In this document: one piece after another, positions 1 through 64,000 of the stretch
Position numbering within the stretch: position 1 is the stretch's first letter
How the letters are laid out: each line of letters opens with the position of its first letter
Source of the DNA: Cenarchaeum symbiosum A
GTDB lineage: Archaea; Thermoproteota; Nitrososphaeria; Nitrososphaerales; Nitrosopumilaceae
Length of the DNA stretch: 64,000 bases
Direction: 5' to 3'
Assembly (NCBI GenBank): GCA_000200715.1
Contig: DP000238.1
Coordinates: 1,846,849-1,910,848, forward strand
The notes under the pieces: model-generated
Seen by the model: the letters and a program-made list of their open reading frames with translations, nothing else
What the model was told of the DNA's origin: nothing
The model's database searches: none
Made by a program: the position numbers and the translations under genes

Positions 1-1289
1 CGGACTGCCGCGGGCCCGCCTGACTCGGCCCTGTCGACGACCACCGGCAGCACGGCCCTGCCAAGCGAGCTGCCGCCGAGGCCCTCAAAGGATAGTGTGA
101 CGGGCCCCGAGATGCCGGGGGGCATATCCACGCGGAACTCCTCCCCCTTGTCCGAGCCGCTGCTCGTGCCGGAGGTGCTGGCGAGCACGTCTTCGCCGCT
201 GAGCAGCGACAGCTCGTACTCTACCGATACGGGGCTGTCCTTTAGGAATACGTCCGTTATGAAAAATCGAAAGACTGTCTCCGAGCCGGACTTTATATCC
301 GCGGGCTCCCAGTCCAGCCACACCCGGAACTCCCTGTTGTCGGTGACCGCGCTCAGGCCCGAGCCCTCGGCCGGCTGCAGGCTGAACCGCATGCCGCTGG
401 TATCCTCCGTCTGGTTGTACAGTATATCCCAGAGCAGCAGCTGGTCCATGATTATGTGGACTATCCTCTCGTCCACGCGGGATTCGTCTATCGTGATCGT
501 CCTCTCGGGGACCTGCAGGCCGTTGACGGTGCCCACGTACCCGCCCGCCAGCAGGTCGCCAAACGACCTGGCAAACGCGATCTCCTCGTGCACGATATAG
601 GTCTCGTTGATGTTGGCGGCCTCCCAGCGGAAGGGCATATAGAACGAGATCTCCCTCGGGCCGGGGTCGTACTCGAACCCGGTGATCTCGTCATAGTATG
701 TGACCACGCTGATCTGCTGGGCCCCGTAGTTGGGATCCGCGACATCGTGGTAGGTCCTCTGGGGCACCGACAGCCCGACGTCAAACCTCACGGGGGGGTC
801 GAGCTCCTCCGAGAACGAATCCGCGGTGGTTATCAGCACGCGGAAGCTGTACAGCCCGCCGGTCCTGAAAGGGGCCCCCTCCAGGTGTACAAGCTCCTTT
901 TTCTGCCCCTTGATAAAGTCGAAAAAGTCGCTCCTGTCCTCGGTGCTGACCGTTATCTCCTCGGAATCGGATCCCTTCAGGACAAAGGAGAATATGCCGT
1001 CGGGCGCCAGAAAGGTGTCATCGAACAGGACACGGCCCCCCTTGGAGGCCTCGACATTGTACGTGACATCCCTGAGTGTTATCTTGTTGTCCGCGTTGAA
1101 CAGCGAGAACGTTATCTCCCTGTCCGGGTTGTCCGGGTTTTCATACTGGGACGAGTTGACCTCCAGCGAGACCATCCTGTCACCGAGCGGGACCGGCGGC
1201 AGCACCTCGTATCCTATTCCGTGGCCGTATGCTGCAGGAACTGCAACACACAGCGCCGCGGCCAGCAGCGCTGCCGCAAGCGCCCTCAT
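1..1289 (-). CDS. Exported protein of unknown function (3' end outside window)
   Basis: The reading frame is open from a start codon at 1289 to the left edge, so at least 429 residues are visible and the C-terminus is missing. The N-terminus is a hydrophobic, alanine-rich signal peptide beginning MRALAAALLAAALCVAV. The rest is polar and rich in beta-forming stretches, with many D/E/T residues, which suggests an extracellular beta-sandwich protein. Its start overlaps the stop of the upstream gene by four bases (ATGA, 1286-1289), so the two exported proteins are translated together and probably work together at the cell surface. I do not recognise a family. Confidence 0.8.
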   Translation of the reverse strand, partial: MRALAAALLAAALCVAVPAAYGHGIGYEVLPPVPLGDRMVSLEVNSSQYENPDNPDREITFSLFNADNKITLRDVTYNVEASKGGRVLFDDTFLAPDGIFSFVLKGSDSEEITVSTEDRSDFFDFIKGQKKELVHLEGAPFRTGGLYSFRVLITTADSFSEELDPPVRFDVGLSVPQRTYHDVADPNYGAQQISVVTYYDEITGFEYDPGPREISFYMPFRWEAANINETYIVHEEIAFARSFGDLLAGGYVGTVNGLQVPERTITIDESRVDERIVHIIMDQLLLWDILYNQTEDTSGMRFSLQPAEGSGLSAVTDNREFRVWLDWEPADIKSGSETVFRFFITDVFLKDSPVSVEYELSLLSGEDVLASTSGTSSGSDKGEEFRVDMPPGISGPVTLSFEGLGGSSLGRAVLPVVVDRAESGGPAAV

Positions 1290-2215
1290 GTCCCGGCCTC
1301 CTTGCGGCCCGCCAGGAACCTGCGCCGGAACATAAGCGAGAGCAGCGCACCCGCCGGTATGCCGATTATAGTCCCGATGCTTACATACGGGGCGACGAAA
1401 AAGTCGCCTATCCAGATTCCTCCATCGGTCGTAAGCTCCATGAATGTGCGCGGCCGCAGCACGAGAGTGACCGTCTGGGAATCTTCCCTCTGCTCGCCCG
1501 CGCCGTCCGTATAGCTGACCACCACCTGGAAGGGCACCCGGTGCTCCGAGAGCACCTCCTCCTGTTCGGTGACGATCCTCGAGGTTATGCCCAGGGTGCT
1601 GCCCTTTTCCACGTACGAGAAGGTGTGCAGCGTCTCGCCCCGAAAACCCACGTCGGCCGGGGGCACAAGCCTGACGCTGACGTCGTCAAGGTCCTCATCG
1701 GAGGTCACCGACACGGTAAACGGAAACTCCGCCCCCGCGAATATGGACCCGGGGGTGGACGTCTCTATCGAGACACGCCCGCGGTCCCTTACATCTATGG
1801 GCACAGCTATGCTGGTCCGCGCAGGCTCCCTCGGAGTCTCGTTGTTTTCCAGCAGCACCTGGGAGTACTCTACATTGAGAAAGTGCACACCCGGCGAGGC
1901 GCCGGGGAGGACGGCAAGGTCGACCGTCTCGCCGTAGGATCCGCCGGCGGGCACCCTGCCAGCCCTCACCTCCATTCTATCGGAGTCTATGGCGCCGTCG
2001 GTGCTGAGCCGGAAGACCACCTCATCCTTGTCCTCCCAGCCGTTGTTCTCCACCAGGAACGACACCGCGAGGTCCCGGCCGGCGACCGCCGAGCCCGGGT
2101 ATGTGATCGATACGTCCATCCCTCCCTCTACCGTCTGCTTGATCGTCTCTGCCGCGGCCTGCGGGGCCAAGCCGGCCACGGAGAGGCAGGCCAGGACCAT
2201 TATTGCTCTCCTCAT
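1286..2215 (-). CDS. Exported protein with C-terminal membrane anchor
   Basis: 309 residues. A signal peptide (about residues 1-22, ending ...APQAAA) is followed by roughly 250 residues of beta-rich sequence. These include repeated phrases such as 'PGSAVAGRDLAVSFLVENNGW' style segments, typical of Ig-like or CARDB-like folds. A hydrophobic helix near residues 277-297 is followed by an arginine/lysine-rich tail (RRRFLAGRKEAG), so the protein should sit outside the cell with a short cytoplasmic tail. It is the first gene of a two-gene unit with the exported protein that starts at 1289. The Ig-like reading is inference from composition; no enzyme motif was seen. Confidence 0.75.
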   Translation of the reverse strand: MRRAIMVLACLSVAGLAPQAAAETIKQTVEGGMDVSITYPGSAVAGRDLAVSFLVENNGWEDKDEVVFRLSTDGAIDSDRMEVRAGRVPAGGSYGETVDLAVLPGASPGVHFLNVEYSQVLLENNETPREPARTSIAVPIDVRDRGRVSIETSTPGSIFAGAEFPFTVSVTSDEDLDDVSVRLVPPADVGFRGETLHTFSYVEKGSTLGITSRIVTEQEEVLSEHRVPFQVVVSYTDGAGEQREDSQTVTLVLRPRTFMELTTDGGIWIGDFFVAPYVSIGTIIGIPAGALLSLMFRRRFLAGRKEAGT

Positions 2216-2340
2216 CCCCCTGTATGGTGGGTGGCGGCCTTTCTATATTCGTTAAAGACTGCGGGGGCCGCGGCCCGGATTCGCAGATCGCAGGGCTCTG
2301 GCGGGCCGGGGACCGCCAAAACGCGGGCTTGGGCCGGTGT

Positions 2341-2412
2341 GGAAGAAATTTTTGAGGCGGAATCTGCCCCCCAAAACCGGGTTTTGCACGGCTGGAGGGC
2401 AAATTTACGCCA
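2341..2412 (+). repeat. Dispersed intergenic repeat, copy A (partner at 41942-42015)
   Basis: This stretch and 41942-42015 share a T-run followed by GAGG(C/A)GGAATCTG, then AAACCGGG, then TTGCA(C/A)GGC(T/C)GG, then a G-run and AAA(T/C)T, in the same order and orientation. Both lie just upstream of a gene promoter (TFB here, AMMECR1 there). It could be a remnant of a small mobile repeat or a shared regulatory leader. Confidence 0.5.
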
Positions 2413-2428
2413 AAACTAGCTGTTGCTT

Positions 2429-2437
2429 CATATATGG
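2429..2437 (+). promoter_or_regulatory. TATA box of the TFB gene at 2472
   Basis: CATATATGG centred near 2433. Transcription would be expected to begin about 25 nt downstream, near 2458, where an ATG opens a six-codon ORF (MIVIPW). That ORF ends at 2478 and overlaps the TFB start at 2472. Confidence 0.55.
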
Positions 2438-2471
2438 CAGCCGTGGAGGGGGATCCTATGATCGTGATACC

Positions 2472-3383
2472 ATGGTAAGACAGGAAGGGGCACGCGACGC
2501 CTGCCAGAGATGCGGCAAGGGCAAACTGGTCACCGACAACGAATCAGGCGAGATGTTCTGTGCAAAGTGCGGCTTCGTCATGACCGAGAAGCTCCAGGAA
2601 TCCGGCCCCGAATGGCGCTCGTTCGCACACGACGAGCACGGCGACAGGGCCCGCACGGGGGCGCCCACCTCGCTGACAATGCACGACATGGGACTTGCCA
2701 CGATAATCAACCCCGCCAACAGGGATGCATCCGGCAGGCCCCTGGCGGCATCCATGAAGAGCACGATAGACAGGCTCCGCACGTGGGACAACAGGAGCCA
2801 GGTGCACGAGCCCGTCGACAGGAACTACCGGCAGGCGTTCAGCGAGCTCAACAGGCTAAAGGACAAGCTGGCCATATCTGACGCCGTTATCGAAAAGGCC
2901 GCCTACATATACAGAAAGGCTCTCGACAAGGGCCTCGTCCGGGGCCGCTCCATCTCGGCGCTGATGGCATCCGCGCTCTATGCAGCATGCAGGGACACGG
3001 CCACGCCGCGGAACCTAAAGGATGTAGAGGAGGCGGCCAACATAAAGCGCAAGGACATAGCAAGGTGCTACCGGCTCTTGGTAAAAGAGCTGGACCTGAG
3101 GATGCCCGTGACTGATTCCATACAGTGTGTGGCCCGGATATCGAGCCATATCGGCATCGCTGAAAAGACCAAGCGGTACGCGGTGGTTGTGCTCAAGGAG
3201 GCGCAAAAGCACGAGGTCTCTGCCGGCAAGGACCCGATGGGGCTGGCAGCAGCTGCACTCTATCTGTCGTGTGTAAAGAACGGCGAGGACAAAACACAGA
3301 GGGACATTGCGGATGCGGCCAACGTCACCGAGGTGACGATACGCAACCGCTACAAGGGCCTCAAGGATTCCCTCGTACTCTAG
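2472..3383 (+). CDS. tfb: Transcription initiation factor TFB (TFIIB homologue), copy 1
   Basis: 303 residues from ATG 2472. TFB bridges TBP bound at the TATA box and RNA polymerase during archaeal initiation. The N-terminal zinc ribbon is complete (CQRC at about residues 11-14 and CAKC about 15 residues later). The B-reader/linker follows, then two cyclin-like repeats (about residues 105-200 and 205-300) with the family phrases 'ISALMASALYAACRD' and 'DPMGLAAAALYLSCV'. The C-terminal helix-turn-helix ends 'TEVTIRNRYKGLKDSL'. A second TFB of nearly identical architecture lies at 8978-9898. The start was chosen by alignment of the shared MVR...CQRCGKG beginning. Paralogous TFBs often direct different gene sets. 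Confidence 0.96.
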   Translation: MVRQEGARDACQRCGKGKLVTDNESGEMFCAKCGFVMTEKLQESGPEWRSFAHDEHGDRARTGAPTSLTMHDMGLATIINPANRDASGRPLAASMKSTIDRLRTWDNRSQVHEPVDRNYRQAFSELNRLKDKLAISDAVIEKAAYIYRKALDKGLVRGRSISALMASALYAACRDTATPRNLKDVEEAANIKRKDIARCYRLLVKELDLRMPVTDSIQCVARISSHIGIAEKTKRYAVVVLKEAQKHEVSAGKDPMGLAAAALYLSCVKNGEDKTQRDIADAANVTEVTIRNRYKGLKDSLVL

Positions 3384-3385
3384 AT

Positions 3386-4834
3386 TTACGCGCCGGGCTT
3401 GCCGCTGTCTTTCCCTTTCTCATCTGACATCTTGACATAGCCTCCCTCGACGCCGCCCGGTTCAGGCTCCCCTTTCTCATCAGGCATCTTGACGTATCCG
3501 CCCTCAACGCGCTCGGGCGGCGCTATCTTTTTTGCAGAGCCGAGGCCCGCCGTGGTGATTACCACAGAAGCCAGTATGATAAAGAAGATTATCTGCGGGT
3601 AGGCCTCTGCGTTGGGCAGCCCAAGTGTTAGCGGAAGTGTAGCCAGCACGGCGGCGGCCAGGCCGCGGGGGATCATCACCTCGGTCACCTTCCTGTCTAT
3701 CTTGGAGAACCTCTTCGTCAGCACGGCCCTCACTATGCCCGCCCTCGAGACATATATCACCACGGTGGCAGCTATGCCGAGCACCGCGTATTCTATCTGG
3801 CCAAAGCTTGCAAGCAGCCCGACAAAGACGAAAAAGAACGCGCGGACAAGAAACGTCAGCTGGCTGTGCGTCGGGTCGTCGGACTCTATCATCCTCACCT
3901 TGAACCTGAATATTCTAGAGAGCCTCTGCTTGTTGCCCAGCATCAGGCCAAATACCAGCGCGGTCAGGGCGCCCGATTCTCCGAATGTATTTGCCATAAA
4001 GAACAGCACGAACAGTATCCCCAGGGTCAGCATGTAGGCATGCTGCGCGTTGCCAAACTTTGTCGTGACGTACATCCAGGGAATGCCCACGCCCAGCCCC
4101 AGGACCAGCCCCACCATGAGGGCCCTGCCTATAGTCTCGCCGAGCAGCTCCGGGCTGAACTCGCCTGACAGTATTGCCTCGAACATGATGAACGCTATGA
4201 TCGTGGCCAGGATATCGGTGATCGCGGATTCAAAGCTGAGCATGGACCGGGCCTCCTCGGAGACGCTTATGTTACGGACCAGGTTGAAGACTATCACGGA
4301 GCTGCTCCCGCCCACTATTGTTCCCAGTACTATGCTGCTCATCCACTCCCACCCTATGATATAGTGGGCCATCACCGCCACTATCGCCACCGATACTATG
4401 AACCCGATTACGGAGAGCGCTACTGCAAAGTGGGCGGTCCTTGCCATGTGCCGGAGATCCAGGTTGAGTCCCCCGTCGAACATTATGATGATGAGCGCTA
4501 TTGCCGCAAAATAGGGGACTATCTGGGCCACCACCTCGGGCTGTATGATGCCAAGGACAGGCCCCAGCACCACGCCGAGCACCATCAAAAATGCCACGTC
4601 TGGCACGCCGGTCCTCTTGAAGAACGCCTCGCCTGCCACGCCGAGAAATATGACCACGCCGGCGGCCAGCAGCAGCACGGGGGCCGCCGCTATGTCACCG
4701 TCGGTTATGGTTATGGCCGAGAACGCCTCCTGCACGTCAAGCAGGGGGCCCGGGAGGGCCCATTCCCCGGCAAGTCCCCTTGACTCAAAGAACTCGGCCA
4801 CCACGCCGAACAGGCTGAGCGCCACGGGGATCAT
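3386..4834 (-). CDS. Cation/proton antiporter, CPA1/NhaP-type
   Basis: 482 residues with about twelve hydrophobic segments. Such proteins exchange Na+ or K+ for H+ across the cytoplasmic membrane. Family features include the early 'GEAFFKRTGVPDVAFLMVLGVVLGP' segment, 'IIMFDGGLNLDLR' (the FxxGL region after TM3) and 'FESAITDILATIIAF' (the acidic transport motif). The last 45 residues are hydrophilic and contain two copies of EGGYVKM(P/S)DEKG, an internal duplication. A TATA-like sequence (CTTAAATAAACC, near 4862) lies about 28 nt upstream of ATG 4834 inside the end of the HNH gene. The gene converges on tfb with only two bases between stops. Confidence 0.9.
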   Translation of the reverse strand: MIPVALSLFGVVAEFFESRGLAGEWALPGPLLDVQEAFSAITITDGDIAAAPVLLLAAGVVIFLGVAGEAFFKRTGVPDVAFLMVLGVVLGPVLGIIQPEVVAQIVPYFAAIALIIIMFDGGLNLDLRHMARTAHFAVALSVIGFIVSVAIVAVMAHYIIGWEWMSSIVLGTIVGGSSSVIVFNLVRNISVSEEARSMLSFESAITDILATIIAFIMFEAILSGEFSPELLGETIGRALMVGLVLGLGVGIPWMYVTTKFGNAQHAYMLTLGILFVLFFMANTFGESGALTALVFGLMLGNKQRLSRIFRFKVRMIESDDPTHSQLTFLVRAFFFVFVGLLASFGQIEYAVLGIAATVVIYVSRAGIVRAVLTKRFSKIDRKVTEVMIPRGLAAAVLATLPLTLGLPNAEAYPQIIFFIILASVVITTAGLGSAKKIAPPERVEGGYVKMPDEKGEPEPGGVEGGYVKMSDEKGKDSGKPGA

Positions 4835-4858
4835 TTCGGCGCGCAGTTGCAGCGGGGT

Positions 4859-5875
4859 TTATTTAAGAACCGCTGCCTGCGGGCCTTTCCACGTGGAAAA
4901 CCCGGATTCGTGGCAGTTCTTGTAGCTGTTGTTAATCTCGGTCTCCCACTTCCTGTCCGTCTCGAGCTGCCTCAGTGACAGTTCCAACTCCCTGATCCGG
5001 TCTCGATAGTCCTTATTGCGCACGATGAGATCGCCGACAAATCTTCTCGGCGCCAGCGAGTCTCTCTTTGATATATTGCAGCCGGGACAGCTCAGCACCA
5101 GGTTCCATACACTGTCGTCGAATATGTAGGACCAGGGTATGAAGTGGTCCACGTGTATCCCGCCCTTTTCAAGCTCGGTTTCACAGTAAAAGCAGTGGCT
5201 GCAGTCCCTGAAGATCTTTACATACTTGGTAAGGGATCCCCTGCGGACCATGGCGGACTCGATCTTTGCGACCAGCCTGGGCAGGGTGTTTATCCTCTCA
5301 AGGAACCTTGCCCACTCCAGCAGGACGGCCCTGAAGAGCACCCCATAGTTTTTGGCAAAGAACTCGTATGTGTGCGGGTACAGGACCAGCTCCTGGTCGT
5401 CGTCGCTGTACCTGTAGAATATGTGGCTCTCCCGCGGCTCCATGCCGCCGATCTTCTGAAACCTTGGGACCACAAATGACGTCTTTTTGTCGGCGTGACC
5501 AAAGACCCTCTTTAGTATGTCCGCCTGGGCCTTCTTTTTACATCCGGCGTCTGCCCGCCCAAAGGAGGCCGCAGGATCATGCTCAAAGATATCCCTGACT
5601 ATCCTGACGGCCCGGGGCATCTTCTCGATGTGAAAATCCTGCTTTATTCTGAACAGGCATTCCTGATGCCAGTAGTATTTTAGAAACGACTCGGCTAGCT
5701 GCTCGTACGGAATCCTGCTGGCCATCTCCGGATCCGAGCCGTAGCTGTAGTGCTTGTTGCAGTGGTCCAGCATGGCCCTTGCCAGCGCGAACTTGTACGT
5801 GTTATCCTTGGGGCCCCTTGTAAGTATCCTCAGGAATATGCGCCGCATCTCGGCGTCGGAGGGGACTGCATCCAT
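4859..5875 (-). CDS. HNH endonuclease-domain protein
   Basis: 338 residues. The C-terminal third holds an HNH/McrA-type nuclease core. It consists of a CSHCFYC zinc pair near residue 217, the catalytic 'GGIHVDHFIPWSYIF' (D-H pair), 'VWNLVLSCPGCN' (second zinc pair with the middle N) and 'SKRDSLAP'. The first 210 residues are helical and match nothing I recognise; they may provide target recognition. A TATA box (GGTTTAAAATT, about 5900) is 25 nt from ATG 5875, so the transcript is probably leaderless. No methylase or restriction partner is adjacent, so a restriction role is not supported. A DNA repair or defence nuclease is possible. Confidence 0.85.
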   Translation of the reverse strand: MDAVPSDAEMRRIFLRILTRGPKDNTYKFALARAMLDHCNKHYSYGSDPEMASRIPYEQLAESFLKYYWHQECLFRIKQDFHIEKMPRAVRIVRDIFEHDPAASFGRADAGCKKKAQADILKRVFGHADKKTSFVVPRFQKIGGMEPRESHIFYRYSDDDQELVLYPHTYEFFAKNYGVLFRAVLLEWARFLERINTLPRLVAKIESAMVRRGSLTKYVKIFRDCSHCFYCETELEKGGIHVDHFIPWSYIFDDSVWNLVLSCPGCNISKRDSLAPRRFVGDLIVRNKDYRDRIRELELSLRQLETDRKWETEINNSYKNCHESGFSTWKGPQAAVLK

Positions 5876-5981
5876 GGTCCGGCATATTTTCTTGGAATTT
5901 TAAACCCTGCCTACGGAGCCCCTGCCCGCAGGTACGCCCGGGCCCCTATGCTTTAAAAATGGCCGGCCCGTGGTGTACACA

Positions 5982-6527
5982 ATGAGCGCGACAGAAATAC
6001 TCCGGGAGGACCACCTGCACGTCAAGAGGCTCGAGCATATAATCATCAAGTGCTACGAGGCACTCTACAGGGAGGAGGACGTGCCGTTCTCTGATATTGA
6101 AAAGATAACCATGATAATCACCGAGTTCCTCGACGCCATACACCATGCAAGGGAGGAGAACTCTTACTTTCCCTGTGTGGGGCCGTCCGGCGACTTTGAG
6201 GCGGATGTGAGAAAATTCCTCATAGAACATGAATTTGGCAGAAAGATTGCCGTCCAAATAACACACCACCTGGGGAAATGGAAGAGCGGAGAGGAGGACA
6301 GGGAGCCCGTGGCCAGGTTCCTTCGCACATACGCGATATACCTGATGGACCACCTATCAAAGGAGGACAAGTTCTTTGACGAGGCCGAGAAGGCGCTAGA
6401 CCCCGCGGAAGAGAAGGAGATGTCCGACTATTTCCTGGCAGCAAAGGCCGCCGCTCAGAGGGTGGATGAGCTGGTCAAGGAGATAGACGACCTCGAGACC
6501 CGTAACTGGTACAGGGCAGAGCACTAG
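5982..6527 (+). CDS. Hemerythrin/HHE-domain cation-binding protein
   Basis: 181 residues. The four-helix HHE pattern is visible: 'LREDHLHVKRLEHII' near the N-terminus, 'FLDAIHHAREENSYFP' (H..HxxxEE) about 45 residues later, 'FLIEHEFGRK' and 'YLMDHLSKEDKFFDEAE'. These histidine and acidic residues bind a di-iron centre in family members, which act in O2 or NO sensing and iron handling. ATG 5982 was chosen over the upstream GTG at 5970 because the TATA box (CTTTAAAAA, centre near 5955) is 27 nt away. It is divergent from the HNH nuclease and just upstream of cysC. Confidence 0.85.
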   Translation: MSATEILREDHLHVKRLEHIIIKCYEALYREEDVPFSDIEKITMIITEFLDAIHHAREENSYFPCVGPSGDFEADVRKFLIEHEFGRKIAVQITHHLGKWKSGEEDREPVARFLRTYAIYLMDHLSKEDKFFDEAEKALDPAEEKEMSDYFLAAKAAAQRVDELVKEIDDLETRNWYRAEH

Positions 6528-6575
6528 GGCCTTGGCGGCAAAGGATTTTATGACTATCTTGGGGGGCCTCTTACT

Positions 6576-7091
6576 GTGAAGCCGTTCATACTGTGGATGA
6601 CGGGGCTGCCCTGCTCTGGCAAGACCACGATAGTCAGGGAGCTCCAAAAGGACATACCCAACCTGGCCATGCTCGACGGCGATGAGCTGCGTGAGTGGTT
6701 CTCCCCCAAGGATTTCTCCAAGGCGGGCCGGGACGAGCACAACAAAAGGGTGGCGCACCTCGCAAAGCTGCTCCTCCGGCACGGCGTCCCGAGCTGCGTC
6801 TCGCTGGTGAGCCCCTACAAGAACAACCGCTCCGACGCCAGGGGGATAGTCGGCCAGGGGGACCAGTTCGCGGAATGTTACGTAAAATGCTCTCTCGCAG
6901 AGTGCGAGCGGCGCGACGTCAAGGGCATGTACGCCAAGGCCAGGTCCGGCGAGATCAAGGGGTTTACGGGAATCGACGACCCGTACGAAGAGCCCGAGAA
7001 CCCCGACCTGCTTGTGGATACCGAGCGCGAGGAGGCTGGCGCATCTGCTGAAAAGATCAGGGGCTATCTCAAATCTAAAGGCATGATATGA
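6576..7091 (+). CDS. cysC: Adenylylsulfate (APS) kinase
   Basis: 171 residues from GTG 6576; a TATA-like GATTTTATG lies 26 nt upstream. The enzyme phosphorylates APS to PAPS with ATP. The Walker A motif 'GLPCSGKTT' (residues 10-18), 'LDGDELREWFS' (APS-binding loop) and 'NKRVAHLAKLL' are typical of CysC. So are 'VSPYKNNRSDAR' and the 'FTGIDDPYEEPENPDL' lid region near the C-terminus. It converges on cysQ, which would remove PAP, the by-product of PAPS use. The true end of cysQ probably overlaps the last 17 bases of cysC on the opposite strand. Confidence 0.95.
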   Translation: MKPFILWMTGLPCSGKTTIVRELQKDIPNLAMLDGDELREWFSPKDFSKAGRDEHNKRVAHLAKLLLRHGVPSCVSLVSPYKNNRSDARGIVGQGDQFAECYVKCSLAECERRDVKGMYAKARSGEIKGFTGIDDPYEEPENPDLLVDTEREEAGASAEKIRGYLKSKGMI

Positions 7092-7879
7092 TCCTGTCAT
7101 GCAGGACGCCGTTGCTCATGACCATCCCGTCCTGATGCCTCACATCTTTGTGGTTGTACGTGATCATGTCGCCTTTTGTATCGGTGATCATCCCCCCCGG
7201 CCTCGGCCACTATGCAGCTTGACGCGGCAGAGTCCCATTCGCACATTTTGTCCGTGTACGTAAAGTACAAGTCGGCCTCGCCGCACGCTATCCTGCACGC
7301 CTTGAGGGAGCTGCCCACGCCCTCAAAGCTGCCCACCCCGAGCCTTGCCATCGCCTCCTTCTCCCTCTCCGACAGGTGGTGCCTGCTGCCCACGGCCTTG
7401 GACCTGCCGATCTCGCCTGCATCGCTGGCGCGGATCCCCTCCCACCTGCCGCCGGAATACCTGAACGCCCCCGCACCTTTCTGTGCTGCATAGAGCTCCC
7501 CGCCGTCGGGCCACCCTATCACGCCGAGAATGGGCCTGCCGTCGCGCACCAGCGCAATCATCACCGTAAACTCGCCTGTCCTGTCCACAAAGTCTGATGT
7601 GCCATCAAGCGGATCCACTATCCACAGAGTCCTCTCCCCGAGTCTTGACCCGTCGTCTGCGTCCTCCTCGGAGAGTATGCGGTGCCCCGAGCCCTCCAGC
7701 ATCTCCCTGATCACTTGATTGCTTGCCAGGTCGGCCCCTGTAACGGGGGACCCGTCGGCCTTTGTATCGTGCTCAAACTCGGTCCGGTATACATCCATGA
7801 CCGCGCGCCCGGCCCTCTCTGCGGCCTCCAGCGCCCGGCCGAGTTCCGGCATGCCCCCCCTGACGGGGGGCGTGATCAT
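7075..7879 (-). CDS. cysQ: CysQ-type 3'(2'),5'-bisphosphate nucleotidase / inositol monophosphatase family, apparently frameshifted
   Basis: The enzyme is expected to dephosphorylate PAP (or inositol phosphates) with Mg2+. ATG 7879 overlaps the upstream stop (ATGA). Family motifs include 'TGADLASNQVI', 'LSEEDADDGS', 'LWIVDPLDGTSDFV' (metal-binding DPLDGT) and 'CEWDSAASSCIVAEAGG'. After that glycine pair the frame runs into a basic nonsense tail ending at 7097. Removing one G from the run of seven G (7192-7198) restores 'GGMITDTKGDMITYN' and a normal C-terminus ending at TAG 7075-7077. This gives about 267 residues, the usual family length. It is either a sequencing error or a real single-base insertion. 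The four genes cysC, cysQ, cysH and sat form one pathway. Confidence 0.85.
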
Positions 7880-8085
7880 GTTGTGAGCTCCGGTTTTAAC
7901 ATCCAGACTATGCCCAGCATTACAAACGGCACAGACATGATGCCTATTATCCCCAGTATGGTAAGGAATGTATCCACCGGTATGTTGGGGTTTCCAACTA
8001 TCCACGGCAGCGGCAGGGTAATCACAAACCAGATGCATGCAAGCAGTATCAACAACCGTACCTTCTTTTTCTTGACAGGCTCCAC
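7876..8085 (-). CDS. Small two-helix membrane protein
   Basis: 69 residues from GTG 8085, chosen because the TATA box GAATTAATAGC (centre near 8110) is 25 nt upstream. An ATG-like extension to 8205 has no promoter support. A basic KKKK start is followed by two hydrophobic helices ('LLILLACIWFVITLPLPWIV' and 'FLTILGIIGIMSVPFVMLGIVW'). Its stop overlaps the cysQ start, so the pair is co-translated. Function unknown. Confidence 0.65.
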   Translation of the reverse strand: MEPVKKKKVRLLILLACIWFVITLPLPWIVGNPNIPVDTFLTILGIIGIMSVPFVMLGIVWMLKPELTT

Positions 8086-8352
8086 GTGGGTACGCCGCCG
8101 GGGAGCTATTAATTCCCTTTCCAATGTTGTACACTGCCCCGGGACGGCCGCAGGCAATGCCTCAGCACAGGCAGGACCCTTGCTGTACTGATGCAATAAT
8201 TTCAACTCTCATGCGCCGGTTTGCAGGTTTTGGGTGGTTTTCATGTAAAATTTACAGGATACTGAAGATATATCTCGGGATTATCCGCTTAACCATTAAA
8301 TAGTAATAATTCCTATAAGGAGTAATGTCGGTAAATCCAAGTTCTATCGACT

Positions 8353-8465
8353 AAGGGTGCGTGAGCCCGCAGGATGTTGGAAACTTAACTGGGTCTCCGG
8401 ACACCGGTTAAACCCAAAGGCGGTAGGCCTGAGATCCTGTGCAATGGGCTCGCGCCCTGTTTTAT
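8353..8465 (+). ncRNA. Candidate structured non-coding RNA, no known family recognised
   Basis: The plus strand folds into a closed shape. 8354-8360 pairs with 8452-8458 (7 bp) and 8363-8368 with 8446-8451 (6 bp). 8369-8375 pairs with 8434-8440 (7 bp). Inside are two hairpins: 8385-8392 with 8404-8411 (8 bp), capped by GTC-TCCG-GAC, and 8418-8421 with 8427-8430. A short T-run follows the outer helix, as for a terminator, and a TATA-like CATTAAATAG lies near 8299. The neighbours are a minus-strand gene on each side, so it is free-standing. It does not fit tRNA, 5S, SRP, RNase P or the TPP and fluoride riboswitch consensus I checked from memory. Confidence 0.5.
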
Positions 8466-8521
8466 CTTCTCTGGGGGGCCTGTGCCGCATTTTGCAGTCT
8501 TCTGGCGATACACATCCGGCG

Positions 8522-8956
8522 CTAGGGCCTCACTATCATGACGGAGACGGTCCCTACAGTATTCCCGTTGGGATCTATCATGATCTCCAGGTCCTGCCCG
8601 CTGTCAAGCACAAACCCCCTGTCCCCTGTATAGTCCCAGGTAAAGTATTCCGAGAACTGCGTCCTGTGAGGAGTCCCCTCCAGCTCAAAATCCTCCGAAA
8701 ACAAAAACGACTCGCCGGCTAATTGTATGGAGAGAGTGCGCGGGCTGTCCCCGTTTGGTATGAAGCGGAACTCGTAGCTTCCGGCGGAAATCACAAAGGA
8801 TTCCGTGTATGCGCCGCCTTTGTACTTTTCAGGGTCCGCCAAAAGCACATGGTATGCAAAATCCGTCGACTCTGGGGAATCCGAGACCGACCTGATCATG
8901 AGGATCAATACAAGTGCGGCTGCGGCGGCTGCCGCCCAGAGTACTTTTTTGTTCAT
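8522..8956 (-). CDS. Membrane-anchored extracytoplasmic protein, unknown
   Basis: 144 residues. One N-terminal hydrophobic helix (VLWAAAAAAALVLILMI) is followed by a polar domain dominated by alternating beta-strand patterns ('GSYEFRFIPNGDSPRTLSIQL', 'GQDLEIMIDPNGNTVGTVSVMI'). It is probably a lone beta-sandwich held on the outer face of the membrane. A TATA-like CAAACTATAGC (near 8984) is 28 nt upstream of ATG 8956, inside the 3' end of the second TFB gene. No relatives recognised. Confidence 0.7.
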   Translation of the reverse strand: MNKKVLWAAAAAAALVLILMIRSVSDSPESTDFAYHVLLADPEKYKGGAYTESFVISAGSYEFRFIPNGDSPRTLSIQLAGESFLFSEDFELEGTPHRTQFSEYFTWDYTGDRGFVLDSGQDLEIMIDPNGNTVGTVSVMIVRP

Positions 8957-8977
8957 GGCGGAATCCCCCGGGCGGTG

Positions 8978-9898
8978 CTATAGTTTGAGGGCCTCCTTGA
9001 GCCCCTTGTATCGGTTGCGTATCGTAACCTCCGTGACGCCGGCCGCCTGGGCGACGTCCTTTTGCGTCTTGTTCTCGCCGATTATTACACACGCAAGATA
9101 GAGCGCCGCCGCCGCCAGCCCCATGGGGTCCTTTCCGGCGGAGACCTCGATCCGGTTTGCCTCCTTGAGATATTCGTGCGCCTTTCGCTTGGTCTTTTCG
9201 GAGAGTCCCGCCTTGCTTGCAATCCTTGACATCCCCTTGATTGGGTCGATCACCGGCATCTTGAGGTCGAGCTCCCTGAGCAGCAGCCGATAGCACCGCG
9301 CCACGTCCTTGCGCTTTATGTTGATCCCGTTGGCCACGTCCGTCAGCGTCCTCGGCGTCTCCGTGTTCCTGCAGGCCGCATAGAGGGCGGCCGCTATCAG
9401 CGCAAGTATGGAGCGGCCCCGGACGAGGCCCTTGTCGAGCGCCTTTCTGTATATGTAGGCGGTCTTTTCTATGACCGCGTCGGAGAGCGCCAGCTTGTCC
9501 TTGAGCCTGTCCAGCTCGCTGAACGCCTGCCGGTAGTTCCTGTCGACGGGCTCGTGCACCTGGCTCCTGCTGTCCCATGTGCGGAGCCTCTCGATGGTGC
9601 TCTTCATCGAGGCGGTAAGCGGCCTGCCGGTGGCGTCCTTGTTGGCGGGGTTGATTATGGTGGCAAGCCCCATGTCGTGCATCGCCAGCGAGGTGGGCGT
9701 CCCGGTCCTCGTGCGGTCCTGCCCGTCGTCCTTTGAGAACGACCTCCACTCGGGGCCCGCCTGCTCCGCCCTCTCGGTGGCCACAAAGCCGCACTTGGAG
9801 CAGAACATCTCCCCCGTGTCGTTGTCGGTGAGCATGGATCCCTTGCCGCATCTCTGGCACTTTTCACTTAAAGACGATGTCCGGACCATAAAATTCAA
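8978..9898 (-). CDS. tfb: Transcription initiation factor TFB, copy 2
   Basis: 306 residues from TTG 9898, whose TATA box (TTTTTAACA, near 9922) is 24 nt upstream. An internal ATG at 9889 would match the MVR start of the other TFB. The protein has the zinc ribbon (CQRC...CSKC), the two cyclin repeats ('ILALIAAALYAACRN', 'DPMGLAAAALYLACV') and the same C-terminal HTH phrase 'TEVTIRNRYKGLKEAL'. It is closely similar to the TFB at 2472 along its whole length but differs at many positions, so it is an old paralogue. A direct-repeat array lies upstream (9935-10100) and could regulate it. Confidence 0.95.
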   Translation of the reverse strand: MNFMVRTSSLSEKCQRCGKGSMLTDNDTGEMFCSKCGFVATERAEQAGPEWRSFSKDDGQDRTRTGTPTSLAMHDMGLATIINPANKDATGRPLTASMKSTIERLRTWDSRSQVHEPVDRNYRQAFSELDRLKDKLALSDAVIEKTAYIYRKALDKGLVRGRSILALIAAALYAACRNTETPRTLTDVANGINIKRKDVARCYRLLLRELDLKMPVIDPIKGMSRIASKAGLSEKTKRKAHEYLKEANRIEVSAGKDPMGLAAAALYLACVIIGENKTQKDVAQAAGVTEVTIRNRYKGLKEALKL

Positions 9899-9934
9899 TG
9901 TTAGTCAATTTACGTATGTTAAAAAGATTTATTT

Positions 9935-10100
9935 ACATGATTTCGGGGATCGCGAAACCCACAATGCCCCCGGATCGTCCCGCGGGGACTTTGTACTCCC
10001 CAGGCCGCGGGAGCAGGCCGGCCCCCGGATGGCCAGAGGCGGACATGATTTCGATATCATACAGGGCTGGGCGGACATGATTTCGGTATCATACAGGGCA
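9935..10100. repeat. ACATGATTTCG direct-repeat cluster upstream of TFB copy 2
   Basis: The 11-mer ACATGATTTCG occurs at 9935-9945, 10043-10053 and 10075-10085. The last two belong to a tandem repeat of period 32 (about 10039-10067 and 10071-10099) whose 29-base units differ at one base and contain a GATATCAT/GGTATCAT half-dyad. The first copy abuts the TATA box of TFB copy 2. Tandem operator sites for a regulator are a reasonable guess. No convincing gene is seen in 9899-10227 besides this. Confidence 0.6.
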
Positions 10101-10227
10101 CCCCCGCCGCAGGCGTCCAGCCACAAGATTGTGCCTGTATACGGCGGAGTTCTCCCGGGAGGGCCGTGCCTGAAGCCGGATCGGGCATGCCTGAAAAAAC
10201 CTTAAATTGTAACCGCCAAGACGTGGT

Positions 10228-10332
10228 TTGAAATTGACAAAGTGCCCCCTTTGTGGAGAGACGATCGGCTCCAGGACTGTCGAGACCCACATCCGCAAGA
10301 TACACACCCAGTGCACCTACGCAGGCGCCTGA
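10228..10332 (+). CDS. Mini C2H2 zinc-finger protein
   Basis: 34 residues from TTG 10228, MKLTKCPLCGETIGSRTVET..., with Cys6, Cys9, His21 and His26 (C-x2-C-x11-H-x4-H), the classical C2H2 zinc-finger spacing with a short linker. A TATA-like CCTTAAATT (centre near 10204) sits 24 nt upstream, consistent with a leaderless mRNA. A second in-frame TTG at 10234 would lose two residues only. Such miniproteins usually bind nucleic acid. The reading rests on a short ORF plus a motif plus a promoter, so moderate confidence. Confidence 0.55.
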   Translation: MKLTKCPLCGETIGSRTVETHIRKIHTQCTYAGA

Positions 10333-10409
10333 TCCTGTCAGCCTATTTCTGCATATTGTGAACCTTTGTTCACACCATTTGTTAAGAGCGGGCATATGCA
10401 TGGAGGGGC

Positions 10410-11063
10410 GTGCCAAAGTTCGAGAAGACATGGTCACCGTCCCCCAGCCCGGGCATAGGTGAGAAAACAAGCCAGATGTTCAGGCCGCAGGGACCGCTCA
10501 AGCCCCGCGTCCAGACTGCCATCACCAGGCTTAGAAAACAGATAACCAAGCTCGATGGGATGCTAGTCAAGCTCAACGACAGGGACGAGAAGCTCTTTGC
10601 CAGGATAGTGGCCGCCACACAGCAGCATGACGCGCATGCGGGCAAGGTGCTCTCGAACGAGCTGGCAGAGGTAAGAAAGGTCAAGAAGGTGCTCGGTAAC
10701 GCGAGGATCTCGCTTGAGCGCATAGAGATGAGGCTCTCAACGTGCAGCGACCTCGGGGACACCGTGATGGCCATGATGCCGACCATGGGGATCATGAACG
10801 GGATGAAGTCATCGCTTGCAAAGTTCATGCCGGGGGCCGACCAGGAGATCGGCCGTATGTCCGAGATGCTCGACGGCCTCATGGGAGACAGCTTCTCCGG
10901 CGACGGCGCGTTCGGGATGGACGTGCAGGCAAACGAGGAGACCGAGAAGATAATGGCCGAGGCGGCCGCAGTGGCGGAGACCTCGGTGGACACAAAGTTC
11001 CCGCAGATGCCGCAGGATCTCGACCAGAAATCCTCGGAATCATCGTCGGCCCGATTCATGTAG
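10410..11063 (+). CDS. cdvB: ESCRT-III-like (Snf7/CdvB-type) cell-division protein, paralogue 1
   Basis: 217 residues from GTG 10410; a TATA-like TGTTAAGAG is about 28 nt upstream. In Cdv systems these proteins polymerise on the membrane at mid-cell and are remodelled by the CdvC ATPase. The sequence has the basic first helix ('PLKPRVQTAITRLRKQITKLDGMLVKLNDRDEKLF'), a long second helix ('ELAEVRKVKKVLGNARISLERIEMRL') and a methionine-rich middle. An acidic C-terminal region near 'NEETEKIMAEAA' resembles a MIT-interacting segment. It lacks the C-terminal winged helix of full CdvB, so CdvB1/B2-type is likely. A homologue lies at 35474-36118. Confidence 0.88.
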   Translation: MPKFEKTWSPSPSPGIGEKTSQMFRPQGPLKPRVQTAITRLRKQITKLDGMLVKLNDRDEKLFARIVAATQQHDAHAGKVLSNELAEVRKVKKVLGNARISLERIEMRLSTCSDLGDTVMAMMPTMGIMNGMKSSLAKFMPGADQEIGRMSEMLDGLMGDSFSGDGAFGMDVQANEETEKIMAEAAAVAETSVDTKFPQMPQDLDQKSSESSSARFM

Positions 11064-11251
11064 CCGGCCGTCCAAGTACAAAATTTCAACCATATATCCC
11101 ACATTACTGAAAGTGCGGCCCCGCATCTTTACGGCGTGCCTGCCGCTGGGAGCCGGATGCCCCCGCAGGGCCGGCAATCAGGCGCTGAAACACACGTTCC
11201 GCTATGCGTTTCAGGAAATTCCTCATTAAGACAGCCGACGTATACCATGCC

Positions 11252-11539
11252 ATGTCGAAACAACAGTACCGCTCCGAGATGGGCATCATGGGGGACATCC
11301 TGTGCGTGGCAATGGAGGGGGGCCGGGACGGGGTTATAGTCTCGGCGATCTCCCGCAAGGCCAACCTCTCACACTATGCAGCTCTAGACAAGTGCGAGAA
11401 GCTGGTCACAGCAGGCCTTGTGGACTCTGTAAGGAGGGACCGCAACAGGATATACCAGATAACGACAAAGGGCCTCGAGTTCTTCAAGGAGTTCAGGCGG
11501 TTCCAGTCCCTTATGGAATCCATGAATCTGAGGTACTAG
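11252..11539 (+). CDS. Winged-helix DNA-binding protein
   Basis: 95 residues from ATG 11252, chosen over 11204 because the TATA-like CATTAAG (near 11227) is 25 nt upstream. The sequence 'MGIMGDILCVAMEGGRDGVIVSAISRKANLSHYAALDKCEKLVTAGLVDSV' followed by 'NRIYQITTKGLEFFKEF' fits an archaeal winged helix. The HTH is in the middle and the 'ITTKGLEFL' type wing is at the end, as in the PF14947-like group. It is probably a transcription regulator. It is immediately followed by a membrane-anchored winged-helix gene, suggesting a joint regulatory unit. Confidence 0.82.
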   Translation: MSKQQYRSEMGIMGDILCVAMEGGRDGVIVSAISRKANLSHYAALDKCEKLVTAGLVDSVRRDRNRIYQITTKGLEFFKEFRRFQSLMESMNLRY

Positions 11540-11607
11540 AGATGGCCATTGCGGAGGGTGTGGGGCCCGAGGGAATGCTTTTTGTAAGGATTGATGCCGC
11601 TTTTGGG

Positions 11608-12519
11608 ATGATGATCAGGGCCTCCCTTTTTGTCGCAGGCATGCTTATCGTAGCCGCGGCAGCGCCAGTCCAGTCGCTCGGCCTGGTCCGGGGCCTGGAC
11701 CTGACTGTATACCCCGACGGCCTGACGCACGTCGAGGCCCTGCTCGAGGCGGACCCGCAGCAGCCCGAGCTTGCAGCTTCGCTGTTTGGCTCCTCGATAG
11801 ACAACTTTGTCGCCACCGGAGGTAGCGGGCACCTGCTGGAGACCAGGATAACGGGCGACGGGGCGGTCATCGAGACGCTAGGCGCCTCTTCTGTTTCGCT
11901 TGAATATGACATACACGACCTGGTCTCCAAGGAGGGCCGGATCTGGAGCTTTTCGCTTGATGCCCCCGCTGCATACACATTGCTGATGCCGGAGGGCACG
12001 GTAATAGTGGGCATGAGCAGACTGCCGGCCAGCATGGATGCGGCAGGCGGGCAGTCCCTGCTCTCCCTGCCGGAGGGGCCAGTTCGGATTGATTACATAT
12101 TTGCCGCATCCGCGGCCGGCCCCCAGCCTGTGCCCGTGGAGCCCGCGGCGGATATTGTGCTGCCGCTTGCAGTGGCTGCAGCCGCAGCTGCGGCCGCAGC
12201 GGGGGGCATACTGTACATGAGGAGGCGCACATCCCGGGTACTGGCACCTATCCCGGATGCGCCGCGCTCCTACATGGACCCGCAGGCCATATTCCAGATC
12301 AAGCCCGACCTCCGCGAGGACGACAGGGCGATAGTCTCGTTCATATTCAGAAACGGCGGAAGGGCCATGGAAAGCGAGATAAGGAAGAGGTTCCTGCAGC
12401 CGCGCACTACCATGTGGAGGGCGCTCAAGAGACTCGAGAGAAACGGGATAATCAATATAGAGAAGAGGGACCAGCAGAACGTCGTGACGCTGACTGATTC
12501 CCTGGAGGAGGAAGAATGA
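11608..12519 (+). CDS. Membrane-anchored protein with extracytoplasmic domain and cytoplasmic winged helix
   Basis: 303 residues from ATG 11608 (MMIRASLFVAGMLIVAAAAPVQS, a signal-like start). ATG 11542, two bases after the upstream stop, is an alternative giving 325 residues. Residues 25-175 form a polar, beta-rich outer domain. An alanine-rich transmembrane helix near residues 185-205 ends in RRR. Residues 225-300 form a cytoplasmic winged helix ('DDRAIVSFIFRNGGRAMESEIRKRF', 'TTMWRALKRLERNGIINIEKRDQQNVVTL'). The order outer sensor - TM - HTH suggests a one-component transmembrane regulator. The next gene starts inside its stop (ATGA). Confidence 0.78.
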   Translation: MMIRASLFVAGMLIVAAAAPVQSLGLVRGLDLTVYPDGLTHVEALLEADPQQPELAASLFGSSIDNFVATGGSGHLLETRITGDGAVIETLGASSVSLEYDIHDLVSKEGRIWSFSLDAPAAYTLLMPEGTVIVGMSRLPASMDAAGGQSLLSLPEGPVRIDYIFAASAAGPQPVPVEPAADIVLPLAVAAAAAAAAAGGILYMRRRTSRVLAPIPDAPRSYMDPQAIFQIKPDLREDDRAIVSFIFRNGGRAMESEIRKRFLQPRTTMWRALKRLERNGIINIEKRDQQNVVTLTDSLEEEE

Positions 12520-13466
12520 ACGGCCTGCTGCTGGCAGCCCTGCTGGCCTGCGCCCTCGGGATGCCGCTTGCTGCAGCAGAAGACGGGCACGGCACCATAC
12601 TCAGGATAGCCGAGAAGGCGCACGGGGAGATTGCGGCACAGCTTGACGGGATGGGGCAGGTCCCGCCCGAGATGCAGGAGCTCTTTGAGCGGGGAACAGT
12701 CGAGCTCGGCTCCCTCAGGGAGGCCGCAGCGGCTGGCGACCCGGAGGCGGCGGAGCGACACTTTCATGCCGCAATGGACGCCTTCCGGCGCATATCATAT
12801 GCCGCGCCTGCACCGGAGGCGGGCGACCCGGAGGCGGATCTTGACGGCTCCCTCGAGAGAGCCGCCAAGTATGTGGACAGGCTCAGGAGAATAGCTGCAG
12901 CCCACGGCGAGGAGATCGACTTTGGGAGACTCGACGGGCTGGTCGAGCTGGCGGGCAGGCAGATCGGCGAGGGCGACCACGAGGCGGCGCGCGGCTCGCT
13001 GGCCGAGATCAACCGGCTGGCCGCGGATGTAAAGTCGAGACTCGACAAGGACTCCCAGTCCCGGTCGTCCGACCGCGCCGTAAAGTTTGCACAAAAGCAC
13101 CTCGACAGGCTTGATGCCATGATAGATGACGCCGAGGAGCTGGGCTATCCCCCAGAGATGATAGGCATGCTCAGGGATGCCCGGGGCGTACTCGAGGGAT
13201 CCTCCGATACCCGGGAGATCATAGAGACGATAAACTGGCTGCTCTCGGTGAGGGACCAGATCGAGGAGACCAGGGCGGAGATGATCTCCGACCGGCTTGA
13301 TGTACTGGAGGAGAGGGCGGGGGCCATCCCCGCGGACCATCCATTGGCAGCAGAGGCACTGGCGGCGGCCGGGGCCGCAAGGTTGGCGCTTGACGCAGGC
13401 GAGCTTGCGGAGGCGCAGTCGGCCCTGCGGGAGCTTGCTACCATGCTGGACTCGCTGGAAGGATGA
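12516..13466 (+). CDS. Exported alpha-helical repeat protein
   Basis: 316 residues. A signal peptide (MNGLLLAALLACALGMPLAAA) is followed by an almost entirely helical, alanine/glutamate/aspartate-rich protein with repeating segments of 35-45 residues ('HGEEIDFGRLDGLVELAGRQIGEGDHEAARGSLAEI', 'LDVLEERAGAIPADHPLAAEAL'). These recall exported helical-bundle proteins of archaea. Start and upstream stop share ATGA at 12516-12519, so it is co-translated with the membrane-bound winged-helix protein. It may be that protein's ligand or partner outside the cell; that is inference from the operon only. Confidence 0.75.
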   Translation: MNGLLLAALLACALGMPLAAAEDGHGTILRIAEKAHGEIAAQLDGMGQVPPEMQELFERGTVELGSLREAAAAGDPEAAERHFHAAMDAFRRISYAAPAPEAGDPEADLDGSLERAAKYVDRLRRIAAAHGEEIDFGRLDGLVELAGRQIGEGDHEAARGSLAEINRLAADVKSRLDKDSQSRSSDRAVKFAQKHLDRLDAMIDDAEELGYPPEMIGMLRDARGVLEGSSDTREIIETINWLLSVRDQIEETRAEMISDRLDVLEERAGAIPADHPLAAEALAAAGAARLALDAGELAEAQSALRELATMLDSLEG

Positions 13467-13580
13467 GTACTTCGGTTGGATAGGCTAATATATCACGACG
13501 ATGTACACATGACATCCGTACCCGAATCCTTTGCACTAACTGTGTTGGTGACACGAGGGTATCGTGTGGGTACGGCCTTA
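13465..13580 (+). repeat. Covarying repeat element, copy 1 (partner at 14424-14537)
   Basis: The two copies align over about 115 bases in the same orientation, with an unchanged core GCACTAACTGTGTTGG. CCGTACCC (13516-13523) is the exact complement of GGGTACGG (13568-13575); in copy 2 both arms changed together (CCATACCC/GGGTATGG). A second hairpin ACACGA-GGGTA-TCGTGT (13551-13567) lies inside. This pattern suggests an RNA-level structure. The element begins at the stop of the upstream gene. Confidence 0.7.
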
Positions 13581-13650
13581 ATTTAACAATATTCTCCTTA
13601 GCTCTTCTACGAGACAGTCTGTTACGCCTATGTCAATCAGACCGGGTATC

Positions 13651-13842
13651 CTAGTACCATTGTTTAGCCCACGCAATGAGGTCCGCAATAAAATATGCGT
13701 CACCAGGATCGGCATTACATAATCCATTTTGTTTTACAAACCCCCCACAGTCCGAATCACACTGAAAGGCGGCATCACAGAGTTCGTGTCGGTGATCAAC
13801 TATAAACTCCTGTATGAGATCACGTGACCTGTTCCATGCCAA
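13651..13842 (-). CDS. Hypothetical small protein in AT-rich island
   Basis: 63 residues from TTG 13842, with a credible composition: 'DLIQEFIVDHRHELCDAAFQCDSDCGGF' and 'DPGDAYFIADLIAWAKQWY'. The frame stays open upstream without a normal start for 15 more codons (NIPGKKINKTYNY...), so the N-terminus is uncertain and the gene may be broken. Four cysteines could bind a metal. Base composition is clearly lower in GC than the neighbours, which suggests acquired DNA. No family recognised. Confidence 0.35.
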   Translation of the reverse strand: MAWNRSRDLIQEFIVDHRHELCDAAFQCDSDCGGFVKQNGLCNADPGDAYFIADLIAWAKQWY

Positions 13843-14208
13843 ATAATTGTATGTCTTGTTGATTTTTTTACCTGGGATATTATTTCATTTTATTCTTGAA
13901 TAATTTTAGACCTTGTTAATCACATCATCTCGATTTATAATGACGGCTTGCGCGATAATATTTTTATTTTTAAATTTCAACCTGCTAGCAAAAACCTTCT
14001 ATTTGTATTAATTTTAATTTCCGTGTCATATCTCTTGTACGTGCTAAGATCCTTCATAATCTGATTGAATACTTCTTGCGTACCAACAACCATTCCCATA
14101 AATCTATAATTGCCTGGCCAACGCCGGGATCTGTGAGTGTTTACTCTACGCATGGATTTGACGGCGCCTGACCAAAAGATCCATACAATATGATCGCACA
14201 CAGCCACC
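13843..14208. other. AT-rich intergenic stretch with possible gene remnant
   Basis: This segment is strikingly richer in A/T than the window. On the minus strand an ORF ending at 13977 reads '...GNYRFMGMVVGTQEVFNQIMKDLSTYKRYDTEIK', which looks protein-like for about 45 residues. It has no clear start and runs antisense into the 14209 gene, so I treat it as a possible remnant rather than a gene. No tRNA, transposase or integrase was seen. Confidence 0.4.
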
Positions 14209-14460
14209 ATGGCCTCCGACAGCAAGACGTTACGGGATGAGTTTGCAAGACTGTTGACCCAGATTGACGGCTTGGAGGACGCCATGAAGGGGCAGGCGGA
14301 GCAGTTCAAGGGGGTACGGGCCGGCCATGCAGAGGAGGCCCGCTGGGCGGTGAAGGAGGCCCAGTTGACGGCGGAGAACCGCGAGCTAAAGGAGATGATA
14401 TTCGGGAGTGTCCTACCCGGCGAGAGTGCTTGGATTACAAAAGGTATTATACCACGATGA
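14209..14460 (+). CDS. Small coiled-coil protein
   Basis: 83 residues starting MASDSKTLRDEFARLLTQID. A TATA-like CATACAATATG (near 14183) is 26 nt upstream of ATG 14209, supporting expression. Residues 8-70 are charged and heptad-like ('LRDEFARLLTQIDGLEDAMKGQ', 'VKEAQLTAENRELKEMIF'), typical of a dimeric coiled coil. The last residues run into the second covarying repeat (14424 onward), so the repeat's insertion probably created the present C-terminus. Unknown function. Confidence 0.6.
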   Translation: MASDSKTLRDEFARLLTQIDGLEDAMKGQAEQFKGVRAGHAEEARWAVKEAQLTAENRELKEMIFGSVLPGESAWITKGIIPR

Positions 14461-14537
14461 TGCACACATAGCATCCATACCCGAATCTTTCGCACTAACT
14501 GTGTTGGGGACGCGATAGGAACGTGGGTATGGCCTTT
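14424..14537 (+). repeat. Covarying repeat element, copy 2
   Basis: Homologous to 13465-13580, same orientation, about 960 bases apart. The outer arms are CCATACCC (14475-14482) and GGGTATGG (14525-14532), a compensatory change relative to copy 1, with the core GCACTAACTGTGTTGG at 14492-14507. The first third overlaps the end of the coiled-coil gene. I see no gene in 14538-14734. Confidence 0.7.
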
Positions 14538-14734
14538 ATGCAGATTTTGGCTCTTCGCCGCAGCCTGCAGGGGACAGCTCAAGCCCTGGCGGCATGGGGA
14601 TATTCGGCGTATTCCTGTCACCCTTGGAGACGTGGAAGAGAGAATCGGTCGAGGGCATGGCATCAGCAATCACAGGGAGGCATCAGCTGGGAACCTGGCA
14701 AAGCTTCATATAATTTTCAGCGGGGGCGCGCTGC

Positions 14735-14929
14735 ATGGCCTCAAAAGAGATCTGCCTCGGCGTGGGCATACCAATGATGGTGGTGGGAGCCCTGATAGCG
14801 CTCCTGCTGGCGCCCGCCGGCGGCGAGGTGGCTGATACAGTCGAGTTCGTGGGCAGCCTGATAGGGATACTCGGCGCGGTCTTTTTCATATCGGGCCTCT
14901 TCTATACGCCGCATCCCGTAATGCACTGA
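14735..14929 (+). CDS. Small two-helix membrane protein
   Basis: 64 residues. ATG 14735 lies 26 nt after the TATA box CATATAATTT (centre near 14709). Two hydrophobic segments ('LGVGIPMMVVGALIALLLAP' and 'FVGSLIGILGAVFFISGLFY') are joined by a short acidic loop, so both ends face the same side. Function unknown. It precedes queE by 45 bases, but queE has its own promoter. Confidence 0.65.
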   Translation: MASKEICLGVGIPMMVVGALIALLLAPAGGEVADTVEFVGSLIGILGAVFFISGLFYTPHPVMH

Positions 14930-14974
14930 TACAGGGCTGTACACTGAATAAATAGGCCCGCGGAAGCGCGGATC

Positions 14975-15691
14975 ATGTTGAATGTAAGGCTCTATGAGAT
15001 ATTCACCTCGATAGAGGGCGAGGGCGTCCTATTCGGCACAAAGACCCTGTTTGTAAGGTTGGCAGGCTGCCCCTTTGGGTGCTATTACTGCGATACGGAA
15101 GAAGCGCTGCCGGCGGACTCGGGCGAGGAGCATACGATGGAGGAAGCATGCAGGATGATAGACGATGCCATCCAGCCCAACACCTACAAGGTGAACTTTA
15201 CCGGCGGGGAGCCGCTGGTCCAGCATGAGGCCGTGGCCGGAATGGCCCGGCATGTACAGTCATCGGGCGTCCCCACGTACCTTGAATCGTCGTGTTATGA
15301 TGCGGACAGGTTCCGCACGGTCATCCCGCATATCGACATAGTAAAGGTGGAGTTCAAGACGGCCGATTCAGCCTTTGTAGAAGAGGGGCAGCACCCGAGG
15401 ATCGTCCGCAGCGCCACCGAGTGCCTCAGGGCTGCAGTGGACCTGGGCAGGGAGACGTACATCAAGGTGGTAGCCGGCGAGGGCACAAAACCGGGCCCCT
15501 TTGCCGAGCTCGTCGGGGGCATATTCAGCGAGGTCTCGAACGATGACATATCCGGGTTTGTGATACAGCCGGTGACCGGCCCGGGGGCGCCCACCCTTGA
15601 CGCCCTGCTGGAACTCCACGATATAGTCCGGCCGTACTCTAACAAGGTGCGCGTGATCCCGCAGCTGCACAAGGCGATCGGGGCCCCCTAG
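14975..15691 (+). CDS. queE: 7-carboxy-7-deazaguanine synthase (radical SAM)
   Basis: 238 residues. QueE converts 6-carboxytetrahydropterin to 7-carboxy-7-deazaguanine, an early step towards archaeosine in archaeal tRNA. 'YEIFTSIEGEGVLFGTKTLFVRL' is the typical start, and 'GCPFGCYYC' is the C-x3-C-x2-C motif holding the 4Fe-4S cluster for SAM cleavage. 'FTGGEPLVQ' is the GGE motif of the SAM site, and a late 'VIPQLHK' segment is also typical. A TATA-like GAATAAATAG is about 26 nt before ATG 14975. folE (next gene) and queC (16676-17347, opposite strand) belong to the same pathway. Confidence 0.93.
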   Translation: MLNVRLYEIFTSIEGEGVLFGTKTLFVRLAGCPFGCYYCDTEEALPADSGEEHTMEEACRMIDDAIQPNTYKVNFTGGEPLVQHEAVAGMARHVQSSGVPTYLESSCYDADRFRTVIPHIDIVKVEFKTADSAFVEEGQHPRIVRSATECLRAAVDLGRETYIKVVAGEGTKPGPFAELVGGIFSEVSNDDISGFVIQPVTGPGAPTLDALLELHDIVRPYSNKVRVIPQLHKAIGAP

Positions 15692-15740
15692 GACAACAGC
15701 CGACGTAAATTCAAATAGTAGGCACCCTGGCCGCCATGGC

Positions 15741-16310
15741 ATGGACACAAAGCGGGTCGAGAAGCTGGTCAGGGAGCTCATAATCGAGCTGGGCGAGGAC
15801 CCAACCCGGGAGGGCCTCCGGGAGACGCCGGCCCGGATGGCCAGGATGTACGGCGAGATATTCGGCGGATACGAATCCGACGCAGAGCTCTCCGTCCAGT
15901 TCTCTGAGGATTCAGACGCCGTGGTGGCCCGGGACATCGGGTTCTACTCGGTCTGCGAGCACCACATGCTGCCGTTCTTTGGCAGCATCCACATAGCCTA
16001 CCTGCCCGACGGGAAGGTATTCGGGGTCTCCAAGCTGGTAAGGCTGGTAGAAAAGTACTCGAGGCGCCTGCAGATACAGGAGCGCCTGACCCGGAACATC
16101 GCCGACGAGCTCAGCTCCCAGGGGGTCAAGGGCGTTGCAGTGGTGGCCGAGGCCGAGCATCTCTGCATGAAGATGAGGGGCGTCCGCAGCGACGCCAGGC
16201 TGACCTCCAGCGCGTTCAGGGGTGCCTACAAGGATGCCGACGCCCGGGAGGGCGTCATGGCCATGATCCGCGGCAGGATGCCCGATCCGGGCCGCATGCT
16301 CAAAAATTAA
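15741..16310 (+). CDS. folE: GTP cyclohydrolase I (type IA)
   Basis: 189 residues. It opens GTP to 7,8-dihydroneopterin triphosphate, feeding 7-deazaguanine synthesis. Family marks are 'DPTREGLRETPARMARMY', 'FYSVCEHHMLPFFG' (zinc Cys and His), 'GVSKLVRLVEKYSRRLQIQERLT', 'EAEHLCMKMRGVR' (second zinc Cys) and 'LTSSAFRG'. All catalytic positions are present. The second of two close ATGs (15741) was chosen because the TATA-like AATTCAAATAGT is about 28 nt upstream. It is 49 bases downstream of queE with its own promoter, in the same pathway neighbourhood. Confidence 0.95.
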   Translation: MDTKRVEKLVRELIIELGEDPTREGLRETPARMARMYGEIFGGYESDAELSVQFSEDSDAVVARDIGFYSVCEHHMLPFFGSIHIAYLPDGKVFGVSKLVRLVEKYSRRLQIQERLTRNIADELSSQGVKGVAVVAEAEHLCMKMRGVRSDARLTSSAFRGAYKDADAREGVMAMIRGRMPDPGRMLKN

Positions 16311-16334
16311 ATACCGACGCGCCGGGCGCCGTCC

Positions 16335-16679
16335 ATGGGGGTTCACAACAACATACACATACCGTCGGAGTCGTGGCCCGGCTGGATCTGGTACGCCATA
16401 GAGTTTGCCATAGTGCTGGCAGTATCCATGGTGGCGGGCATGATGATCTCCGACCAGATCCTGGGCATTGTGGCCGGGGCCATCGGGCACGGCAGTGCGC
16501 TGGAATCATGGGACGGCATATCCGTCCACTCGCCCGCGTTCAAGGCGCTCGACGACGCGATAGAGTACGAGATAGTCTCCATGTCCAACTGGATATTCTA
16601 CTGCATGGTCGGAGCCGTCTTTGGCGCCTGGTATGTCATAATCAGGGGCGTCCTGTTCAACAAGAGAATCTTCCGCTAG
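16335..16679 (+). CDS. Membrane protein with two helices, unknown
   Basis: 114 residues. ATG 16335 is 27 nt after ATTAAATAC. Hydrophobic helices at about residues 15-45 ('WIWYAIEFAIVLAVSMVAGMMI', extending through 'ILGIVAGAIG') and 85-107 ('WIFYCMVGAVFGAWYVIIRGV') flank an acidic loop, with a basic end (NKRIFR). It overlaps the convergent queC by four bases. No family recognised; the neighbourhood does not define a role. Confidence 0.65.
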   Translation: MGVHNNIHIPSESWPGWIWYAIEFAIVLAVSMVAGMMISDQILGIVAGAIGHGSALESWDGISVHSPAFKALDDAIEYEIVSMSNWIFYCMVGAVFGAWYVIIRGVLFNKRIFR

Positions 16680-17347
16680 GCCGCATACGCGGTGGCATCA
16701 TCTATGCCTGCCTTTGCAAATGCCGCCTTTCTGTTGGAGCAGGACTCGCACTTTCCGCAGTGTTTTTTCCCGTCCGCGTAACAGCTCCACGCTTGAAATA
16801 TCTCATCGCCAAACGCATCGTGCCCGGTCTTTAGCAGGTCCGCCTTTGAGAGCCCCTCGCGGTAGGGGCTCCAAATGTAGAGCGCCTTTCGCGTTCCTTT
16901 GTTTATTGCGTCGGCCTCGCCCAGGTTGAGCGCAGACTCCATCCTTTTTGCAAAGGCGGGCCGGCAGTCCGGATAGTTCCCATCGCCCGTGTGTGCGCCG
17001 TATGCCACCAAGGCAGCCCCTATCGAGTACGCCCAAGCTGCAGCCACTGACAAAAATACTGCGTTTCTGACGGGGACCACGATCGAGCCCTCAAACGACG
17101 CGGGGATCCTCCTCCGTGAATCCGTCAGCACGTTGCTGCCCCCGTAGAGATCCCCCATGAACTCCATCTTGGCAGTCCTGTGCTCCTTGAGGCCGGCTAT
17201 CTCGGCGCACCTGCGCGCGGCCCTGCTTTCGCGGCGGGCGCGCTGCCCGTACAGGAACGTTATCCCGTACAGCCTGTACTTTTTACGCAGGTGCGCGCAC
17301 ATGCACAGCGAGTCTATCCCCCCGCTGAACACCACGACCGCCTTCAT
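16676..17347 (-). CDS. queC: 7-cyano-7-deazaguanine (preQ0) synthase
   Basis: 223 residues from ATG 17347, whose ATGA overlaps the thrB stop and has a GGAGG element just upstream. QueC uses ATP and ammonia to turn the carboxylate into the nitrile preQ0. Motifs are the PP-loop 'VVVFSGGIDSL', 'TFLYGQRARRES', 'VVPVRNAVFLSVAAAWAYSIGA', 'GAHTGDGNYPDCRPAF' and the zinc site 'CYADGKKHCGKCESC'. It is the third gene of a minus-strand operon GPN GTPase-thrB-queC. This is an odd mix, suggesting housekeeping genes packed behind one promoter. Confidence 0.95.
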   Translation of the reverse strand: MKAVVVFSGGIDSLCMCAHLRKKYRLYGITFLYGQRARRESRAARRCAEIAGLKEHRTAKMEFMGDLYGGSNVLTDSRRRIPASFEGSIVVPVRNAVFLSVAAAWAYSIGAALVAYGAHTGDGNYPDCRPAFAKRMESALNLGEADAINKGTRKALYIWSPYREGLSKADLLKTGHDAFGDEIFQAWSCYADGKKHCGKCESCSNRKAAFAKAGIDDATAYAA

Positions 17348-18270
17348 CTGAGCCTCCTCGCCCGCACTCCTCCGCACGGCCTGCATCCCACTATGCTGCA
17401 GCCCAGGCCGGCAGACTGGAAGCCCTTGCTCATGGCGGCGCCCACTTTTTTCAGGCGGGAGGTCCCGTCCAAAAATGCCACCACCGACGGGCCGGCCCCG
17501 CTTATTGTAGCACCCAGCGCTCCCGCCCTGAGCGCGCCCGATTTTACGCGGTCAAAGCCCGGGATCAGCCTCTTTCGCGCGGGCTCTGCTATGCAGTCGA
17601 TGGCGGCCCCCCCTATCGCCGCAGGATCCCCCGCCGCAAAGCCTGCCGCCATTGCAGCAGCATTCGATATGTTCCCGACGCTCTCGCGGATCCCCACCCT
17701 TGCAGGCAGGACTCCCCTGGAGACCTTTGTCTTGCTTGGCGGGACTTTCATATCCGGTATGGCCACGCAAATGGCAAGCCTCTTTGGCGGCGGGATCCTC
17801 GTGACGATGGGCCCCTCCCTGACTATGACAAAGCCGCCCATAACCGATGCGGCCACATTGTCATAGTGGATGGATCCTGCGCTGGCCTTTTCGCCTTTTC
17901 CCGCAAGCCGCACAAGGGAGACTTGGTCGAGTCCGAGCCCCATCAGCCTGTCAAATGCTGCTGCAGCAGCAGCAGCCGATGCCGCGCTGCTGCCCATCCC
18001 AAAACCCGCGGGCACCCCCTTTTCTATGATAATATCAAAGCCCCCGCGGACTCCGAACTCTTTAGCCATGGCCCGCACAACTACCCCGGCCGTGTTCTTT
18101 CTCGGGTCCGTGGGCACCCCGCCCGTTGTAGATATCCGTATGCCGGGCTTGCCGCTTCTCTCGAGTCTTACCTCGTCAAAGAATGCGTCGAGCGCCAGCC
18201 CAAAAGTGTCAAAGCCGGGCCCCAGGTTGGCCGTCGACGACGGCGCCCTTGCCGCGGCCCTGTCCGTCAG
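17344..18270 (-). CDS. thrB: Homoserine kinase (GHMP family), CTG start
   Basis: 308 residues. It phosphorylates homoserine in threonine synthesis. The first in-frame ATG/GTG/TTG-type start (GTG 18117) would delete about 50 residues holding 'APSSTANLGPGFDTFGLALD', the conserved GHMP N-terminal motif. That segment is in frame back to CTG 18270, which overlaps the upstream stop as CTGA and has AGGAGGT six bases before it. No ATG, GTG or TTG exists between the preceding in-frame TAG and this CTG. Other motifs are 'GVPAGFGMGSSAASAAAA' (ATP loop) and 'GATISGAGPSVVAFLD'. A CTG start is therefore the best reading. Confidence 0.9.
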   Translation of the reverse strand: MTDRAAARAPSSTANLGPGFDTFGLALDAFFDEVRLERSGKPGIRISTTGGVPTDPRKNTAGVVVRAMAKEFGVRGGFDIIIEKGVPAGFGMGSSAASAAAAAAAFDRLMGLGLDQVSLVRLAGKGEKASAGSIHYDNVAASVMGGFVIVREGPIVTRIPPPKRLAICVAIPDMKVPPSKTKVSRGVLPARVGIRESVGNISNAAAMAAGFAAGDPAAIGGAAIDCIAEPARKRLIPGFDRVKSGALRAGALGATISGAGPSVVAFLDGTSRLKKVGAAMSKGFQSAGLGCSIVGCRPCGGVRARRLR

Positions 18271-19025
18271 TCCTCGACCTCCTCGCCGAGGTTTATCGCC
18301 CTGCTAAGCTCGCCGCCGAGCACGTCGAGCCCATCGCCTGTCGTATTGGATATGGGCACAAGGCCGCCGACCATGCCGCCAAAGTCGAGCCCGCGGAGCA
18401 TGGAGGTTGCAAGGGAATAAGTCTCGCCGTCGGCCTCGCGGGATATCGCCTCTGCAAGCGAATCCGGATCCGACGACCAGTTCATGATCTCGCCGAGCCT
18501 GTCCCCCACAAGGTCCGACTTTGTAAGCACGCTTACAGATGGCAGGTCCAGCCTGAGCCTTATCGATGCGGCAAGCATGGATACGGATACAAAGTTGACC
18601 GGCGAGCTGATCAGCGCCCCGTCGTACAGGAATACGCTCATCCTCTCCTCCTGGGACAGGTTCCCGGCTATGAAGGGGCCGCTGGTCCTGTACGCGAACA
18701 GCTCTATCTGGCCCGGGGTGTCCACAAGCAGATAGTCCGGGTTGACCTCCTCGACGCGGCGCCTGATCTCGCCTATCTTTGAGGCGATAAGATCGCTTGC
18801 CATGACAAGCGCCCCGTTGGGGCCGAGCTCGTACTGTTTCATTATCGTCGATATGTCCACATAGTCCCGCACGTCGATCTCGCACGCGTACGGCAGCTCC
18901 TCTGCCCCCGGGTCAAGGTTGAGGGCGGCCGCAAAGGCGCCGTTCCTGGCGTAATACTCGCCTATCCTCGACGTGAGGAGGGACTTGCCGGCACCCGCGG
19001 TTCCCACTATGAATATCGACTTCAA
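18267..19025 (-). CDS. GPN-loop GTPase
   Basis: 252 residues from TTG 19025. GPN GTPases form dimers; eukaryotic members help assemble RNA polymerase, while the archaeal role is less clear. Motifs are P-loop 'GTAGAGKS', 'NLDPGAEELPY', the signature GPN in 'YELGPNGAL', 'LLVDTPGQIELF' (switch II) and 'LTKSDLV' (guanine specificity). The start is set by a TATA box centred near 19051, 27 nt away. That box also fits the divergent gene at 19078. It heads the operon with thrB and queC. Confidence 0.93.
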   Translation of the reverse strand: MKSIFIVGTAGAGKSLLTSRIGEYYARNGAFAAALNLDPGAEELPYACEIDVRDYVDISTIMKQYELGPNGALVMASDLIASKIGEIRRRVEEVNPDYLLVDTPGQIELFAYRTSGPFIAGNLSQEERMSVFLYDGALISSPVNFVSVSMLAASIRLRLDLPSVSVLTKSDLVGDRLGEIMNWSSDPDSLAEAISREADGETYSLATSMLRGLDFGGMVGGLVPISNTTGDGLDVLGGELSRAINLGEEVED

Positions 19026-19046
19026 CCGCGCTGCTGCATATTATTC

Positions 19047-19056
19047 GCTTATATTT
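19047..19056. promoter_or_regulatory. TATA box apparently shared by two divergent leaderless genes
   Basis: GCTTATATTT on plus (AAATATAAGC on minus). Its centre is about 27 nt from ATG 19078 on the plus strand and about 27 nt from TTG 19025 on the minus strand. No second TATA box is needed for either gene in the 52-base gap. TBP binds near-symmetrically, so one site could serve both directions. Confidence 0.6.
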
Positions 19057-19077
19057 GAACCCCCGGGGGGTGCCCCA

Positions 19078-20109
19078 ATGAACCTGCGGCTGGTGGCGGT
19101 GCCCGCAAGCATGATACCAATAATCATAATCATCATACAGTTTGACGTGCGGCCGGAAGACGTCTTTGCGGTGGGCGTGGTGCCCTTTGTCGCGGCCACG
19201 CTGGTGATGGCGGGCAAGCTGGGCCTGCAGGGGGCCAAGTTCAGCTACATCACAAGGCACTACCTTGGCCCGATAGATTCCGTCTGGAGGATGTCGGGCG
19301 TCAGGATAGGCAGCGAGTTCATCAAGTTTACCACCCCGATGTTCATCGGCGCCGAGTTCGTGGTGATATACTGGCTGCACAAAAAGGGCGTCTCCCCGTC
19401 AAAGGCGATGTGGATCGCCATACTCGACATAGTTACAGAGGTCTTTGCGGGCGGGCTGCTCTCCATACTGGCGGGGGTGATCGCGCTGGCAAGCGGCGCA
19501 TACGTGGTGGCAGCCGTAATCCTGACGACGAGCATCTTTGTGACCACCCTGTGGATGGTGCTCTTTTTCATGTCGGCCCGGCATACGTTTACGATCCCCC
19601 GGGTGGTGGCCTATCTGGTAAAAAAGGTGGGCAAAGAGAGGGGCCGCGAGTACATAACCAAGACCAACATGTGGATGGAGGAGGTCTGCAACATGAGCCG
19701 CAAGAACCTCAGGACGGCAGAATCCAGAAAGGTCTTTGCAAACGCCTTTGGGTTCTCCATGGCGTCGTGGCTACTCTACGGGATATCATTTATGATCATA
19801 GTCTCCGGCCTGGGCATAGAAGTGGGGGCCTTTGACTCCGTGATGGCCGTAATGGGGGCAAACGCGATAGGCAACCTGCCTGTTACTGTAGGCGGATCGG
19901 GCCTCGCCGAAATAGGCATAATAGCATACCTAAACGATCTGGACCCGTTTAGCCTCGAGATGGACGAGCAGACCCTTGAATGGAACGCGGTCATCGCGTG
20001 GAGGATCGCCACCTATTACGTGCCGATAGCCATAACGTGGTTCCTGCTTGTCAGGCTGGCGCTAAGCAAGTACACAAAGGAGGTGGGCAGCAGCGGACTA
20101 TCAAAATAA
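19078..20109 (+). CDS. AglD/UPF0104-type multi-pass membrane protein (lysylphosphatidylglycerol synthase-flippase fold)
   Basis: 343 residues. About eight hydrophobic helices, with 'RIGSEFIKFTTPMFIGAEFVVIYWL', 'ANAIGNLPVTVGGSGLAEIG' and 'WRIATYYVPIAITWFLLVRLAL'. These are conserved in the LPG_synthase_TM/UPF0104 family that includes AglD of haloarchaea. Members act in lipid or dolichol-phosphate-linked sugar handling at the membrane. ATG 19078 was chosen because the TATA box is 27 nt upstream; an ORF extension to 18973 lies antisense in the GTPase gene. An SDR follows after four bases. Confidence 0.82.
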   Translation: MNLRLVAVPASMIPIIIIIIQFDVRPEDVFAVGVVPFVAATLVMAGKLGLQGAKFSYITRHYLGPIDSVWRMSGVRIGSEFIKFTTPMFIGAEFVVIYWLHKKGVSPSKAMWIAILDIVTEVFAGGLLSILAGVIALASGAYVVAAVILTTSIFVTTLWMVLFFMSARHTFTIPRVVAYLVKKVGKERGREYITKTNMWMEEVCNMSRKNLRTAESRKVFANAFGFSMASWLLYGISFMIIVSGLGIEVGAFDSVMAVMGANAIGNLPVTVGGSGLAEIGIIAYLNDLDPFSLEMDEQTLEWNAVIAWRIATYYVPIAITWFLLVRLALSKYTKEVGSSGLSK

Positions 20110-20113
20110 GACG

Positions 20114-20881
20114 GTGATAATCACCGGCGCATCCAGCGGAATAGGCGAGGCTGCCGCAGGCGAGTTTGCCGGCAAGGGGGCCTCTGTAGTGCTGGTGGCT
20201 AGAAACAAGGATAAGCTGTACAGGGCCGAACAGTCCATGCAGGTAAGCGGAGACAGGACGCTTGCAGTACAATGCGACGTCTCGAAGAAGAAAGAGGTTG
20301 CAGAGATGGCCCGCCTGGTAGAGGAGAAATTCGGCACGCCGGATATACTGGTGAATAACGCGGGCTTTGCCGTCTACGGGCGGGTCCGGGATCTTTCCAT
20401 CGAGGATATCGAGGCCCAGATGGCTACAAACTATACGGGCATGGTATACTGTACAAAGGCCTTTCTCTCCGGCATGCTGGACCGCGGCTCGGGCCATATC
20501 GTCAACGTGGCATCTGCTGCTGCAAGCTTTGGTCTGCCGGGGATAGCCGCGTACAGCGCGTCAAAGTTTGCAATGCTAGGCTTCTCCGAGGGTCTTGGGC
20601 ACGAGCTTGTGGGAACAGGCGTGGGCATAACGGTAGTCAGCCCGATAGGTGTCAAGACATCGTTCTTTGACGGCCCGTCGTTCTCTAAAATGCGCGGCCG
20701 GCCGCCACTCTCACTGAGCCCTAAAACAGTCGCTCGGGCGATAGTCGGGGCGGCATCGTCGCGCAGGCGCGAGATCATGGTGCCGTTTGCAACAAGGGGC
20801 GCGGTGTGGGCAAAGCATACAATCCCGTATGTGGTAAACCCGGCAGTCGGCTCTATCTTCCGCAGGGCGCTGCGGGACTAG
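20114..20881 (+). CDS. Short-chain dehydrogenase/reductase
   Basis: 255 residues from GTG 20114. SDR enzymes use NAD(P)H for oxidation or reduction of alcohols and ketones. Motifs are 'GASSGIG' (TGxxxGIG cofactor loop), 'CDVSKKKEV', 'LVNNAGFAVYG' (NNAG), the catalytic Ser in 'VNVASAAASFG' and 'YSASK' (YxxxK). 'SPIGVKTSFF' replaces the common PGxVxT. The start trims the first strand to its minimum (MIITG), and no earlier ATG, GTG or TTG is in frame. The closest classic type is the YqjQ/DltE-like subfamily. Substrate unknown. It follows the AglD-like gene by four bases, so lipid metabolism is possible. Confidence 0.9.
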   Translation: MIITGASSGIGEAAAGEFAGKGASVVLVARNKDKLYRAEQSMQVSGDRTLAVQCDVSKKKEVAEMARLVEEKFGTPDILVNNAGFAVYGRVRDLSIEDIEAQMATNYTGMVYCTKAFLSGMLDRGSGHIVNVASAAASFGLPGIAAYSASKFAMLGFSEGLGHELVGTGVGITVVSPIGVKTSFFDGPSFSKMRGRPPLSLSPKTVARAIVGAASSRRREIMVPFATRGAVWAKHTIPYVVNPAVGSIFRRALRD

Positions 20882-21186
20882 GCCTCCTGCTTGTCCTTTT
20901 TGCTCTTTGTCCACCACTGCTGGTAGTCGTAGTGGCGGTCCTCTTTCGTGTACTCCCTGCGGTTGATCTTCGCCTTGATGTCCCCGACCTGCTCCCTTGT
21001 CGCGTAGAGTCCGCACCTCTTGCAGATAAAATGCTTGGTCCTCGTGTCCATCTTCATGGGCACGTCCACTTCATCGAGAAGCTTGTTCAGTTCATCCCTG
21101 TTGCGGTCATCTTCGTGCACGTCCTCTTCATATTGTTCCTGGACCTTGCCTCTCTCTCTTGCTACACATTCGGGACAGCTTGGCAA
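20878..21186 (-). CDS. Zinc-binding small protein, conserved-looking
   Basis: 102 residues from TTG 21186 (MPSCPECVARERG); TATA-like CTTTTAACC near 21213 is 27 nt upstream. CPEC at residues 4-7 and CKRC near residue 55 give a split four-cysteine zinc site separated by an acidic helical stretch (QEQYEEDVHEDDRNRDELNK). The C-terminus is basic and aromatic (YDYQQWWTKSKKDK). It resembles small zinc-ribbon proteins of ribosome or transcription context, but I do not recognise a family. It converges on the SDR with a four-base overlap. Confidence 0.75.
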   Translation of the reverse strand: MPSCPECVARERGKVQEQYEEDVHEDDRNRDELNKLLDEVDVPMKMDTRTKHFICKRCGLYATREQVGDIKAKINRREYTKEDRHYDYQQWWTKSKKDKQEA

Positions 21187-21261
21187 CGCAGACAGGGACC
21201 GGTCATTGGGTTAAAAGCGTTGCCGACAGAAAAATGCCGCGGGGGCGGCTGCAGGCGTGGA

Positions 21262-22494
21262 TCATGCCCCATCCTCCAGTATTCCGGCCGCGATCTCTGC
21301 GGTGTTGGAGGCGCCGCCCCCGTCAAAGTTGGCCGCAAAGTCGGCAAGCGCCTCCTCAAAGCGCGCATAGTCGCCCCTGATCCTGACTATCCCCGCGAGA
21401 ACACTCTTTGTGCTGCCCGCCAGGACCCCGAGGCCCTTTTCCTCTGCCCACCTGATCTGGTTGGTGTGCTCGTCATACACGGGGATGCCGATTATCGGCC
21501 GGGCCTTGCCCCCCATTATCTCGCCCATTACAGTATGCGAGCCGTTGACCACCGCATACTTGCATCCCTCTATCACCGAGTTCTTTTCCTGCTCTGATAG
21601 AAAGCCCACGTCTATCTGGATCCAGTCCACCTTCTTTTCATACGCCTCGGATATTGAATACCTCCTGCCGTCCCTGCCGGCGACAGCGTCTATCGACGGG
21701 TCGTTTCTGGCGTGGGAGACTATGCGCCTCTCGCCGGACATCTCGGGGCTCGCAAAGGCCCTCTCGTACCTCTCCCCCGTGCCGTCGTTGGTCGAGCGGT
21801 TGCCCGTGCGCATCCAGTATCCATAGTCCGCCCCTTCGATGAGCTTCTCAAGGTCCGATTTCTCGCCGGGCGACACTTTCCCCCCTGACGTAAAATGCCC
21901 CACGTATGAGACCTTCTCTGCCACCTTGTCAGGAAAGTTGAGGTTGTACTCGCACATTGTATACGGCGGGGCAGAATCGGCGACCAGGATTCTAGAGGCC
22001 TTGGCTATCTGCCTGGCTACAAACGCCATCGACGGGTAAAAGTACGACCTGGACAGCCACAGCCTGGGCATGTACTGGTTGGTCACAAATAAACTCGGGA
22101 CGCTCCTATTGCTGGCAAGTATGTTGGATCCCATGTCGCCGTCGTTTATCACGAGGTCGAATTTCTCCTCGTTGTACAGCCTCCTCTCCTCCCGTAGATA
22201 GTCTACAACCTGCCTTACCAGCGGGGGGCTGCTATCCACCGGCAGCAGTATGTTGGCCATCGAGCGCGGCACGCTGGGCCCGAACCTGCCGTCTATCGGG
22301 GTCGGCATGAGCACCTCGTGTATTCTCTCCTTTTCCGCGGGAAACTCTTCTAGGAGCCTCTCGTAGATAGGCGACTTGCTAGACAGGTGGATCTCCACAT
22401 CGCCGAGGCGCTCCCTCAGTGAGCGGTTGAGCCTCATCATCCTGGAATAGTGCCCGTTCCCCCAGGGGTAGATGAACTCGCCTATCTTGGCCGT
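21262..22494 (-). CDS. MurG-like glycosyltransferase, probable non-canonical start
   Basis: The first ATG is at 22440, but 18 in-frame codons before it read 'AKIGEFIYPWGNGHYSRMMRL'. This is the first strand and GxGHxxR loop expected at the N-terminus of GT-B glycosyltransferases (compare GHGHASR/GTGGH). They begin at ACG 22494, directly after the upstream TAG, with GGAGG eight bases before. From ACG the protein has 410 residues. The C-terminal half contains 'EGCKYAVVNGSHTVMGEIMGGKARPIIGIPVYDEHTNQIRWAEEKGLGVL', the nucleotide-sugar region of this fold. Acceptor unknown. It follows the ThiI-like gene without a gap. Confidence 0.8.
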   Translation of the reverse strand, partial: TAKIGEFIYPWGNGHYSRMMRLNRSLRERLGDVEIHLSSKSPIYERLLEEFPAEKERIHEVLMPTPIDGRFGPSVPRSMANILLPVDSSPPLVRQVVDYLREERRLYNEEKFDLVINDGDMGSNILASNRSVPSLFVTNQYMPRLWLSRSYFYPSMAFVARQIAKASRILVADSAPPYTMCEYNLNFPDKVAEKVSYVGHFTSGGKVSPGEKSDLEKLIEGADYGYWMRTGNRSTNDGTGERYERAFASPEMSGERRIVSHARNDPSIDAVAGRDGRRYSISEAYEKKVDWIQIDVGFLSEQEKNSVIEGCKYAVVNGSHTVMGEIMGGKARPIIGIPVYDEHTNQIRWAEEKGLGVLAGSTKSVLAGIVRIRGDYARFEEALADFAANFDGGGASNTAEIAAGILEDGA

Positions 22495-23622
22495 CTACTC
22501 CCCCTCCAGGCCGTCTAGTATGTCGTGGACGTTGTTCGGGCCGATCATCACGCAGACGCTTTTTGCGCCGGCAAGCGCCGCGTCGACAAGGGAGTCGATT
22601 CTTGCCTTGTCATATGTGGAGCCCCTCGGGCCCGCCCAGGCCAGCGCGCCGATCCTGCCCGCCAGCCCCTCGATCCCGATCTCACGCGCGTTTCCCTCCA
22701 TTTCTTCGAGGCCGCCAAGCGGCATGTACGCGGCAATGCCCGCACTGTCCAGGTCGCCGAGGATCCCGTCTATCTCTTCCGCGGGAATGATCAGCGGCGA
22801 TGCGGGCAGCGAGACGTGGGTGATCCCCGCCGCTGCCGCGGCCCTGCCCGCAAGATTCATCACGGTGCGAAGATACCCCGGATAACCCCTGCCCCGGCGC
22901 CGCGGGCCCAGCTTGTAAAAGGCAAGCTCCACCTCTTCTTCTGCCGTCCTGGGGATTATCCGGTTTGCAATCTTTGCAAGCCAGGCAAGCTCCGATTCCT
23001 TTGAATAACACATTATCATCCTCACGTCAAAGCCCTGCCTGAGGGCAGCCATGCAAGATACCGCCGAGAGCTCGTCAAAGACCGGGCAGAGGACCGTCCT
23101 TTTGTGCACCCCGTGCGGGGCCCCTCCGAGCCCTTTGTCGGAGAATATCGAGACGTACGCGTGTGCCTTGGTCAGAAAGGCATAGACCTGCCTGTTGTGG
23201 TCCTCTTCGGTGCCGGGGCCGGCCCCCCGCTCGGCGGACCTGCCTATTATCGCCGATGTCGCGGCCATCTCCAGGTCCCGGGGCAGAAAGCCGCGGGCCT
23301 CGCCTTCTACCTTTACCAAAAAGCGGTCCCCTTTTAGCAGCAGGCTCGCGCCCACCTCGGCGATCACTGTAGCTGCAACATCAAAGTCATTTTTCACCTG
23401 CCTTGCTATTATCACCCTCTCTATCCCGAACAGCTGCGCCACAGCAGATGATGCCATGACCGGCTCTGCGGCCTCTATGGTTATCACCGGGCCGTCCCTG
23501 CCCACCGGGGCGCGGCCCATGCCTGCCGCCTTTAGCGCCTTTCGTATGTTGCGCATCAGCAGCGGCACGTTTCTCCGTGCAAAGACCGACGGAAAGGCCA
23601 CCACGTAGAACTTTTTCTCCAT
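22495..23622 (-). CDS. THUMP-domain ThiI-like protein lacking the PP-loop
   Basis: 375 residues. Residues 60-130 look like a THUMP RNA-binding domain ('LFGIERVIIARQVKNDFDVAATVIAEV', 'FLVKVEGEARGFLPRDLEMAATSAI'). The following domain aligns by pattern with the ThiI sulfurtransferase fold ('RTVLCPVFDELSAVSCMAALRQGFDVRMIMCY'). However, the SGGxDS ATP-binding PP-loop of ThiI is absent (CPVFDELSA instead), so 4-thiouridine synthesis by the usual mechanism is unlikely. TATA CAAATTATAAACC near 23648 is 26 nt before ATG 23622. It may be an RNA-binding or tRNA-thiolation helper; function uncertain. Confidence 0.75.
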   Translation of the reverse strand: MEKKFYVVAFPSVFARRNVPLLMRNIRKALKAAGMGRAPVGRDGPVITIEAAEPVMASSAVAQLFGIERVIIARQVKNDFDVAATVIAEVGASLLLKGDRFLVKVEGEARGFLPRDLEMAATSAIIGRSAERGAGPGTEEDHNRQVYAFLTKAHAYVSIFSDKGLGGAPHGVHKRTVLCPVFDELSAVSCMAALRQGFDVRMIMCYSKESELAWLAKIANRIIPRTAEEEVELAFYKLGPRRRGRGYPGYLRTVMNLAGRAAAAAGITHVSLPASPLIIPAEEIDGILGDLDSAGIAAYMPLGGLEEMEGNAREIGIEGLAGRIGALAWAGPRGSTYDKARIDSLVDAALAGAKSVCVMIGPNNVHDILDGLEGE

Positions 23623-23734
23623 CCACGCCCCTCCGCCGCACCGGTTTATAATTTGAGTAAACCAGCCTGCCGCAAAAGCCGGGGATCAGGCGTGAAAAGG
23701 GGGAATCCATGCCCGGCTCCCGCCCTCGCAATCG

Positions 23735-23743
23735 TTATAAAAG
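23735..23743 (+). promoter_or_regulatory. TATA box of cysH-sat
   Basis: TTATAAAAG centred near 23739, about 25 nt upstream of TTG 23764. This fixes the cysH start at TTG rather than the longer frame beginning at 23653. Confidence 0.65.
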
Positions 23744-23763
23744 AAAACCGCGGAACAGGCTCG

Positions 23764-24477
23764 TTGAAGTTCACACAGTCCGAGGTTGACGGGCTCAACT
23801 CCCGGATAGATACGGCTGCAGGCGCCCTCGAGTGGGCGTCAGAGAACCTCCACCCGCGCGTCGCCAAGGCGTCGAGCTTTGGCGCCGAGGATGCCGCCGT
23901 AATGGACATGATGGCCGGGATAAACCCGGGCTTCCGGTTCTTTACGCTTGATACGGGGCGGCTTCCCGAGGCCACCTATGATGCGATGGAGGCGGCAAGG
24001 AAGAGGTACGGGATCAAACTGGAGGTGCTCTTCCCCGATGCTGCAGAAGTCGAAGAGATGGTCAACAAGTCGGGCCCAAACCTGTTCTATGAGAGCGTCG
24101 AGAACAGGAAGCTCTGCTGTGACATACGCAAGGTGCGGCCGACCAACAAGTACCTGGCCGGCCTCGACGGCTGGATCACGGGCCTGCGCAGGGACCAGAC
24201 AAGAAACCGCGGCGGAGCCAGGATGTTCGAGATCGACGGGGGGCACGGCGGAATACTCAAGATAAACCCGATCATAGAGTGGACGTGGGAGCAAATATGG
24301 GCGTACATCAAAGAGCACGACGTGCCGTATAACAGGCTGCTCGACGAGGGCTACGCCAGCATAGGGTGCGAGCCGTGCACCCGCGCCATCAAGCCCGGCG
24401 AGGACCTCCGCGCGGGCAGGTGGTGGTGGGAGAGCAACTCACAAAAGGAGTGCGGGCTGCACGTGAGGCAGAAATGA
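23764..24477 (+). CDS. cysH: Adenylylsulfate/phosphoadenylylsulfate reductase with 4Fe-4S cluster
   Basis: 237 residues. It reduces APS or PAPS to sulfite using thioredoxin. Motifs are '[16 protein letters not shown]' (PP-loop-like), '[18 protein letters not shown]', '[15 protein letters not shown]' (cluster CC), '[10 protein letters not shown]', '[10 protein letters not shown]' (cluster CxxC) and 'KECGLH' (catalytic Cys). The cluster pairs point to the plant/bacterial APS-reductase type, although a CysC kinase is also encoded nearby. TTG 23764 is supported by its TATA box. The next gene, sat, starts in its stop codon (ATGA at 24474). Confidence 0.95.
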
Positions 24478-25613
24478 GCGAAGGTAACATAGAGCCCCAC
24501 GGCGGGAGGCTAATCAGCAGGCTGTACAGCGGGGACGCCTCCGGCATGGAGAAGGCGGCAATATCGCAGGAGCTTGCAAGCGATGTCGAGAATATCGCAG
24601 ACGGCATATTCAGCCCGCTCGAGGGCTTCTTGGGCAGAAACGACTTTGAGGCGGTACTGGAAAAGGGCAGGCTCGCAGACGGTACCGCGTGGACCATTCC
24701 CATAGTGTTTGATGCAGATGCTGCAGAGGCCGCAAGGATCAAGGCGGCAGGCGATGTGCTGCTCGAGGACCCCTCTGGATCAAAGGTGGCCGTCCTGCAC
24801 GCAGAAGAAGAGTATCCATTTGACAAAAAGGCGGCAGCCGCGCGCGTCTACGGGACTGATGATGCGGCCCACCCCGGCGTATCGAGGATGCTGTCCATGA
24901 AGGAGCGGCTGGTGGGCGGCAGGATAGATCTTGTGGACAGGCCTGAAAAGACAGAGATCCGCAGGCTACGGATGAGCCCTGTAGAGACCCGGCATGCCTT
25001 TGCCGAGTCCGGCTGGAAGACGACAGTCGCATTCCAGACGAGAAACCCCCCCCATGTAGCGCATGAAATGCTCCAAAAGACGTCGATTACAACCAGGGAC
25101 GGGGTGTTTGTCAACCCGATAGTCGGCAGAAAAAAGCCGGGCGACTTTGCAGACGAGGTGATAGTCAAGTGCTATGAAGAGATGATCAAGCACTATTACC
25201 CGGAGAACCGCTGCAGGCTGGGCACTTTGCACACGGAGATGCGCTATGCGGGCCCGAGGGAGGCCATCCACCACGGGATAATGCGGCAGAACTACGGCTG
25301 CACCCACATAATAATCGGCAGGGACCACGCCGGCGTGGGCAAGTACTATGATCCATTTGCGGCCCACCGGATATTCGACGACTATCCGGACCTTGGGATC
25401 ACCCCGATCTTCTTTCCGGCTTTCTTTTACTGCAGAAAGTGCCTCACGTATACGAATCCCAAGGCGTGCCCCCATGGAGAGGGCGAGCGCGAGCAGATCA
25501 GCGGGACGGCCCTGCGGGATCTCATACGGGCAGGCAAGGCGCCAAGCGAGTACATCCTGAGGCCCGAGGTGGCCCGCATCATACTGGAGCACCCGCGGCC
25601 GTTCATAGACTAG
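24474..25613 (+). CDS. sat: Sulfate adenylyltransferase (ATP sulfurylase)
   Basis: 379 residues from ATG 24474. It makes APS and pyrophosphate from sulfate and ATP, the first step of sulfate assimilation. It has the PUA-like N-terminal domain ('[19 protein letters not shown]' style), the catalytic '[16 protein letters not shown]' and '[19 protein letters not shown]'. A C-terminal zinc-type '[16 protein letters not shown]' and '[10 protein letters not shown]' also fit. The length fits the monofunctional archaeal/bacterial Sat. The four-base overlap with cysH means coupled translation, placing activation and reduction of sulfate in one unit. Confidence 0.96.
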
Positions 25614-25644
25614 GTATTTATTCGCCACAGGGATACTGCGGCGC

Positions 25645-26358
25645 ATGAGGACGCCCGTCCTGTTTATAGCGCCAGCACTGCTCTTCGTGCTCGGGGCCGA
25701 CGCACAGCAGGCCGACGAGCCGGTATTTTCCGAGCTCGACGAGGAGTTGGAATCGTCCAACCCGTCTCTTATCTCCGAGCTGGTCGAGCTGCCGGGCGCC
25801 GAGTTCAACCGGGTTGCAAGGGAATCGCCCCAGCTCTATCTTGAGAACCTGCATGATACCAGCTGGCAGGTGACGCTGATCAACGATCTTGTATATGCAA
25901 ACCCCGAGGGAATAGCGGCAATCCGGTTCCACGATGATACGATCGAGGGCAAGTTCATAGAGGTGGGGATGGGCGGCCCGCCGGAGCACCGGTTCTGGGT
26001 GGCGGTGAGCCTTCCGGGAGACGAAGGATACGTGGTGGTCCACCAGAGGGACGAGCGCGGCTGGGTCCCCGAGGGCAAGGCCCTGGTCTCGTATACGGAC
26101 CGCTCGGGCCTGACCGTCAACAACGGCATGAGGATAGTGGTCACCAATCTTGACATCAAGGACTTTGCGATCGGGTCCTACTCTTTTTACGGGCTGCAGG
26201 GCTCGACGGACCCGCCCGGCGTGAACTCGGGCGTCCTGACCGCCGAGTTCCTTTCCGGGGACCCCGGGCAGAACCCGCTGTCTTTCTTTCCGTTTTACGT
26301 CTCTGCCGCGGTTGGGCTGGTCGTCGGGATTCTCTTTTTGACAAAGAAGCGGAATTAG
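25645..26358 (+). CDS. Exported membrane-anchored protein, unknown
   Basis: 237 residues. A signal peptide (MRTPVLFIAPALLFVLGADA) is followed by about 180 residues of extracytoplasmic domain rich in beta patterns ('GMRIVVTNLDIKDFAIGSYSFYGLQG'). A C-terminal helix ('FYVSAAVGLVVGILFL') ends in KKRN. It resembles other single-anchor thaumarchaeal surface proteins in this window in layout only. A TATA-like GTATTTATT is 26 nt before ATG 25645. Its last 203 bases are also the antisense strand of the endonuclease III gene's C-terminal tail. Confidence 0.75.
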   Translation: MRTPVLFIAPALLFVLGADAQQADEPVFSELDEELESSNPSLISELVELPGAEFNRVARESPQLYLENLHDTSWQVTLINDLVYANPEGIAAIRFHDDTIEGKFIEVGMGGPPEHRFWVAVSLPGDEGYVVVHQRDERGWVPEGKALVSYTDRSGLTVNNGMRIVVTNLDIKDFAIGSYSFYGLQGSTDPPGVNSGVLTAEFLSGDPGQNPLSFFPFYVSAAVGLVVGILFLTKKRN

Positions 26359-26989
26359 CATAATACTTGCAGAGGCTCCTTATCCCGCAGACCTCGCACA
26401 TGGGCGAGACCGGCTTGCATATGTTCTGGCCGTACATGACAAAGATGTCGTTTACGTGCAGCCAGTGCCTTTTCGGCACCTTTTTGGTGAGGGCAGCCTC
26501 GGTCTCTTCCGGGGTGCGTGTGTCGACGAGCCCCAGCCTGTTCGATATGCGGTGCACGTGTATGTCCACGGGTATGGCGGGCTTTTCAAACGCGTATACT
26601 AGGACGCAGTTGGCGGTCTTTCTCCCCACGCCCGGCAGGCCGACGAGCGTCTCGAGGTCGTCGGGCACCCTCCCGCCGTATTTTGTATCTATTATCCGGG
26701 CCACCTCCATTATCCTTCTTGACTTGACCCGGTAGAAGCCTATCGGCTTGACTATCCTCTCCACATCCCGGTGCCGCGCGCGGGCAAGCTCGCGGGGCGT
26801 CTTGTATCTTGCAAAGAGCTCCTTGACCACCTTTGTCGTGCTCTCGTCCCTGGTTCTGGCGGAGAGTATCGTGCCGATCAGTATGCTAAACGGCCCCGTG
26901 TGCGCGTCGTGAAGATCCCGCAGGGCGGTCATCCTTGGCGGCTTGACCCTCTGCATGGTGGCCATCATGCCGTCGAGTATCCTCTTCAC
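26156..26989 (-). CDS. nth: Endonuclease III (HhH-GPD, 4Fe-4S)
   Basis: 277 residues from GTG 26989, chosen by the shared TATA box near 27016 (27 nt). Nth excises oxidised pyrimidines and nicks the abasic site. 'LIGTILSARTRDEST', 'GLPGVGRKTANCVLVYAF' (helix-hairpin-helix with the catalytic Lys), 'VDIHVHRISNRLGL' (catalytic Asp) and 'CKPVSPMCEVCGIRSLC' (C-x6-C-x2-C-x5-C cluster) are all intact. After the cluster a 65-residue tail rich in R, K, S and P continues antisense across the exported-protein gene. Most Nth proteins stop near the cluster, so the tail is unusual; it could bind DNA or be read-through sequence. Confidence 0.93.
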   Translation of the reverse strand: MKRILDGMMATMQRVKPPRMTALRDLHDAHTGPFSILIGTILSARTRDESTTKVVKELFARYKTPRELARARHRDVERIVKPIGFYRVKSRRIMEVARIIDTKYGGRVPDDLETLVGLPGVGRKTANCVLVYAFEKPAIPVDIHVHRISNRLGLVDTRTPEETEAALTKKVPKRHWLHVNDIFVMYGQNICKPVSPMCEVCGIRSLCKYYANSASLSKRESRRPAQPRQRRKTERKTAGSARGPRKGTRRSGRPSSRRAGPSSPAARKKSRTRSQSP

Positions 26990-27010
26990 GCGCGCGTGCA
27001 CGCCGTACAA

Positions 27011-27020
27011 GTATTATACC
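27011..27020. promoter_or_regulatory. TATA box apparently shared by nth and PMDh large subunit
   Basis: GTATTATACC on plus (GGTATAATAC on minus), centre about 27015.5. It lies about 26 nt from GTG 27041 (plus) and about 27 nt from GTG 26989 (minus). The 51-base gap holds no other TATA-like sequence. Same geometry as at 19047-19056. Confidence 0.6.
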
Positions 27021-27040
27021 TGCTGTGCCCGCCCGGGCCC

Positions 27041-28192
27041 GTGGAACTGACGGCAGAAGAAGAGGCCGCTCTGGCGGGGGAGGAAGGCGAGGCCCTCCAG
27101 ACCGCCTACCGGATACTGCTGGCAACGGGCGAGGCCACCGACGCCGAGCGGCTCGTCCCCGTCGAGTGGGCCCACGTATCTGGCGTCAACTACAACACGA
27201 TAGGAGACACCGGCGAGGAGTTTCTCGCCGAGCTGAGCCGCAGCGCCCGGGTCAGGACAAAGACCACCCTCAACCCCATGGGGTACGACTCTGAATCGCC
27301 TGGCGGCCACGGCGTTACAGCAGAGTTTGCACGGAGGCAGGAATCCATAAAAGAATCGTACGCGCGGCTGGGCGTCGAGCCGTCCTTTTCATGCATACCC
27401 TATGAGATATACGAGCTGCCCCCGGAGGGCACCCGGGTGGCCTTTGCGGAGAGCAATGCGGCGATATACGCCAATTCGGTGGCGGGCCTGAACACCAACA
27501 AGGAGAGCGCGTTTAGCGCCCTTGCCAGCGCCCTTACCGGCAAGACCACGTACGCGGGGCCCCCTCCGGGGCCGGACGCGGCCGTCCACATGGGAATAAA
27601 AGATCCCGACGAGGTCGCATTTGGCCTGATGGGGTTCTTTGCGGGCAAGCTGGCAGACGGGGCCGTCGCCATATCGGGCGCGGGCAGCCCCGACACCCGG
27701 TGCACAAAGTCGCTCTGCGCGGGGCTGGGCACGTCCGGGACGTGCTCGCGGTACGAGCTGGGGGAGGGCCAGGGGCTCGAGAGGGTGGACTTTGGAAGAG
27801 AAGAGATGCAGTCCGTGCACGACGAGCTTAGCACCGCCGAGGGCGGCGACGTCATAACTCTTGCAAGCCCGCAGCTGGGGCTCGGCGAGCTTGGCGAGCT
27901 GTCCGCCATGCTGGCAGGCAGGCGCTTTGGAAAAATGTGCATGGTGTTCTGCCCGCGCGCCGCACAGAACAAGGCCCGGAGGCTCGGCTATGCGGCAACG
28001 ATAGAGCGCGCGGGCTGCGAGATACTCTCTGACTGCTGCACCTGCCTTACGCCGCTGATCAGCAGGGACGATGTGGACTCTGTGATAACCAACAGCGTCA
28101 AGGGCGCATACTATCTAAAGAACTCCAACAGGGTGGGCGTCGACCTGCGGCCATTGTCCGAGATAATAAAACAGGAGACCGAGCGGGGCTGA
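27041..28192 (+). CDS. Phosphomevalonate dehydratase large subunit (aconitase X catalytic domain)
   Basis: 383 residues from GTG 27041. The archaeal aconitase-X pair dehydrates (R)-5-phosphomevalonate to trans-anhydromevalonate 5-phosphate in the archaeal mevalonate pathway (established for Aeropyrum). The aconitase-X large-domain pattern includes 'EEEAALAGEEGEALQTAYRILLATGEATDAERLVPVEWAHVSGVNY', 'TKTTLNPMGYD', 'CIPYEIYELPPEGTRVAFAESNAAIYANSV' and cysteines near the end ('GCEILSDCCTCL') for the cluster. The small subunit follows with a CTGA overlap at 28189. The promoter is shared with nth. Confidence 0.92.
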   Translation: MELTAEEEAALAGEEGEALQTAYRILLATGEATDAERLVPVEWAHVSGVNYNTIGDTGEEFLAELSRSARVRTKTTLNPMGYDSESPGGHGVTAEFARRQESIKESYARLGVEPSFSCIPYEIYELPPEGTRVAFAESNAAIYANSVAGLNTNKESAFSALASALTGKTTYAGPPPGPDAAVHMGIKDPDEVAFGLMGFFAGKLADGAVAISGAGSPDTRCTKSLCAGLGTSGTCSRYELGEGQGLERVDFGREEMQSVHDELSTAEGGDVITLASPQLGLGELGELSAMLAGRRFGKMCMVFCPRAAQNKARRLGYAATIERAGCEILSDCCTCLTPLISRDDVDSVITNSVKGAYYLKNSNRVGVDLRPLSEIIKQETERG

Positions 28193-28548
28193 AGACAATA
28201 GTCCGCGGGGCAGCATCTGGCGCGATAATCCGGTCGGACATGCCGATAAACTTTCTTGGAGCAGTGGATAAAAAGACGGGCGAGGTCACCGACAGCGGCC
28301 ACGACCTGCACGGCAGATCCTTCAAGGGAAAGATACTGGTATTTCCCCACGGGGTCGGGAGCAGCGTCGGGGCATATACGATATACTCGCTTGCATCCCA
28401 CGGCTCGGCGCCAGCCGGCATGGTGTGCAAAAAGGCGGACCTTACAGTCGCGTCGGGGTGCGCGCTTGCAAACATACCGCTGTACGTGGCGGATGACACA
28501 GAGTACGATTCTCTTGCAGACGGGGAACAGCTCCGGCTGCCCGCCTAG
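28189..28548 (+). CDS. Phosphomevalonate dehydratase small subunit (DUF126), CTG start
   Basis: 119 residues. The swivelling small domain completes the aconitase-X active site. The first ATG (28240) would lose 'KTIVRGAASGAIIRSD', the conserved N-terminal strand of the family (compare GRGISKGKAEGEAL in other archaea). That stretch is in frame from CTG 28189, which overlaps the large-subunit TGA as CTGA, with an AGGAG element upstream. 'NFLGAVDKKTGEVTDSGHDLHG' and 'LVFPHGVGSSVGAYTIYSL' are hallmark segments. It is the second CTG start in this window in exactly this overlap context. Confidence 0.9.
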   Translation: MKTIVRGAASGAIIRSDMPINFLGAVDKKTGEVTDSGHDLHGRSFKGKILVFPHGVGSSVGAYTIYSLASHGSAPAGMVCKKADLTVASGCALANIPLYVADDTEYDSLADGEQLRLPA

Positions 28549-29180
28549 GTGTCCGGCGACGATATGTTGAACGTGTACGAGACGTCCACCGTATCGGTGC
28601 CGACGGGCGTGACGTCCCCGACGTCGGTGGCGGCAAAGGCGGTGCCGACAGCGGCGCAGTCCTCGTACCCTACCGATGCGGCATCTTCGATGCAGACGGC
28701 TATGCTGGCTATGGTCTCGCCTGCGTCAAAGTCCGTGCCCGCGGTAAACGTAAGCGGGCCTATCAGCGCGGTTCCTGCCGCGGTCTCTACTGTTTCTGCA
28801 TCCGGAACAGACTTGCAGGCGTTGGCGCCCGCGGGCCCGCTGGGGGCGGCAAACACGGAGGCGGCATCTCCCTCGTTGAAGTTGACATCATCTATGCCGC
28901 CGTCTATATCGCTCAGGCATATGGTATCAATCCTTAGCCCGTCGGTCAGGACGGCCTCCCCGCTGCGAAAGACCGCGTCTACGATAAAGTCCTCGCCCGC
29001 GTCGAGCAGCCTGTTATGTACAGTCTGCGATGAGAGCACGCTGCCGCCGGTATCCCTGTGGACCACCTCTGCCATGCCGTACATCTGCATGCCGCCGGTC
29101 TCTTCCGATGGCACAAACGCCAGGGCGAGGATGGCAGCAAGGCCGGCCGATGCCGTGAATGCCGCGCTCCGCCCGATCAT
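28545..29180 (-). CDS. Exported protein, paralogue of the one at 54803-55441
   Basis: 211 residues from ATG 29180, whose TATA box (AAAATTATAA, near 29208) is 28 nt upstream; ATG 29195 is too close. The signal peptide MIGRSAAFTASAGLAAILALAF is followed by 'MYGMAEVVHRDTGGSVLSSQTVHNRLLDAGEDFIVDAVF', closely matching 'FYGMVEAVHRDAGGSMISSNVVHNRVVDSGEEHIIDLIF' in the paralogue. The mature domain is acidic, poor in lysine and has a few cysteines ('AVCIEDAASVGYEDCAAVG'). The pair defines a family of about 211-residue secreted proteins. A surface or matrix role is possible; not recognised. Confidence 0.8.
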   Translation of the reverse strand: MIGRSAAFTASAGLAAILALAFVPSEETGGMQMYGMAEVVHRDTGGSVLSSQTVHNRLLDAGEDFIVDAVFRSGEAVLTDGLRIDTICLSDIDGGIDDVNFNEGDAASVFAAPSGPAGANACKSVPDAETVETAAGTALIGPLTFTAGTDFDAGETIASIAVCIEDAASVGYEDCAAVGTAFAATDVGDVTPVGTDTVDVSYTFNISSPDT

Positions 29181-29203
29181 GGAGCCGCGGGGCATCTTGG
29201 CGC

Positions 29204-30643
29204 TTATAATTTTTTTTGGCGGGCCCCCGCCCCGAACTCGGGCGTGATCCCAAGGGACGAGTAGTCGCCAGATACGCACGAAAAGCACATGGAATCCGCC
29301 GGTATGCCCACTGCTGCAGCCAGGTTTTCTGCGTCGTTGTACCCGAGAAAGTCGGCGCCTATGTCGGAGCGGACCTTTGCTATTACGGCCTCGTCGGAGA
29401 GGCCCTTGCCGTCGTCAAACGCGGCAAGCTCCTCCCTTGACGGAAAGTCTATCCCTGCATAGCAGGGGAAGCGGATGGGCGGATAGGTGATCAGCATGCT
29501 TATCTTGCGGGCCCCCGCCCGCTTTAGCGCCTTGATTATGGCCCGGGAGCTTGTCCCGCGCACAAGGCTGTCGTCGATAACCACCACGTGCATGCCCTCT
29601 ATTATCTCCCGTATGGGTATTATCCACCTGTTGATCTCCACCCTGTCGCTCTGGTGCGGCTCGATAAAGCTCCGCAGCGGGCCCTTTTTGCTGTACCTGT
29701 CTTTTAGCAGCCCCTCGTCAAACGGTATGCCGAGCTCCTGCGCGTACCCAAGGGCGGCAGGGCGCGCAGAATCGGGCACCGGTATCACCAGGTCCGCGTC
29801 TTTTATGGGGAACTTTTTGGCAAGGAACCGGCCTATCTGCTTTCTGGCGATGTACACGTTGGAGCCCTCCATCTTGCTTGACGGGTGTGCAAAGTAGGTA
29901 AACTCAAACGAGCAGTGTGCGCGCTCCTTTTCTTTTGCGAACATCTCGCTCTCCATTCCATCGGGGCCGAACTTTATGAGCTCGCCGGGGCGGACGTCGC
30001 GCTCGAGCTTGGCGCCAACAGCGGAGAGTGCCGCGGATTCGGACGCCACCATGTACAGGTTGTCCGCCTCCTTGTGCCCGAGCACCATCGGGCGGAACCC
30101 CTTGGGGTCCCTTGCAGCATGCACGGATCCGTCGTCGGACATGAACGTAAAGCAGTACGAGCCCGCCATTTCATCCTTGAGCACGGCGAGCGCCTCGCCC
30201 ATGCGGCCCTTTTCGGATATTAAAGAGACGAGTCTGCTGGCCGCTATCATCGTATCGCTGGAATTCTGCGGCGTAAAGGTGCAGCCGCCCACCATGCCGG
30301 CGAGCTCGTCGGCGTTGGCTATGGTCCCGTTGTGGGCTATGCAGAGATCCGCCACCTTGAGGGGCTGCGCGTTCTCGAGGCTGCTTTTGCCGACCGTCGA
30401 GTATCTGACGTGCCCTATCGCGCATTTGGACGAGTACTTTTCGGCTATTTTTTTGAACTCCGATGCGGACTGCGAGACCAGGCCGAGTTTTTTGAGCGGG
30501 GGCATTCCCGGGACTGCCAGCCCCCATGCCTCCTGGCCCCTATGCTGCAGGGCCCGCAGCGCGTCTATCGCCATGGGGATCACGTTTGTGCCCGCGAGGC
30601 TGTACATGCCGACCACGCCGCAGTTCTCTCTTACACGGGGCAA
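29204..30643 (-). CDS. purF: Amidophosphoribosyltransferase
   Basis: 479 residues from TTG 30643, one base after the purL stop. PurF makes 5-phosphoribosylamine from PRPP and glutamine, the first purine step. It has a short propeptide before the N-terminal nucleophile ('MPRVREN|CGVVGMYSL'), glutaminase loops ('LQHRGQEAWG', 'GHVRYST') and the PRPP-binding 'VVVIDDSLVRGTSS'. Late cysteines ('FSCVSGDYSSLG') could hold the cluster found in some PurF proteins. It is the third gene of the purQ-purL-purF operon. The TATA box of the next gene lies within its last codons. Confidence 0.95.
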   Translation of the reverse strand: MPRVRENCGVVGMYSLAGTNVIPMAIDALRALQHRGQEAWGLAVPGMPPLKKLGLVSQSASEFKKIAEKYSSKCAIGHVRYSTVGKSSLENAQPLKVADLCIAHNGTIANADELAGMVGGCTFTPQNSSDTMIAASRLVSLISEKGRMGEALAVLKDEMAGSYCFTFMSDDGSVHAARDPKGFRPMVLGHKEADNLYMVASESAALSAVGAKLERDVRPGELIKFGPDGMESEMFAKEKERAHCSFEFTYFAHPSSKMEGSNVYIARKQIGRFLAKKFPIKDADLVIPVPDSARPAALGYAQELGIPFDEGLLKDRYSKKGPLRSFIEPHQSDRVEINRWIIPIREIIEGMHVVVIDDSLVRGTSSRAIIKALKRAGARKISMLITYPPIRFPCYAGIDFPSREELAAFDDGKGLSDEAVIAKVRSDIGADFLGYNDAENLAAAVGIPADSMCFSCVSGDYSSLGITPEFGAGARQKKL

Positions 30644-30644
30644 T

Positions 30645-32786
30645 CTATATCGCCTCCAACGGGCCCCGCCAGGCGCCCCGAGCCTTATCAACGCTTAGTT
30701 CGGCGGAGGCGCCCGCGCCCGACAGGGATATAGATTCTCCCCCGAACCCGCCGGTCCCGTACGGCACGCCCTTTTCGTCCAGAACGCGGAGCACGTCCGG
30801 CAGGCCGGGGCCCCGCACGGCCAGCACGTACCTTGAATGCGTCTCCGAGAATAGCACCCTGTCGCCGGGCATCTTCTTGTGAGGCATGGTATCGAGGTCC
30901 AGTCTGCAGCCGGTCCCGCCCTGGATGCACATCTCCGATACTGCAACACCGAGGCCCCCCTTGGAGCAGTCGTGCGCCCGGGCCAGGCCCTGCCCGACCA
31001 GCGAGGATACCACGCCCATGTTCCGCTGGGATGCAGACAGGTCCACCCGCGGGACCCTGCCGCCGGTAAAGCCGTGTATGTATTCCAGATACTCCGACCC
31101 GCCCATCTCATCAGCAGTATCCCCTATTATCACCAGGGCATCCCCGTCTTTTGCCAGCGGGGCGGCAGGCATATTCTCGGCGAGCCCAAAGACGCCTATT
31201 ACCGGAGTGGGCTTTATGGGGCCCCTCTCCGTCTCGTTGTAAAAGCTCACCTTGCCGCCCACGCACGGTATGCCCGTCCCCCTTGCATATTCAGATATGC
31301 CGTGCAGTGATTCAAGAAAAGTCCAGAACACGCCCGGGTCCTCAGGGCTCCCAAACTGCAGGTGGTCCACCATTCCTATGGGTGTGGCACCCGTGCAGGC
31401 CACATTCCGGCAGGCCTCCTCAAAGCAGCCGGCCGCGCCATTCCGCGGATCCAGGTAACAGTGCCCCGGGTTCCCGTCCATCTTTGCCGCAAGGAATTTG
31501 CCGTTATCGAGGCGCAGCACTGCGGCGTCGTGGCCCGGCCGCAGCACCGTCCGGATTCCCACTTCATGGTCGTACCTGCCGTATATTCTCTCCTTGGAGG
31601 CTATGTTGGGCGATCCCAGCAGCCGCTCCAGCGTATCAGTGAGCAGGGCCGGCCCGCGCACGCCCCCGTCATCTTTTATTCTATCAAGGTATGCAGGCCG
31701 CAAGGACTTTCTCTCGACGGGCTTTGCGTTTGCCACAATCTTTGCTGGCAGCTCGGCACAGCTTGTTCCGTCATGTGTAATGTGCAGCGCGCCGCCGCTT
31801 TTCACGGAGCCTATCACCGAGCAGGGCACGCCAAACTTTGCGCATATATCGGCCAGCCTGGCCGACTTTTCCGGGGGCGTTATGATCAGCATGCGCTCCT
31901 GGGATTCCGATACCATGATCTCGTGCGGGCGCATGCCGCCCTCCCTTGTGTGGACTCTTCCTATGTCTGCTTCTATCCCCACGGAGAGAGAGTCCGCCGT
32001 CTCGGAGAGCGCGCACGCAAGGCCGCCCCCGCCAAGATCCTTCATTGCATGTATGAGCCCCGCGCGCGCCGCCTCAAGGACCGCCTCGATTACGAGCTTT
32101 TCCATGAACGGGTCGGGTATCTGCACGGCCGACCTGTCGTCAGAATCCAGCTGGTCCGACGCAAACTGGGCCCCGCCGACCCCGTCCATTCCCGTCGGCC
32201 CGCCGACGAGAACGACATCGTCGCCCTCGGCGGCGCGGTTTCTCACCAGGTTCTCCCTTTTGCCAAAGCCGATTGCCGCCACGTCGACTATCGCATAGCC
32301 CTTGTACGAGGGGTCGAACCCCACCTCGCCCCCGATAGTGGGCACCCCTATGCAGTTCCCATAGTCGGATATTCCAGATATGGCGCCCCTGAGCAGCCAT
32401 CTGGCGTGCGGGTCGGACGCTATATCGCCAAAGCGCAGCCCGTCTAAAATGGCCACCGGGCGGGTCCCCGCGGACAGTATGTCCCGGACCACGCCGCCTA
32501 CCCCGGTGGCGGCCCCCCCGTACGGCTCTACCGCAGAGGGGTGGTTGTGGCTCTCTATGTGGACCGTGACTACATACCCGTCCCCCACGTCGAGCACGCC
32601 TGAATCGAGGCCGCTTCCTCGTATGACGCGCTCGCCCTCCCTCGGGAGCTCGCCCAGGTGCAGCCTGGACGACTTGTACGAGCAGTGCTCGGACCATTCG
32701 GCTGCCACTATGCTCTCTTCAGTGCCAGTGGGGCTGCGGCCTATCTGCTCCCTTAGCAGCCTGGCCTCTGCGCCTGTAAGGCTCAA
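30645..32786 (-). CDS. purL: Phosphoribosylformylglycinamidine synthase subunit (FGAM synthase II)
   Basis: 713 residues from TTG 32786, overlapping the purQ stop as TTGA. The enzyme converts FGAR to FGAM with ammonia from PurQ. It has the two AIRS-like halves of small PurL: 'EWSEHCSYKSSR', 'HIESHNHPSAVEPYGGAATGVGGVVRDI', 'GVPTIGGEVGFD', 'HAMKDLGGGGLACALSE' and, in the second half, 'HDCSKGGLGVAVSEMC'. The length fits archaeal PurL. A PurS partner is expected elsewhere; none is in this window. Confidence 0.97.
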   Translation of the reverse strand: MSLTGAEARLLREQIGRSPTGTEESIVAAEWSEHCSYKSSRLHLGELPREGERVIRGSGLDSGVLDVGDGYVVTVHIESHNHPSAVEPYGGAATGVGGVVRDILSAGTRPVAILDGLRFGDIASDPHARWLLRGAISGISDYGNCIGVPTIGGEVGFDPSYKGYAIVDVAAIGFGKRENLVRNRAAEGDDVVLVGGPTGMDGVGGAQFASDQLDSDDRSAVQIPDPFMEKLVIEAVLEAARAGLIHAMKDLGGGGLACALSETADSLSVGIEADIGRVHTREGGMRPHEIMVSESQERMLIITPPEKSARLADICAKFGVPCSVIGSVKSGGALHITHDGTSCAELPAKIVANAKPVERKSLRPAYLDRIKDDGGVRGPALLTDTLERLLGSPNIASKERIYGRYDHEVGIRTVLRPGHDAAVLRLDNGKFLAAKMDGNPGHCYLDPRNGAAGCFEEACRNVACTGATPIGMVDHLQFGSPEDPGVFWTFLESLHGISEYARGTGIPCVGGKVSFYNETERGPIKPTPVIGVFGLAENMPAAPLAKDGDALVIIGDTADEMGGSEYLEYIHGFTGGRVPRVDLSASQRNMGVVSSLVGQGLARAHDCSKGGLGVAVSEMCIQGGTGCRLDLDTMPHKKMPGDRVLFSETHSRYVLAVRGPGLPDVLRVLDEKGVPYGTGGFGGESISLSGAGASAELSVDKARGAWRGPLEAI

Positions 32787-33457
32787 CTTGACGGCCCCGA
32801 TAATAGAGACTCGAATATCAGCGAGGCGGGCCCGCTGTCCACGGGGTTGATCTCAGGCTCGGCGGCCCTCTCGGGATGCGGCATCATCCCCACCACGTTT
32901 CCTTTCTCGCTGCAGACGCCCGCTATGCGGCCCGTCGAGCCGTTGACATCCTCTGCATACCTGAAGACTATCTGGCCATTCTCCTCCATTTTATAGAGCG
33001 TCTCATCATCTGCATAATAGCGGCCCTCGCCGTTTGCCACCGGTATGGGGACCCTCTGGCCCTTTTCCAGCCTGGATGTAAACGGCGTATTGTCATTCTC
33101 CACTTTGAGCTCAGTCCACCTGCACATGAAGGACAGCGAGCTGTTCTTTAGCAGGACGCCGGGAAGCAGGCCCGCCTCGGCTAATATCTGAAAGCCGTTG
33201 CATATGCCCAATACGGGGACGCCCCGTTCAGCAAGCCCCCTTACGCCGTCCATGACGGGGCTGTGTGCAGCTATTACCCCCGCCCTGAGCCTGTCCCCGT
33301 AAGAGAACCCCCCGGGGAGCACCACCGCCTCTAGATCCGCGGGAAACTCCTCCTCGTGCCAGACGTATCTTGCATCATGGCCGTGCACGTCGGAGAGCAC
33401 ATGAAAGACGTCCCGATCGCAGTTGCTGCCGGGAAATACTATGACTCCGATCCTCAC
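32783..33457 (-). CDS. purQ: Phosphoribosylformylglycinamidine synthase, glutaminase subunit
   Basis: 224 residues from GTG 33457; TATA CAGATTAAATAG near 33483 is 26 nt upstream. The class I glutaminase supplies ammonia to PurL. 'GVIVFPGSNCDRD', 'VLPGGFSYGDRLRAG', the nucleophile in 'PVLGICNGFQIL' and 'GMMPHPERA' (His-Glu of the triad) are present. It heads the operon purQ-purL-purF, with the TTGA overlap into purL. Confidence 0.96.
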   Translation of the reverse strand: MRIGVIVFPGSNCDRDVFHVLSDVHGHDARYVWHEEEFPADLEAVVLPGGFSYGDRLRAGVIAAHSPVMDGVRGLAERGVPVLGICNGFQILAEAGLLPGVLLKNSSLSFMCRWTELKVENDNTPFTSRLEKGQRVPIPVANGEGRYYADDETLYKMEENGQIVFRYAEDVNGSTGRIAGVCSEKGNVVGMMPHPERAAEPEINPVDSGPASLIFESLLSGPSS

Positions 33458-33550
33458 ACAGATGGTGGCGCCGGAGTCTATTTAATCTGAACCGGCGCGG
33501 GCCGGCATTTCCTGCAAGGCTTTAAAGCCCGACGGGGCAGCTGCCGCGGC

Positions 33551-34234
33551 ATGGCATCGGGGCTCGAGGCGCTCAACCGGCGGATCGTCCGGTGCAAAAA
33601 GTGCCCCCGGCTGTCTGCCTACATACGGGATGTGGCCGAGAAGAAGGTGCGGCGGCACGCGGGAGAAAAGTACTGGGGGAGGCCGCTTTCAGGGTTTGGC
33701 GATCCGCACGCGCGCATACTAGTAGTGGGGCTCGCGCCCGCCGCCCACGGGGGCAACAGGACCGGCAGGATGTTTACCGGCGATTCATCGGGCGACTGGG
33801 TTGCAAGGGCGCTGCACGAAAACGGCCTGGCAAACAAGCCCACCAGCACCACCATAGACGACGGGCTGGTCCTTTATGACACGTACATAACGGCTGCAGT
33901 GCGCTGCGCCCCTCCCCAGAACAAGCCGCTAAAAGAAGAGTTCGAGAACTGCTTTGGGTATATAGAAGAAGAGTTCAAACTGCTTACCGACGTCAGGGTG
34001 GTGGTCTGCCTGGGCAGGATAGCGTTTTCATGCTGCTGCAGGCTGCTGGGCATACGGGGCGAGCAGTTTGCCCACGGCAGAGTCTTTGCCCATGGAAACC
34101 TGAGCATAGTATGCTCGTACCACCCCAGCAGGCAGAACACCCAGACGGGGAGGCTCACGTGGCCGCAGTGGAAGAGGATCTTCCGGCTTGCCCGGAATCA
34201 GCTCCCCAAGGGCGGGGCACGCTTAAAAAATTAA
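33551..34234 (+). CDS. Family 5 uracil-DNA glycosylase (UDGb)
   Basis: 227 residues. It excises uracil (and some deaminated purines) from DNA. The family 5 signature 'LVVGLAPAAHGGNRTGRMFTGDSSGDWVARAL' is complete, including the GLAPAAHG loop that lacks the usual catalytic Asp. 'SYHPSRQNTQTGRLTW' is the second active-site motif. CKKC near residues 15-18 plus 'VRCAPPQNKPLKEEFENCF' supply the four cysteines of the Fe-S cluster. TATA GGCTTTAAAGCC is 26 nt upstream. It complements nth and nfo in this window for base-excision repair. Confidence 0.93.
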   Translation: MASGLEALNRRIVRCKKCPRLSAYIRDVAEKKVRRHAGEKYWGRPLSGFGDPHARILVVGLAPAAHGGNRTGRMFTGDSSGDWVARALHENGLANKPTSTTIDDGLVLYDTYITAAVRCAPPQNKPLKEEFENCFGYIEEEFKLLTDVRVVVCLGRIAFSCCCRLLGIRGEQFAHGRVFAHGNLSIVCSYHPSRQNTQTGRLTWPQWKRIFRLARNQLPKGGARLKN

Positions 34235-34259
34235 TAACAGCCGGGCGCACCCGTCGGCC

Positions 34260-35417
34260 ATGGTGGAACAGGGGCGGACGCAGGTGTCGATACTAGTGCC
34301 TACGTACAACGAATCCCAGAATATCATAGGCCTGCTCAAGTCGGTAGCCGAGAGCCTGCCGAAGAACATCGCCGCCGAGACCATAGTGATAGATGACAAC
34401 TCGCCCGACGGGACGGGCAGGCTGGTAGAGGACTACATACGCAGCGTAGGCAAGAAGGCAGGCCAGACCATCGGCATCATACACCGGAGGACAAAGCGCG
34501 GGCTCGGCTCTGCCATTATACACGGGATCCAGCAGGCCCGGGGCGAGACCATAGTTGTAATGGACAGCGACTTTTCCCACCCGCCGAGCGCCATACCCCG
34601 GATGCTCGAATCATTGTGGCAGTCGAGCTGCGATATCGTGGTGGCATCAAGGTATACGCGGGGCGGCGCCATCCACGGCTGGACTCTGAAAAGGAGGATA
34701 ATCAGTAAGGTGGCCACGGGGATAGCCAAAAGGGGCCTCGGCGTAAAGCAGGACGACCCGATGTCGGGCTTTTTTGCATTTCGCAGAAATCTTCTCCAGG
34801 GCTTCAAGCTCGACGGGATAGGATACAAGATGCTCCTCGAGATGCTAGTCAAGGCGAGGGGCGCAAGCGTAAAGGAGATCCCCTATACGTTTACAGACAG
34901 GAGGCTCGGCGACAGCAAGCTCGGAGCGGGAACGATGGTGGACTATCTCCGGTCTGTCTGGAGATTGTACAGGTTCGGCAGGGCCCGCTCGCGGCAGGAG
35001 CCGCGGGCATCGGTCAGGTTCGCCTCCAAGGCGGCCAGGTTCTATACGGTGGGCGCCACCGGCCTGCTGGTCAACTATCTGTTCTCTGCGATGCTGGCGG
35101 GCTGGCCCGCCGACATGTGGTATCTTCACGCCAACCTGGCGGGGATAGCGGCATCAGTTAGCACAAACTTTGCGCTCAACAAGCACTGGACGTTCGAGGA
35201 CCGCGACTTTGGCGCCGCCAGGACAGTATCACAGTACGGCAAGTTTGTGCTGTTTAGCTCGGCGGGGGCGCTGGTCCAGCTGGGCATGGTGTACCATCTT
35301 GTGGAGGGGCACGCGCTGGAATATCCGGTGGCGCTCGTGCTGGCGGTGCTGACTGCGTCGTTTGGCAACTTTATCCTCAACAAAAAGCTCACCTTCAAGG
35401 AAAAGATCTGGTCGTAG
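34260..35417 (+). CDS. GT2 polyprenyl-phosphate glycosyltransferase fused to a GtrA-like membrane domain
   Basis: 385 residues. The first 240 resemble dolichol-phosphate mannose synthase: 'VSILVPTYNESQNI', 'IVIDDNSPDGTG', 'VVMDSDFSHPP' (D-x-D), 'DIVVASRYTRGGAI' and 'DPMSGFFAFRR'. The last 130 contain four helices of the GtrA type ('YTVGATGLLVNYLFSAML', 'NFALNKHWTFEDR', 'FGNFILNKKLTFKEK'). This fusion loads a sugar onto a lipid carrier at the inner face and may help move it. The carrier could feed AglB (55569-57827). TATA-like AAATTAATAAC lies 28 nt before ATG 34260. Confidence 0.92.
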   Translation: MVEQGRTQVSILVPTYNESQNIIGLLKSVAESLPKNIAAETIVIDDNSPDGTGRLVEDYIRSVGKKAGQTIGIIHRRTKRGLGSAIIHGIQQARGETIVVMDSDFSHPPSAIPRMLESLWQSSCDIVVASRYTRGGAIHGWTLKRRIISKVATGIAKRGLGVKQDDPMSGFFAFRRNLLQGFKLDGIGYKMLLEMLVKARGASVKEIPYTFTDRRLGDSKLGAGTMVDYLRSVWRLYRFGRARSRQEPRASVRFASKAARFYTVGATGLLVNYLFSAMLAGWPADMWYLHANLAGIAASVSTNFALNKHWTFEDRDFGAARTVSQYGKFVLFSSAGALVQLGMVYHLVEGHALEYPVALVLAVLTASFGNFILNKKLTFKEKIWS

Positions 35418-35473
35418 GGCACCCTGTCCCCGGAATGGATGATAAAATAAAATCTGTATGCCGACTGTGCGGC

Positions 35474-36118
35474 TTATTCGTAGCTGGAAGACGACTCCGC
35501 CGGCATGCCGGCTGCTGCCGGCACCGACGGGAACTTGTCGCCTATCTGCTGCGTGGCAACCACCGAGGCCTCCTCGAGGATCCTCGCGGTCTCCTCGTTG
35601 GACTGCTCCTCTATGTTGAAGGAGCCTTCCCCTATGGAGTCCGTCATCAGTCCCCCGAGCGTCTGGGTCATGGAGTTGAGCTCCGAGTCAGCCTCGGGCA
35701 TGAACCGCCCAAGCGATGACTGCAGGCCCTTCATGGTGCTCATGGCTGGGCCTATCGCCACCATCGTCTCTCCGAGATCATGAATGGTGGTAAGCCTCAG
35801 CCGGACCTGCTCCAGGGACATCCGTGCGTTGCCCAGCGTTTTTTTGACTTTGCGCACCTCGGCCAGTTCGACCGAGAGGCTCCTGCTAGCGTTTGTGTCG
35901 TGGTGCTGCATGGCCGTCACTATCTGGCCGAACATGTGTGCATCCCTATCCTTCAGCTTGGCAAGCATCAGGTCAAGCTTCGATATCTGTACCTGCAGCT
36001 TGTTGACAGCGTTCTGGATCCTAGGCTTGAGGGGGCCCTCAGGTTTGACCGCGCCGCGGATCTTCTCCGTTATGCCCGGCGTCTCCTGTTGGGCCCAAGT
36101 CTTGTCAAAGCTTGGCAT
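35474..36118 (-). CDS. cdvB: ESCRT-III-like (CdvB-type) protein, paralogue 2
   Basis: 214 residues, alignable end to end with the protein at 10410. Shared segments are 'PLKPRIQNAVNKLQVQISKLDLMLAKLKDRDAHMF', 'ELAEVRKVKKTLGNARMSLEQVRLRL' and 'SNEETARILEEASVVA'. It again lacks a winged-helix tail, so a CdvB1/B2-like division or membrane-remodelling filament protein is likely. TATA CATTAAGAGC (near 36145) is 27 nt before ATG 36118. The final serines (SSSSYE) differ from paralogue 1. No CdvA or CdvC gene is in the window. Confidence 0.88.
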   Translation of the reverse strand: MPSFDKTWAQQETPGITEKIRGAVKPEGPLKPRIQNAVNKLQVQISKLDLMLAKLKDRDAHMFGQIVTAMQHHDTNASRSLSVELAEVRKVKKTLGNARMSLEQVRLRLTTIHDLGETMVAIGPAMSTMKGLQSSLGRFMPEADSELNSMTQTLGGLMTDSIGEGSFNIEEQSNEETARILEEASVVATQQIGDKFPSVPAAAGMPAESSSSYE

Positions 36119-36182
36119 GACGGCTACTGTGCCATCATGCTCTTAATGGGTGGTGTGTATTTTGATCGACTAGGAACTAAAT

Positions 36183-37094
36183 TTAGCTAACTAGAGTCCT
36201 GGCACGGGGGCGTTTGGCACTGCGGGCCCCGGCGCTGGAGGGCGCCTTGCCGCGGCCCCTGGCGCCGGGCCCCGTACTGCCCTTGGGCTTGGAGGGCCCC
36301 TTGCCGCGGACCTTGGCACGGGAGGGCCCCGACTTGGCGGACTTGGCCTTTCTGTATCCGTGGCTAAACGACTTGTCGTACAGCCTAGAGTACTCGTACG
36401 ACTTGGGGCTGATGACATCGCCGATCATCACTATTGCGGTCCGGGTGATGCCAGCCTCCCGGACCTTGTCTGCTATGTCGCCTAGCGTGCCCCGGACGAT
36501 CTTCTGGTCCGGCCAGCTGGCGCGGTAGACCACAGCCGCCGGGGTGGACTTTTTGTACCCGCCGGCGACGGCCTTTTTTACAGTGTCACGCAGCAGGTGC
36601 ACGCTTAGATAGAGCACAATGGTTGTGCCGTGCCGGGCCAGGCTGGTCATCCCCTCGCGGGCGGGGACGCCGGTGCGCGCTCCTGCCCTTGTGATCATTA
36701 TAGTCTGGGTCACTCCAGGAAGTGTCAGCTGCACCCCAAGTGCGGCAGATGCCGCCAGCATCGAGGTCACCCCGGGCACCACCGTGCACCCTATGCCCTC
36801 TTCTTCGAGCGCGTCGATCTGCTCCCGTATTGCCCCGTAGACGGAGGGGTCGCCGTCGTGGAGCCGGACGACATGTTTTCCCTTTAACGCGCCGTCCCTT
36901 AGCAGGGCAAATATCTCCTCCCGGATCATCCCCGATGCGTCGTGCATCTTGCCGCCGCACATCTCCAGTATGGGCCGCGGTATCAGCGAGCCCGAGTGGA
37001 CCAGCACGTCGGCTTTGCGTATGAGCTTGCGCGCCTTTATGGTGATCAGCTCCGGGTCGCCGGGGCCGCAGCCCACAAAGTGCACATTATGCAC
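36183..37094 (-). CDS. cbiF: Cobalt-precorrin-4 C11-methyltransferase with basic C-terminal tail
   Basis: 303 residues. The enzyme methylates C11 of the corrin precursor with SAM. 'VHFVGCGPGDPELITIKARKLI', 'LVHSGSL', 'VVRLHDGDPSVYGAI' and 'CTVVPGVTSMLAASAALG' are typical of CbiF/CobM. After residue about 235 an extra 65-residue tail of alternating K, R, S, G and P follows ('KVRGKGPSKPKGS...'). The family normally ends near residue 250, so the tail is an add-on, visible also in strong G/C bias of the DNA. It overlaps cbiL by eight bases in the operon ending here. Confidence 0.93.
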   Translation of the reverse strand: MHNVHFVGCGPGDPELITIKARKLIRKADVLVHSGSLIPRPILEMCGGKMHDASGMIREEIFALLRDGALKGKHVVRLHDGDPSVYGAIREQIDALEEEGIGCTVVPGVTSMLAASAALGVQLTLPGVTQTIMITRAGARTGVPAREGMTSLARHGTTIVLYLSVHLLRDTVKKAVAGGYKKSTPAAVVYRASWPDQKIVRGTLGDIADKVREAGITRTAIVMIGDVISPKSYEYSRLYDKSFSHGYRKAKSAKSGPSRAKVRGKGPSKPKGSTGPGARGRGKAPSSAGARSAKRPRARTLVS

Positions 37095-37800
37095 GCTTTA
37101 CCACCAGTATCGAAAAGTACTTTGTTGTCAGCACCCCGCTGTCCGCCTCCCCCAGCGTCAGCTTGCGTATGATCTCCTTGTCCGTGCCGATATCCTGCCC
37201 TATGGCAAACACAGAATCGTCGGGAAAGCCGGATTCCCTTAGCACCTCGATCACCTTGTCAAAGTATCTGCCATCCTTGAGGAAGACTAGAGATTCTGCG
37301 TTCTTTGCTATCTCCTTGACGGCGCCCAGCTCATAACAAGAGGGTATTATGGCCACCTTTTCAGCGCCTTCTGCGATGCTCACGCCCACCTTGGAGGCAA
37401 ACGTGAACATGGAGACTATCCCGGGTATCACATTGATCTCCATCTCCGGGTGGCTGGCCCGTATGTGCCTCTGCATGTAGATCCACGTGCTGTACAGGTT
37501 CGGATCGCCCACCGTCAGGTAGACTACATTTTTGCCCGCGAGCACGGCATCCGCCATTATGCGCGCGTTTCTCCTCCAGGTCTCTTCGAGCACATTCCTG
37601 TCCTTTGTCATCGGGAACACCAGCTTTACCACCTCCTGGCCGCCGATGAACTTTGATGCTATGGAATATGCAATGCTGGGCCTCTTCTCATCCGAGGCGG
37701 GGCACATCACCATGTCGGCAGCCCGGATGGACTCTACCGCCTTGACGGTCAGCAGGTCTGGATCCCCGGGGCCCACGCCTATCCCGGTAAGACCCGCCAT
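37087..37800 (-). CDS. cbiL: Cobalt-precorrin-2 C20-methyltransferase
   Basis: 237 residues from ATG 37800 (MAGLTGIGVGPGDPDLLT). It methylates C20 of factor II/precorrin-2 with SAM. 'GIGVGPGDPDLLTVKAVESI', 'VYLTVGDPNLYSTWIYMQ' and 'NVIPGIVSMFTFASKVGVSI' are CbiL/CobI hallmarks. The ORF could begin four codons earlier (37812), but MAGLTG is the usual family start. It lies between cbiT and cbiF, with an eight-base overlap downstream, so the three act in one transcript. Confidence 0.94.
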   Translation of the reverse strand: MAGLTGIGVGPGDPDLLTVKAVESIRAADMVMCPASDEKRPSIAYSIASKFIGGQEVVKLVFPMTKDRNVLEETWRRNARIMADAVLAGKNVVYLTVGDPNLYSTWIYMQRHIRASHPEMEINVIPGIVSMFTFASKVGVSIAEGAEKVAIIPSCYELGAVKEIAKNAESLVFLKDGRYFDKVIEVLRESGFPDDSVFAIGQDIGTDKEIIRKLTLGEADSGVLTTKYFSILVVKRA

Positions 37801-37829
37801 GGCGCGGCGCATCGGGGCCCAATTAAAAA

Positions 37830-38426
37830 CTAGGCGCGCCCCTTCGACGCGGATACCACCGTTATTGTATTCCGGGCCAGCATCATCGTGCCCGTCGGCG
37901 TCTTTCTCCCCTTGGCTATCGCCACCTGCGCCACGTCCACATCAGAGAACCCGCCTACCTCCACTGCTCCCAGGACTGCCGCCAGCGTCTCTACAAGTAT
38001 GGTCCCCACTACGATCCTCCCGCCATCCTTGAGCTTCTGCCCGCAGAGGCCCATGATCTCCGCTGCGTGCCCGCAGGTGCCGCCTATGAAGACGGCGTCG
38101 GCCTCCGGGAGCCCTGAAACCTTCTCCCTTGCATCGCCCAGTATGACCGTGGCATTCTCCACGCCGAACCTTGCAAGGTTTCTCCGGGTGAGCTCGATGG
38201 CCCGGGGATCAGAGTCTATCGCATGGATGCTGCCCGAGGCCCCCACCTGCAGGGCCGCCTCTACAGTAAACGAGCCGCTGCCGCAGCCTATGTCGTGGAC
38301 AGTGTCGCCCGGCCTCAGCCTGGACTTGCTTATCTGCAGGGCCCTTACCTCCTCCTTTGTTATGGGGACGCCCTCGGATCTTTCAAAGGCGTCGTCAGGT
38401 ATGCCCGGCGTCTTGTAGCTCCACAT
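37830..38426 (-). CDS. cbiT: Cobalt-precorrin-6B/7 C15-methyltransferase (decarboxylating)
   Basis: 198 residues. CbiT methylates C15 and decarboxylates the acetate side chain. It has a Rossmann SAM site ('LRPGDTVHDIGCGSGSFTVEAAL'), 'AIDSDPRAIELTRRNLARFGVENATVILGDA' and 'ADAVFIGGTCGHAAEIM', all typical of the family. The partner C5-methyltransferase CbiE is not seen next to it. It is the first cobalamin gene of this operon, six bases downstream of a membrane-protein gene. Confidence 0.93.
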   Translation of the reverse strand: MWSYKTPGIPDDAFERSEGVPITKEEVRALQISKSRLRPGDTVHDIGCGSGSFTVEAALQVGASGSIHAIDSDPRAIELTRRNLARFGVENATVILGDAREKVSGLPEADAVFIGGTCGHAAEIMGLCGQKLKDGGRIVVGTILVETLAAVLGAVEVGGFSDVDVAQVAIAKGRKTPTGTMMLARNTITVVSASKGRA

Positions 38427-38432
38427 GGTATC

Positions 38433-38951
38433 CTACGATAACGGGGACGAGAGCCCCGGCGTGGTGGAGAGGTTGATGAGCGTGTATACCAGTATCCACA
38501 TGAACAGGTACAGAAAGACATAGCTTCCTATCCCCTGCGTGACCAGCTTTTTCCTGTCCGAGGAGGGCATCTGTATCTTCATGCTCTTGCCTATCCCTAT
38601 CGTTATTATGAACAGCATTATCATAAATGCGATAGACGCCCACCTCCGCTCCTCGCCCTCGAACGGCTCGAAGAGAAAGGTGGCCGCGCTGCCTGCCGCC
38701 ACTCCCACAAACACCCTCAGCCAGTACAGCTTGTCGAGCTTGCGCTTGTACTCGGTGGTCTCTGCGGCGGTGGGCACCTTTCCGGGCGCCTTTGCGGGCC
38801 CGCCGGGCAGCTTCTCGGGCTCCTTTTCAATCTCCGGGGTTTCAGTCTCTGGCACCTTGTGCACCTCGGGCACCTTGTCGGCCTCGTCGTTCGCGGGGGG
38901 GTCCACGCCGCCTTCCATGGGCTGCGATTTCTTCTTTTTGTGTTTAGCCAA
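38433..38951 (-). CDS. Membrane protein with disordered N-terminus, heading the cbiT-L-F unit
   Basis: 172 residues. A lysine-rich start (AKHKKKK) and about 75 residues rich in P, E, K and V look disordered. Three hydrophobic helices follow ('WLRVFVGVAAGSAATFLF', 'ASIAFMIMLFIITIGIG', 'IGSYVFLYLFMWILVYTLIN'). The 'LYWLRVFVGVAAG' segment faintly recalls archaeal EMC6-like insertase proteins; this is only a weak hint. TTG 38951 is the track start. The TATA-like GTTTAAAAT (near 38987) is 36 nt away, and a CTG at 38963 would fit the usual distance better, so the start is uncertain. No cobalamin motif seen. Confidence 0.72.
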   Translation of the reverse strand: MAKHKKKKSQPMEGGVDPPANDEADKVPEVHKVPETETPEIEKEPEKLPGGPAKAPGKVPTAAETTEYKRKLDKLYWLRVFVGVAAGSAATFLFEPFEGEERRWASIAFMIMLFIITIGIGKSMKIQMPSSDRKKLVTQGIGSYVFLYLFMWILVYTLINLSTTPGLSSPLS

Positions 38952-39126
38952 CGATGCCTCCAGCTTGGCTGGATTTGGCCTTGTTTAAAATCTTTGTCAG
39001 GCGTGCGGCCGCGAGTCTTCGCCGGGTTGTGCGGGATCCATCTTCAGGCACGCATGCTGCGCCTGCGGCAACCGCCGCGGCAGGGCCCCGCAAAAAGAGT
39101 ATATTGTCGCATTCCGGGGGCCCGCC

Positions 39127-41022
39127 ATGAAGATCGCGGGGATCGAGCTCCGCTACCTGGTCGACGACATAGCAAAGAGAACCGGCGGGTACTATGTGAG
39201 CAACATATACGGCATATCGCCCGAGAGCCTGCTCTTCAAGCTGCACCACCCGGAGAAGGAGGACATCATGCTGATGCTCTCCACCTTCGGGCTCTGGACA
39301 AGCTCGGTCAGGATAGAGCAGGTGGGCCCGAACAGGCTGCTCGCACGGCTCAGAAAGGAGCTGCTCAGGTCGAGGCTGGAATCGGTGGAGCAGCCTGGCA
39401 TGGACAGGATAGCGTACCTGCGCTTTGAGGGCCCCCGCGGCACGCGCATACTTGCCGGCGAGTTTTTCGGCGGAGGCAACATGATACTGTGCGGGGACGG
39501 CATGATGATCCTTGCGCTCTTGCACCAGCTGGAGGTGCGGCACAGGAGGCTGCGGCCCGGCCTCAAGTACGAGCCGCCTCCAAGCAACAGCCTGGACGTG
39601 CTCGGGCTGACCCGGGGCGACCTGGAAGAAGGGCGGCCCGAAGGCCTCTCCGCGGACAGGTGGCTTGGGCGCACCCTGGGGCTGCCCGCCAGATATGTAG
39701 AGCACATACTCCGGGGGGCTGGCGTAAACCCAAAGTCAAAGTGCTCGACGCTATCCGCGGGGGAGCTTGACGCGGTGGCGCTCTCCACCGGCGAGACTGC
39801 GGGCAAGGTGGCCAGGGGCGAGCACAGCCCCGTAACGGTGGGCGACGAGGTCTATCCGATTGATCTGGGGATGGACGGCGCGGAGGCGGTCCCGAGCTTT
39901 GTGGAGGGGCTCGACATGGTCTTTACCAGGATAATACTCGATTCCGGCAGGAAGGCCCGCTCGGGGGAGGCGGACAAGAAGATAGCCGAGGTGCAGGCAA
40001 GAATGGACGAGCAGGAGCGGGCCGTGCGGACCGTAACGGAGAAGGCGGGGGCCATATCGGGCCTGGCAAGGTCGCTGCAGGGCTTGGCCGCGGCCTCCCT
40101 CGGGGACGCAGCGCTAGATGATGTGTTAAAGGCGCACAGCGCCGAGTATTCGCTTCTCAAGGGAGTACCCACGCTGAGCATACACGGGGAAAAAATATCA
40201 GTAGACCCCCGGTCGTCCATACACTCTGCGGCATCCTCGCTCTTTGATGAAGCAAAGAGGCAGTCGGGGGCCGTGCCCGCGATAGAAAAGCTCAGGGCCA
40301 AGGCGGCAAAGGAGCTCGACGCGCTCAGGCGCGATTCGGAGGAGCAGGCCGCCTCGGTCTCGTTTACAAAAGTGAGGAGGAAGAGCTGGTACGAAAGATA
40401 CCGGTGGTTCTTTACTACAGACGGCAGCTTGGCCGTGGGCGGCAGGGACTCGTCGTCCAACACGTCGATAATACGCAGGCACCTTGATGCAAACGACAGG
40501 GTCTTCCACGCGGACACCTTCGGCTCGCCATTCTTCATACTCAAGGACGGCGCGGACTCCCGGCCGGCCGGCCTGGAGGAGGCGGCCCATGCCACTGTCT
40601 GCTTCAGCAGGGCCTGGCGCGAGGCCATGTACGGGCTGAGCGCCTACTGGGTTCTGCCAGAGCAGGTCAAAAAGGCGGCCCCAAGCGGGCAGTTTCTCCC
40701 AAAGGGCTCGTTCGTTATAGAGGGCCGGCGCAACTTTGTCAAGATACCGACCCTCCGGCTGGCCGTAGGCCTGGTCCAGGACAAGGCAGGCGTGACGCTG
40801 ACGTGCGGGCCGCCTGAAGCCGTCAAGGGGAGATGCACTGCATACGCGGTGATAGAGCCCGGCGGGTCGGAGATGACGGATGCAGCAAAAAAGATCCGGC
40901 TGGGCTTTATGGCGGTAAACGAGCAGCTCGCAGGGCGGGTCTCCATGGACGACTATGTCAGGGCGCTTCCCGCCGGCAAGAGCCACGTGGTGGAGACCGG
41001 GGAGGGCGGGGCGCAGGAATAG
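39127..41022 (+). CDS. NFACT-family protein (Rqc2/NEMF, FbpA homologue)
   Basis: 631 residues. NFACT proteins bind stalled large ribosomal subunits carrying peptidyl-tRNA (ribosome quality control). NFACT-N is at residues 1-150 ('LRYLVDDIAKRTGGYYVSNIYGISPESLLFKLHHP'), and HhH-like segments follow ('LGLPARYVEHILRGAGVNPKSK'). A long coiled coil is at about 275-400. NFACT-R is at 420-540 ('KSWYERYRWFFTTDGSLAVGGRDSSSN', 'DRVFHADTFGSPFFILKDG'). TATA GAGTATATTG is 26 nt before ATG 39127. Archaeal members are less studied than Rqc2; the role is by family. Confidence 0.92.
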   Translation: MKIAGIELRYLVDDIAKRTGGYYVSNIYGISPESLLFKLHHPEKEDIMLMLSTFGLWTSSVRIEQVGPNRLLARLRKELLRSRLESVEQPGMDRIAYLRFEGPRGTRILAGEFFGGGNMILCGDGMMILALLHQLEVRHRRLRPGLKYEPPPSNSLDVLGLTRGDLEEGRPEGLSADRWLGRTLGLPARYVEHILRGAGVNPKSKCSTLSAGELDAVALSTGETAGKVARGEHSPVTVGDEVYPIDLGMDGAEAVPSFVEGLDMVFTRIILDSGRKARSGEADKKIAEVQARMDEQERAVRTVTEKAGAISGLARSLQGLAAASLGDAALDDVLKAHSAEYSLLKGVPTLSIHGEKISVDPRSSIHSAASSLFDEAKRQSGAVPAIEKLRAKAAKELDALRRDSEEQAASVSFTKVRRKSWYERYRWFFTTDGSLAVGGRDSSSNTSIIRRHLDANDRVFHADTFGSPFFILKDGADSRPAGLEEAAHATVCFSRAWREAMYGLSAYWVLPEQVKKAAPSGQFLPKGSFVIEGRRNFVKIPTLRLAVGLVQDKAGVTLTCGPPEAVKGRCTAYAVIEPGGSEMTDAAKKIRLGFMAVNEQLAGRVSMDDYVRALPAGKSHVVETGEGGAQE

Positions 41023-41190
41023 TATTCTCGTTTTACATGGATTAAACGCCTGACCGGCAGATCCACTGTAACATTATGATTCCCCGCGGCATTGAACAGC
41101 ACGTCTGGAAAAGAATGCAAGACAAGCCTGTTCCGGGATTATCTCGCTGGTGATTGTAGGATAAACATCCGTGTCTACCGATCCCGGGGG

Positions 41191-41200
41191 GTTTTATATT
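41191..41200 (+). promoter_or_regulatory. TATA box setting the start at 41222
   Basis: GTTTTATATT, centre about 41196, lies 26 nt upstream of ATG 41222. This supports a leaderless start there rather than at 41171. Confidence 0.6.
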
Positions 41201-41221
41201 TTGGGTGGCGGCCATATCACT

Positions 41222-41668
41222 ATGAGTGAAATTAGAGAATATCTCGATTTTGAGGTGATCAAGGAGAGGTGGAATGTGTATGATCTAGAAGATGGCACCA
41301 AAATAAAAACACGCATGATGTTGTACAACGTCTGGTTGGGAACCGACAATTCTGGATCAAAAAAATATCTCTGCGACATCCGCAAGGCAGAGGTTCTATT
41401 ATGTGATCCTTCCATGCAGGGAGAAAAAGATCAAACAGACTACACCCCGGAACAATTAGGCCAAAGTATTGAAAAGGACGCATGTCAGTATACAACAACA
41501 TCGTACGAACCATCAGAATACACCTTTGGCGATAATGCAAGGATGTTCATCCACTCAAACATGGGCAGGATATCACGAACTAGTATCTTTGACTCTGGCG
41601 GCAACCGGATCTATTCGTATGACTTGGCTTCGTCTCCATCCATTTGCCAAGACAGACTGCAAGGGTGA
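41222..41668 (+). CDS. Hypothetical protein, probably truncated or frameshifted
   Basis: 148 residues from ATG 41222. 'MSEIREYLDFEVIKERWNVYDLEDGTKIKTRMMLYNVWLGTDNSG' reads as a real, conserved-looking archaeal protein start. The C-terminal stretch ends abruptly in low-complexity 'SSPSICQDRLQG'. Another frame continues open to 41906 (ORF from 41469) without clear homology, so a frameshift or degradation near 41640 is possible. Local GC is clearly lower than the genome average seen elsewhere here, as in the 13.6-14.2 kb island, so it may be recently acquired. No motif identified. Confidence 0.55.
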   Translation: MSEIREYLDFEVIKERWNVYDLEDGTKIKTRMMLYNVWLGTDNSGSKKYLCDIRKAEVLLCDPSMQGEKDQTDYTPEQLGQSIEKDACQYTTTSYEPSEYTFGDNARMFIHSNMGRISRTSIFDSGGNRIYSYDLASSPSICQDRLQG

Positions 41669-42057
41669 AAACCGTGCCACCTGGACCGCACTGGAAGATA
41701 TTCCCACTGCTGCCAACGGGGATGAATATTATAACTGTGCGTCGAATTCCACAATCACGGAATCTCCCATGACGGGAATACATACAACTTGTACGATCTC
41801 TGCATCATCGAGATCATCGTTGGTTGATCCGGTTATCTTTTTTACCTCCCCGTCTCGAAAGATCATACTTTTGCTCATATATTACCTGCGAACTCTTTTC
41901 ATATAAACCACCTCACACGCGGGACGTGAGAGTTTGGGAGCGGAAATTCTTTTTTTGAGGAGGAATCTGTGCCTGAAACCGGGCCTTGCAAGGCCGGGGG
42001 GATAAACTCCCACGCGTAGGTACCGAAGTCTTTTACGCCCGTGGGGGCCACGTGGGG
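41669..42057. other. Gene-poor stretch between hypothetical gene and AMMECR1
   Basis: It contains a low-GC stretch with an unconvincing open frame to 41906 (possible out-of-frame remnant of the 41222 gene), then a short hairpin (CTCAC/GTGAG around 41910-41930). Copy B of the dispersed repeat (41942-42015) comes next, then a TATA-like TTTTAC at 42031-42036 for the next gene. Nothing else supported. Confidence 0.4.
41942..42015 (+). repeat. Dispersed intergenic repeat, copy B (partner at 2341-2412)
   Basis: It shares with copy A the order T-run, GAGGAGGAATCTG, AAACCGGG, TTGCAAGGCCGG, G-run, AAACT. It differs by small substitutions and short indels. Confidence 0.5.
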
Positions 42058-42651
42058 GTGTTGTCTGCCGCCCTAACGCAGGAAGACGGGGAGGCGCTGG
42101 TTCGCGCAGCCCGGGCCGCGGTCACTGCGTTTCTGGAGGGCAGGCAGGCGGGGCCCGACCCGGGCCTCGAGTCAAGACTCCCCGATTCCGGGGTCTTTGT
42201 TACGTTGCAGCGGAAAGGCTCGCTTCGTGGGTGCATCGGGTATACGGAGCCCCAAAGGCTTGCGCGCGCCCTGCATGATGCGGCGATAGCCGCGGCAACC
42301 CAGGATCCGCGCTTTGAGCCGGTGGCAGCAGACGAGCTTGGGGATATCACATTTGAGGTGACGGTGCTGACGCCGCCCGAGCGCATAACGGTGGACCACC
42401 CGTCGGAGTACCCCTCTAGGATCACGGTGGGGCGCGACGGTCTGGTGGTCAGGCGCGGTTCTGACTCGGGGCTGCTGCTACCGCAGGTGCCCGCCGAATA
42501 CAACTGGGATTCTGCAGAGTTTCTCTCGCATACGTGCATCAAGGCGGGCCTTGAACGCGATGTATGGCGCACAAAAGACCTGGAGGTGTACAGGTTCGGC
42601 GGCACCGTATTCAGAGAGGAGGAGCCCTGCGGCAGGATAAGCGGGGGGTAG
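42058..42651 (+). CDS. AMMECR1-domain protein
   Basis: 197 residues from GTG 42058, chosen by its TATA-like TTTTAC 25 nt upstream; GTG 42052 and TTG 42061 are also in frame. 'GVFVTLQRKGSLRGCIGY' contains the AMMECR1 signature LRGCIGY. 'DPRFEPVAADELGDITFEVTVLTPPERI', 'GRDGLVVRRGSDSGLLLPQVPAEYNWDSAEFLSHTCIKAGL' and 'YRFGGTVF' complete the domain. The family is conserved from archaea to human, often next to radical-SAM or Memo genes, with unproven biochemical role. It ends ten bases before the convergent glyS. Confidence 0.93.
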   Translation: MLSAALTQEDGEALVRAARAAVTAFLEGRQAGPDPGLESRLPDSGVFVTLQRKGSLRGCIGYTEPQRLARALHDAAIAAATQDPRFEPVAADELGDITFEVTVLTPPERITVDHPSEYPSRITVGRDGLVVRRGSDSGLLLPQVPAEYNWDSAEFLSHTCIKAGLERDVWRTKDLEVYRFGGTVFREEEPCGRISGG

Positions 42652-42660
42652 GCCCGTACA

Positions 42661-44097
42661 TCACGGGTATGCGAGCTCTGTGGAAAGCAGCCCGTTTATC
42701 TCGTCTATCTTTATCCTGTCCTGTTCCATCGTGTCGCGTCTTCTTACCGTGACTGTCCCGTCCTCGAGAGTCCTGTGGTCGATGGTAATGGCAAGCGGCG
42801 CCCCTATCTCGTCGAGGCGCCTGTACCTTCTGCCTATGGCGCCAGAATGGTCTAGGAACGCGTCATAGTCGCGCCGTATCGCCCCGTGTATCTCGTCGGT
42901 CTTTTCCCGGAGGCCGCCCTTCTTTACCAGCGAGAGAACACCCACGTGGACAGGTGCAAGGTATGGCCGCACCGACAGGACCGTCCTCTCGTTTTCCGCA
43001 TCCTCCCGGAGGCTGTGCTCCAGAATCGTGTACAGGCTCCTGTCTATCCCCATGGACATCTCAAAGACGTGCGGCAGCACCTTCTCCTCGCCGTCCATTA
43101 CCTCGAATTTCTCCCCGCTCTTTTTGGCGTGGGCGGACAGGTCGTAGTCGGAGCGATAATTGCACGCAACAAGCTCCAGCCAGCCCACCGTCGTCTCCAC
43201 CTCAAAGTCAAAGGCGGCCTCGGCATAGAACGCCTTTTCTTTTTCGCCCAGCCTCCTAAACCTGCTCTTGCCCATGTCGATGCCGGTCTTTTCATAGAAC
43301 TCGGCGAGCAGCCCTAGATGGTACGCCACAAACCTGTTGGGTATGATCCCGGATTCTACTGCCTCTGCGCAGCCCGTCTCTACTGTCTTCCCGCCCTGGT
43401 CGACCCTGAGTACTGCACCGGCCACCTCTGCAAGGTCCGCCTCGTCCAGCTTGCCGGGGTTGCAGAACACCTCTATCTCGGCCTGGTAGAACTCCCTGAG
43501 CCGCAGCAGGCTCTGCCTCGGCGAGATCTCGTTTCTAAAGCTCTTCCCGACCTGGGCTATCCCCAGCGGGAGCCTCCCCCTCATGGTCTTGAATATCCGG
43601 GGAAAGTCGACAAATATGGACTGGCACGTCTCGGGCCTAAGGTACGCAGGCTCGCCCCCGGGGCCTATCCCTACTTTGAATATCATGTTGAACCTCTCCG
43701 TCCCGCCGAGCGCCCCCCCGCACCCGGAGCACTTTACGCCATTGTCCGATATGGCACGGTCAAACTCCGCCGTATCGGAGGCCTCGGGCACCTCGATCCC
43801 CGCCGACTCGGAGATCAGCCTGTCGGCGCGAAACGTGGCGCCGCAGCCTGTGCACTTTACTATCGGGTCCGTAAAGCCCGCCAGGTGCCCCGACGCCTCA
43901 AAGACGGACTCTGACATGATCTGCGAGCCGTCGATCTCCATCATGCCGCCCCTCCTGACGAGCTCCCTTCTCCACAGGCCGAGAAACTTGTTCTTCATGC
44001 TGACTCCGGACGGTCCGTACTCCCAAAAGCCCGCCTGCGCGTCGCCATATACAGAGCAGCTCGGGAAATAAAATCCGTGCTCGAGGGCGAGCTTCAT
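42661..44097 (-). CDS. glyS: Glycyl-tRNA synthetase (alpha2, archaeal/eukaryal type)
   Basis: 478 residues from ATG 44097. Class II marks: 'GFWEYGPSGVSMKNKFLGLWRREL' (motif 1 area), a zinc-like insertion ('KCTGCGATFRADRLI', 'KCSGCGGALGG'), 'LRPETCQSIFVDFPRI', 'GIAQVGKSFRNEISPRQSLLRLREFYQAEIEVF' (motif 2) and 'EMSMGIDRSLYTIL' (motif 3). A C-terminal anticodon-binding domain starts near residue 375. Homologues usually begin slightly earlier (YDKVMKLA...); that stretch is present upstream, but no standard start occurs before the nfo stop, so the true start may be non-canonical. It follows nfo in the same frame. Confidence 0.95.
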   Translation of the reverse strand: MKLALEHGFYFPSCSVYGDAQAGFWEYGPSGVSMKNKFLGLWRRELVRRGGMMEIDGSQIMSESVFEASGHLAGFTDPIVKCTGCGATFRADRLISESAGIEVPEASDTAEFDRAISDNGVKCSGCGGALGGTERFNMIFKVGIGPGGEPAYLRPETCQSIFVDFPRIFKTMRGRLPLGIAQVGKSFRNEISPRQSLLRLREFYQAEIEVFCNPGKLDEADLAEVAGAVLRVDQGGKTVETGCAEAVESGIIPNRFVAYHLGLLAEFYEKTGIDMGKSRFRRLGEKEKAFYAEAAFDFEVETTVGWLELVACNYRSDYDLSAHAKKSGEKFEVMDGEEKVLPHVFEMSMGIDRSLYTILEHSLREDAENERTVLSVRPYLAPVHVGVLSLVKKGGLREKTDEIHGAIRRDYDAFLDHSGAIGRRYRRLDEIGAPLAITIDHRTLEDGTVTVRRRDTMEQDRIKIDEINGLLSTELAYP

Positions 44098-44130
44098 TAC
44101 CTTGTCGTAGCCGGCCGCGGCGTATCCCCC

Positions 44131-44973
44131 CTATCCTGCCAGCGCCCTTGCCGCCTTTATGTTGCCGACATCATCCCGCGTCTCGTCTACCGGCGTCTCC
44201 ACTACCATGGGTATCCCCCTCTTGCTGGCCAGCCGGGCGGCGGCCCGCATGCCCTCCTTTCCTATGCTGCCGAGGCCCACGTGGTAGTGCCTGTCGAGCT
44301 TTGAGCCGCAGCCGGCCTTTGCGTCGTTTAGATGTAGCACACGGAGGTTGTCGAGCCCCACCTTCTTGTCAAACTCGTCAAAGGATTTCTTGGCGCCGGC
44401 CCGGGTGCTCAGGTCGTACCCGTAGGCAAATGCGTGGCACGTATCAAGGCAGACGCCGAACCTCTTGGCGGGCCTGAGCTGCGAGAGTATTGATCCCAGC
44501 TGCCCAAACTCCGAGCCGACCGAGTTTTTTTGTCCCGCCGTGTTCTCGAGCAGTATGGTTACCCCGTTCTTGACCCCGGCCGCGCTCTTGTATGCCTTGA
44601 CAAGCCTCTCTATCCCCTTCTCCTCGCCCGCCCCGAGGTGGCTCCCTAAATGCGTCACCAGGAACGGTATCCCCAGCAGCCCGCACCTCTCCACCTCGCC
44701 GATCAGTGTGTCGACGGATTTTTTGTGGGATTCATCGTTGGTGGACGCGAGGTTGGGCAGGTAGGGCATGTGCACGCATGTGCCCGAAGGCTCTATCTTG
44801 CTCTCCTTTAGCTTTTTCTTGAAGGTGCCGGCCTCGTCTTTGGAGATCTCCTTTGCGCGCCACCCCCTTGGGTTTCTTGAAAATATCTGAAAGGCCGTGC
44901 AGCCCCGCTCCACTGCGTTGTCCACGGACCTGTCGATCCCCCCGGATATAGAGACGTGGCACCCCACCTGCAT
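44131..44973 (-). CDS. nfo: Endonuclease IV (AP endonuclease)
   Basis: 280 residues from ATG 44973 (MQVGCHVSISGG). It cuts the strand 5' of abasic sites, using a trinuclear zinc site. Motifs are 'GCHVSISGGIDRSVDNAVERGCTAFQIFSRNPRGW', 'HMPYLPNLASTND', 'LVTHLGSHLGAG', 'LLENTAGQKNSVGS', 'GVCLDTCHAFAYGYDL' and 'DRHYHVGLGSIG', and the end 'VVETPVDE'. All metal-binding H/E/D positions appear. TATA TTTAAATTATG near 45000 is 27 nt upstream. With nth and UDGb it gives a base-excision set; glyS follows. Confidence 0.96.
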   Translation of the reverse strand: MQVGCHVSISGGIDRSVDNAVERGCTAFQIFSRNPRGWRAKEISKDEAGTFKKKLKESKIEPSGTCVHMPYLPNLASTNDESHKKSVDTLIGEVERCGLLGIPFLVTHLGSHLGAGEEKGIERLVKAYKSAAGVKNGVTILLENTAGQKNSVGSEFGQLGSILSQLRPAKRFGVCLDTCHAFAYGYDLSTRAGAKKSFDEFDKKVGLDNLRVLHLNDAKAGCGSKLDRHYHVGLGSIGKEGMRAAARLASKRGIPMVVETPVDETRDDVGNIKAARALAG

Positions 44974-45109
44974 GGACGGGATGACCGCCGGGCATAATTT
45001 AAATCCGCGCCACCGATCTTGGTGGATTCGCCCGACCCAACGAGTGTGGTCGGCCGGGGCGTGCCGTCCATCCTGCGAGATTTTTATGGGTGCGCGGCCG
45101 ATATAGGCC

Positions 45110-46123
45110 ATGTCCTTTGGCTCCGACGAGATGTCCAAGTACCCGTTCCTTGCGGATTGGGGCAAGGACATACAGGACCAGGGCTTTACGCTCGAGCAGT
45201 TCGGCACGGATCCAGACCTGAAGAAGGTGGTAGACGGCGCATACGAGCGGATACAGGCGGCAGCCGACGGGAAGATCTACAAGACCGCGACCAGGTCCTC
45301 CCTGGAGAACGGGGTCTTTACATTTCTGCTGGCGGTCGTGCTGCTCAGGCTCAGCGGCATGGGCGTGCTGGTGTCCAAGTTCGTGCTGGCCGAGGCGCGC
45401 AGGGCCGAAAAATTCCTCGAATATGACCTGACCGGCGACCTACACGAGAAGAAGGGGAGGCTGGCCATACAGCTGATGGAGAACTTCCTCTCAGTAACTG
45501 TCTCAAGGCAGGGCTATGACTTTGCAATCGCGGCATCCGACTACATCCGGCACTCGGTGAACTTCCACGAGAGGGAATGGAAGATGGTAAACAGGAGGGT
45601 GCGGGGGGGAAAGGTGCTGCTCTCGTCACACGAGGCGGTCCGGCTGGTCCGGCAGGAGCTGGTAGGCTACATCCGCTCCCGCATAAACTCGGCCGATACA
45701 CCGGAGATGTTCCCCATGTTCGAGGAGCCGGTGCAAAAACTGGTCTCGCTTGCACGGGCCAGGTTTCCCCAGGATAACACACCAACCACGGGCAAAACCC
45801 CGCCGTGCATACAGCACGGAATGGATGTGCTGGCCCGCGGCGAGAACCTGTCCCACTCGGGGCGCTTTATGCTGGCCACGTTTTTGCTCAACAGGGGCCA
45901 GTCTATCGAGCAGATAGCGCCGCTCTTCAAGAACGCCCCTGACTACAACCCAAAGGTCACCATGTACCAGCTCAACCATCTGGCGGGCTCGTCAAGGGAC
46001 GGCGAGCAGTACACCTGCCCCTCGTGCGACAAGCTAAGAAGCCAGGGGCTCTGCCATGAGACGGAAGAATGCGCGGGGATAATCAACCCACTCCAGTTCG
46101 GGAAGAAGAGGACCGATGCATGA
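45110..46123 (+). CDS. priL: DNA primase large subunit
   Basis: 337 residues. PriL supports primer synthesis by PriS and carries a 4Fe-4S cluster in its C-terminal domain. Cysteines near residue 225 ('TGKTPPCIQHGMDVLARGENLSHSGRFMLATFLL'), in 'YTCPSCDKLRSQGLC' and in 'ETEECAGI' match the cluster ligands. The helical N-terminal domain is typical. TATA TTTTTATGG (near 45084) is 26 nt before ATG 45110. The end overlaps priS by eight bases, so both subunits come from one transcript. Confidence 0.93.
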   Translation: MSFGSDEMSKYPFLADWGKDIQDQGFTLEQFGTDPDLKKVVDGAYERIQAAADGKIYKTATRSSLENGVFTFLLAVVLLRLSGMGVLVSKFVLAEARRAEKFLEYDLTGDLHEKKGRLAIQLMENFLSVTVSRQGYDFAIAASDYIRHSVNFHEREWKMVNRRVRGGKVLLSSHEAVRLVRQELVGYIRSRINSADTPEMFPMFEEPVQKLVSLARARFPQDNTPTTGKTPPCIQHGMDVLARGENLSHSGRFMLATFLLNRGQSIEQIAPLFKNAPDYNPKVTMYQLNHLAGSSRDGEQYTCPSCDKLRSQGLCHETEECAGIINPLQFGKKRTDA

Positions 46124-47234
46124 GAAGGATCTCTTGCTGCTGGCAGAGTCCTTCAAGAGGTATTATTTCGAGCACTTTGAGAGGATCCCCGTGCCCGACA
46201 GGGCCGCACAGCGCGAGTTCGGCTACCAGAGGTTCGGCGGCGGCATGGTGCGGCACATGCGCGTCAAGGGCTCAGACGAGCTGCGCCTGCTATTAATGCA
46301 GAACTCGCCGTCGGATGTATACTGTTCCAACGGGATATACTCGTTTCCGGAGCTGCCCATGTCGGACAAGGACTGGAAGGAGGCGGACCTCATATTCGAC
46401 ATAGATGCAAAAGATTTAGGGCTGCCCTGCAGAAAGGATCATACATTCCGGCGGTGCTCCTCGTGCGGCAGGTCCCACAGTGGGGACGGCTGCCCCCGGT
46501 GCGGCCCCGGCGCGCACGACCAAATCTCGGTACTCTGCAAGGACTGTATCGGCGGCGCAAAAAAGGAGGTCGAGAAACTAATGCACATACTGGAGGAGGA
46601 CCTCGGCGTGGGGCGGGACTCTGTCGTTGTGTACTTTTCGGGCAACGAGGGCTTTCATGTGCACATAGGCGGGACACAGTTCCAGGGGCTCGGCTCTAGG
46701 GAACGGGGCGAGCTTGCCGATTATGTGAGGTTTGTCGGCGCCGTGCCCCAGGCGTTTGGCATGGGCCGCAACGGGGCGGCCCGCCGTGACTTTGATTATG
46801 ACGACGAGGGTGGATGGAAGGGCAGGCTCCACAGGGAGTTCTTTGGCCCCAAGTCCCGCAGCTCGGTCGCCATTACCGCCGCGATAAAAGAAGGCCACAG
46901 GGCCTTTGGGGAGAGGCTAAAGCAGATCTCCCCCGTATTGGGCGCCAACATAGACCCCCATGTGACAACCGACATACACAGGATCTTCCGCCTGCCCGGA
47001 TCGCTCAATGGCAAGAGTGGACTGGCCAAGATCCCCTGTATCAACCTGGACAAATTCGACCCGGGATCCGACGCCTGCCTCATAGACTCCGACGAGGTCC
47101 AAGTTACGGCGGATATGCCCATGCGCCTCAAGCTCGGGGGGAGGCGCTTTGGGCCGTATAACGGAGAAGCAGTCTCCGTGCCTAGGTTTGCAGCAGCCTA
47201 CATGGTCTGCAAGGGCCTCGCGTCGGCCGCCTAG
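46116..47234 (+). CDS. priS: DNA primase catalytic subunit
   Basis: 372 residues. PriS makes RNA/DNA primers for replication. 'FKRYYFEHFERIPVPDRAAQREFGYQRFGGGMVRHM' is the family start. 'EADLIFDIDAKDL' has the catalytic Asp pair, 'CRKDHTFRRCSSCGRSHSGDGCPRCG' is a zinc insertion, and 'VYFSGNEGFHVHIG' and 'VTTDIHRIFRLPGSLNGKSGL' complete the polymerase fold. It lies downstream of and overlaps priL. Archaeal priS and priL are usually separate or adjacent, as here. Confidence 0.95.
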   Translation: MHEKDLLLLAESFKRYYFEHFERIPVPDRAAQREFGYQRFGGGMVRHMRVKGSDELRLLLMQNSPSDVYCSNGIYSFPELPMSDKDWKEADLIFDIDAKDLGLPCRKDHTFRRCSSCGRSHSGDGCPRCGPGAHDQISVLCKDCIGGAKKEVEKLMHILEEDLGVGRDSVVVYFSGNEGFHVHIGGTQFQGLGSRERGELADYVRFVGAVPQAFGMGRNGAARRDFDYDDEGGWKGRLHREFFGPKSRSSVAITAAIKEGHRAFGERLKQISPVLGANIDPHVTTDIHRIFRLPGSLNGKSGLAKIPCINLDKFDPGSDACLIDSDEVQVTADMPMRLKLGGRRFGPYNGEAVSVPRFAAAYMVCKGLASAA

Positions 47235-47302
47235 GGTCCCGTGCCTGAAAGAGGGACCATGACTCCCCAAAGGCCCGGATCGTGCCTGTTTTTCTGGTAA
47301 GA

Positions 47303-47310
47303 CATTAATT
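47303..47310 (+). promoter_or_regulatory. TATA box setting the start of the UPF0182 gene at TTG 47337
   Basis: ATTAATTT, centre near 47306, is about 30 nt upstream of TTG 47337. The longer frame's first start (TTG 47310) would lie inside the box. Slightly long spacing, so moderate confidence. Confidence 0.45.
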
Positions 47311-47336
47311 TGCCCCGCAGGGGAAAACGTTGGATT

Positions 47337-50189
47337 TTGTATAGCGCAGCTACCGACAGGGAGACCCCTCCACCGGACACGGGCAAGTACGTCCGATGGG
47401 GGATAGTGGGCATAATTGCCGCCGTGATCATAGCCATAGGCAGCAACCAGGCCGTGACGCTCTCCATGAATATAAGCGAGTTTGACGACAAGTTCACAAA
47501 ACCGCTCTTTTACTCCCTTGTCTCGGCGCTCATACTGGCGTCTGTCGCCCTGATCCGCGTCAATATAGTGGCCCGCTCCTCGGTATTCTGGTACATCGTC
47601 AACATGGGGGCCACCCTGGCGGCCGGTGGCTCGTCCCGCGAGCAGGTGTCCAACACCCCTCCCTACCGGGACTACAAGATAGGGGCGCCCCAGTTCGTCA
47701 TCTGGCAGATAACCAAGGTCCTCCTCTTTGGGGCCTTCTTTACCAACGTGCTATTCGGCTTTGCGGCCATGGAAGTGGTCGAAGGAAACACGCTGGGGCT
47801 CGAGAACCTCCCCACGCTCTTCACGCTGCCATTTGTTACCCCGCCCACCGACCCCTCGTATTCCACAGAGACGGTCGTCCCGATGATGCCGGCCCTCTTG
47901 GTGCTGATACCACCGCTGCTGGGAGTGATAGGGCTGCGCCTGATCCTCTACGTGGGAATGCACTCGCTGATCTCGGTCTCCACCTCGTACATACGCGACG
48001 TGGCCGAGGGAAAGCCGAGATACCTCAACTATGTATCCACCATAGAGGCGCTGATAGGGATTGGCGTTCTGTGGACCGGCTTCAACCTGTTCTTTACCAG
48101 CGATATCGATTACAACACTAGATATCTGATAGCCGGCACTCTGGTGATAGGTGCCGCGCTTGTGGCGTTCTCGTTCATGGACCGGCTCCGCGCCAAGGTG
48201 CTCACTCACATGCTAAAGAGGGACGTCTACATACGGGTGCTTACAATAATAGCAATAGCAATAATCGTGGGGGCCGCGGTCTCTGTCAACAACAGCATAG
48301 CGGACGCCAGAAAGATCGAGTACCTCGGGCCCTACACCGCCCAGCAGATAGGCGTGAACCGCTACCTGGCCGAGCTCGGCGAGATTGAGGAGAGGACCCA
48401 TGATGTGCAGCTCCAGTCGATATCGGCCAACAACATAGATGCATACATCGGGAACAACGGCGACGTTCTTGACGTGATAAGGGTCTGGGACTGGGAGGCC
48501 GCATTTGCAAAGCTCAAACCCGAGATCGGCCTGATACCATACGTGGACTTTGAGGACAACGACATACTCCGGTTCAACAATACACTGTACTGGACCGCCT
48601 CCATGAAGCCCATACTCCCGCAGTCTGTGGTGGCAGACGACGTCTGGTACAACGAGCACCTTGTGTACACTCATGTGCCCAACGGCTTTCTCACACTGGA
48701 TGCCACCGAGGGGCAGATAGTGGACAGCGCCGAGTTCTTTTCGCAGAGGGCGATATACTATGGGGAGGGCGGGCTGCTAGAAGAGACGTGGTCCGCGTAC
48801 CCGTCGAACCGCGAGGTCACCGCCGAGCTCAACGGCGCGTTCTACGAGGGGCCGGGCGGCCTGACACTGCCCCCGCCCATGAGCTGGGTCTTTGAGCCCA
48901 ACTTTTTGCTCTCATTCCCGGGCGAGCCTGTCCACATAATGAGGTACAAGGACATCAACCTGAGAATGGAGACGCTGTACCCGTACTTTGTCTATGACTT
49001 TTTCGGCAAGGAGCTCGATTCATACCCGGTCACCGACGGCACCGATTCATACTGGCTGGTCCCCCTGATCTTTGGGACCCGTGCGGATGACGTCCCCTGG
49101 GCCATGAACAACCACTACATACGGCTTGTCGGCTACGCCCTGATTGACACATACGACGGCGACATAACCCTGCTCAAGATAGGCGACGACTTTTTCACAG
49201 AGATGTTTGAAAGCCAGTACGGCGAGGAGTTCCAGGAGATCCCCTCCTGGCTCGACGAGCAGATAAGATACCCCGTCGAGCTCTTCAACTGGAAGACCAG
49301 CATGTACAACTTTTACCATGTAACGGACGTGGAGACCTTCATACAGGCAAACGAGTTCTACGAGATCCCGCGGGGGCTCGACACCTACTATATCGAGGCA
49401 AAGCCTCCAGGCTTTGAGGAGCCCGAGTTTGTGGGGCTGCTCTCGCTGGAATTGAGGGGCTCGCAGGGGAGGAACCTTGCCGGCTTTATGATAGTGCAAA
49501 ACGACCTGCCCAACCTGGGCAACATACTCTTCTATGAGGTGCCGCTAAACTCGACGACCAAGCTGATCGGCCCCACTGCCGTGCGCGAGGCGCTTGACAG
49601 GGACCCCGACTTTGCGCAGCTCAAGACGCTGCTGCGCAACCCGAGGATAGGCGACAACATACTGTACCACGTGGGCGAGCATGACACGTACTTTATCCCG
49701 GTGTATACTGCAGGCGCCGGGGGCGTGGTTGCGCAGCTAGGCACGATAGCCGCCGTTGGCGCGGCGTTTACCGGCGAGTACCATGTGGGCCTTGGCGAGA
49801 CGCAGGAGGAGGCCTTTGAGGCGTACCTGCAAAAGCTCTCGGGCGTTACGCCGGCGCCGACGGACGCGGAGATTCCAGAGGAATCCCTCGAGCGCCAGGA
49901 CAGGATCAGCCTGGTGCGGGCCCTGTTCGAGGAGTCAGGAATCGAGATAACCGAGCCGACATCGATACAGATACCGATATCATTCCAGGAGGGCGAGGTC
50001 TTCTTCTATACGGGGGCCGAGCAGGAGGAGACAGAGGAGCTCATCTCGGGCTTTATAGACGACTTTGTCACCCCGCGGAGCGACAGGATCCTCATGTGGG
50101 AGGAGGACGACGTCTTCAACTTCGGCACCGTGGTCATCCGGGACGGCATAGCGGAACTGCACTATGTATCCGTCGAGGTCGGCAGCTAG
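47337..50189 (+). CDS. UPF0182-family large membrane protein
   Basis: 950 residues from TTG 47337. Seven or so N-terminal helices ('WGIVGIIAAVIIAIGSNQ', 'LFYSLVSALILASVALIRV', 'VLLFGAFFTNVLFGFAAMEVV', 'LIPPLLGVIGLRLILYVGM') are followed by about 600 residues of extracytoplasmic sequence. The latter contains 'GPYTAQQIGVNRYLAELGEIEERTHDVQ' and repeated aromatic strands. The layout and length fit UPF0182 (COG1615), whose role is unknown. The C-terminal 90 residues are acidic. No signal for an enzyme. Confidence 0.82.
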   Translation: MYSAATDRETPPPDTGKYVRWGIVGIIAAVIIAIGSNQAVTLSMNISEFDDKFTKPLFYSLVSALILASVALIRVNIVARSSVFWYIVNMGATLAAGGSSREQVSNTPPYRDYKIGAPQFVIWQITKVLLFGAFFTNVLFGFAAMEVVEGNTLGLENLPTLFTLPFVTPPTDPSYSTETVVPMMPALLVLIPPLLGVIGLRLILYVGMHSLISVSTSYIRDVAEGKPRYLNYVSTIEALIGIGVLWTGFNLFFTSDIDYNTRYLIAGTLVIGAALVAFSFMDRLRAKVLTHMLKRDVYIRVLTIIAIAIIVGAAVSVNNSIADARKIEYLGPYTAQQIGVNRYLAELGEIEERTHDVQLQSISANNIDAYIGNNGDVLDVIRVWDWEAAFAKLKPEIGLIPYVDFEDNDILRFNNTLYWTASMKPILPQSVVADDVWYNEHLVYTHVPNGFLTLDATEGQIVDSAEFFSQRAIYYGEGGLLEETWSAYPSNREVTAELNGAFYEGPGGLTLPPPMSWVFEPNFLLSFPGEPVHIMRYKDINLRMETLYPYFVYDFFGKELDSYPVTDGTDSYWLVPLIFGTRADDVPWAMNNHYIRLVGYALIDTYDGDITLLKIGDDFFTEMFESQYGEEFQEIPSWLDEQIRYPVELFNWKTSMYNFYHVTDVETFIQANEFYEIPRGLDTYYIEAKPPGFEEPEFVGLLSLELRGSQGRNLAGFMIVQNDLPNLGNILFYEVPLNSTTKLIGPTAVREALDRDPDFAQLKTLLRNPRIGDNILYHVGEHDTYFIPVYTAGAGGVVAQLGTIAAVGAAFTGEYHVGLGETQEEAFEAYLQKLSGVTPAPTDAEIPEESLERQDRISLVRALFEESGIEITEPTSIQIPISFQEGEVFFYTGAEQEETEELISGFIDDFVTPRSDRILMWEEDDVFNFGTVVIRDGIAELHYVSVEVGS

Positions 50190-50190
50190 C

Positions 50191-50730
50191 TTGCTGCTGT
50201 TGCTTGACAACGGCTCCATATTCACCCGGCAGATAGCGGACCTGCTCCATGCCGCCGGCGCGATCTTCCGCAGGGTGTCCCCCGCGGAACTGGGCCCCGA
50301 TGATGCAGCCCGCTTTGACTCCTACATACTCTCCGGGCGCCGCCGCAACGACGCGGCGGTAAACGCGTTCAACTCGCGCATAATCAGGCACGCGCTCTCC
50401 CGCGGCAAGCCTCTTCTGGGCATCTGCTATGGGGCGGAGATAATGGCGCTGACCCTCGGGGGCACCATACGGAGGACCGGCGCCCGCAGGGGCTACGGGA
50501 GTGTGCGCGTCCACGGGGATAACCCGCTGTGCGGCGGGGAGGTAACCGTCTTTGAGAGCCACAGCTTTGAGATAGCCCGGCTCGCCGGCCCCGTGGTGGG
50601 GCTTGCAAGCTCTTCTGCGTGCGAGCACGAGATGATACACGCAAGGGGATCCAAAATGTACGGCACGCAGTTCCACCCCGAGATGAGCGACGACGGGCGC
50701 GGCATGATCAGGCGCTTTCTATCGGTCTGA
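50191..50730 (+). CDS. guaAA: Class I glutamine amidotransferase, GMP synthase subunit A type
   Basis: 179 residues from TTG 50191, one base after the previous stop; ATG 50164 would add nine residues. It would hydrolyse glutamine to ammonia for XMP amination with a separate synthetase. 'LLLLDNGSIFTRQIADLL' is the family start, 'GKPLLGICYGAEIMALTLGG' holds the nucleophilic Cys, 'ESHSFEIARLAG' and 'MYGTQFHPEMSDDGRG' (His-Glu) complete the triad. No GuaB/ATP-pyrophosphatase partner is adjacent here. An uncharacterised GATase paralogue is the alternative. Confidence 0.8.
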   Translation: MLLLLDNGSIFTRQIADLLHAAGAIFRRVSPAELGPDDAARFDSYILSGRRRNDAAVNAFNSRIIRHALSRGKPLLGICYGAEIMALTLGGTIRRTGARRGYGSVRVHGDNPLCGGEVTVFESHSFEIARLAGPVVGLASSSACEHEMIHARGSKMYGTQFHPEMSDDGRGMIRRFLSV

Positions 50731-50764
50731 TCGGTATAATAACCCGCGGGGCGGCAGCGGGTGC

Positions 50765-51724
50765 ATGGCGTCCGAGCGCGAGCTGATCCTGCCCATAGTC
50801 CGGGAGGACAACATATGCCTGCCGCTCTCGGTCAACGCGGTATCCCGGTACTGGGGCGTGAACCTCCCCATGGCCGAGGCCGCAAAGATAGCAGGCAGGT
50901 ACCCCGGGGCGGGCGGGAGCATACTAATCGAGGGGATTGAGCTTGCCGAGAGGCACGGGCTGTCGTCTGCTGTTCTGCGCTCCGACATGGCGGGGCTCCG
51001 GGGAATAATAGACGCGGGCATCCCGCCGGTGGTGATACTGCCGGGCATCCACGACGTGATCCAGCACGCGTCGGTCATATCCGGGTACGACGGGGAGGCG
51101 CGCACCATACTCCACTATATCCCGGAGGTCGAAAACGACGACGAGTTCAAGGTGGGCGTCATACCCGAGGAGCAGTTCGAGAACATATGGTCGGAGGACG
51201 GCAGGCTGGCCATCATACTGGCCCCCGCGGATTCCATGGCGGCACTGCCGGGGCACGACCCGGACGCCGCCCGGTCCAACAGGCTCTGCTTTGAATCCGA
51301 GCGGCAGAACCTGCAAAAAAAACCCGCCGAGGCGCTCTCTACACTGGGGCGCGCAATCGAGCTTGACGGCAAGAACCCCGTCGCATATTCCCTGCTGGGC
51401 TCGATACGCAACGAGCAGGGCTCGCCGGACTGTGTCAAAGACTATGAAAAGAGCATAGAGCTCTGCCCCCGGTACTACATAGCGTACAGGGGGCTTGGCA
51501 ACTACCATCTCAAGGGGGGCAGGTACGAGGAGGCCGAGCGCTTTTACTCCGACGCAATAGCGATAAACCCGTCCCGGTACGGCCCGATATACAAGAACAG
51601 GGCGATTGCCCGGATGCAGCTGGACAGGAACGGCGGGGCAAAGCAGGACTTTGAAGCATACCTCCGGCACACCCCCGGGGCGCCCGACCGCGAGTCCGTG
51701 CAAGAAGCGGTCTCTGGGATGTAG
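50765..51724 (+). CDS. Peptidase C39-like domain plus TPR repeats
   Basis: 319 residues. Residues 1-160 fit the papain-fold C39-like family: 'IVREDNICLPLSVNAVSRYWG' has the Cys position (LPLSVNAV with C before), 'GYDGEARTILHYIPE' the His-like region. However, the canonical catalytic pair is not fully convincing, so it may be a pseudo-protease. Residues 180-310 hold three TPRs ('AYSLLGSIRNEQGSPDCVKDYEKSIELCP', 'AYRGLGNYHLKGGRYEEAERFYSDAIAINP', 'IYKNRAIARMQLDRNGGAKQDFEAYLRHTP'). TATA TCGGTATAATAAC near 50738 is 27 nt upstream. Role unknown; protein-protein contact is likely. Confidence 0.82.
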   Translation: MASERELILPIVREDNICLPLSVNAVSRYWGVNLPMAEAAKIAGRYPGAGGSILIEGIELAERHGLSSAVLRSDMAGLRGIIDAGIPPVVILPGIHDVIQHASVISGYDGEARTILHYIPEVENDDEFKVGVIPEEQFENIWSEDGRLAIILAPADSMAALPGHDPDAARSNRLCFESERQNLQKKPAEALSTLGRAIELDGKNPVAYSLLGSIRNEQGSPDCVKDYEKSIELCPRYYIAYRGLGNYHLKGGRYEEAERFYSDAIAINPSRYGPIYKNRAIARMQLDRNGGAKQDFEAYLRHTPGAPDRESVQEAVSGM

Positions 51725-51727
51725 CAG

Positions 51728-51801
51728 TGCGGAGTGCGGGATTTGAACACGCGACCTTCAGCTTGGGAAGCTGACGTCCTACCGGGCTGGACTAACTCCG
51801 C
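51728..51801 (-). tRNA. tRNA-Gly (anticodon CCC)
   Basis: The minus strand reads GCGGAGT at the 5' end and pairs with ACTCCGC at the 3' end (7-bp acceptor stem). The anticodon stem TCAGC/GCTGA carries loop TTCCCAA, giving anticodon CCC. The T-arm loop TTCAAAT is present with one mismatch in its stem. CCA is not encoded. It lies between the TPR gene and a zinc-ribbon gene. Confidence 0.93.
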
Positions 51802-51848
51802 TCGCGATCCGTCACGAGCCTATCATTATATACCTTGAAGCCCGCTGC

Positions 51849-52028
51849 ATGGCCGTGGATGCGAGATGCCCCGAGTGCGGCAGGGTTGCAGTGCTGGATG
51901 AAGAAGTGACAAAGGTCGTGTGCCCCCACTGCGGCTACAAGGCGGGGTATGAAGAGTATCTCGAAGTCATGAAGGACGCGGCGGTAAACATGACTGCCGA
52001 CTACATGCCGGACAGGTCCGGGATCTGA
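51849..52028 (+). CDS. Small zinc-ribbon protein
   Basis: 59 residues from ATG 51849, too short for standard ORF calling. 'DARCPECGRVAVLDEEVTKVVCPHCGYKAG' has two CxxC pairs 15 residues apart, a rubredoxin-like zinc ribbon. The rest is helical with an acidic end. The TATA box ATTATATACC (near 51826) is 23-25 nt upstream, so leaderless expression is likely. Such proteins often act in transcription or tRNA/ribosome context; no partner is evident. Confidence 0.72.
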   Translation: MAVDARCPECGRVAVLDEEVTKVVCPHCGYKAGYEEYLEVMKDAAVNMTADYMPDRSGI

Positions 52029-52029
52029 A

Positions 52030-52161
52030 TCACCAAAAGCTGCCCTTATCGGAGCAGTCCAGGTTGGCGCCGCACCTCGGGCAGAGGAGGTGGCAGACCT
52101 GTATGTCGAGCATTACAGTCTGGCATCTTGGGCACAACACTTTCTCCTTGCCGGGGGGCAT
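52030..52161 (-). CDS. Small zinc-ribbon protein, convergent with 51849 gene
   Basis: 43 residues from ATG 52161. 'KVLCPRCQTVMLDIQVCHLLCPRCGANLDCSDKGSFW' has two CPRC pairs, an additional pair of cysteines, and the pattern of a zinc ribbon. ATG 52173 and longer frames to 52236 are in frame too. The TATA-like TACAGTATGATC (near 52184) is 23 nt from 52161, so that start is preferred. Stops of the two zinc-ribbon genes are one base apart. Confidence 0.6.
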   Translation of the reverse strand: MPPGKEKVLCPRCQTVMLDIQVCHLLCPRCGANLDCSDKGSFW

Positions 52162-52271
52162 GCGGGGCGGCATTCGATCATACTGTATGGATCTTTCGGT
52201 CGGATTCCGCAGATCCGCATGACACAAACCCCCCAAAGCTTAATTAACACAGCATGGGCCCCCGTGCCTAC

Positions 52272-52655
52272 TTGGTAAACTTCAAGCTGACCGTCTCGGA
52301 CTCAAAGGGGAGGTCCGTCACACGCGAGCTAAAGGAGGGCGATGCCTCTCCGCTGCTGGGACTGGGGATCGGCTCCGAGGCCGACGCCACCGCCCTGGGG
52401 CTGGAGGGGAAGATTAGGATAACCGGAGGCAGCGACAAGTCGGGCGTCCCCATGCGCCCAGACGTGCACGGGCCGGCGCGAAAGTACGTGCTCCTATCCA
52501 GGGGCGTGGGGCTGCGCGATGCAGAGAGGGGCGGGCGCACGCGCAAGCTGGTGCGGGGCAACCAGATCTCCGAGGAGATATACCAGGTCAACTGCAGCTT
52601 CGACGGCGAGATACCCGCAGAGCCCAAAAAGGAAGAGGCAGAGACAAAGGAATAA
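52272..52655 (+). CDS. rps6e: Ribosomal protein S6e
   Basis: 127 residues from TTG 52272, giving (M)VNFKLTVSDSKG, which matches the usual S6e start. ATG 52254 would add six residues and lies only 11 nt from the TATA box (CTTAATTAA near 52243). 'GLGIGSEADATALGLEGKIRITGGSDKSGVPMRPDVHGPARKYVLLSRGVG' is the S6e core (GGxDxxGxPM). The end is acidic and basic mixed. It belongs to the small ribosomal subunit. eIF2-gamma follows after 33 bases with its own TATA. Confidence 0.94.
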   Translation: MVNFKLTVSDSKGRSVTRELKEGDASPLLGLGIGSEADATALGLEGKIRITGGSDKSGVPMRPDVHGPARKYVLLSRGVGLRDAERGGRTRKLVRGNQISEEIYQVNCSFDGEIPAEPKKEEAETKE

Positions 52656-52688
52656 CTTAACATATACGGGCCCGCATGCAGCATCGAG

Positions 52689-53951
52689 TTGCACTGGAGA
52701 GACACCCTGCCTGAATCGTACATCAAAAAGTACGGCTACCAGCCGTGCGTCAACATAGGCACGGCGGGCCACGTGGACCACGGCAAGACGACCCTGATAC
52801 AGGCGCTCACCGGCGTGTGGACCAGCGTGCACAGCCAGGAGCTCAAGAGAGGGATCACCATAAGGGTCGGGTACTCGGATGCGGCATTCTACAAGTGCCC
52901 CAGCTGCGAGCCGCCCCTCGGGTACTCTACATCTGTAAAGTGCCCCAACTGTTCGGGCGAATCGGAGCTCTCCCGGGTGGTGAGCTTTGTGGACAGCCCC
53001 GGGCACGAGAGCCTCATGGCCAACATGCTCTCGGGGGCCGCCCTGATGGACGGGGCGCTCCTGGTGGTGGCGGCAAACAAAAAGGTGCCCCAGCTGCAGA
53101 CCGAGGAGCACCTGCTGGCGCTGCAGACGCTGGGCATCAGCCAGGTGGTGGTGGTCCAGAACAAGGTCGACCTGCTGTCATACAAGGAGGCGCTAGCCTC
53201 GTACTCTGATACGGCAAAGTTCCTAAAAGCGGGCGGCATGTCAAAGCTGCCGGTCATCCCGGTCTCGGCGCAGGCGGGGCTCAACATGGACGCCCTCATA
53301 CATGCTACAGAGACGGCCATCCCCACGCCGGAGCGCGACGGCTCAAAGGACCCGGTAATGCATGTTCTGCGATCGTTTGACGTAAACAAGCCCGGCACCC
53401 CGATACAGAAGATCAAGGGGGGAGTCATAGGCGGCTCGCTCACCCAGGGCGCCTTCAAGGTGGGCGACGAGATAGAGATCAAGCCGGGCGTGCTCAACGA
53501 GAAGAAAAAGTCGTACGAGCCCATGCGGACAGAGATAGTATCCCTGGGAACGGGCGCGGGCATGGTAGAGGAGATAAGGCCCGGCGGCCTGGTGGCGATA
53601 GGCACGCGCCTTGATCCGTCGATGACCAGCGGGGACTCGTTCATAGGCTCGGTCATAGGCAGGCCGGACACACTCCCAGAGAACTCGACGAAATCGGAGA
53701 TGAAGGTGAGCCTCTTCGACAGGGCCGTGGGCTCCGGCGGGGAGGACAAGGTGGCCAGCATCCAGACCGGCGAGCAGCTTAGATTGAGCATCGGAACACT
53801 GCCCGCGCTCTGCAAGGTGCTCAAGTCCGGCAAGGGGGAGATCGAGGTGGAGCTGCGAAGGCCCGTCTGCCTGTTTCGCGGCAGCAACGTCGCGATCAGC
53901 CGGAGGATGCCCGACAGGTGGCGCCTCATCGGGGCCGGCACGGTTGGCTGA
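52689..53951 (+). CDS. eif2g: Translation initiation factor aIF2 gamma subunit
   Basis: 420 residues from TTG 52689, 27 nt after CTTAACATATA. aIF2 gamma binds GTP and delivers initiator tRNA. G motifs: 'GHVDHGKTTL' (G1), 'GITIRVGYSD' (G2), 'VDSPGHE' (G3) and 'NKVDLL' (G4). The zinc ribbon 'CPSCEPPLGYSTSVKCPNC' sits between G2 and G3 as in archaeal/eukaryal gamma. C-terminal beta-barrel domains are present ('GGLVAIGTRLDPSMTSGDSF'). The end overlaps the PIN gene by eight bases. Confidence 0.96.
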   Translation: MHWRDTLPESYIKKYGYQPCVNIGTAGHVDHGKTTLIQALTGVWTSVHSQELKRGITIRVGYSDAAFYKCPSCEPPLGYSTSVKCPNCSGESELSRVVSFVDSPGHESLMANMLSGAALMDGALLVVAANKKVPQLQTEEHLLALQTLGISQVVVVQNKVDLLSYKEALASYSDTAKFLKAGGMSKLPVIPVSAQAGLNMDALIHATETAIPTPERDGSKDPVMHVLRSFDVNKPGTPIQKIKGGVIGGSLTQGAFKVGDEIEIKPGVLNEKKKSYEPMRTEIVSLGTGAGMVEEIRPGGLVAIGTRLDPSMTSGDSFIGSVIGRPDTLPENSTKSEMKVSLFDRAVGSGGEDKVASIQTGEQLRLSIGTLPALCKVLKSGKGEIEVELRRPVCLFRGSNVAISRRMPDRWRLIGAGTVG

Positions 53952-54318
53952 CGTAATCTGTGATACCAGCTTTTTGATCCACGTGGCCAACACCCGGATA
54001 AAGAACATTGCAAACATCGAGACCGACATAGGCCCCCTCAACTTTGTGGTCCCAGCAGCCGTTCTCGGGGAGCTTGAGCGCCTAGCAGGGGGCAAAAAGC
54101 GCTTAAGCGCGGGGCACGCCCTCGAATACGCGCGGGGCATGCCCCGAATGCCCATATCCGGCAAGCACGCCGACGACGCGATTCTTGGGCATGTAAGGAG
54201 CAACGGCGGGATAGTAGCCACCATGGATTCCGGGCTAAAGGCCCGCGTAAAAAAGAGCGGGGGCTCGGTCCTCTCTGTCTCAAACGACAGGATCGTCCTG
54301 GAACAGCAGAAGCTTTAA
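53944..54318 (+). CDS. PIN-domain protein (Fcf1/Utp24-like)
   Basis: 124 residues from TTG 53944, overlapping the aIF2 gamma end. PIN domains are nucleases with acidic metal sites: 'VICDTSFLIHVA' (first Asp), 'VVPAAVLGELERLAGG' (Glu), 'GKHADDAILGHV' (Asp pair) and 'IVATMDSGLKARVKKSGG' (last Asp) are all visible. Position after aIF2 gamma is common for the archaeal Fcf1-like protein that may process rRNA. A VapC toxin is an alternative, but no antitoxin gene is present. Confidence 0.88.
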   Translation: MADVICDTSFLIHVANTRIKNIANIETDIGPLNFVVPAAVLGELERLAGGKKRLSAGHALEYARGMPRMPISGKHADDAILGHVRSNGGIVATMDSGLKARVKKSGGSVLSVSNDRIVLEQQKL

Positions 54319-54343
54319 CTTGAACGGGCACCGGACCGCGCGC

Positions 54344-54796
54344 ATGGGACTCGTTTTGAAGAGCAGCGCGTTTGATGACGGCGCCGAGATACCCAGAAAG
54401 CACGGCTACAAAAACGGCAACTCGAGCCCTCCCCTGGAGATAGAGGGTGTGCCGGAGGCCTGCCGCTCGCTTGCACTGATAATGGACGACCCCGACGCGC
54501 AGGCCGCCGTCGGAAAAACGTGGGTGCACTGGCTGGTCTGGCACATGCCGTCAGATATGCACAGCATCCCCGAGTCACTAGTCTCGGGGGGCTGCACCGA
54601 GGGCAGGAACGACTTTGGGGAGGCCGCATACGGAGGCCCCGCGCCGCCGGACAAGAGGCACACGTATTTCTTCAGGCTGTACGCGCTCGACTTTGATCTG
54701 AGTCTCTCGGCCGGCTGCGACAGAAAGGATCTCGAGGATGCCATGAAAGGCCACATACTAGAAGAGACGGTCCTTACCGGCACGTACGCGCCCTGA
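54344..54796 (+). CDS. PEBP/YbhB-family protein
   Basis: 150 residues from ATG 54344, 28 nt after AGCTTTAAC; the frame could begin at 54320. 'LKSSAFDDGAEIPRKHGYKNGNSSPPLEIEGVPEACRSLALIMDDPDA' and 'WVHWLVWHMPSDMHSIPE' hold the conserved D.DA...HW ligand pocket. 'YGGPAPPDKRHTYFFRLYALD' is the other PEBP signature. The family binds phospholipids or small anions; the archaeal ligand is unknown. It converges on the exported-protein gene ending at 54803. Confidence 0.92.
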   Translation: MGLVLKSSAFDDGAEIPRKHGYKNGNSSPPLEIEGVPEACRSLALIMDDPDAQAAVGKTWVHWLVWHMPSDMHSIPESLVSGGCTEGRNDFGEAAYGGPAPPDKRHTYFFRLYALDFDLSLSAGCDRKDLEDAMKGHILEETVLTGTYAP

Positions 54797-54802
54797 GACA
54801 GC

Positions 54803-55441
54803 CTAGGTGGTCTCTGATGAGGCGTCGAACGTGTAGGTAATATCCAAGGTTTCGCCATCATTGAGCACGGTATCCGTCAGCGGGATCGCAGAGAACAACA
54901 GTGCTCCGGCGTTCTCACAGGTGTCGAGGGAATCTCCGGCGTTGTGGCAGATGGCCACAACCCTGACAGTCGAGCCTGCCGCTGCGTGGGTACCTCCGAC
55001 AAACTCTTCGGGGCCCATCACTGCTATACTGTCGTCAGTGTCATTGACTACGCTTACCTCTATGCATGTCTCGAAGATGCCGCCGGCGATAAAGGCAGGG
55101 CTAGGTGACACCTGCCCGGATAACAGGGTCTCGGTTACGGCCGACTGGTCTGTGTCGGTTATGCAGATTGTGTTCAACCTCTCGTTATCTGCGGGATAGC
55201 TGTTTCCGGTCTTGAATATCAAATCTATTATGTGCTCTTCGCCGCTATCCACGACCCGGTTGTGGACCACATTCGAGGAGATCATGCTGCCGCCGGCATC
55301 CCTGTGCACGGCCTCCACCATGCCGTAAAAGGCCAGCCCCTGGTCATCCCCGGTGGACCCGGACGGCGTCAGCGCCAGTGCCAGCACGGCTGCCAGGGCC
55401 ATGGCAGATCCAAAGACAGTCCCCGATGCAGCCCGATTCAT
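54803..55441 (-). CDS. Exported protein, paralogue of the one at 28545-29180
   Basis: 212 residues from ATG 55441, 26 nt after its TATA box (AGGTTATAAG, centre near 55467); longer frames are excluded by this promoter. Signal peptide 'MNRAASGTVFGSAMALAAVLALALT' precedes a domain matching its paralogue ('MVEAVHRDAGGSMISSNVVHNRVVDSGEEHIIDLIF', 'LLFSAIPLTDTVLNDGETLDITYTF'). It is almost identical in length to that protein, with scattered changes. Divergent from aglB (55569). Such copy pairs next to glycosylation and purine genes are likely surface proteins; function unknown. Confidence 0.8.
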   Translation of the reverse strand: MNRAASGTVFGSAMALAAVLALALTPSGSTGDDQGLAFYGMVEAVHRDAGGSMISSNVVHNRVVDSGEEHIIDLIFKTGNSYPADNERLNTICITDTDQSAVTETLLSGQVSPSPAFIAGGIFETCIEVSVVNDTDDSIAVMGPEEFVGGTHAAAGSTVRVVAICHNAGDSLDTCENAGALLFSAIPLTDTVLNDGETLDITYTFDASSETT

Positions 55442-55463
55442 GCCCTGCCGCCTGTATATCATC

Positions 55464-55469
55464 TTATAA
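55464..55469 (-). promoter_or_regulatory. TATA box of the exported gene at 55441
   Basis: TTATAA centred near 55467 on the minus strand, 26 nt from ATG 55441. A second box for aglB is at 55540-55547. Confidence 0.6.
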
Positions 55470-55539
55470 CCTTTCTTGAAATCGGGCCGTGCGCCCTCCC
55501 GCCGCCCGGCAGGCACGGAGACACCCGCCCCCGAAAAGA

Positions 55540-55547
55540 GTAATAAC
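55540..55547 (+). promoter_or_regulatory. TATA box of aglB
   Basis: GTAATAAC centred near 55543, 26 nt upstream of TTG 55569. It supports that start over the upstream frame opening at 55476. Confidence 0.5.
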
Positions 55548-55568
55548 CCGCATTCCGGCAGGCGCCCG

Positions 55569-57827
55569 TTGTTAACTGATGCGCGCCTGGCAAGCATAGG
55601 GGGCCACGAGTTCCGCATGCGCCACCTGCTTGTAATCGGGATACTTGTATCGGCGTTCTCCATATCGTTCATGGTAAGATCGCAGGCCGCAGAGTACGGA
55701 TTTGAGCTCAACGAGTTCGACCCGTTCTTCAATTACAGGGCGACCCAGTATATCGTAGATAACGGCATCGGCGCATATTATGACTGGCATGACACGCAGA
55801 GCTGGTACCCAGAAGGGCGGGAGATCTCGGGGACCTCCCAGGTGGGCCTGCATATAACGACCGCCCTTACATATCAGGCCTTTGGCGGCGGCATGCCGCT
55901 GTATGACTTTGCCATAATCTTCCCCGTGGTCTTTGGCTCGCTTACCGCGATAGTCATGTTCGCACTGGTCCGTGTAGTGGCGGGCACGACGGCCGGCCTT
56001 ATGGCGTCGCTCTTCTTTGCCGTGTCTGTTCCCGTGATAATAAGGGGGACCATCGGCTGGTTCAAGTCCGAGCCCCTGGGACTGTTCTACGGCCTGCTCG
56101 GGATCTACCTGTTTCTAAGCGGGATAAGGTCGGACGACAAGAGGGTGGCTGCAGCCAAGCTGGCAGGCGGCGGCATCGTGCTCGGGCTTGGCTTTACGTC
56201 CTGGGGCGGCATACAGTATTTCGTGCTCCCCCTGGCGGTATTCATACTCGCGCTACCTTTCCTGAGAAAGGACGGCAGATTCATCATCTGGGCGGTGCCC
56301 CTCTTTGTGGCATCCCTGCTGATCACTGGTGCGTCCTTTGAGCGGCCCGGAATAAGTCTGGTCACGGGGGTCGCCGGCTTTGCACTGATGGGCGCGACGG
56401 GGTTCATGGCGGCGGCCTATACGGTCAGGAGGTACTCTGGTGAGAGGTGGCTGCGCAACACGGCCGCCCTGCTGGTAGGGGTGGTTGCCGCCGGCGTCTC
56501 GCTTCTCTGGGTCAACACGACCGTTGCGTTTCTCCACCTGCCCTCGTTTAGATATCTCAACGCGGTCAACCCGTTTCTCACCACGCTTGATCCGCTGGTG
56601 GACTCTGTGGCCGAGCACGGCACCACTACTACAGCCCAGTCGTTCTACTTTCTGTCCGTGCTGATGATCTTTGCGGGCATAGGGGTCTGGCTGATATTCA
56701 GCGACAAGGAGAGGCTGGCCCGGTTCCGCAAACGCTTCCCCCCGGAGATGGCCGCATTTGCGCTCATACAGGGCATACTGGGGGTGTACGTCAGCTCCAC
56801 ATTCATCAGGCTGGAGCTCTACGCGTCCGTATCCGTGATAATACTCGCGTCCATGGGGATAACCGTGCTCGCATCGGAGATGTTCAGGCCCCCGGCAAAG
56901 TCCAAGAGGCCACAGAAGGCCCCCCCCGCAAAGTCCAAGAGGCCACAGAAGGCCCCCCCCGCGTACACAAAGATCGCATTTGTGGCCGTGGTCGTTTTGC
57001 TGCTCGCGGTGCCCACGTTTGTGCCCGCACAGGGCAACTGGGTCAACTCGACAAAGGCCCCGCCTACCCTGCTCAACGGCGGCACCAACTACGGGGTGGT
57101 CAGCCAGGACTGGCCCGAGGCCATGGAGTGGCTCAGGGAGAACACCGCAGAAGACGCGGTGGTCGCATCCTGGTGGGACTATGGCTACTGGATAACCGTG
57201 CTCGGCGAGCGGGCCTCGCTTGCCGACAACGCCACACTGTCCACGGCCAAGATCCAGGCGATAGCTACAATGCTGCTCAGCGAGCCCGACGAGGCGTGGA
57301 GGCTACTGCAGGATCTTGGCGCCGACTATGTGCTGATATTCATAGCCGCAAACAAGATCCAGGCGGATCCCGTTGATCTGTACCTGCTGACGGGCGGCGC
57401 CGACGAGAGCAAGAAGCAGTGGTTCATGCGGATATCCGGGGCGCCCGTCGACAGGTACATCCATGCCGACGGGACCAGCGGGACCCCGTACCTCTGGGAG
57501 AATACGGTCTTTGGCCTGATGACCCCGTATACGCCCCTTGCATACGTCAACTTTGCCACCAGCGAGCAGTCCCCGGGGTTCCGGCCAGGCTTTACCCCGG
57601 TATACTCTGAGGACATAAAGTATCCAGCAGACGGGGACGGGCCGCTGAGGCTCGCATACGCCTCGAACAGCTTCTACAGGGAGAGCCCCGGCCCGATAAC
57701 TGCCGTGCTGATATACGAGGTCAACCATGACTATGGGTCCCCGCAGGAGGCAGGCCCGCAGCCCCTGCTGCCCGGCTCGTCCATTCCCATACAGGTGATC
57801 CCGTCTGGCAATACCACAGGGAATTAA
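55569..57827 (+). CDS. aglB: Oligosaccharyltransferase STT3/AglB
   Basis: 752 residues from TTG 55569. It transfers the lipid-linked glycan to Asn in N-X-S/T on the outer face of the membrane. About thirteen helices, first-loop 'FELNEFDPFFNYRATQYIVDNG' (the DxD-like metal site), 'GWFKSEPLGLFYGLL' (second acidic site) and the signature 'ASWWDYGYWIT' (WWDYG) near residue 535. Between the last helix cluster and the catalytic domain lies a perfect tandem 33-bp duplication (56895-56960), giving PAKSKRPQKAP twice. Confidence 0.95.
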   Translation: MLTDARLASIGGHEFRMRHLLVIGILVSAFSISFMVRSQAAEYGFELNEFDPFFNYRATQYIVDNGIGAYYDWHDTQSWYPEGREISGTSQVGLHITTALTYQAFGGGMPLYDFAIIFPVVFGSLTAIVMFALVRVVAGTTAGLMASLFFAVSVPVIIRGTIGWFKSEPLGLFYGLLGIYLFLSGIRSDDKRVAAAKLAGGGIVLGLGFTSWGGIQYFVLPLAVFILALPFLRKDGRFIIWAVPLFVASLLITGASFERPGISLVTGVAGFALMGATGFMAAAYTVRRYSGERWLRNTAALLVGVVAAGVSLLWVNTTVAFLHLPSFRYLNAVNPFLTTLDPLVDSVAEHGTTTTAQSFYFLSVLMIFAGIGVWLIFSDKERLARFRKRFPPEMAAFALIQGILGVYVSSTFIRLELYASVSVIILASMGITVLASEMFRPPAKSKRPQKAPPAKSKRPQKAPPAYTKIAFVAVVVLLLAVPTFVPAQGNWVNSTKAPPTLLNGGTNYGVVSQDWPEAMEWLRENTAEDAVVASWWDYGYWITVLGERASLADNATLSTAKIQAIATMLLSEPDEAWRLLQDLGADYVLIFIAANKIQADPVDLYLLTGGADESKKQWFMRISGAPVDRYIHADGTSGTPYLWENTVFGLMTPYTPLAYVNFATSEQSPGFRPGFTPVYSEDIKYPADGDGPLRLAYASNSFYRESPGPITAVLIYEVNHDYGSPQEAGPQPLLPGSSIPIQVIPSGNTTGN
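56895..56960 (+). repeat. Perfect tandem 33-bp duplication within aglB
   Basis: Units 56895-56927 and 56928-56960 are identical, keep the frame and add AKSKRPQKAPP-type residues to a basic loop. Identity at every base implies a very recent duplication. Confidence 0.9.
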
Positions 57828-57851
57828 TACGATCCGCCGGTACTTGGTATA

Positions 57852-58925
57852 TTGGCAAAGGAGCTAAAGACCGGATATACGACAGGGGCGTGCGCTGCAG
57901 CAGCAGCCAAGGCCGCCCTTCTGTACCTGGTAAACGGCGAGGCGCCCGGTAAAATTACCGTCGCCCTTCCCAAGGGGGGCAGCGCCAGCATGGAGATAAC
58001 AAGAAGCGAGATATCCGACGGGTCGGCTGTATGTGCGGTGATAAAGGACGGCGGGGACGATCCGGATGTAACGCACGGCGCGGAGATAGTGGCACGGGTA
58101 TCGCTTGCGGGGGCCCGCGGCTCGGTGGAGATAGCTGGCGGCGAGGGCGTGGGCACGGTTACAAAGCCGGGCCTTGGGCTGGAGATAGGCGGCCCCGCGA
58201 TAAACCCCGTGCCAAGAAGGATGATTACAGAGTCCGTTGCAGATGCCGGCGCGGAACTGGAGAGCGGCATCAGGGTGGAGGTTTCTGTGCCCCGCGGCAG
58301 GGAGCTGGCCCCCAAGACCGACAATCCCAGGCTGGGAATAACCGGCGGGATCTCCATACTGGGGACGAGCGGCATAGTCATACCGTTCTCGACGGCGTCG
58401 TTTGCCGCATCGATAAGGCAGAACATAGACGTCGCCCTTGCAATGGGGGACAAAGAGGTGGTCCTGACCACGGGGGGCCGCAGCGAGGACTTTGCAAGGG
58501 AGATAGTCAGTTTGCCCGACCACTGCTATATACAGATGGGCGATTTCTCGGGATACGCCATACAGCAGTGCGCAAAAAAGGGCGTCGAGCGGGCGCATAT
58601 AGCGGGATTCATAGGCAAGCTGGCCAAGATGGCCGCCGGCAAAAAGCAGACGCACGTCAAGGGCTCAAAAGTGGACATGGCGTTTTTGGCGGGCCTCGCA
58701 AAAAAGTCCGGCGCCGGCGGGGATGTAGTAGAGAGGGTCTTGGGGGCCAATACTGCGCGGCACGTCCTGGAGATAATCAAGGATGCGGGGCAGGACGGCT
58801 TTTACGGCGAGGTCTGCTCTTGCGTGCACTCTCAAATGGGGGAGCACTCCAGAGGCGGCCTTCCCATGGAGGTCATACTGCTCGACTTTGACGGCAGCAT
58901 CCTTGCAAGGCACGGCGAGCAGTAG
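57852..58925 (+). CDS. cbiD: Cobalt-precorrin-5B C1-methyltransferase
   Basis: 357 residues from TTG 57852, 27 nt after GAATTAATACG. CbiD methylates C1 in the ring-contraction series. Family start 'LKTGYTTGACAAAAAKAALL', 'VTHGAEIVARV', 'TVTKPGLGLEIGGPAINPVPRRMI' and 'GISILGTSGIVIPFS' are typical. The region with 'GEVCSCVHSQMGEHSRGGLPMEV' near the end may hold further ligands. It heads cbiD-cbiG-cbiX-cbiC, although cbiG has its own TATA. Confidence 0.94.
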   Translation: MAKELKTGYTTGACAAAAAKAALLYLVNGEAPGKITVALPKGGSASMEITRSEISDGSAVCAVIKDGGDDPDVTHGAEIVARVSLAGARGSVEIAGGEGVGTVTKPGLGLEIGGPAINPVPRRMITESVADAGAELESGIRVEVSVPRGRELAPKTDNPRLGITGGISILGTSGIVIPFSTASFAASIRQNIDVALAMGDKEVVLTTGGRSEDFAREIVSLPDHCYIQMGDFSGYAIQQCAKKGVERAHIAGFIGKLAKMAAGKKQTHVKGSKVDMAFLAGLAKKSGAGGDVVERVLGANTARHVLEIIKDAGQDGFYGEVCSCVHSQMGEHSRGGLPMEVILLDFDGSILARHGEQ

Positions 58926-58956
58926 GTTATTTTATCGCCGGGCGGCCAGCCTGTCC

Positions 58957-60000
58957 ATGAAGGTAGCGGTGCTTGCCATAACAAAGAACGGGATAAGGAC
59001 TGGACGGAGGCTCCTCGGGGAGTATCCCGGGTGGGAGCTGTTCGCACCGGCGCGGCTCTCTGATGGCGGAGAGGCGGACTGGTTTGAGGGCCCCGCGTCA
59101 TCAAAGGTGGGCGAGCTGTTCAAAAGCAGGGACGCCCTGGTCTGCATATTCTCGCTGGGCGCGGTGATAAGGCTGGTCGCGCCGCACCTTGTAGACAAGA
59201 GCACAGACCCGGCTGTTCTCGCAATAGATGATGCCGAGAACTTTGTGATCAGCACACTTTCGGGGCACGCGGGCGGCGCCAACCGCATGGCCGAAGAGGT
59301 GGCTGCAAAGCTGGGCGCCACCCCTGTAGTAACGACTGCCGCGGATGTAAACAAGACCATCGCTGTCGACATGGTGGGGCGGGATCTTGGCTGGGAGATA
59401 GAGGACAGCTCCCAGGTGACGCGGGTAAGCGGTTGCATGGTAAACGGCGAGCCGGTTGGCGTCTACCAGGATGCTGGCAGCAGGAACTGGTGGGGATCCG
59501 CCATGCCGCCCAATGTAACCGTGTACGATTCCATAGGCGAGCTGGCCTCGGCGGGCCCTGCAGCCGCACTGATAATATCTGATAGAATACTCGATACCCT
59601 GGAGATGCCCTCGGTGGTGTACCGGCCAAAGTCGCTGGTGGTGGGGGTGGGCCTGCACGGTGATACGGACAAGAATACCGTCCGCCGCGGCCTCGAGGAA
59701 TGCCTGGGGAGGTTCTCGCTGAGCCCCCGGTCGGTGGCTCGGCTGGCCTCCCTCAAGAGGCAGCCGGATCCGGAGGGCCTGGGCGAATACGCAAGGGAAG
59801 CAGGCATACCGCTGGAGTATGTAGACCGGGACAAGCTGGCGGAAATAGACGTGCCCAACCCTTCTGAGATAGTTGCCGCATACGAGGGGACCGCCAGCGT
59901 CTCGGAGGCGGCTGCGATCCTAGTGTCCAAGGGTACACTTGTAGTAGAAAAGCAGAAATTCCCCCCCGGTCTGACGGTGGCTGTGGCGAGGATAGAATGA
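58957..60000 (+). CDS. cbiG: Cobalt-precorrin-5A hydrolase
   Basis: 347 residues from ATG 58957, 26 nt after GTTATTTTATCG. CbiG opens the delta-lactone, releasing acetaldehyde. 'MKVAVLAITKNGIRTGRRLL' is the family start. 'FSLGAVIRLVAPHLVDKSTDPAVLAIDDAENFVISTLSGHAGGANRMAEEVAAKLGATPVVTTAADVN' is the conserved core, followed by the C-terminal domain 'SLVVGVGLHGDTDKNTVRRGLEECL'. The longer frame starting at 58783 is antisense-like. Overlaps cbiX by ATGA at 59997. Confidence 0.95.
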   Translation: MKVAVLAITKNGIRTGRRLLGEYPGWELFAPARLSDGGEADWFEGPASSKVGELFKSRDALVCIFSLGAVIRLVAPHLVDKSTDPAVLAIDDAENFVISTLSGHAGGANRMAEEVAAKLGATPVVTTAADVNKTIAVDMVGRDLGWEIEDSSQVTRVSGCMVNGEPVGVYQDAGSRNWWGSAMPPNVTVYDSIGELASAGPAAALIISDRILDTLEMPSVVYRPKSLVVGVGLHGDTDKNTVRRGLEECLGRFSLSPRSVARLASLKRQPDPEGLGEYAREAGIPLEYVDRDKLAEIDVPNPSEIVAAYEGTASVSEAAAILVSKGTLVVEKQKFPPGLTVAVARIE

Positions 60001-60752
60001 AGCGCGGACTGCTAGTAATAGATAGGGGCAGCAGGGAGCACGAGGCTGAACAGGAGCTCAACCTGATGTGCTCTCGACTGCTCGAAAGGGGCAGCTATGA
60101 GTTTGTCGACTATTGCTTTTTGGAGGTAGTACCGCCGTTTCTTGACCAGGGCATGGCCGACGCGCTAAACAGGCACCCCGACGAGCTGACCATAGTGCCG
60201 TACTTTCTATATCCGGGCAGAAAGGTAAAGGCCGCAGTTACAGACGCGATGAAGTTCCAGGCGGGAACAGACGTCAAGCTGGTGGTGACCAGGGCCATGA
60301 GCATGCACAGGACAATGGTGGATATTGTAGAGGGCAGGATCTTGGCCGCCCTGAAAGACGCGGGGCTTGATACGCCCACCGGGGAGGTGGACGTGCTGAT
60401 AATAGGGCACGGCAGCAAGGATCCCAACGCGGCAATCTCCATACGATACCTGATGGACGGGCTCTCCCCCCGGTACCGCAATGTGGATTACTGCTTTTTG
60501 GAGCTGGAGCAGCCCGACATAGCACACGGCATAGAAAAATGCAAGGCAAACCGCCCCCGTGTATTGGCGGTTGTATTCTACTTTTTACACGAGGGCGCGC
60601 ATGTAAAGCGGGACATATACGAGGACCTCAACCCCGCCCTGGAGGGTGCCGACCTTGGAAAGGTTGTCATAACAAAGCACATAGGCGCGGACGAGAGGAT
60701 GGTCGACCTGATACTTGAGAGGGCAAAAGAGGTCGAGGATGCAGCGCGATAA
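59997..60752 (+). CDS. cbiX: Sirohydrochlorin cobaltochelatase, two-domain CbiX
   Basis: 251 residues: two CbiX-like halves. The second half carries 'VLIIGHGSKDPNA' and 'FLHEGAHVKRDIYE' with the His metal ligands. The first half reads 'GLLVIDRGSREHEAE', where the GHGS His is replaced (DRGS), and 'VPYFLYPGRKVKAAV' lacks the second His. Only the C-terminal half therefore appears competent to insert cobalt, as in a long CbiX with one silent site. Start overlaps cbiG (ATGA); the end overlaps cbiC by 14 bases. Confidence 0.88.
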   Translation: MKRGLLVIDRGSREHEAEQELNLMCSRLLERGSYEFVDYCFLEVVPPFLDQGMADALNRHPDELTIVPYFLYPGRKVKAAVTDAMKFQAGTDVKLVVTRAMSMHRTMVDIVEGRILAALKDAGLDTPTGEVDVLIIGHGSKDPNAAISIRYLMDGLSPRYRNVDYCFLELEQPDIAHGIEKCKANRPRVLAVVFYFLHEGAHVKRDIYEDLNPALEGADLGKVVITKHIGADERMVDLILERAKEVEDAAR

Positions 60753-61374
60753 GGGCCGGTCCATAGAGGATGCGAGCATGCGCATGATTGAAGAGGAGAT
60801 CGGCCCCCACGGATACGGCCCGCTGGAATGGCCTATCGTGCGCAGGATAATACACTCGACGGCCGACTTTGACTTTGCGGGCAAAAACGAGGTGCTCTTC
60901 CACCCGTCGGCCATACAAAAGGGCATGGCCGCGCTAGGTAGCGGCTGCGACATAGTCGCGGACGTAAACGGGGTCGCAGGCCTGCTCAACAAGAGGAACC
61001 TCAAGGAATACGGGAACAGGATAGTCTGCAAGGTGTCTGACGAGGATGCGGCGTCCCGGGCGATACAGGACGGCTCTACGCGGTCGGCCGCATCGATGAG
61101 GCTCTCGGCGGAGCATATCGACGGCGGGGTGGTCGCGGCGGGCAGCGCGCCGACTGCCCTGCTCGAGGTTTTACAGATGGCAAAGGAAGGCGTGGCCACG
61201 CCTGTCTTGATAGTGGGGCTGCCGGTCGGCTTTATCTGCGCCGTCGAATCCAAGGAGGAGCTTGCCGCATCTGAGATACCGCACATAACCAACAGGGGCA
61301 GAAAAGGCGGAAGCCCCTCGGCTGCAGCCGTGATAAACGCGCTGTTCAGGCTGATCAGGGAGCCCCCTGCATAG
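60739..61374 (+). CDS. cbiC: Cobalt-precorrin-8 methylmutase
   Basis: 211 residues from ATG 60739 (MQRDKGRSIEDASMRMIEEE). It moves the C11 methyl to C12. 'EWPIVRRIIHSTADFDFAGK' carries the catalytic His, 'DVNGVAGL', 'AAGSAPTALLEVL' and 'GLPVGFICAVESKEEL' fit, and 'ITNRGRKGGSPSAAAVINAL' is the C-terminal signature. Overlaps cbiX by 14 bases. The operon ends one base before the convergent cobB. Confidence 0.94.
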   Translation: MQRDKGRSIEDASMRMIEEEIGPHGYGPLEWPIVRRIIHSTADFDFAGKNEVLFHPSAIQKGMAALGSGCDIVADVNGVAGLLNKRNLKEYGNRIVCKVSDEDAASRAIQDGSTRSAASMRLSAEHIDGGVVAAGSAPTALLEVLQMAKEGVATPVLIVGLPVGFICAVESKEELAASEIPHITNRGRKGGSPSAAAVINALFRLIREPPA

Positions 61375-61375
61375 C

Positions 61376-62716
61376 TCAGCTTCTTGAATAGGACGCACAA
61401 GAATCCACCAGCCTGTCGGCCATTGCATTATCAAAGAATACATGCCCGTATGATGCAAGCGTATTGTATACTGTAAGGCCGTCCATGCCGTCTCTTATGC
61501 CGGAGCCGGCAAGAAGAGTGTATGCGAATTTCGAGTCCCGCGGCAGCCCCCTTATCTCCGAATAGTGGAACTCGTGGCCGTGGAACTTACGCGGTATAGC
61601 AGATATGAGGCATTTTTTTGTGGAGCACCTGGTATAGCCGAGTTTTACTTTTTTTGTCATGTGGGTATGCGCATCAAAGAGCCCCGCCATTTTGTGCTCG
61701 CCTGATTCCCCGCTGATCGAGCGGGTCAGGTACATCAGCCCGCCGCACTCTGCGTATACGGGGCCCCCGTCTTCTGCGAACTTTTTTACTGCTGATCTCA
61801 TGCGCGCGTTCTTTTCCAGGCCTGCACCCCGCACCTCTGGAAAGCCGCCCCCCATGTACAGCCCGTCGCACGGGGGCAGCCTGCCGCCGGACGACGGGCT
61901 GAAGAAGACTAGTTCCGCCCCGCTGCGCCTGAGGCTCTCGAGGTTCTCTTTGTAGTAAAAGTTGAACGAAGAGTCTAGTGCCACGGCTATGACGGCCCTT
62001 TTTTTCCTGGGCATTGTTCTCTTGGACCGGGGAAGCGGCCCAGCTGTGCGCGCTATGCGGGCCAGTGCGGCTGCATCGACGAACGGCGCGATTCCACGGG
62101 CCACCGCCGATATGGCCCCGGGCCGCGACTCTATCGCGGGGACCAGCCCTAGGTGCCTGGAGGGAAGGGAGAAGCGCGCATCCCTGGGAATACATCCCAC
62201 AACGGGGACCCCCAGGGGCTCGAGCGCATCCCTGCAGATTTTCTCGTGTCTTTTGCTGCCCAGCCTGTTCAGTATTATGCCGCGTATGCAGTGGTTCCTG
62301 CGGAACCTCATAAAGCCGAGCGCCGTCGCCGCTACAGAGCGCCCCGCCCTGCTCGCGTCGAGCACCAGTACCACGGGTGCACCAAGTATTGAAGATACGT
62401 GGTGCGTGCTCGATACCCCTGAGCTTCCCGCGCCGTCATAGTAGCCCATGACGCCCTCTACCAATGATATGCCGGGGCCCGAGTTTCTGACAAAGCTGTT
62501 CAGGACTCCGCCCCGGCCCATGAGCCAGACGTCGAGGTTGATAGCCTCTCTGCCCGAGGCCGCCGAGAGGTGGCCGGGATCTATGTAGTCGGGCCCCACC
62601 TTGAACGGCTGCACCGTATGCCCGGAGCCCGCCAGCGCGGCTATCACGCCGCAGGATACCGACGTCTTTCCGACTCCGCTAGATGAGCCGGCCAGGACCA
62701 GCCTGGGTATACGCAA
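61376..62716 (-). CDS. cobB: Cobyrinic acid a,c-diamide synthase
   Basis: 446 residues from TTG 62716. It amidates the a and c side chains of the corrin ring with glutamine and ATP. N-terminal deaminase-like P-loop 'LVLAGSSSGVGKTSVSCGVIAAL', 'VGPDYIDPGHLSAASGREAINLDVWLM' and 'LVEGVMGYYDG'. The C-terminal glutaminase has 'DGLYMGGGFPEVRGAGL' and the nucleophile in 'PVYAECGGLMYLTRS'. The final 'KFHGHEFHYSEI' belongs to the family. No clear TATA in normal position was found. It converges on cbiC. Confidence 0.95.
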   Translation of the reverse strand: MRIPRLVLAGSSSGVGKTSVSCGVIAALAGSGHTVQPFKVGPDYIDPGHLSAASGREAINLDVWLMGRGGVLNSFVRNSGPGISLVEGVMGYYDGAGSSGVSSTHHVSSILGAPVVLVLDASRAGRSVAATALGFMRFRRNHCIRGIILNRLGSKRHEKICRDALEPLGVPVVGCIPRDARFSLPSRHLGLVPAIESRPGAISAVARGIAPFVDAAALARIARTAGPLPRSKRTMPRKKRAVIAVALDSSFNFYYKENLESLRRSGAELVFFSPSSGGRLPPCDGLYMGGGFPEVRGAGLEKNARMRSAVKKFAEDGGPVYAECGGLMYLTRSISGESGEHKMAGLFDAHTHMTKKVKLGYTRCSTKKCLISAIPRKFHGHEFHYSEIRGLPRDSKFAYTLLAGSGIRDGMDGLTVYNTLASYGHVFFDNAMADRLVDSCASYSRS

Positions 62717-62734
62717 ACCGCGCGGATGGGGCCG

Positions 62735-62809
62735 GGCACGGATTTAAACCAACGTGCAGGCCAAGGCACGGATTCAACCCGGATCCGTGCTTGATTTCAG
62801 GCACGGATT
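62735..62809. repeat. Triplicated GGCACGGATT motif with a dyad
   Basis: GGCACGGATT occurs at 62735-62744, 62765-62774 and 62800-62809. The middle copy faces ATCCGTGC (62783-62790), forming GCACGGAT-9-ATCCGTGC, a perfect 8-bp hairpin. It lies upstream of cobB (minus strand) and also before the exported-protein gene on the plus strand. Related CCGTGCCTGAA strings occur near 10165, 41968 and 47238. 62810-62990 holds no other gene apart from a nine-codon ORF at 62871-62900. Confidence 0.5.
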
Positions 62810-62990
62810 TGCCTTGTGTGATCCGGCATTGAATAGTCTTTTAATATCTCCATTTGACAGGCACCATAGCATGAAAGTGACATTTTGGAGCGTATCGTGA
62901 CGGCAGATCCTTGTGGGACAGGCGGGCGCATGCGGCGCCAGGAGGCCCTCCGGGGGGGGGGGCTGCACGTTGACGGTTCCGGGTAGCGGC

Positions 62991-64000
62991 ATGCGCGGCG
63001 TCCTGCTCGCGGTGCTGTTCATGGCCGCATTTGCCGCGGCGCCAGTCTATGCGCAGACGGTTAACCCGGATATAATGGAGGAGGCAGGTGTGTCGGAGGA
63101 TGCAGATTTGATACTAGTGCCCGCATCCCCAAAGTTCGTCAATGCCACGCTGAGCAGCGACGGCCTGCTGGAAGTAACGTTTGATGTGCCGCTAAACGAA
63201 TCCACGATAAACCATGCCAAGATAACCATCGCCGACGGGGATGCGCCGGCCGGGCGGGTGCCCCTGGTAGCCGGCGAGTTTACGCTGATCAGAAAGGACA
63301 CCATGAGCTATCAATTGACAGGGAACAAATTGGACCTGGTGTCCAGTTATACGGATCCCCGGGTGCGTATTGATATAGGAACGCTCGGGCCGGGCCTGCC
63401 CGATGTGGGATACCGGCTGCCGGATTCATTGTACCCGTACGAGCCGGATGTTGTATCCGCGGCCCCGCCCAACAACACCGAGAACTCGACGCAGGGGCTG
63501 GCGCTCTCGAGGGGCGGCACGGTAATGTTTACGGTGGGTCTGGACCGGGACACGGTATTCCGGTATGTGCTAGAACAGCCTTACGACATATCCTCGGCAA
63601 GAATTGACGGCTCGTACAACGTGAGCGGCCGGGAGGCGGACCCCCGCGGGCTGGCATTCTCCCCGGTCGGGCTCACGATGTTCGTCGCGGGAAACGACAC
63701 CATCCACCAGTATGCACTGGGATCGCAGTTTGGCTTTGTCCAGGACCCGTCGTTTGAGGGAAGCTTTAGCGTGGCCGAGGACGGCCTGGTCACGGGAATA
63801 GACTTTGGGCTGGATGGAACCAGGATGTACCTCTCGGGGGCAAACAGCAGCGCCATCCAGCAGTACGACCTGTCAAGTCCGTACGACATAACCGTCCAGC
63901 CAGTCCATGCGGGAAACTTTAGCACCATCGACCAGGATGACTCGCCCAGCGGGGTTGTAGTCTCCGATGACGGCCGCATCATGCTGGTACTCGGCCAGCA
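62991..64000 (+). CDS. Exported beta-propeller-like protein (3' end outside window)
   Basis: About 336 residues are visible. Signal peptide MRGVLLAVLFMAAFAAAPVYA is followed by an N-terminal domain (residues 30-140). Repeats of about 55-60 residues follow: 'QPYDISSARIDGSYNVSGREADPRGLAFSPVGLTMFVAGNDTIHQYAL', then 'FEGSFSVAEDGLVTGIDFGLDGTRMYLSGANSSAIQQYDLSSPYDI', and a third begins. This is the propeller-like repeat (PYDIS...GLAFS.DG..MFV.G....IHQY) seen in large secreted thaumarchaeal and marine bacterial proteins. A run of 11 G (62952-62962) lies upstream; see findings. Confidence 0.8.
   Translation, partial: MRGVLLAVLFMAAFAAAPVYAQTVNPDIMEEAGVSEDADLILVPASPKFVNATLSSDGLLEVTFDVPLNESTINHAKITIADGDAPAGRVPLVAGEFTLIRKDTMSYQLTGNKLDLVSSYTDPRVRIDIGTLGPGLPDVGYRLPDSLYPYEPDVVSAAPPNNTENSTQGLALSRGGTVMFTVGLDRDTVFRYVLEQPYDISSARIDGSYNVSGREADPRGLAFSPVGLTMFVAGNDTIHQYALGSQFGFVQDPSFEGSFSVAEDGLVTGIDFGLDGTRMYLSGANSSAIQQYDLSSPYDITVQPVHAGNFSTIDQDDSPSGVVVSDDGRIMLVLGQ

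Follow-up and report, generated by a model that had tools for sequence, protein, structure and literature searches.

The two direct repeats found in a 64,000-nucleotide stretch of the Cenarchaeum symbiosum A genome (bases 1846849-1910848, hereafter the window) are two copies of a structured RNA gene of about 60 nt, both on the + strand. This RNA gene is apparently undescribed and belongs to ammonia-oxidising archaea, among them C. symbiosum A, a sponge symbiont. The RNA gene and the partnership of the RNA with an RNase H-like protein are well supported, and computation establishes the structure, the strand, the promoter position and the partnership. We favour, with reasonable but limited confidence, the interpretation that the protein is a nuclease under the control of a small RNA dedicated to it, and that the two probably constitute a toxin-antitoxin or defence-type module.

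The sequence-only reading had claimed two 115-base copies in direct orientation about 960 bases apart, and these are indeed present: the repeats (13465-13566 and 14424-14525, each ~102-115 nt long) share 77% identity across 102 nt at an offset of 959. The core said to be unchanged, GCACTAACTGTGTTGG, is exact in both repeats (chance expectation 0.35 within the window at <=3 mismatches), and the interval between them is as AT-rich as suggested (39-40% G+C vs ~60%). The outer helix reads CCGTACCC/GGGTACGG in copy 1 and CCATACCC/GGGTATGG in copy 2, which amounts to a single compensated change of a G-C pair to A-T; one such pair is weak evidence alone, and the covariation support comes from the alignment of 29 copies described below. 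Fold z-scores are -2.87 for the first RNA and -2.75 for the second. The gene remnants noticed between the repeats proved to be the usual RNase H-like partner gene of the RNA, here decayed: its start is absent, its reading frame has in-frame stops and frame changes, and its tblastn pieces (genome 1860429-1860965) retain 52-64% identity to the intact copy at 1473766. Likewise, the small gene thought to merge with copy 2 corresponds to a + strand ORF that ends in the upstream part of that repeat (Table 1). A third copy of the repeat, at genome 1474340-1474446, begins directly after an intact ORF of 194 aa has reached its stop codon.

Table 1. Positions, within the window, of the two RNA genes and the features associated with them
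Feature	Position	Strand	Basis or remark
TATA box of RNA copy 1, CTAATATAT	13485..13493	+	~30 nt upstream of helix; read from sequence
RNA copy 1 (outer helix, asymmetric internal loop, inner helix, apical hairpin)	13516..13575	+	covariance model, 1e-17
Broken ~190-aa RNase H-like gene, tail-to-tail with RNA copy 1	13581..14117	-	tblastn pieces and profile matches
Small coiled-coil-like ORF, 83 aa	14209..14460	+	3' end inside upstream part of copy 2
TATA box of RNA copy 2, TATTATA	14445..14451	+	sequence and A+T profile
RNA copy 2, compensated outer helix CCAUACCC/GGGUAUGG	14475..14532	+	covariance model, 1.2e-14

Relatives of the 194-aa protein are found elsewhere in the same genome and in three related genomes, and reading past their stop codons revealed a hairpin of similar plan every time. 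In an alignment of ten RNAs, 11 of the 15 pairs show two-sided change (0 of 500 shuffles), and among 29 distinct copies two-sided change is observed at 14 of the 15 pairs, with 91% of cells paired (again 0 of 500 shuffles). The proposed covariation in the outer helix, and with it selection on the structure, is therefore real. The RNA consists of two covarying helices with an asymmetric internal loop between them and an apical hairpin whose helix also covaries. One side of the internal loop is GAAY and the other mostly CUSAUGU; readings of this loop as a hammerhead (CUGAUG...GAA) or a kink-turn were dropped because G alternates with C within the CUSAUGU strand.

The sequence-only reading had also proposed a covariance-model search for further copies, and these were found in this genome and in others of the family. 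A first model, built from the ten aligned RNAs and run on 250 genomes of the family, recovered eight copies in C. symbiosum A and had matches in 11 of the 250 genomes, while a refined model matched 9 of 400 genomes of the class, all inside the family. In two of these genomes, G181 and G133, the matches were excluded because they are probably coding sequence: they are near-identical to each other, have near-identical flanks and lack a TATA box. No Rfam model matched the RNAs at gathering or permissive thresholds (E up to 10 on 20 loci), nor did any match the type-2 and other RNA subtypes at E up to 1. DNA searches of relatives with the repeat itself gave short chance matches only, and nothing was found in viral contigs searched by RNA pattern and by protein.

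A second RNA type (GGUGGC...GCCACU) accompanies a second protein type in the same genome and is present in ten copies, six of them clustered at 750-756 kb, which together with the eight type-1 copies brings the RNAs of this genome to at least 18. Eight 82-aa coiled-coil-like ORFs are located near type-2 RNAs, with or without an RNase H-like gene. The cluster of repeated units at genome 746000-761000 contains five of these ORFs and six type-2 RNAs, two of which have an intact RNase H-like gene, as well as 300-nt direct repeats ~1.5 kb apart. The promoter and first codons of the small ORF in the window resemble those of the small ORF that precedes the intact RNase H-like gene at 1473766, and this likeness suggests that it may be the type-1 counterpart of the 82-aa ORFs.

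The strand of the RNA can be identified from G-U pairs. On the strand opposite the gene we counted 67 G-U pairs and 38 mismatches, against 5 G-U pairs and 100 mismatches on the gene strand, and the ten type-2 RNAs give the same picture (31 G-U and 3 mismatches on the RNA strand vs 3 and 31 on the complement). The RNA strand is thus opposite the gene, that is, + in the window, where both RNAs would be transcribed in this direction. Across 30 RNA loci, 87-97% of bases from -30 to -25 relative to the helix are A or T, and in 24 of the 30 the 8-mer richest in A+T lies at -36..-26 (shuffles: mean 4, maximum 11). Solo copies of the RNA have 0.90 A+T at -30..-25 vs 0.47 in the background, and the TATA box occurs at this position in gene-linked and solo copies alike. 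A TATA box 25-30 bases upstream points to promoter-driven small RNA genes rather than to the ends of a mobile unit; each repeat hence looks like a TATA-driven small RNA gene that would start near the base of its hairpin. Of the explanations first offered for the repeats, that of two duplicated ncRNAs has strong support from the covariation, the G-U strand signal, the promoter and the copies found with the covariance model.

The partner gene encodes an RNase H-like protein of about 190 aa and points tail-to-tail at the RNA, usually ending a few bases away. We count 23 members or remnants whose 3' flank can be read, and 22 of them have an RNA next to them, tail-to-tail, the exception being in G175, where the RNA is 2.2 kb from the RNase H-like gene. 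Six covariance-model matches outside the model set (three in G216, two in G227 and one in G013) are also tail-to-tail with such a gene or its remnant, in most cases with a gap of 3-14 bp. Among 250 genomes, seven have both RNA and protein, two the RNA only, four the protein only and 237 neither (p about 1e-9, treating genomes as independent and leaving their relatedness uncorrected). No protein was detected in the two RNA-only genomes (G172 and G194), and a different hairpin RNA occupies the same tail-to-tail position in each of the four protein-only genomes and beside one further G216 copy. Roughly half of the RNA copies have no RNase H-like gene next to them. The RNA type varies with the protein type, as specific pairing would predict. 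The G175 locus contains, besides the RNase H-like gene and a type-1 RNA, a GmrSD restriction gene and a PAPS-reductase-like gene, and looks like a defence island.

Searches of Pfam (ten members, none matching), NCBIfam, PHROGs and PADLOC gave no credible family match for the protein, and a PDB sequence search only one chance match. Its AlphaFold model (mean pLDDT 89.5) finds archaeal RNase HII as the best fold match in the PDB (3p83, E 6e-4), although at a TM-score <0.5 and 14% identity, and a viral DUF3800 protein is second among the viral fold matches (E 1.2e-3, TM 0.42). In contrast to archaeal RNase HII, its closest solved fold, the protein is present in multiple copies, has a patchy distribution and is accompanied by an RNA. 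Conserved aspartates are placed as expected for an RNase H-type site, with D8 in strand 1, D135 and D137 just after strand 4, and D160 in the next helix. In the model, the protein therefore combines the fold of the RNase H superfamily with its acidic residues in strand 1, strand 4 and the following helix, and we predict it to be an RNase H-fold nuclease with presumed catalytic activity.

In the mechanism that we propose, the RNase H-like protein would be an active nuclease that binds the adjacent RNA as its own specific partner, the RNA would hold the nuclease in check in a toxin-antitoxin-like manner, and the pair would belong to a defence-type module. This controlled-nuclease interpretation is supported by the way in which subtypes are paired, by a distribution that is multicopy and patchy, by the existence of solo RNAs and, in one genome, by neighbours of defence type. 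The window itself also supports it: the nuclease copy there is dead while both RNAs have kept their structure and their promoter, consistent with a retained antitoxin or with an RNA that serves partner copies elsewhere in the genome. Against it stand the RNA copies that lack an adjacent RNase H-like gene, the two genomes with the RNA in which no protein was detected, the 2.2-kb separation in G175 and the non-significant sequence homology to DUF3800. Toxicity, inhibition and a defence role are things that we only infer.

Alternatively, the RNA may be an activating or targeting cofactor, serving as scaffold or guide for an RNase H-like protein that would be an RNA-dependent effector. This relationship seems rather unlikely to us, but it has the RNase H fold of the protein and the joint occurrence of RNA types and protein types in its favour, and DUF3800, an RNase H fold associated with putative ncRNAs, has been reported beside Cas12a2 (PMC10910872). 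However, the RNA as a whole forms a single covarying hairpin and lacks a hypervariable unpaired guide, and there are more RNAs than protein genes.

Antisense control is less probable again. Tail-to-tail type I toxin-antitoxin pairs such as txpA/RatA act by antisense, and the convergent layout with gaps of a few bases would allow the RNA to overlap the 3' end of the mRNA of the gene and to repress it by base pairing. However, the RNA lies mostly just past the stop codon, the G-U pairs show selection on its own fold, and solo copies far from such genes retain both fold and promoter.

We consider it very improbable that the repeats are the ends of a mobile unit or enclose a cassette between recombining repeats, as the sequence-only reading had allowed. 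The RNAs are multicopy and occur in tandem arrays, and the stretch is absent from related genomes: a genome of the same genus (G001) has a 217-aa Snf7-like gene, a 64-aa ORF and queE in succession without the repeat-bearing stretch, and another relative (G006) has the Snf7-like gene and then queE, again with this stretch and its two repeats missing. In C. symbiosum A it is thus additional sequence. But the two relatives miss both repeats rather than one, and neither the expected empty site with one repeat left nor any other single-repeat scar was seen at this site in them. Furthermore, each repeat comprises an RNA gene with compensatory changes and a promoter at a fixed distance, the copies are found solo as well as paired and arrayed, the region has no terminal inverted repeats, and the family searches with the partner protein returned no transposase or integrase. 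What is absent between the Snf7-like gene and queE in the relatives corresponds to 11.1-14.7 kb of the window; besides the RNA module, this stretch has two larger genes and one for a winged-helix protein. The window encodes a 217-aa protein at 10410-11063 with a weak match to Snf7 (ESCRT-III/CdvB type; E 2.2e-4, below the Pfam cut-off). Least probable of all is a 3'-UTR element or terminator on the strand of the RNase H-like gene, which would suit the position right after the stop codon but is contradicted by the excess of mismatches over G-U pairs on that strand, by the TATA box on the other strand and by the solo copies.

Among known systems, TnpB/IscB with omega RNA (OMEGA) likewise have an RNase H-type nuclease gene beside a structured RNA, in multiple copies. 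In OMEGA systems, however, the RNA is encoded on the nuclease strand and its guide is derived from flanking DNA, whereas the RNA described here is a compact covarying hairpin without a guide portion, on the opposite strand and with its own promoter, and the protein is about half the size or less, with no transposon ends seen.

The DUF3800-associated RNA motifs, numbered I to XI and reportedly first described by Weinberg in 2017, are more similar. Rfam holds a series of them as sRNA motifs, for which we found no mechanism. In the class to which C. symbiosum belongs, canonical DUF3800 genes are present in 41 of 300 genomes and DUF3800-X RNAs (RF02984) in 13 of 300, the latter located where the DUF3800 gene (PF12686) ends, on the other strand, and overlapping its stop codon in the cases checked. 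The RNAs studied here share this layout of opposite strand, 3' end and tail-to-tail orientation at the stop codon (as measured on DUF3800-X, and with a partner that is DUF3800-like by fold only), a hairpin with outer helix and internal loops, a partner of reported RNase H-type fold, presence in related archaea and a tendency to be arrayed. DUF3800-X RNA occurs in Nitrososphaerota, with three copies inside 2.6 kb in G227:C57. In contrast to DUF3800-X, our RNAs match none of the family models I to XI, and the protein, which is ~190 aa long and in C. symbiosum is frequently accompanied by a small coiled-coil-like ORF, has no Pfam match, none of the ten members reaching the DUF3800 cut-off. Profile comparison with archaeal DUF3800 proteins was not significant (hhalign probability 3%, E 0.015, only over the N-terminal DVSG/DESG stretch). 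With the RNA covariance model (R1), the only match beside a canonical DUF3800 gene was in G194, where a solo type-1 RNA is located ~400 bp downstream of such a gene on the same strand (L075:3076-3137 and 3536-4354). A DUF3800 fragment is present ~740 bp from a solo RNA in G227:C23.

Because the layout is shared, yet Rfam and Pfam give no match and the profile comparison is not significant, we regard the system as a variant of the DUF3800-RNA kind of pair rather than a proven member. The DUF3800-associated RNAs are thus best called its nearest known kind, and it would probably work like a DUF3800-RNA pair. It adds to this kind an independent archaeal set with a minimal partner of ~190 aa and a good structural model, a clear assignment of strand and promoter, several subtypes in which RNA and protein are matched and, in one genome, an amplified set. 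Whether RNase H-like proteins bind their adjacent RNA, and whether this results in inhibition or activation, becomes directly testable. More tentatively, these pairs may represent a class of their own among archaeal nucleases, RNase H-like and RNA-controlled, with several RNA subtypes, each matched to its protein, and a coiled-coil third component. Such a class would serve sponge-associated and related archaea as a toxin-antitoxin or defence module and would have arisen either in parallel to the DUF3800-RNA systems or as a deep branch of them.
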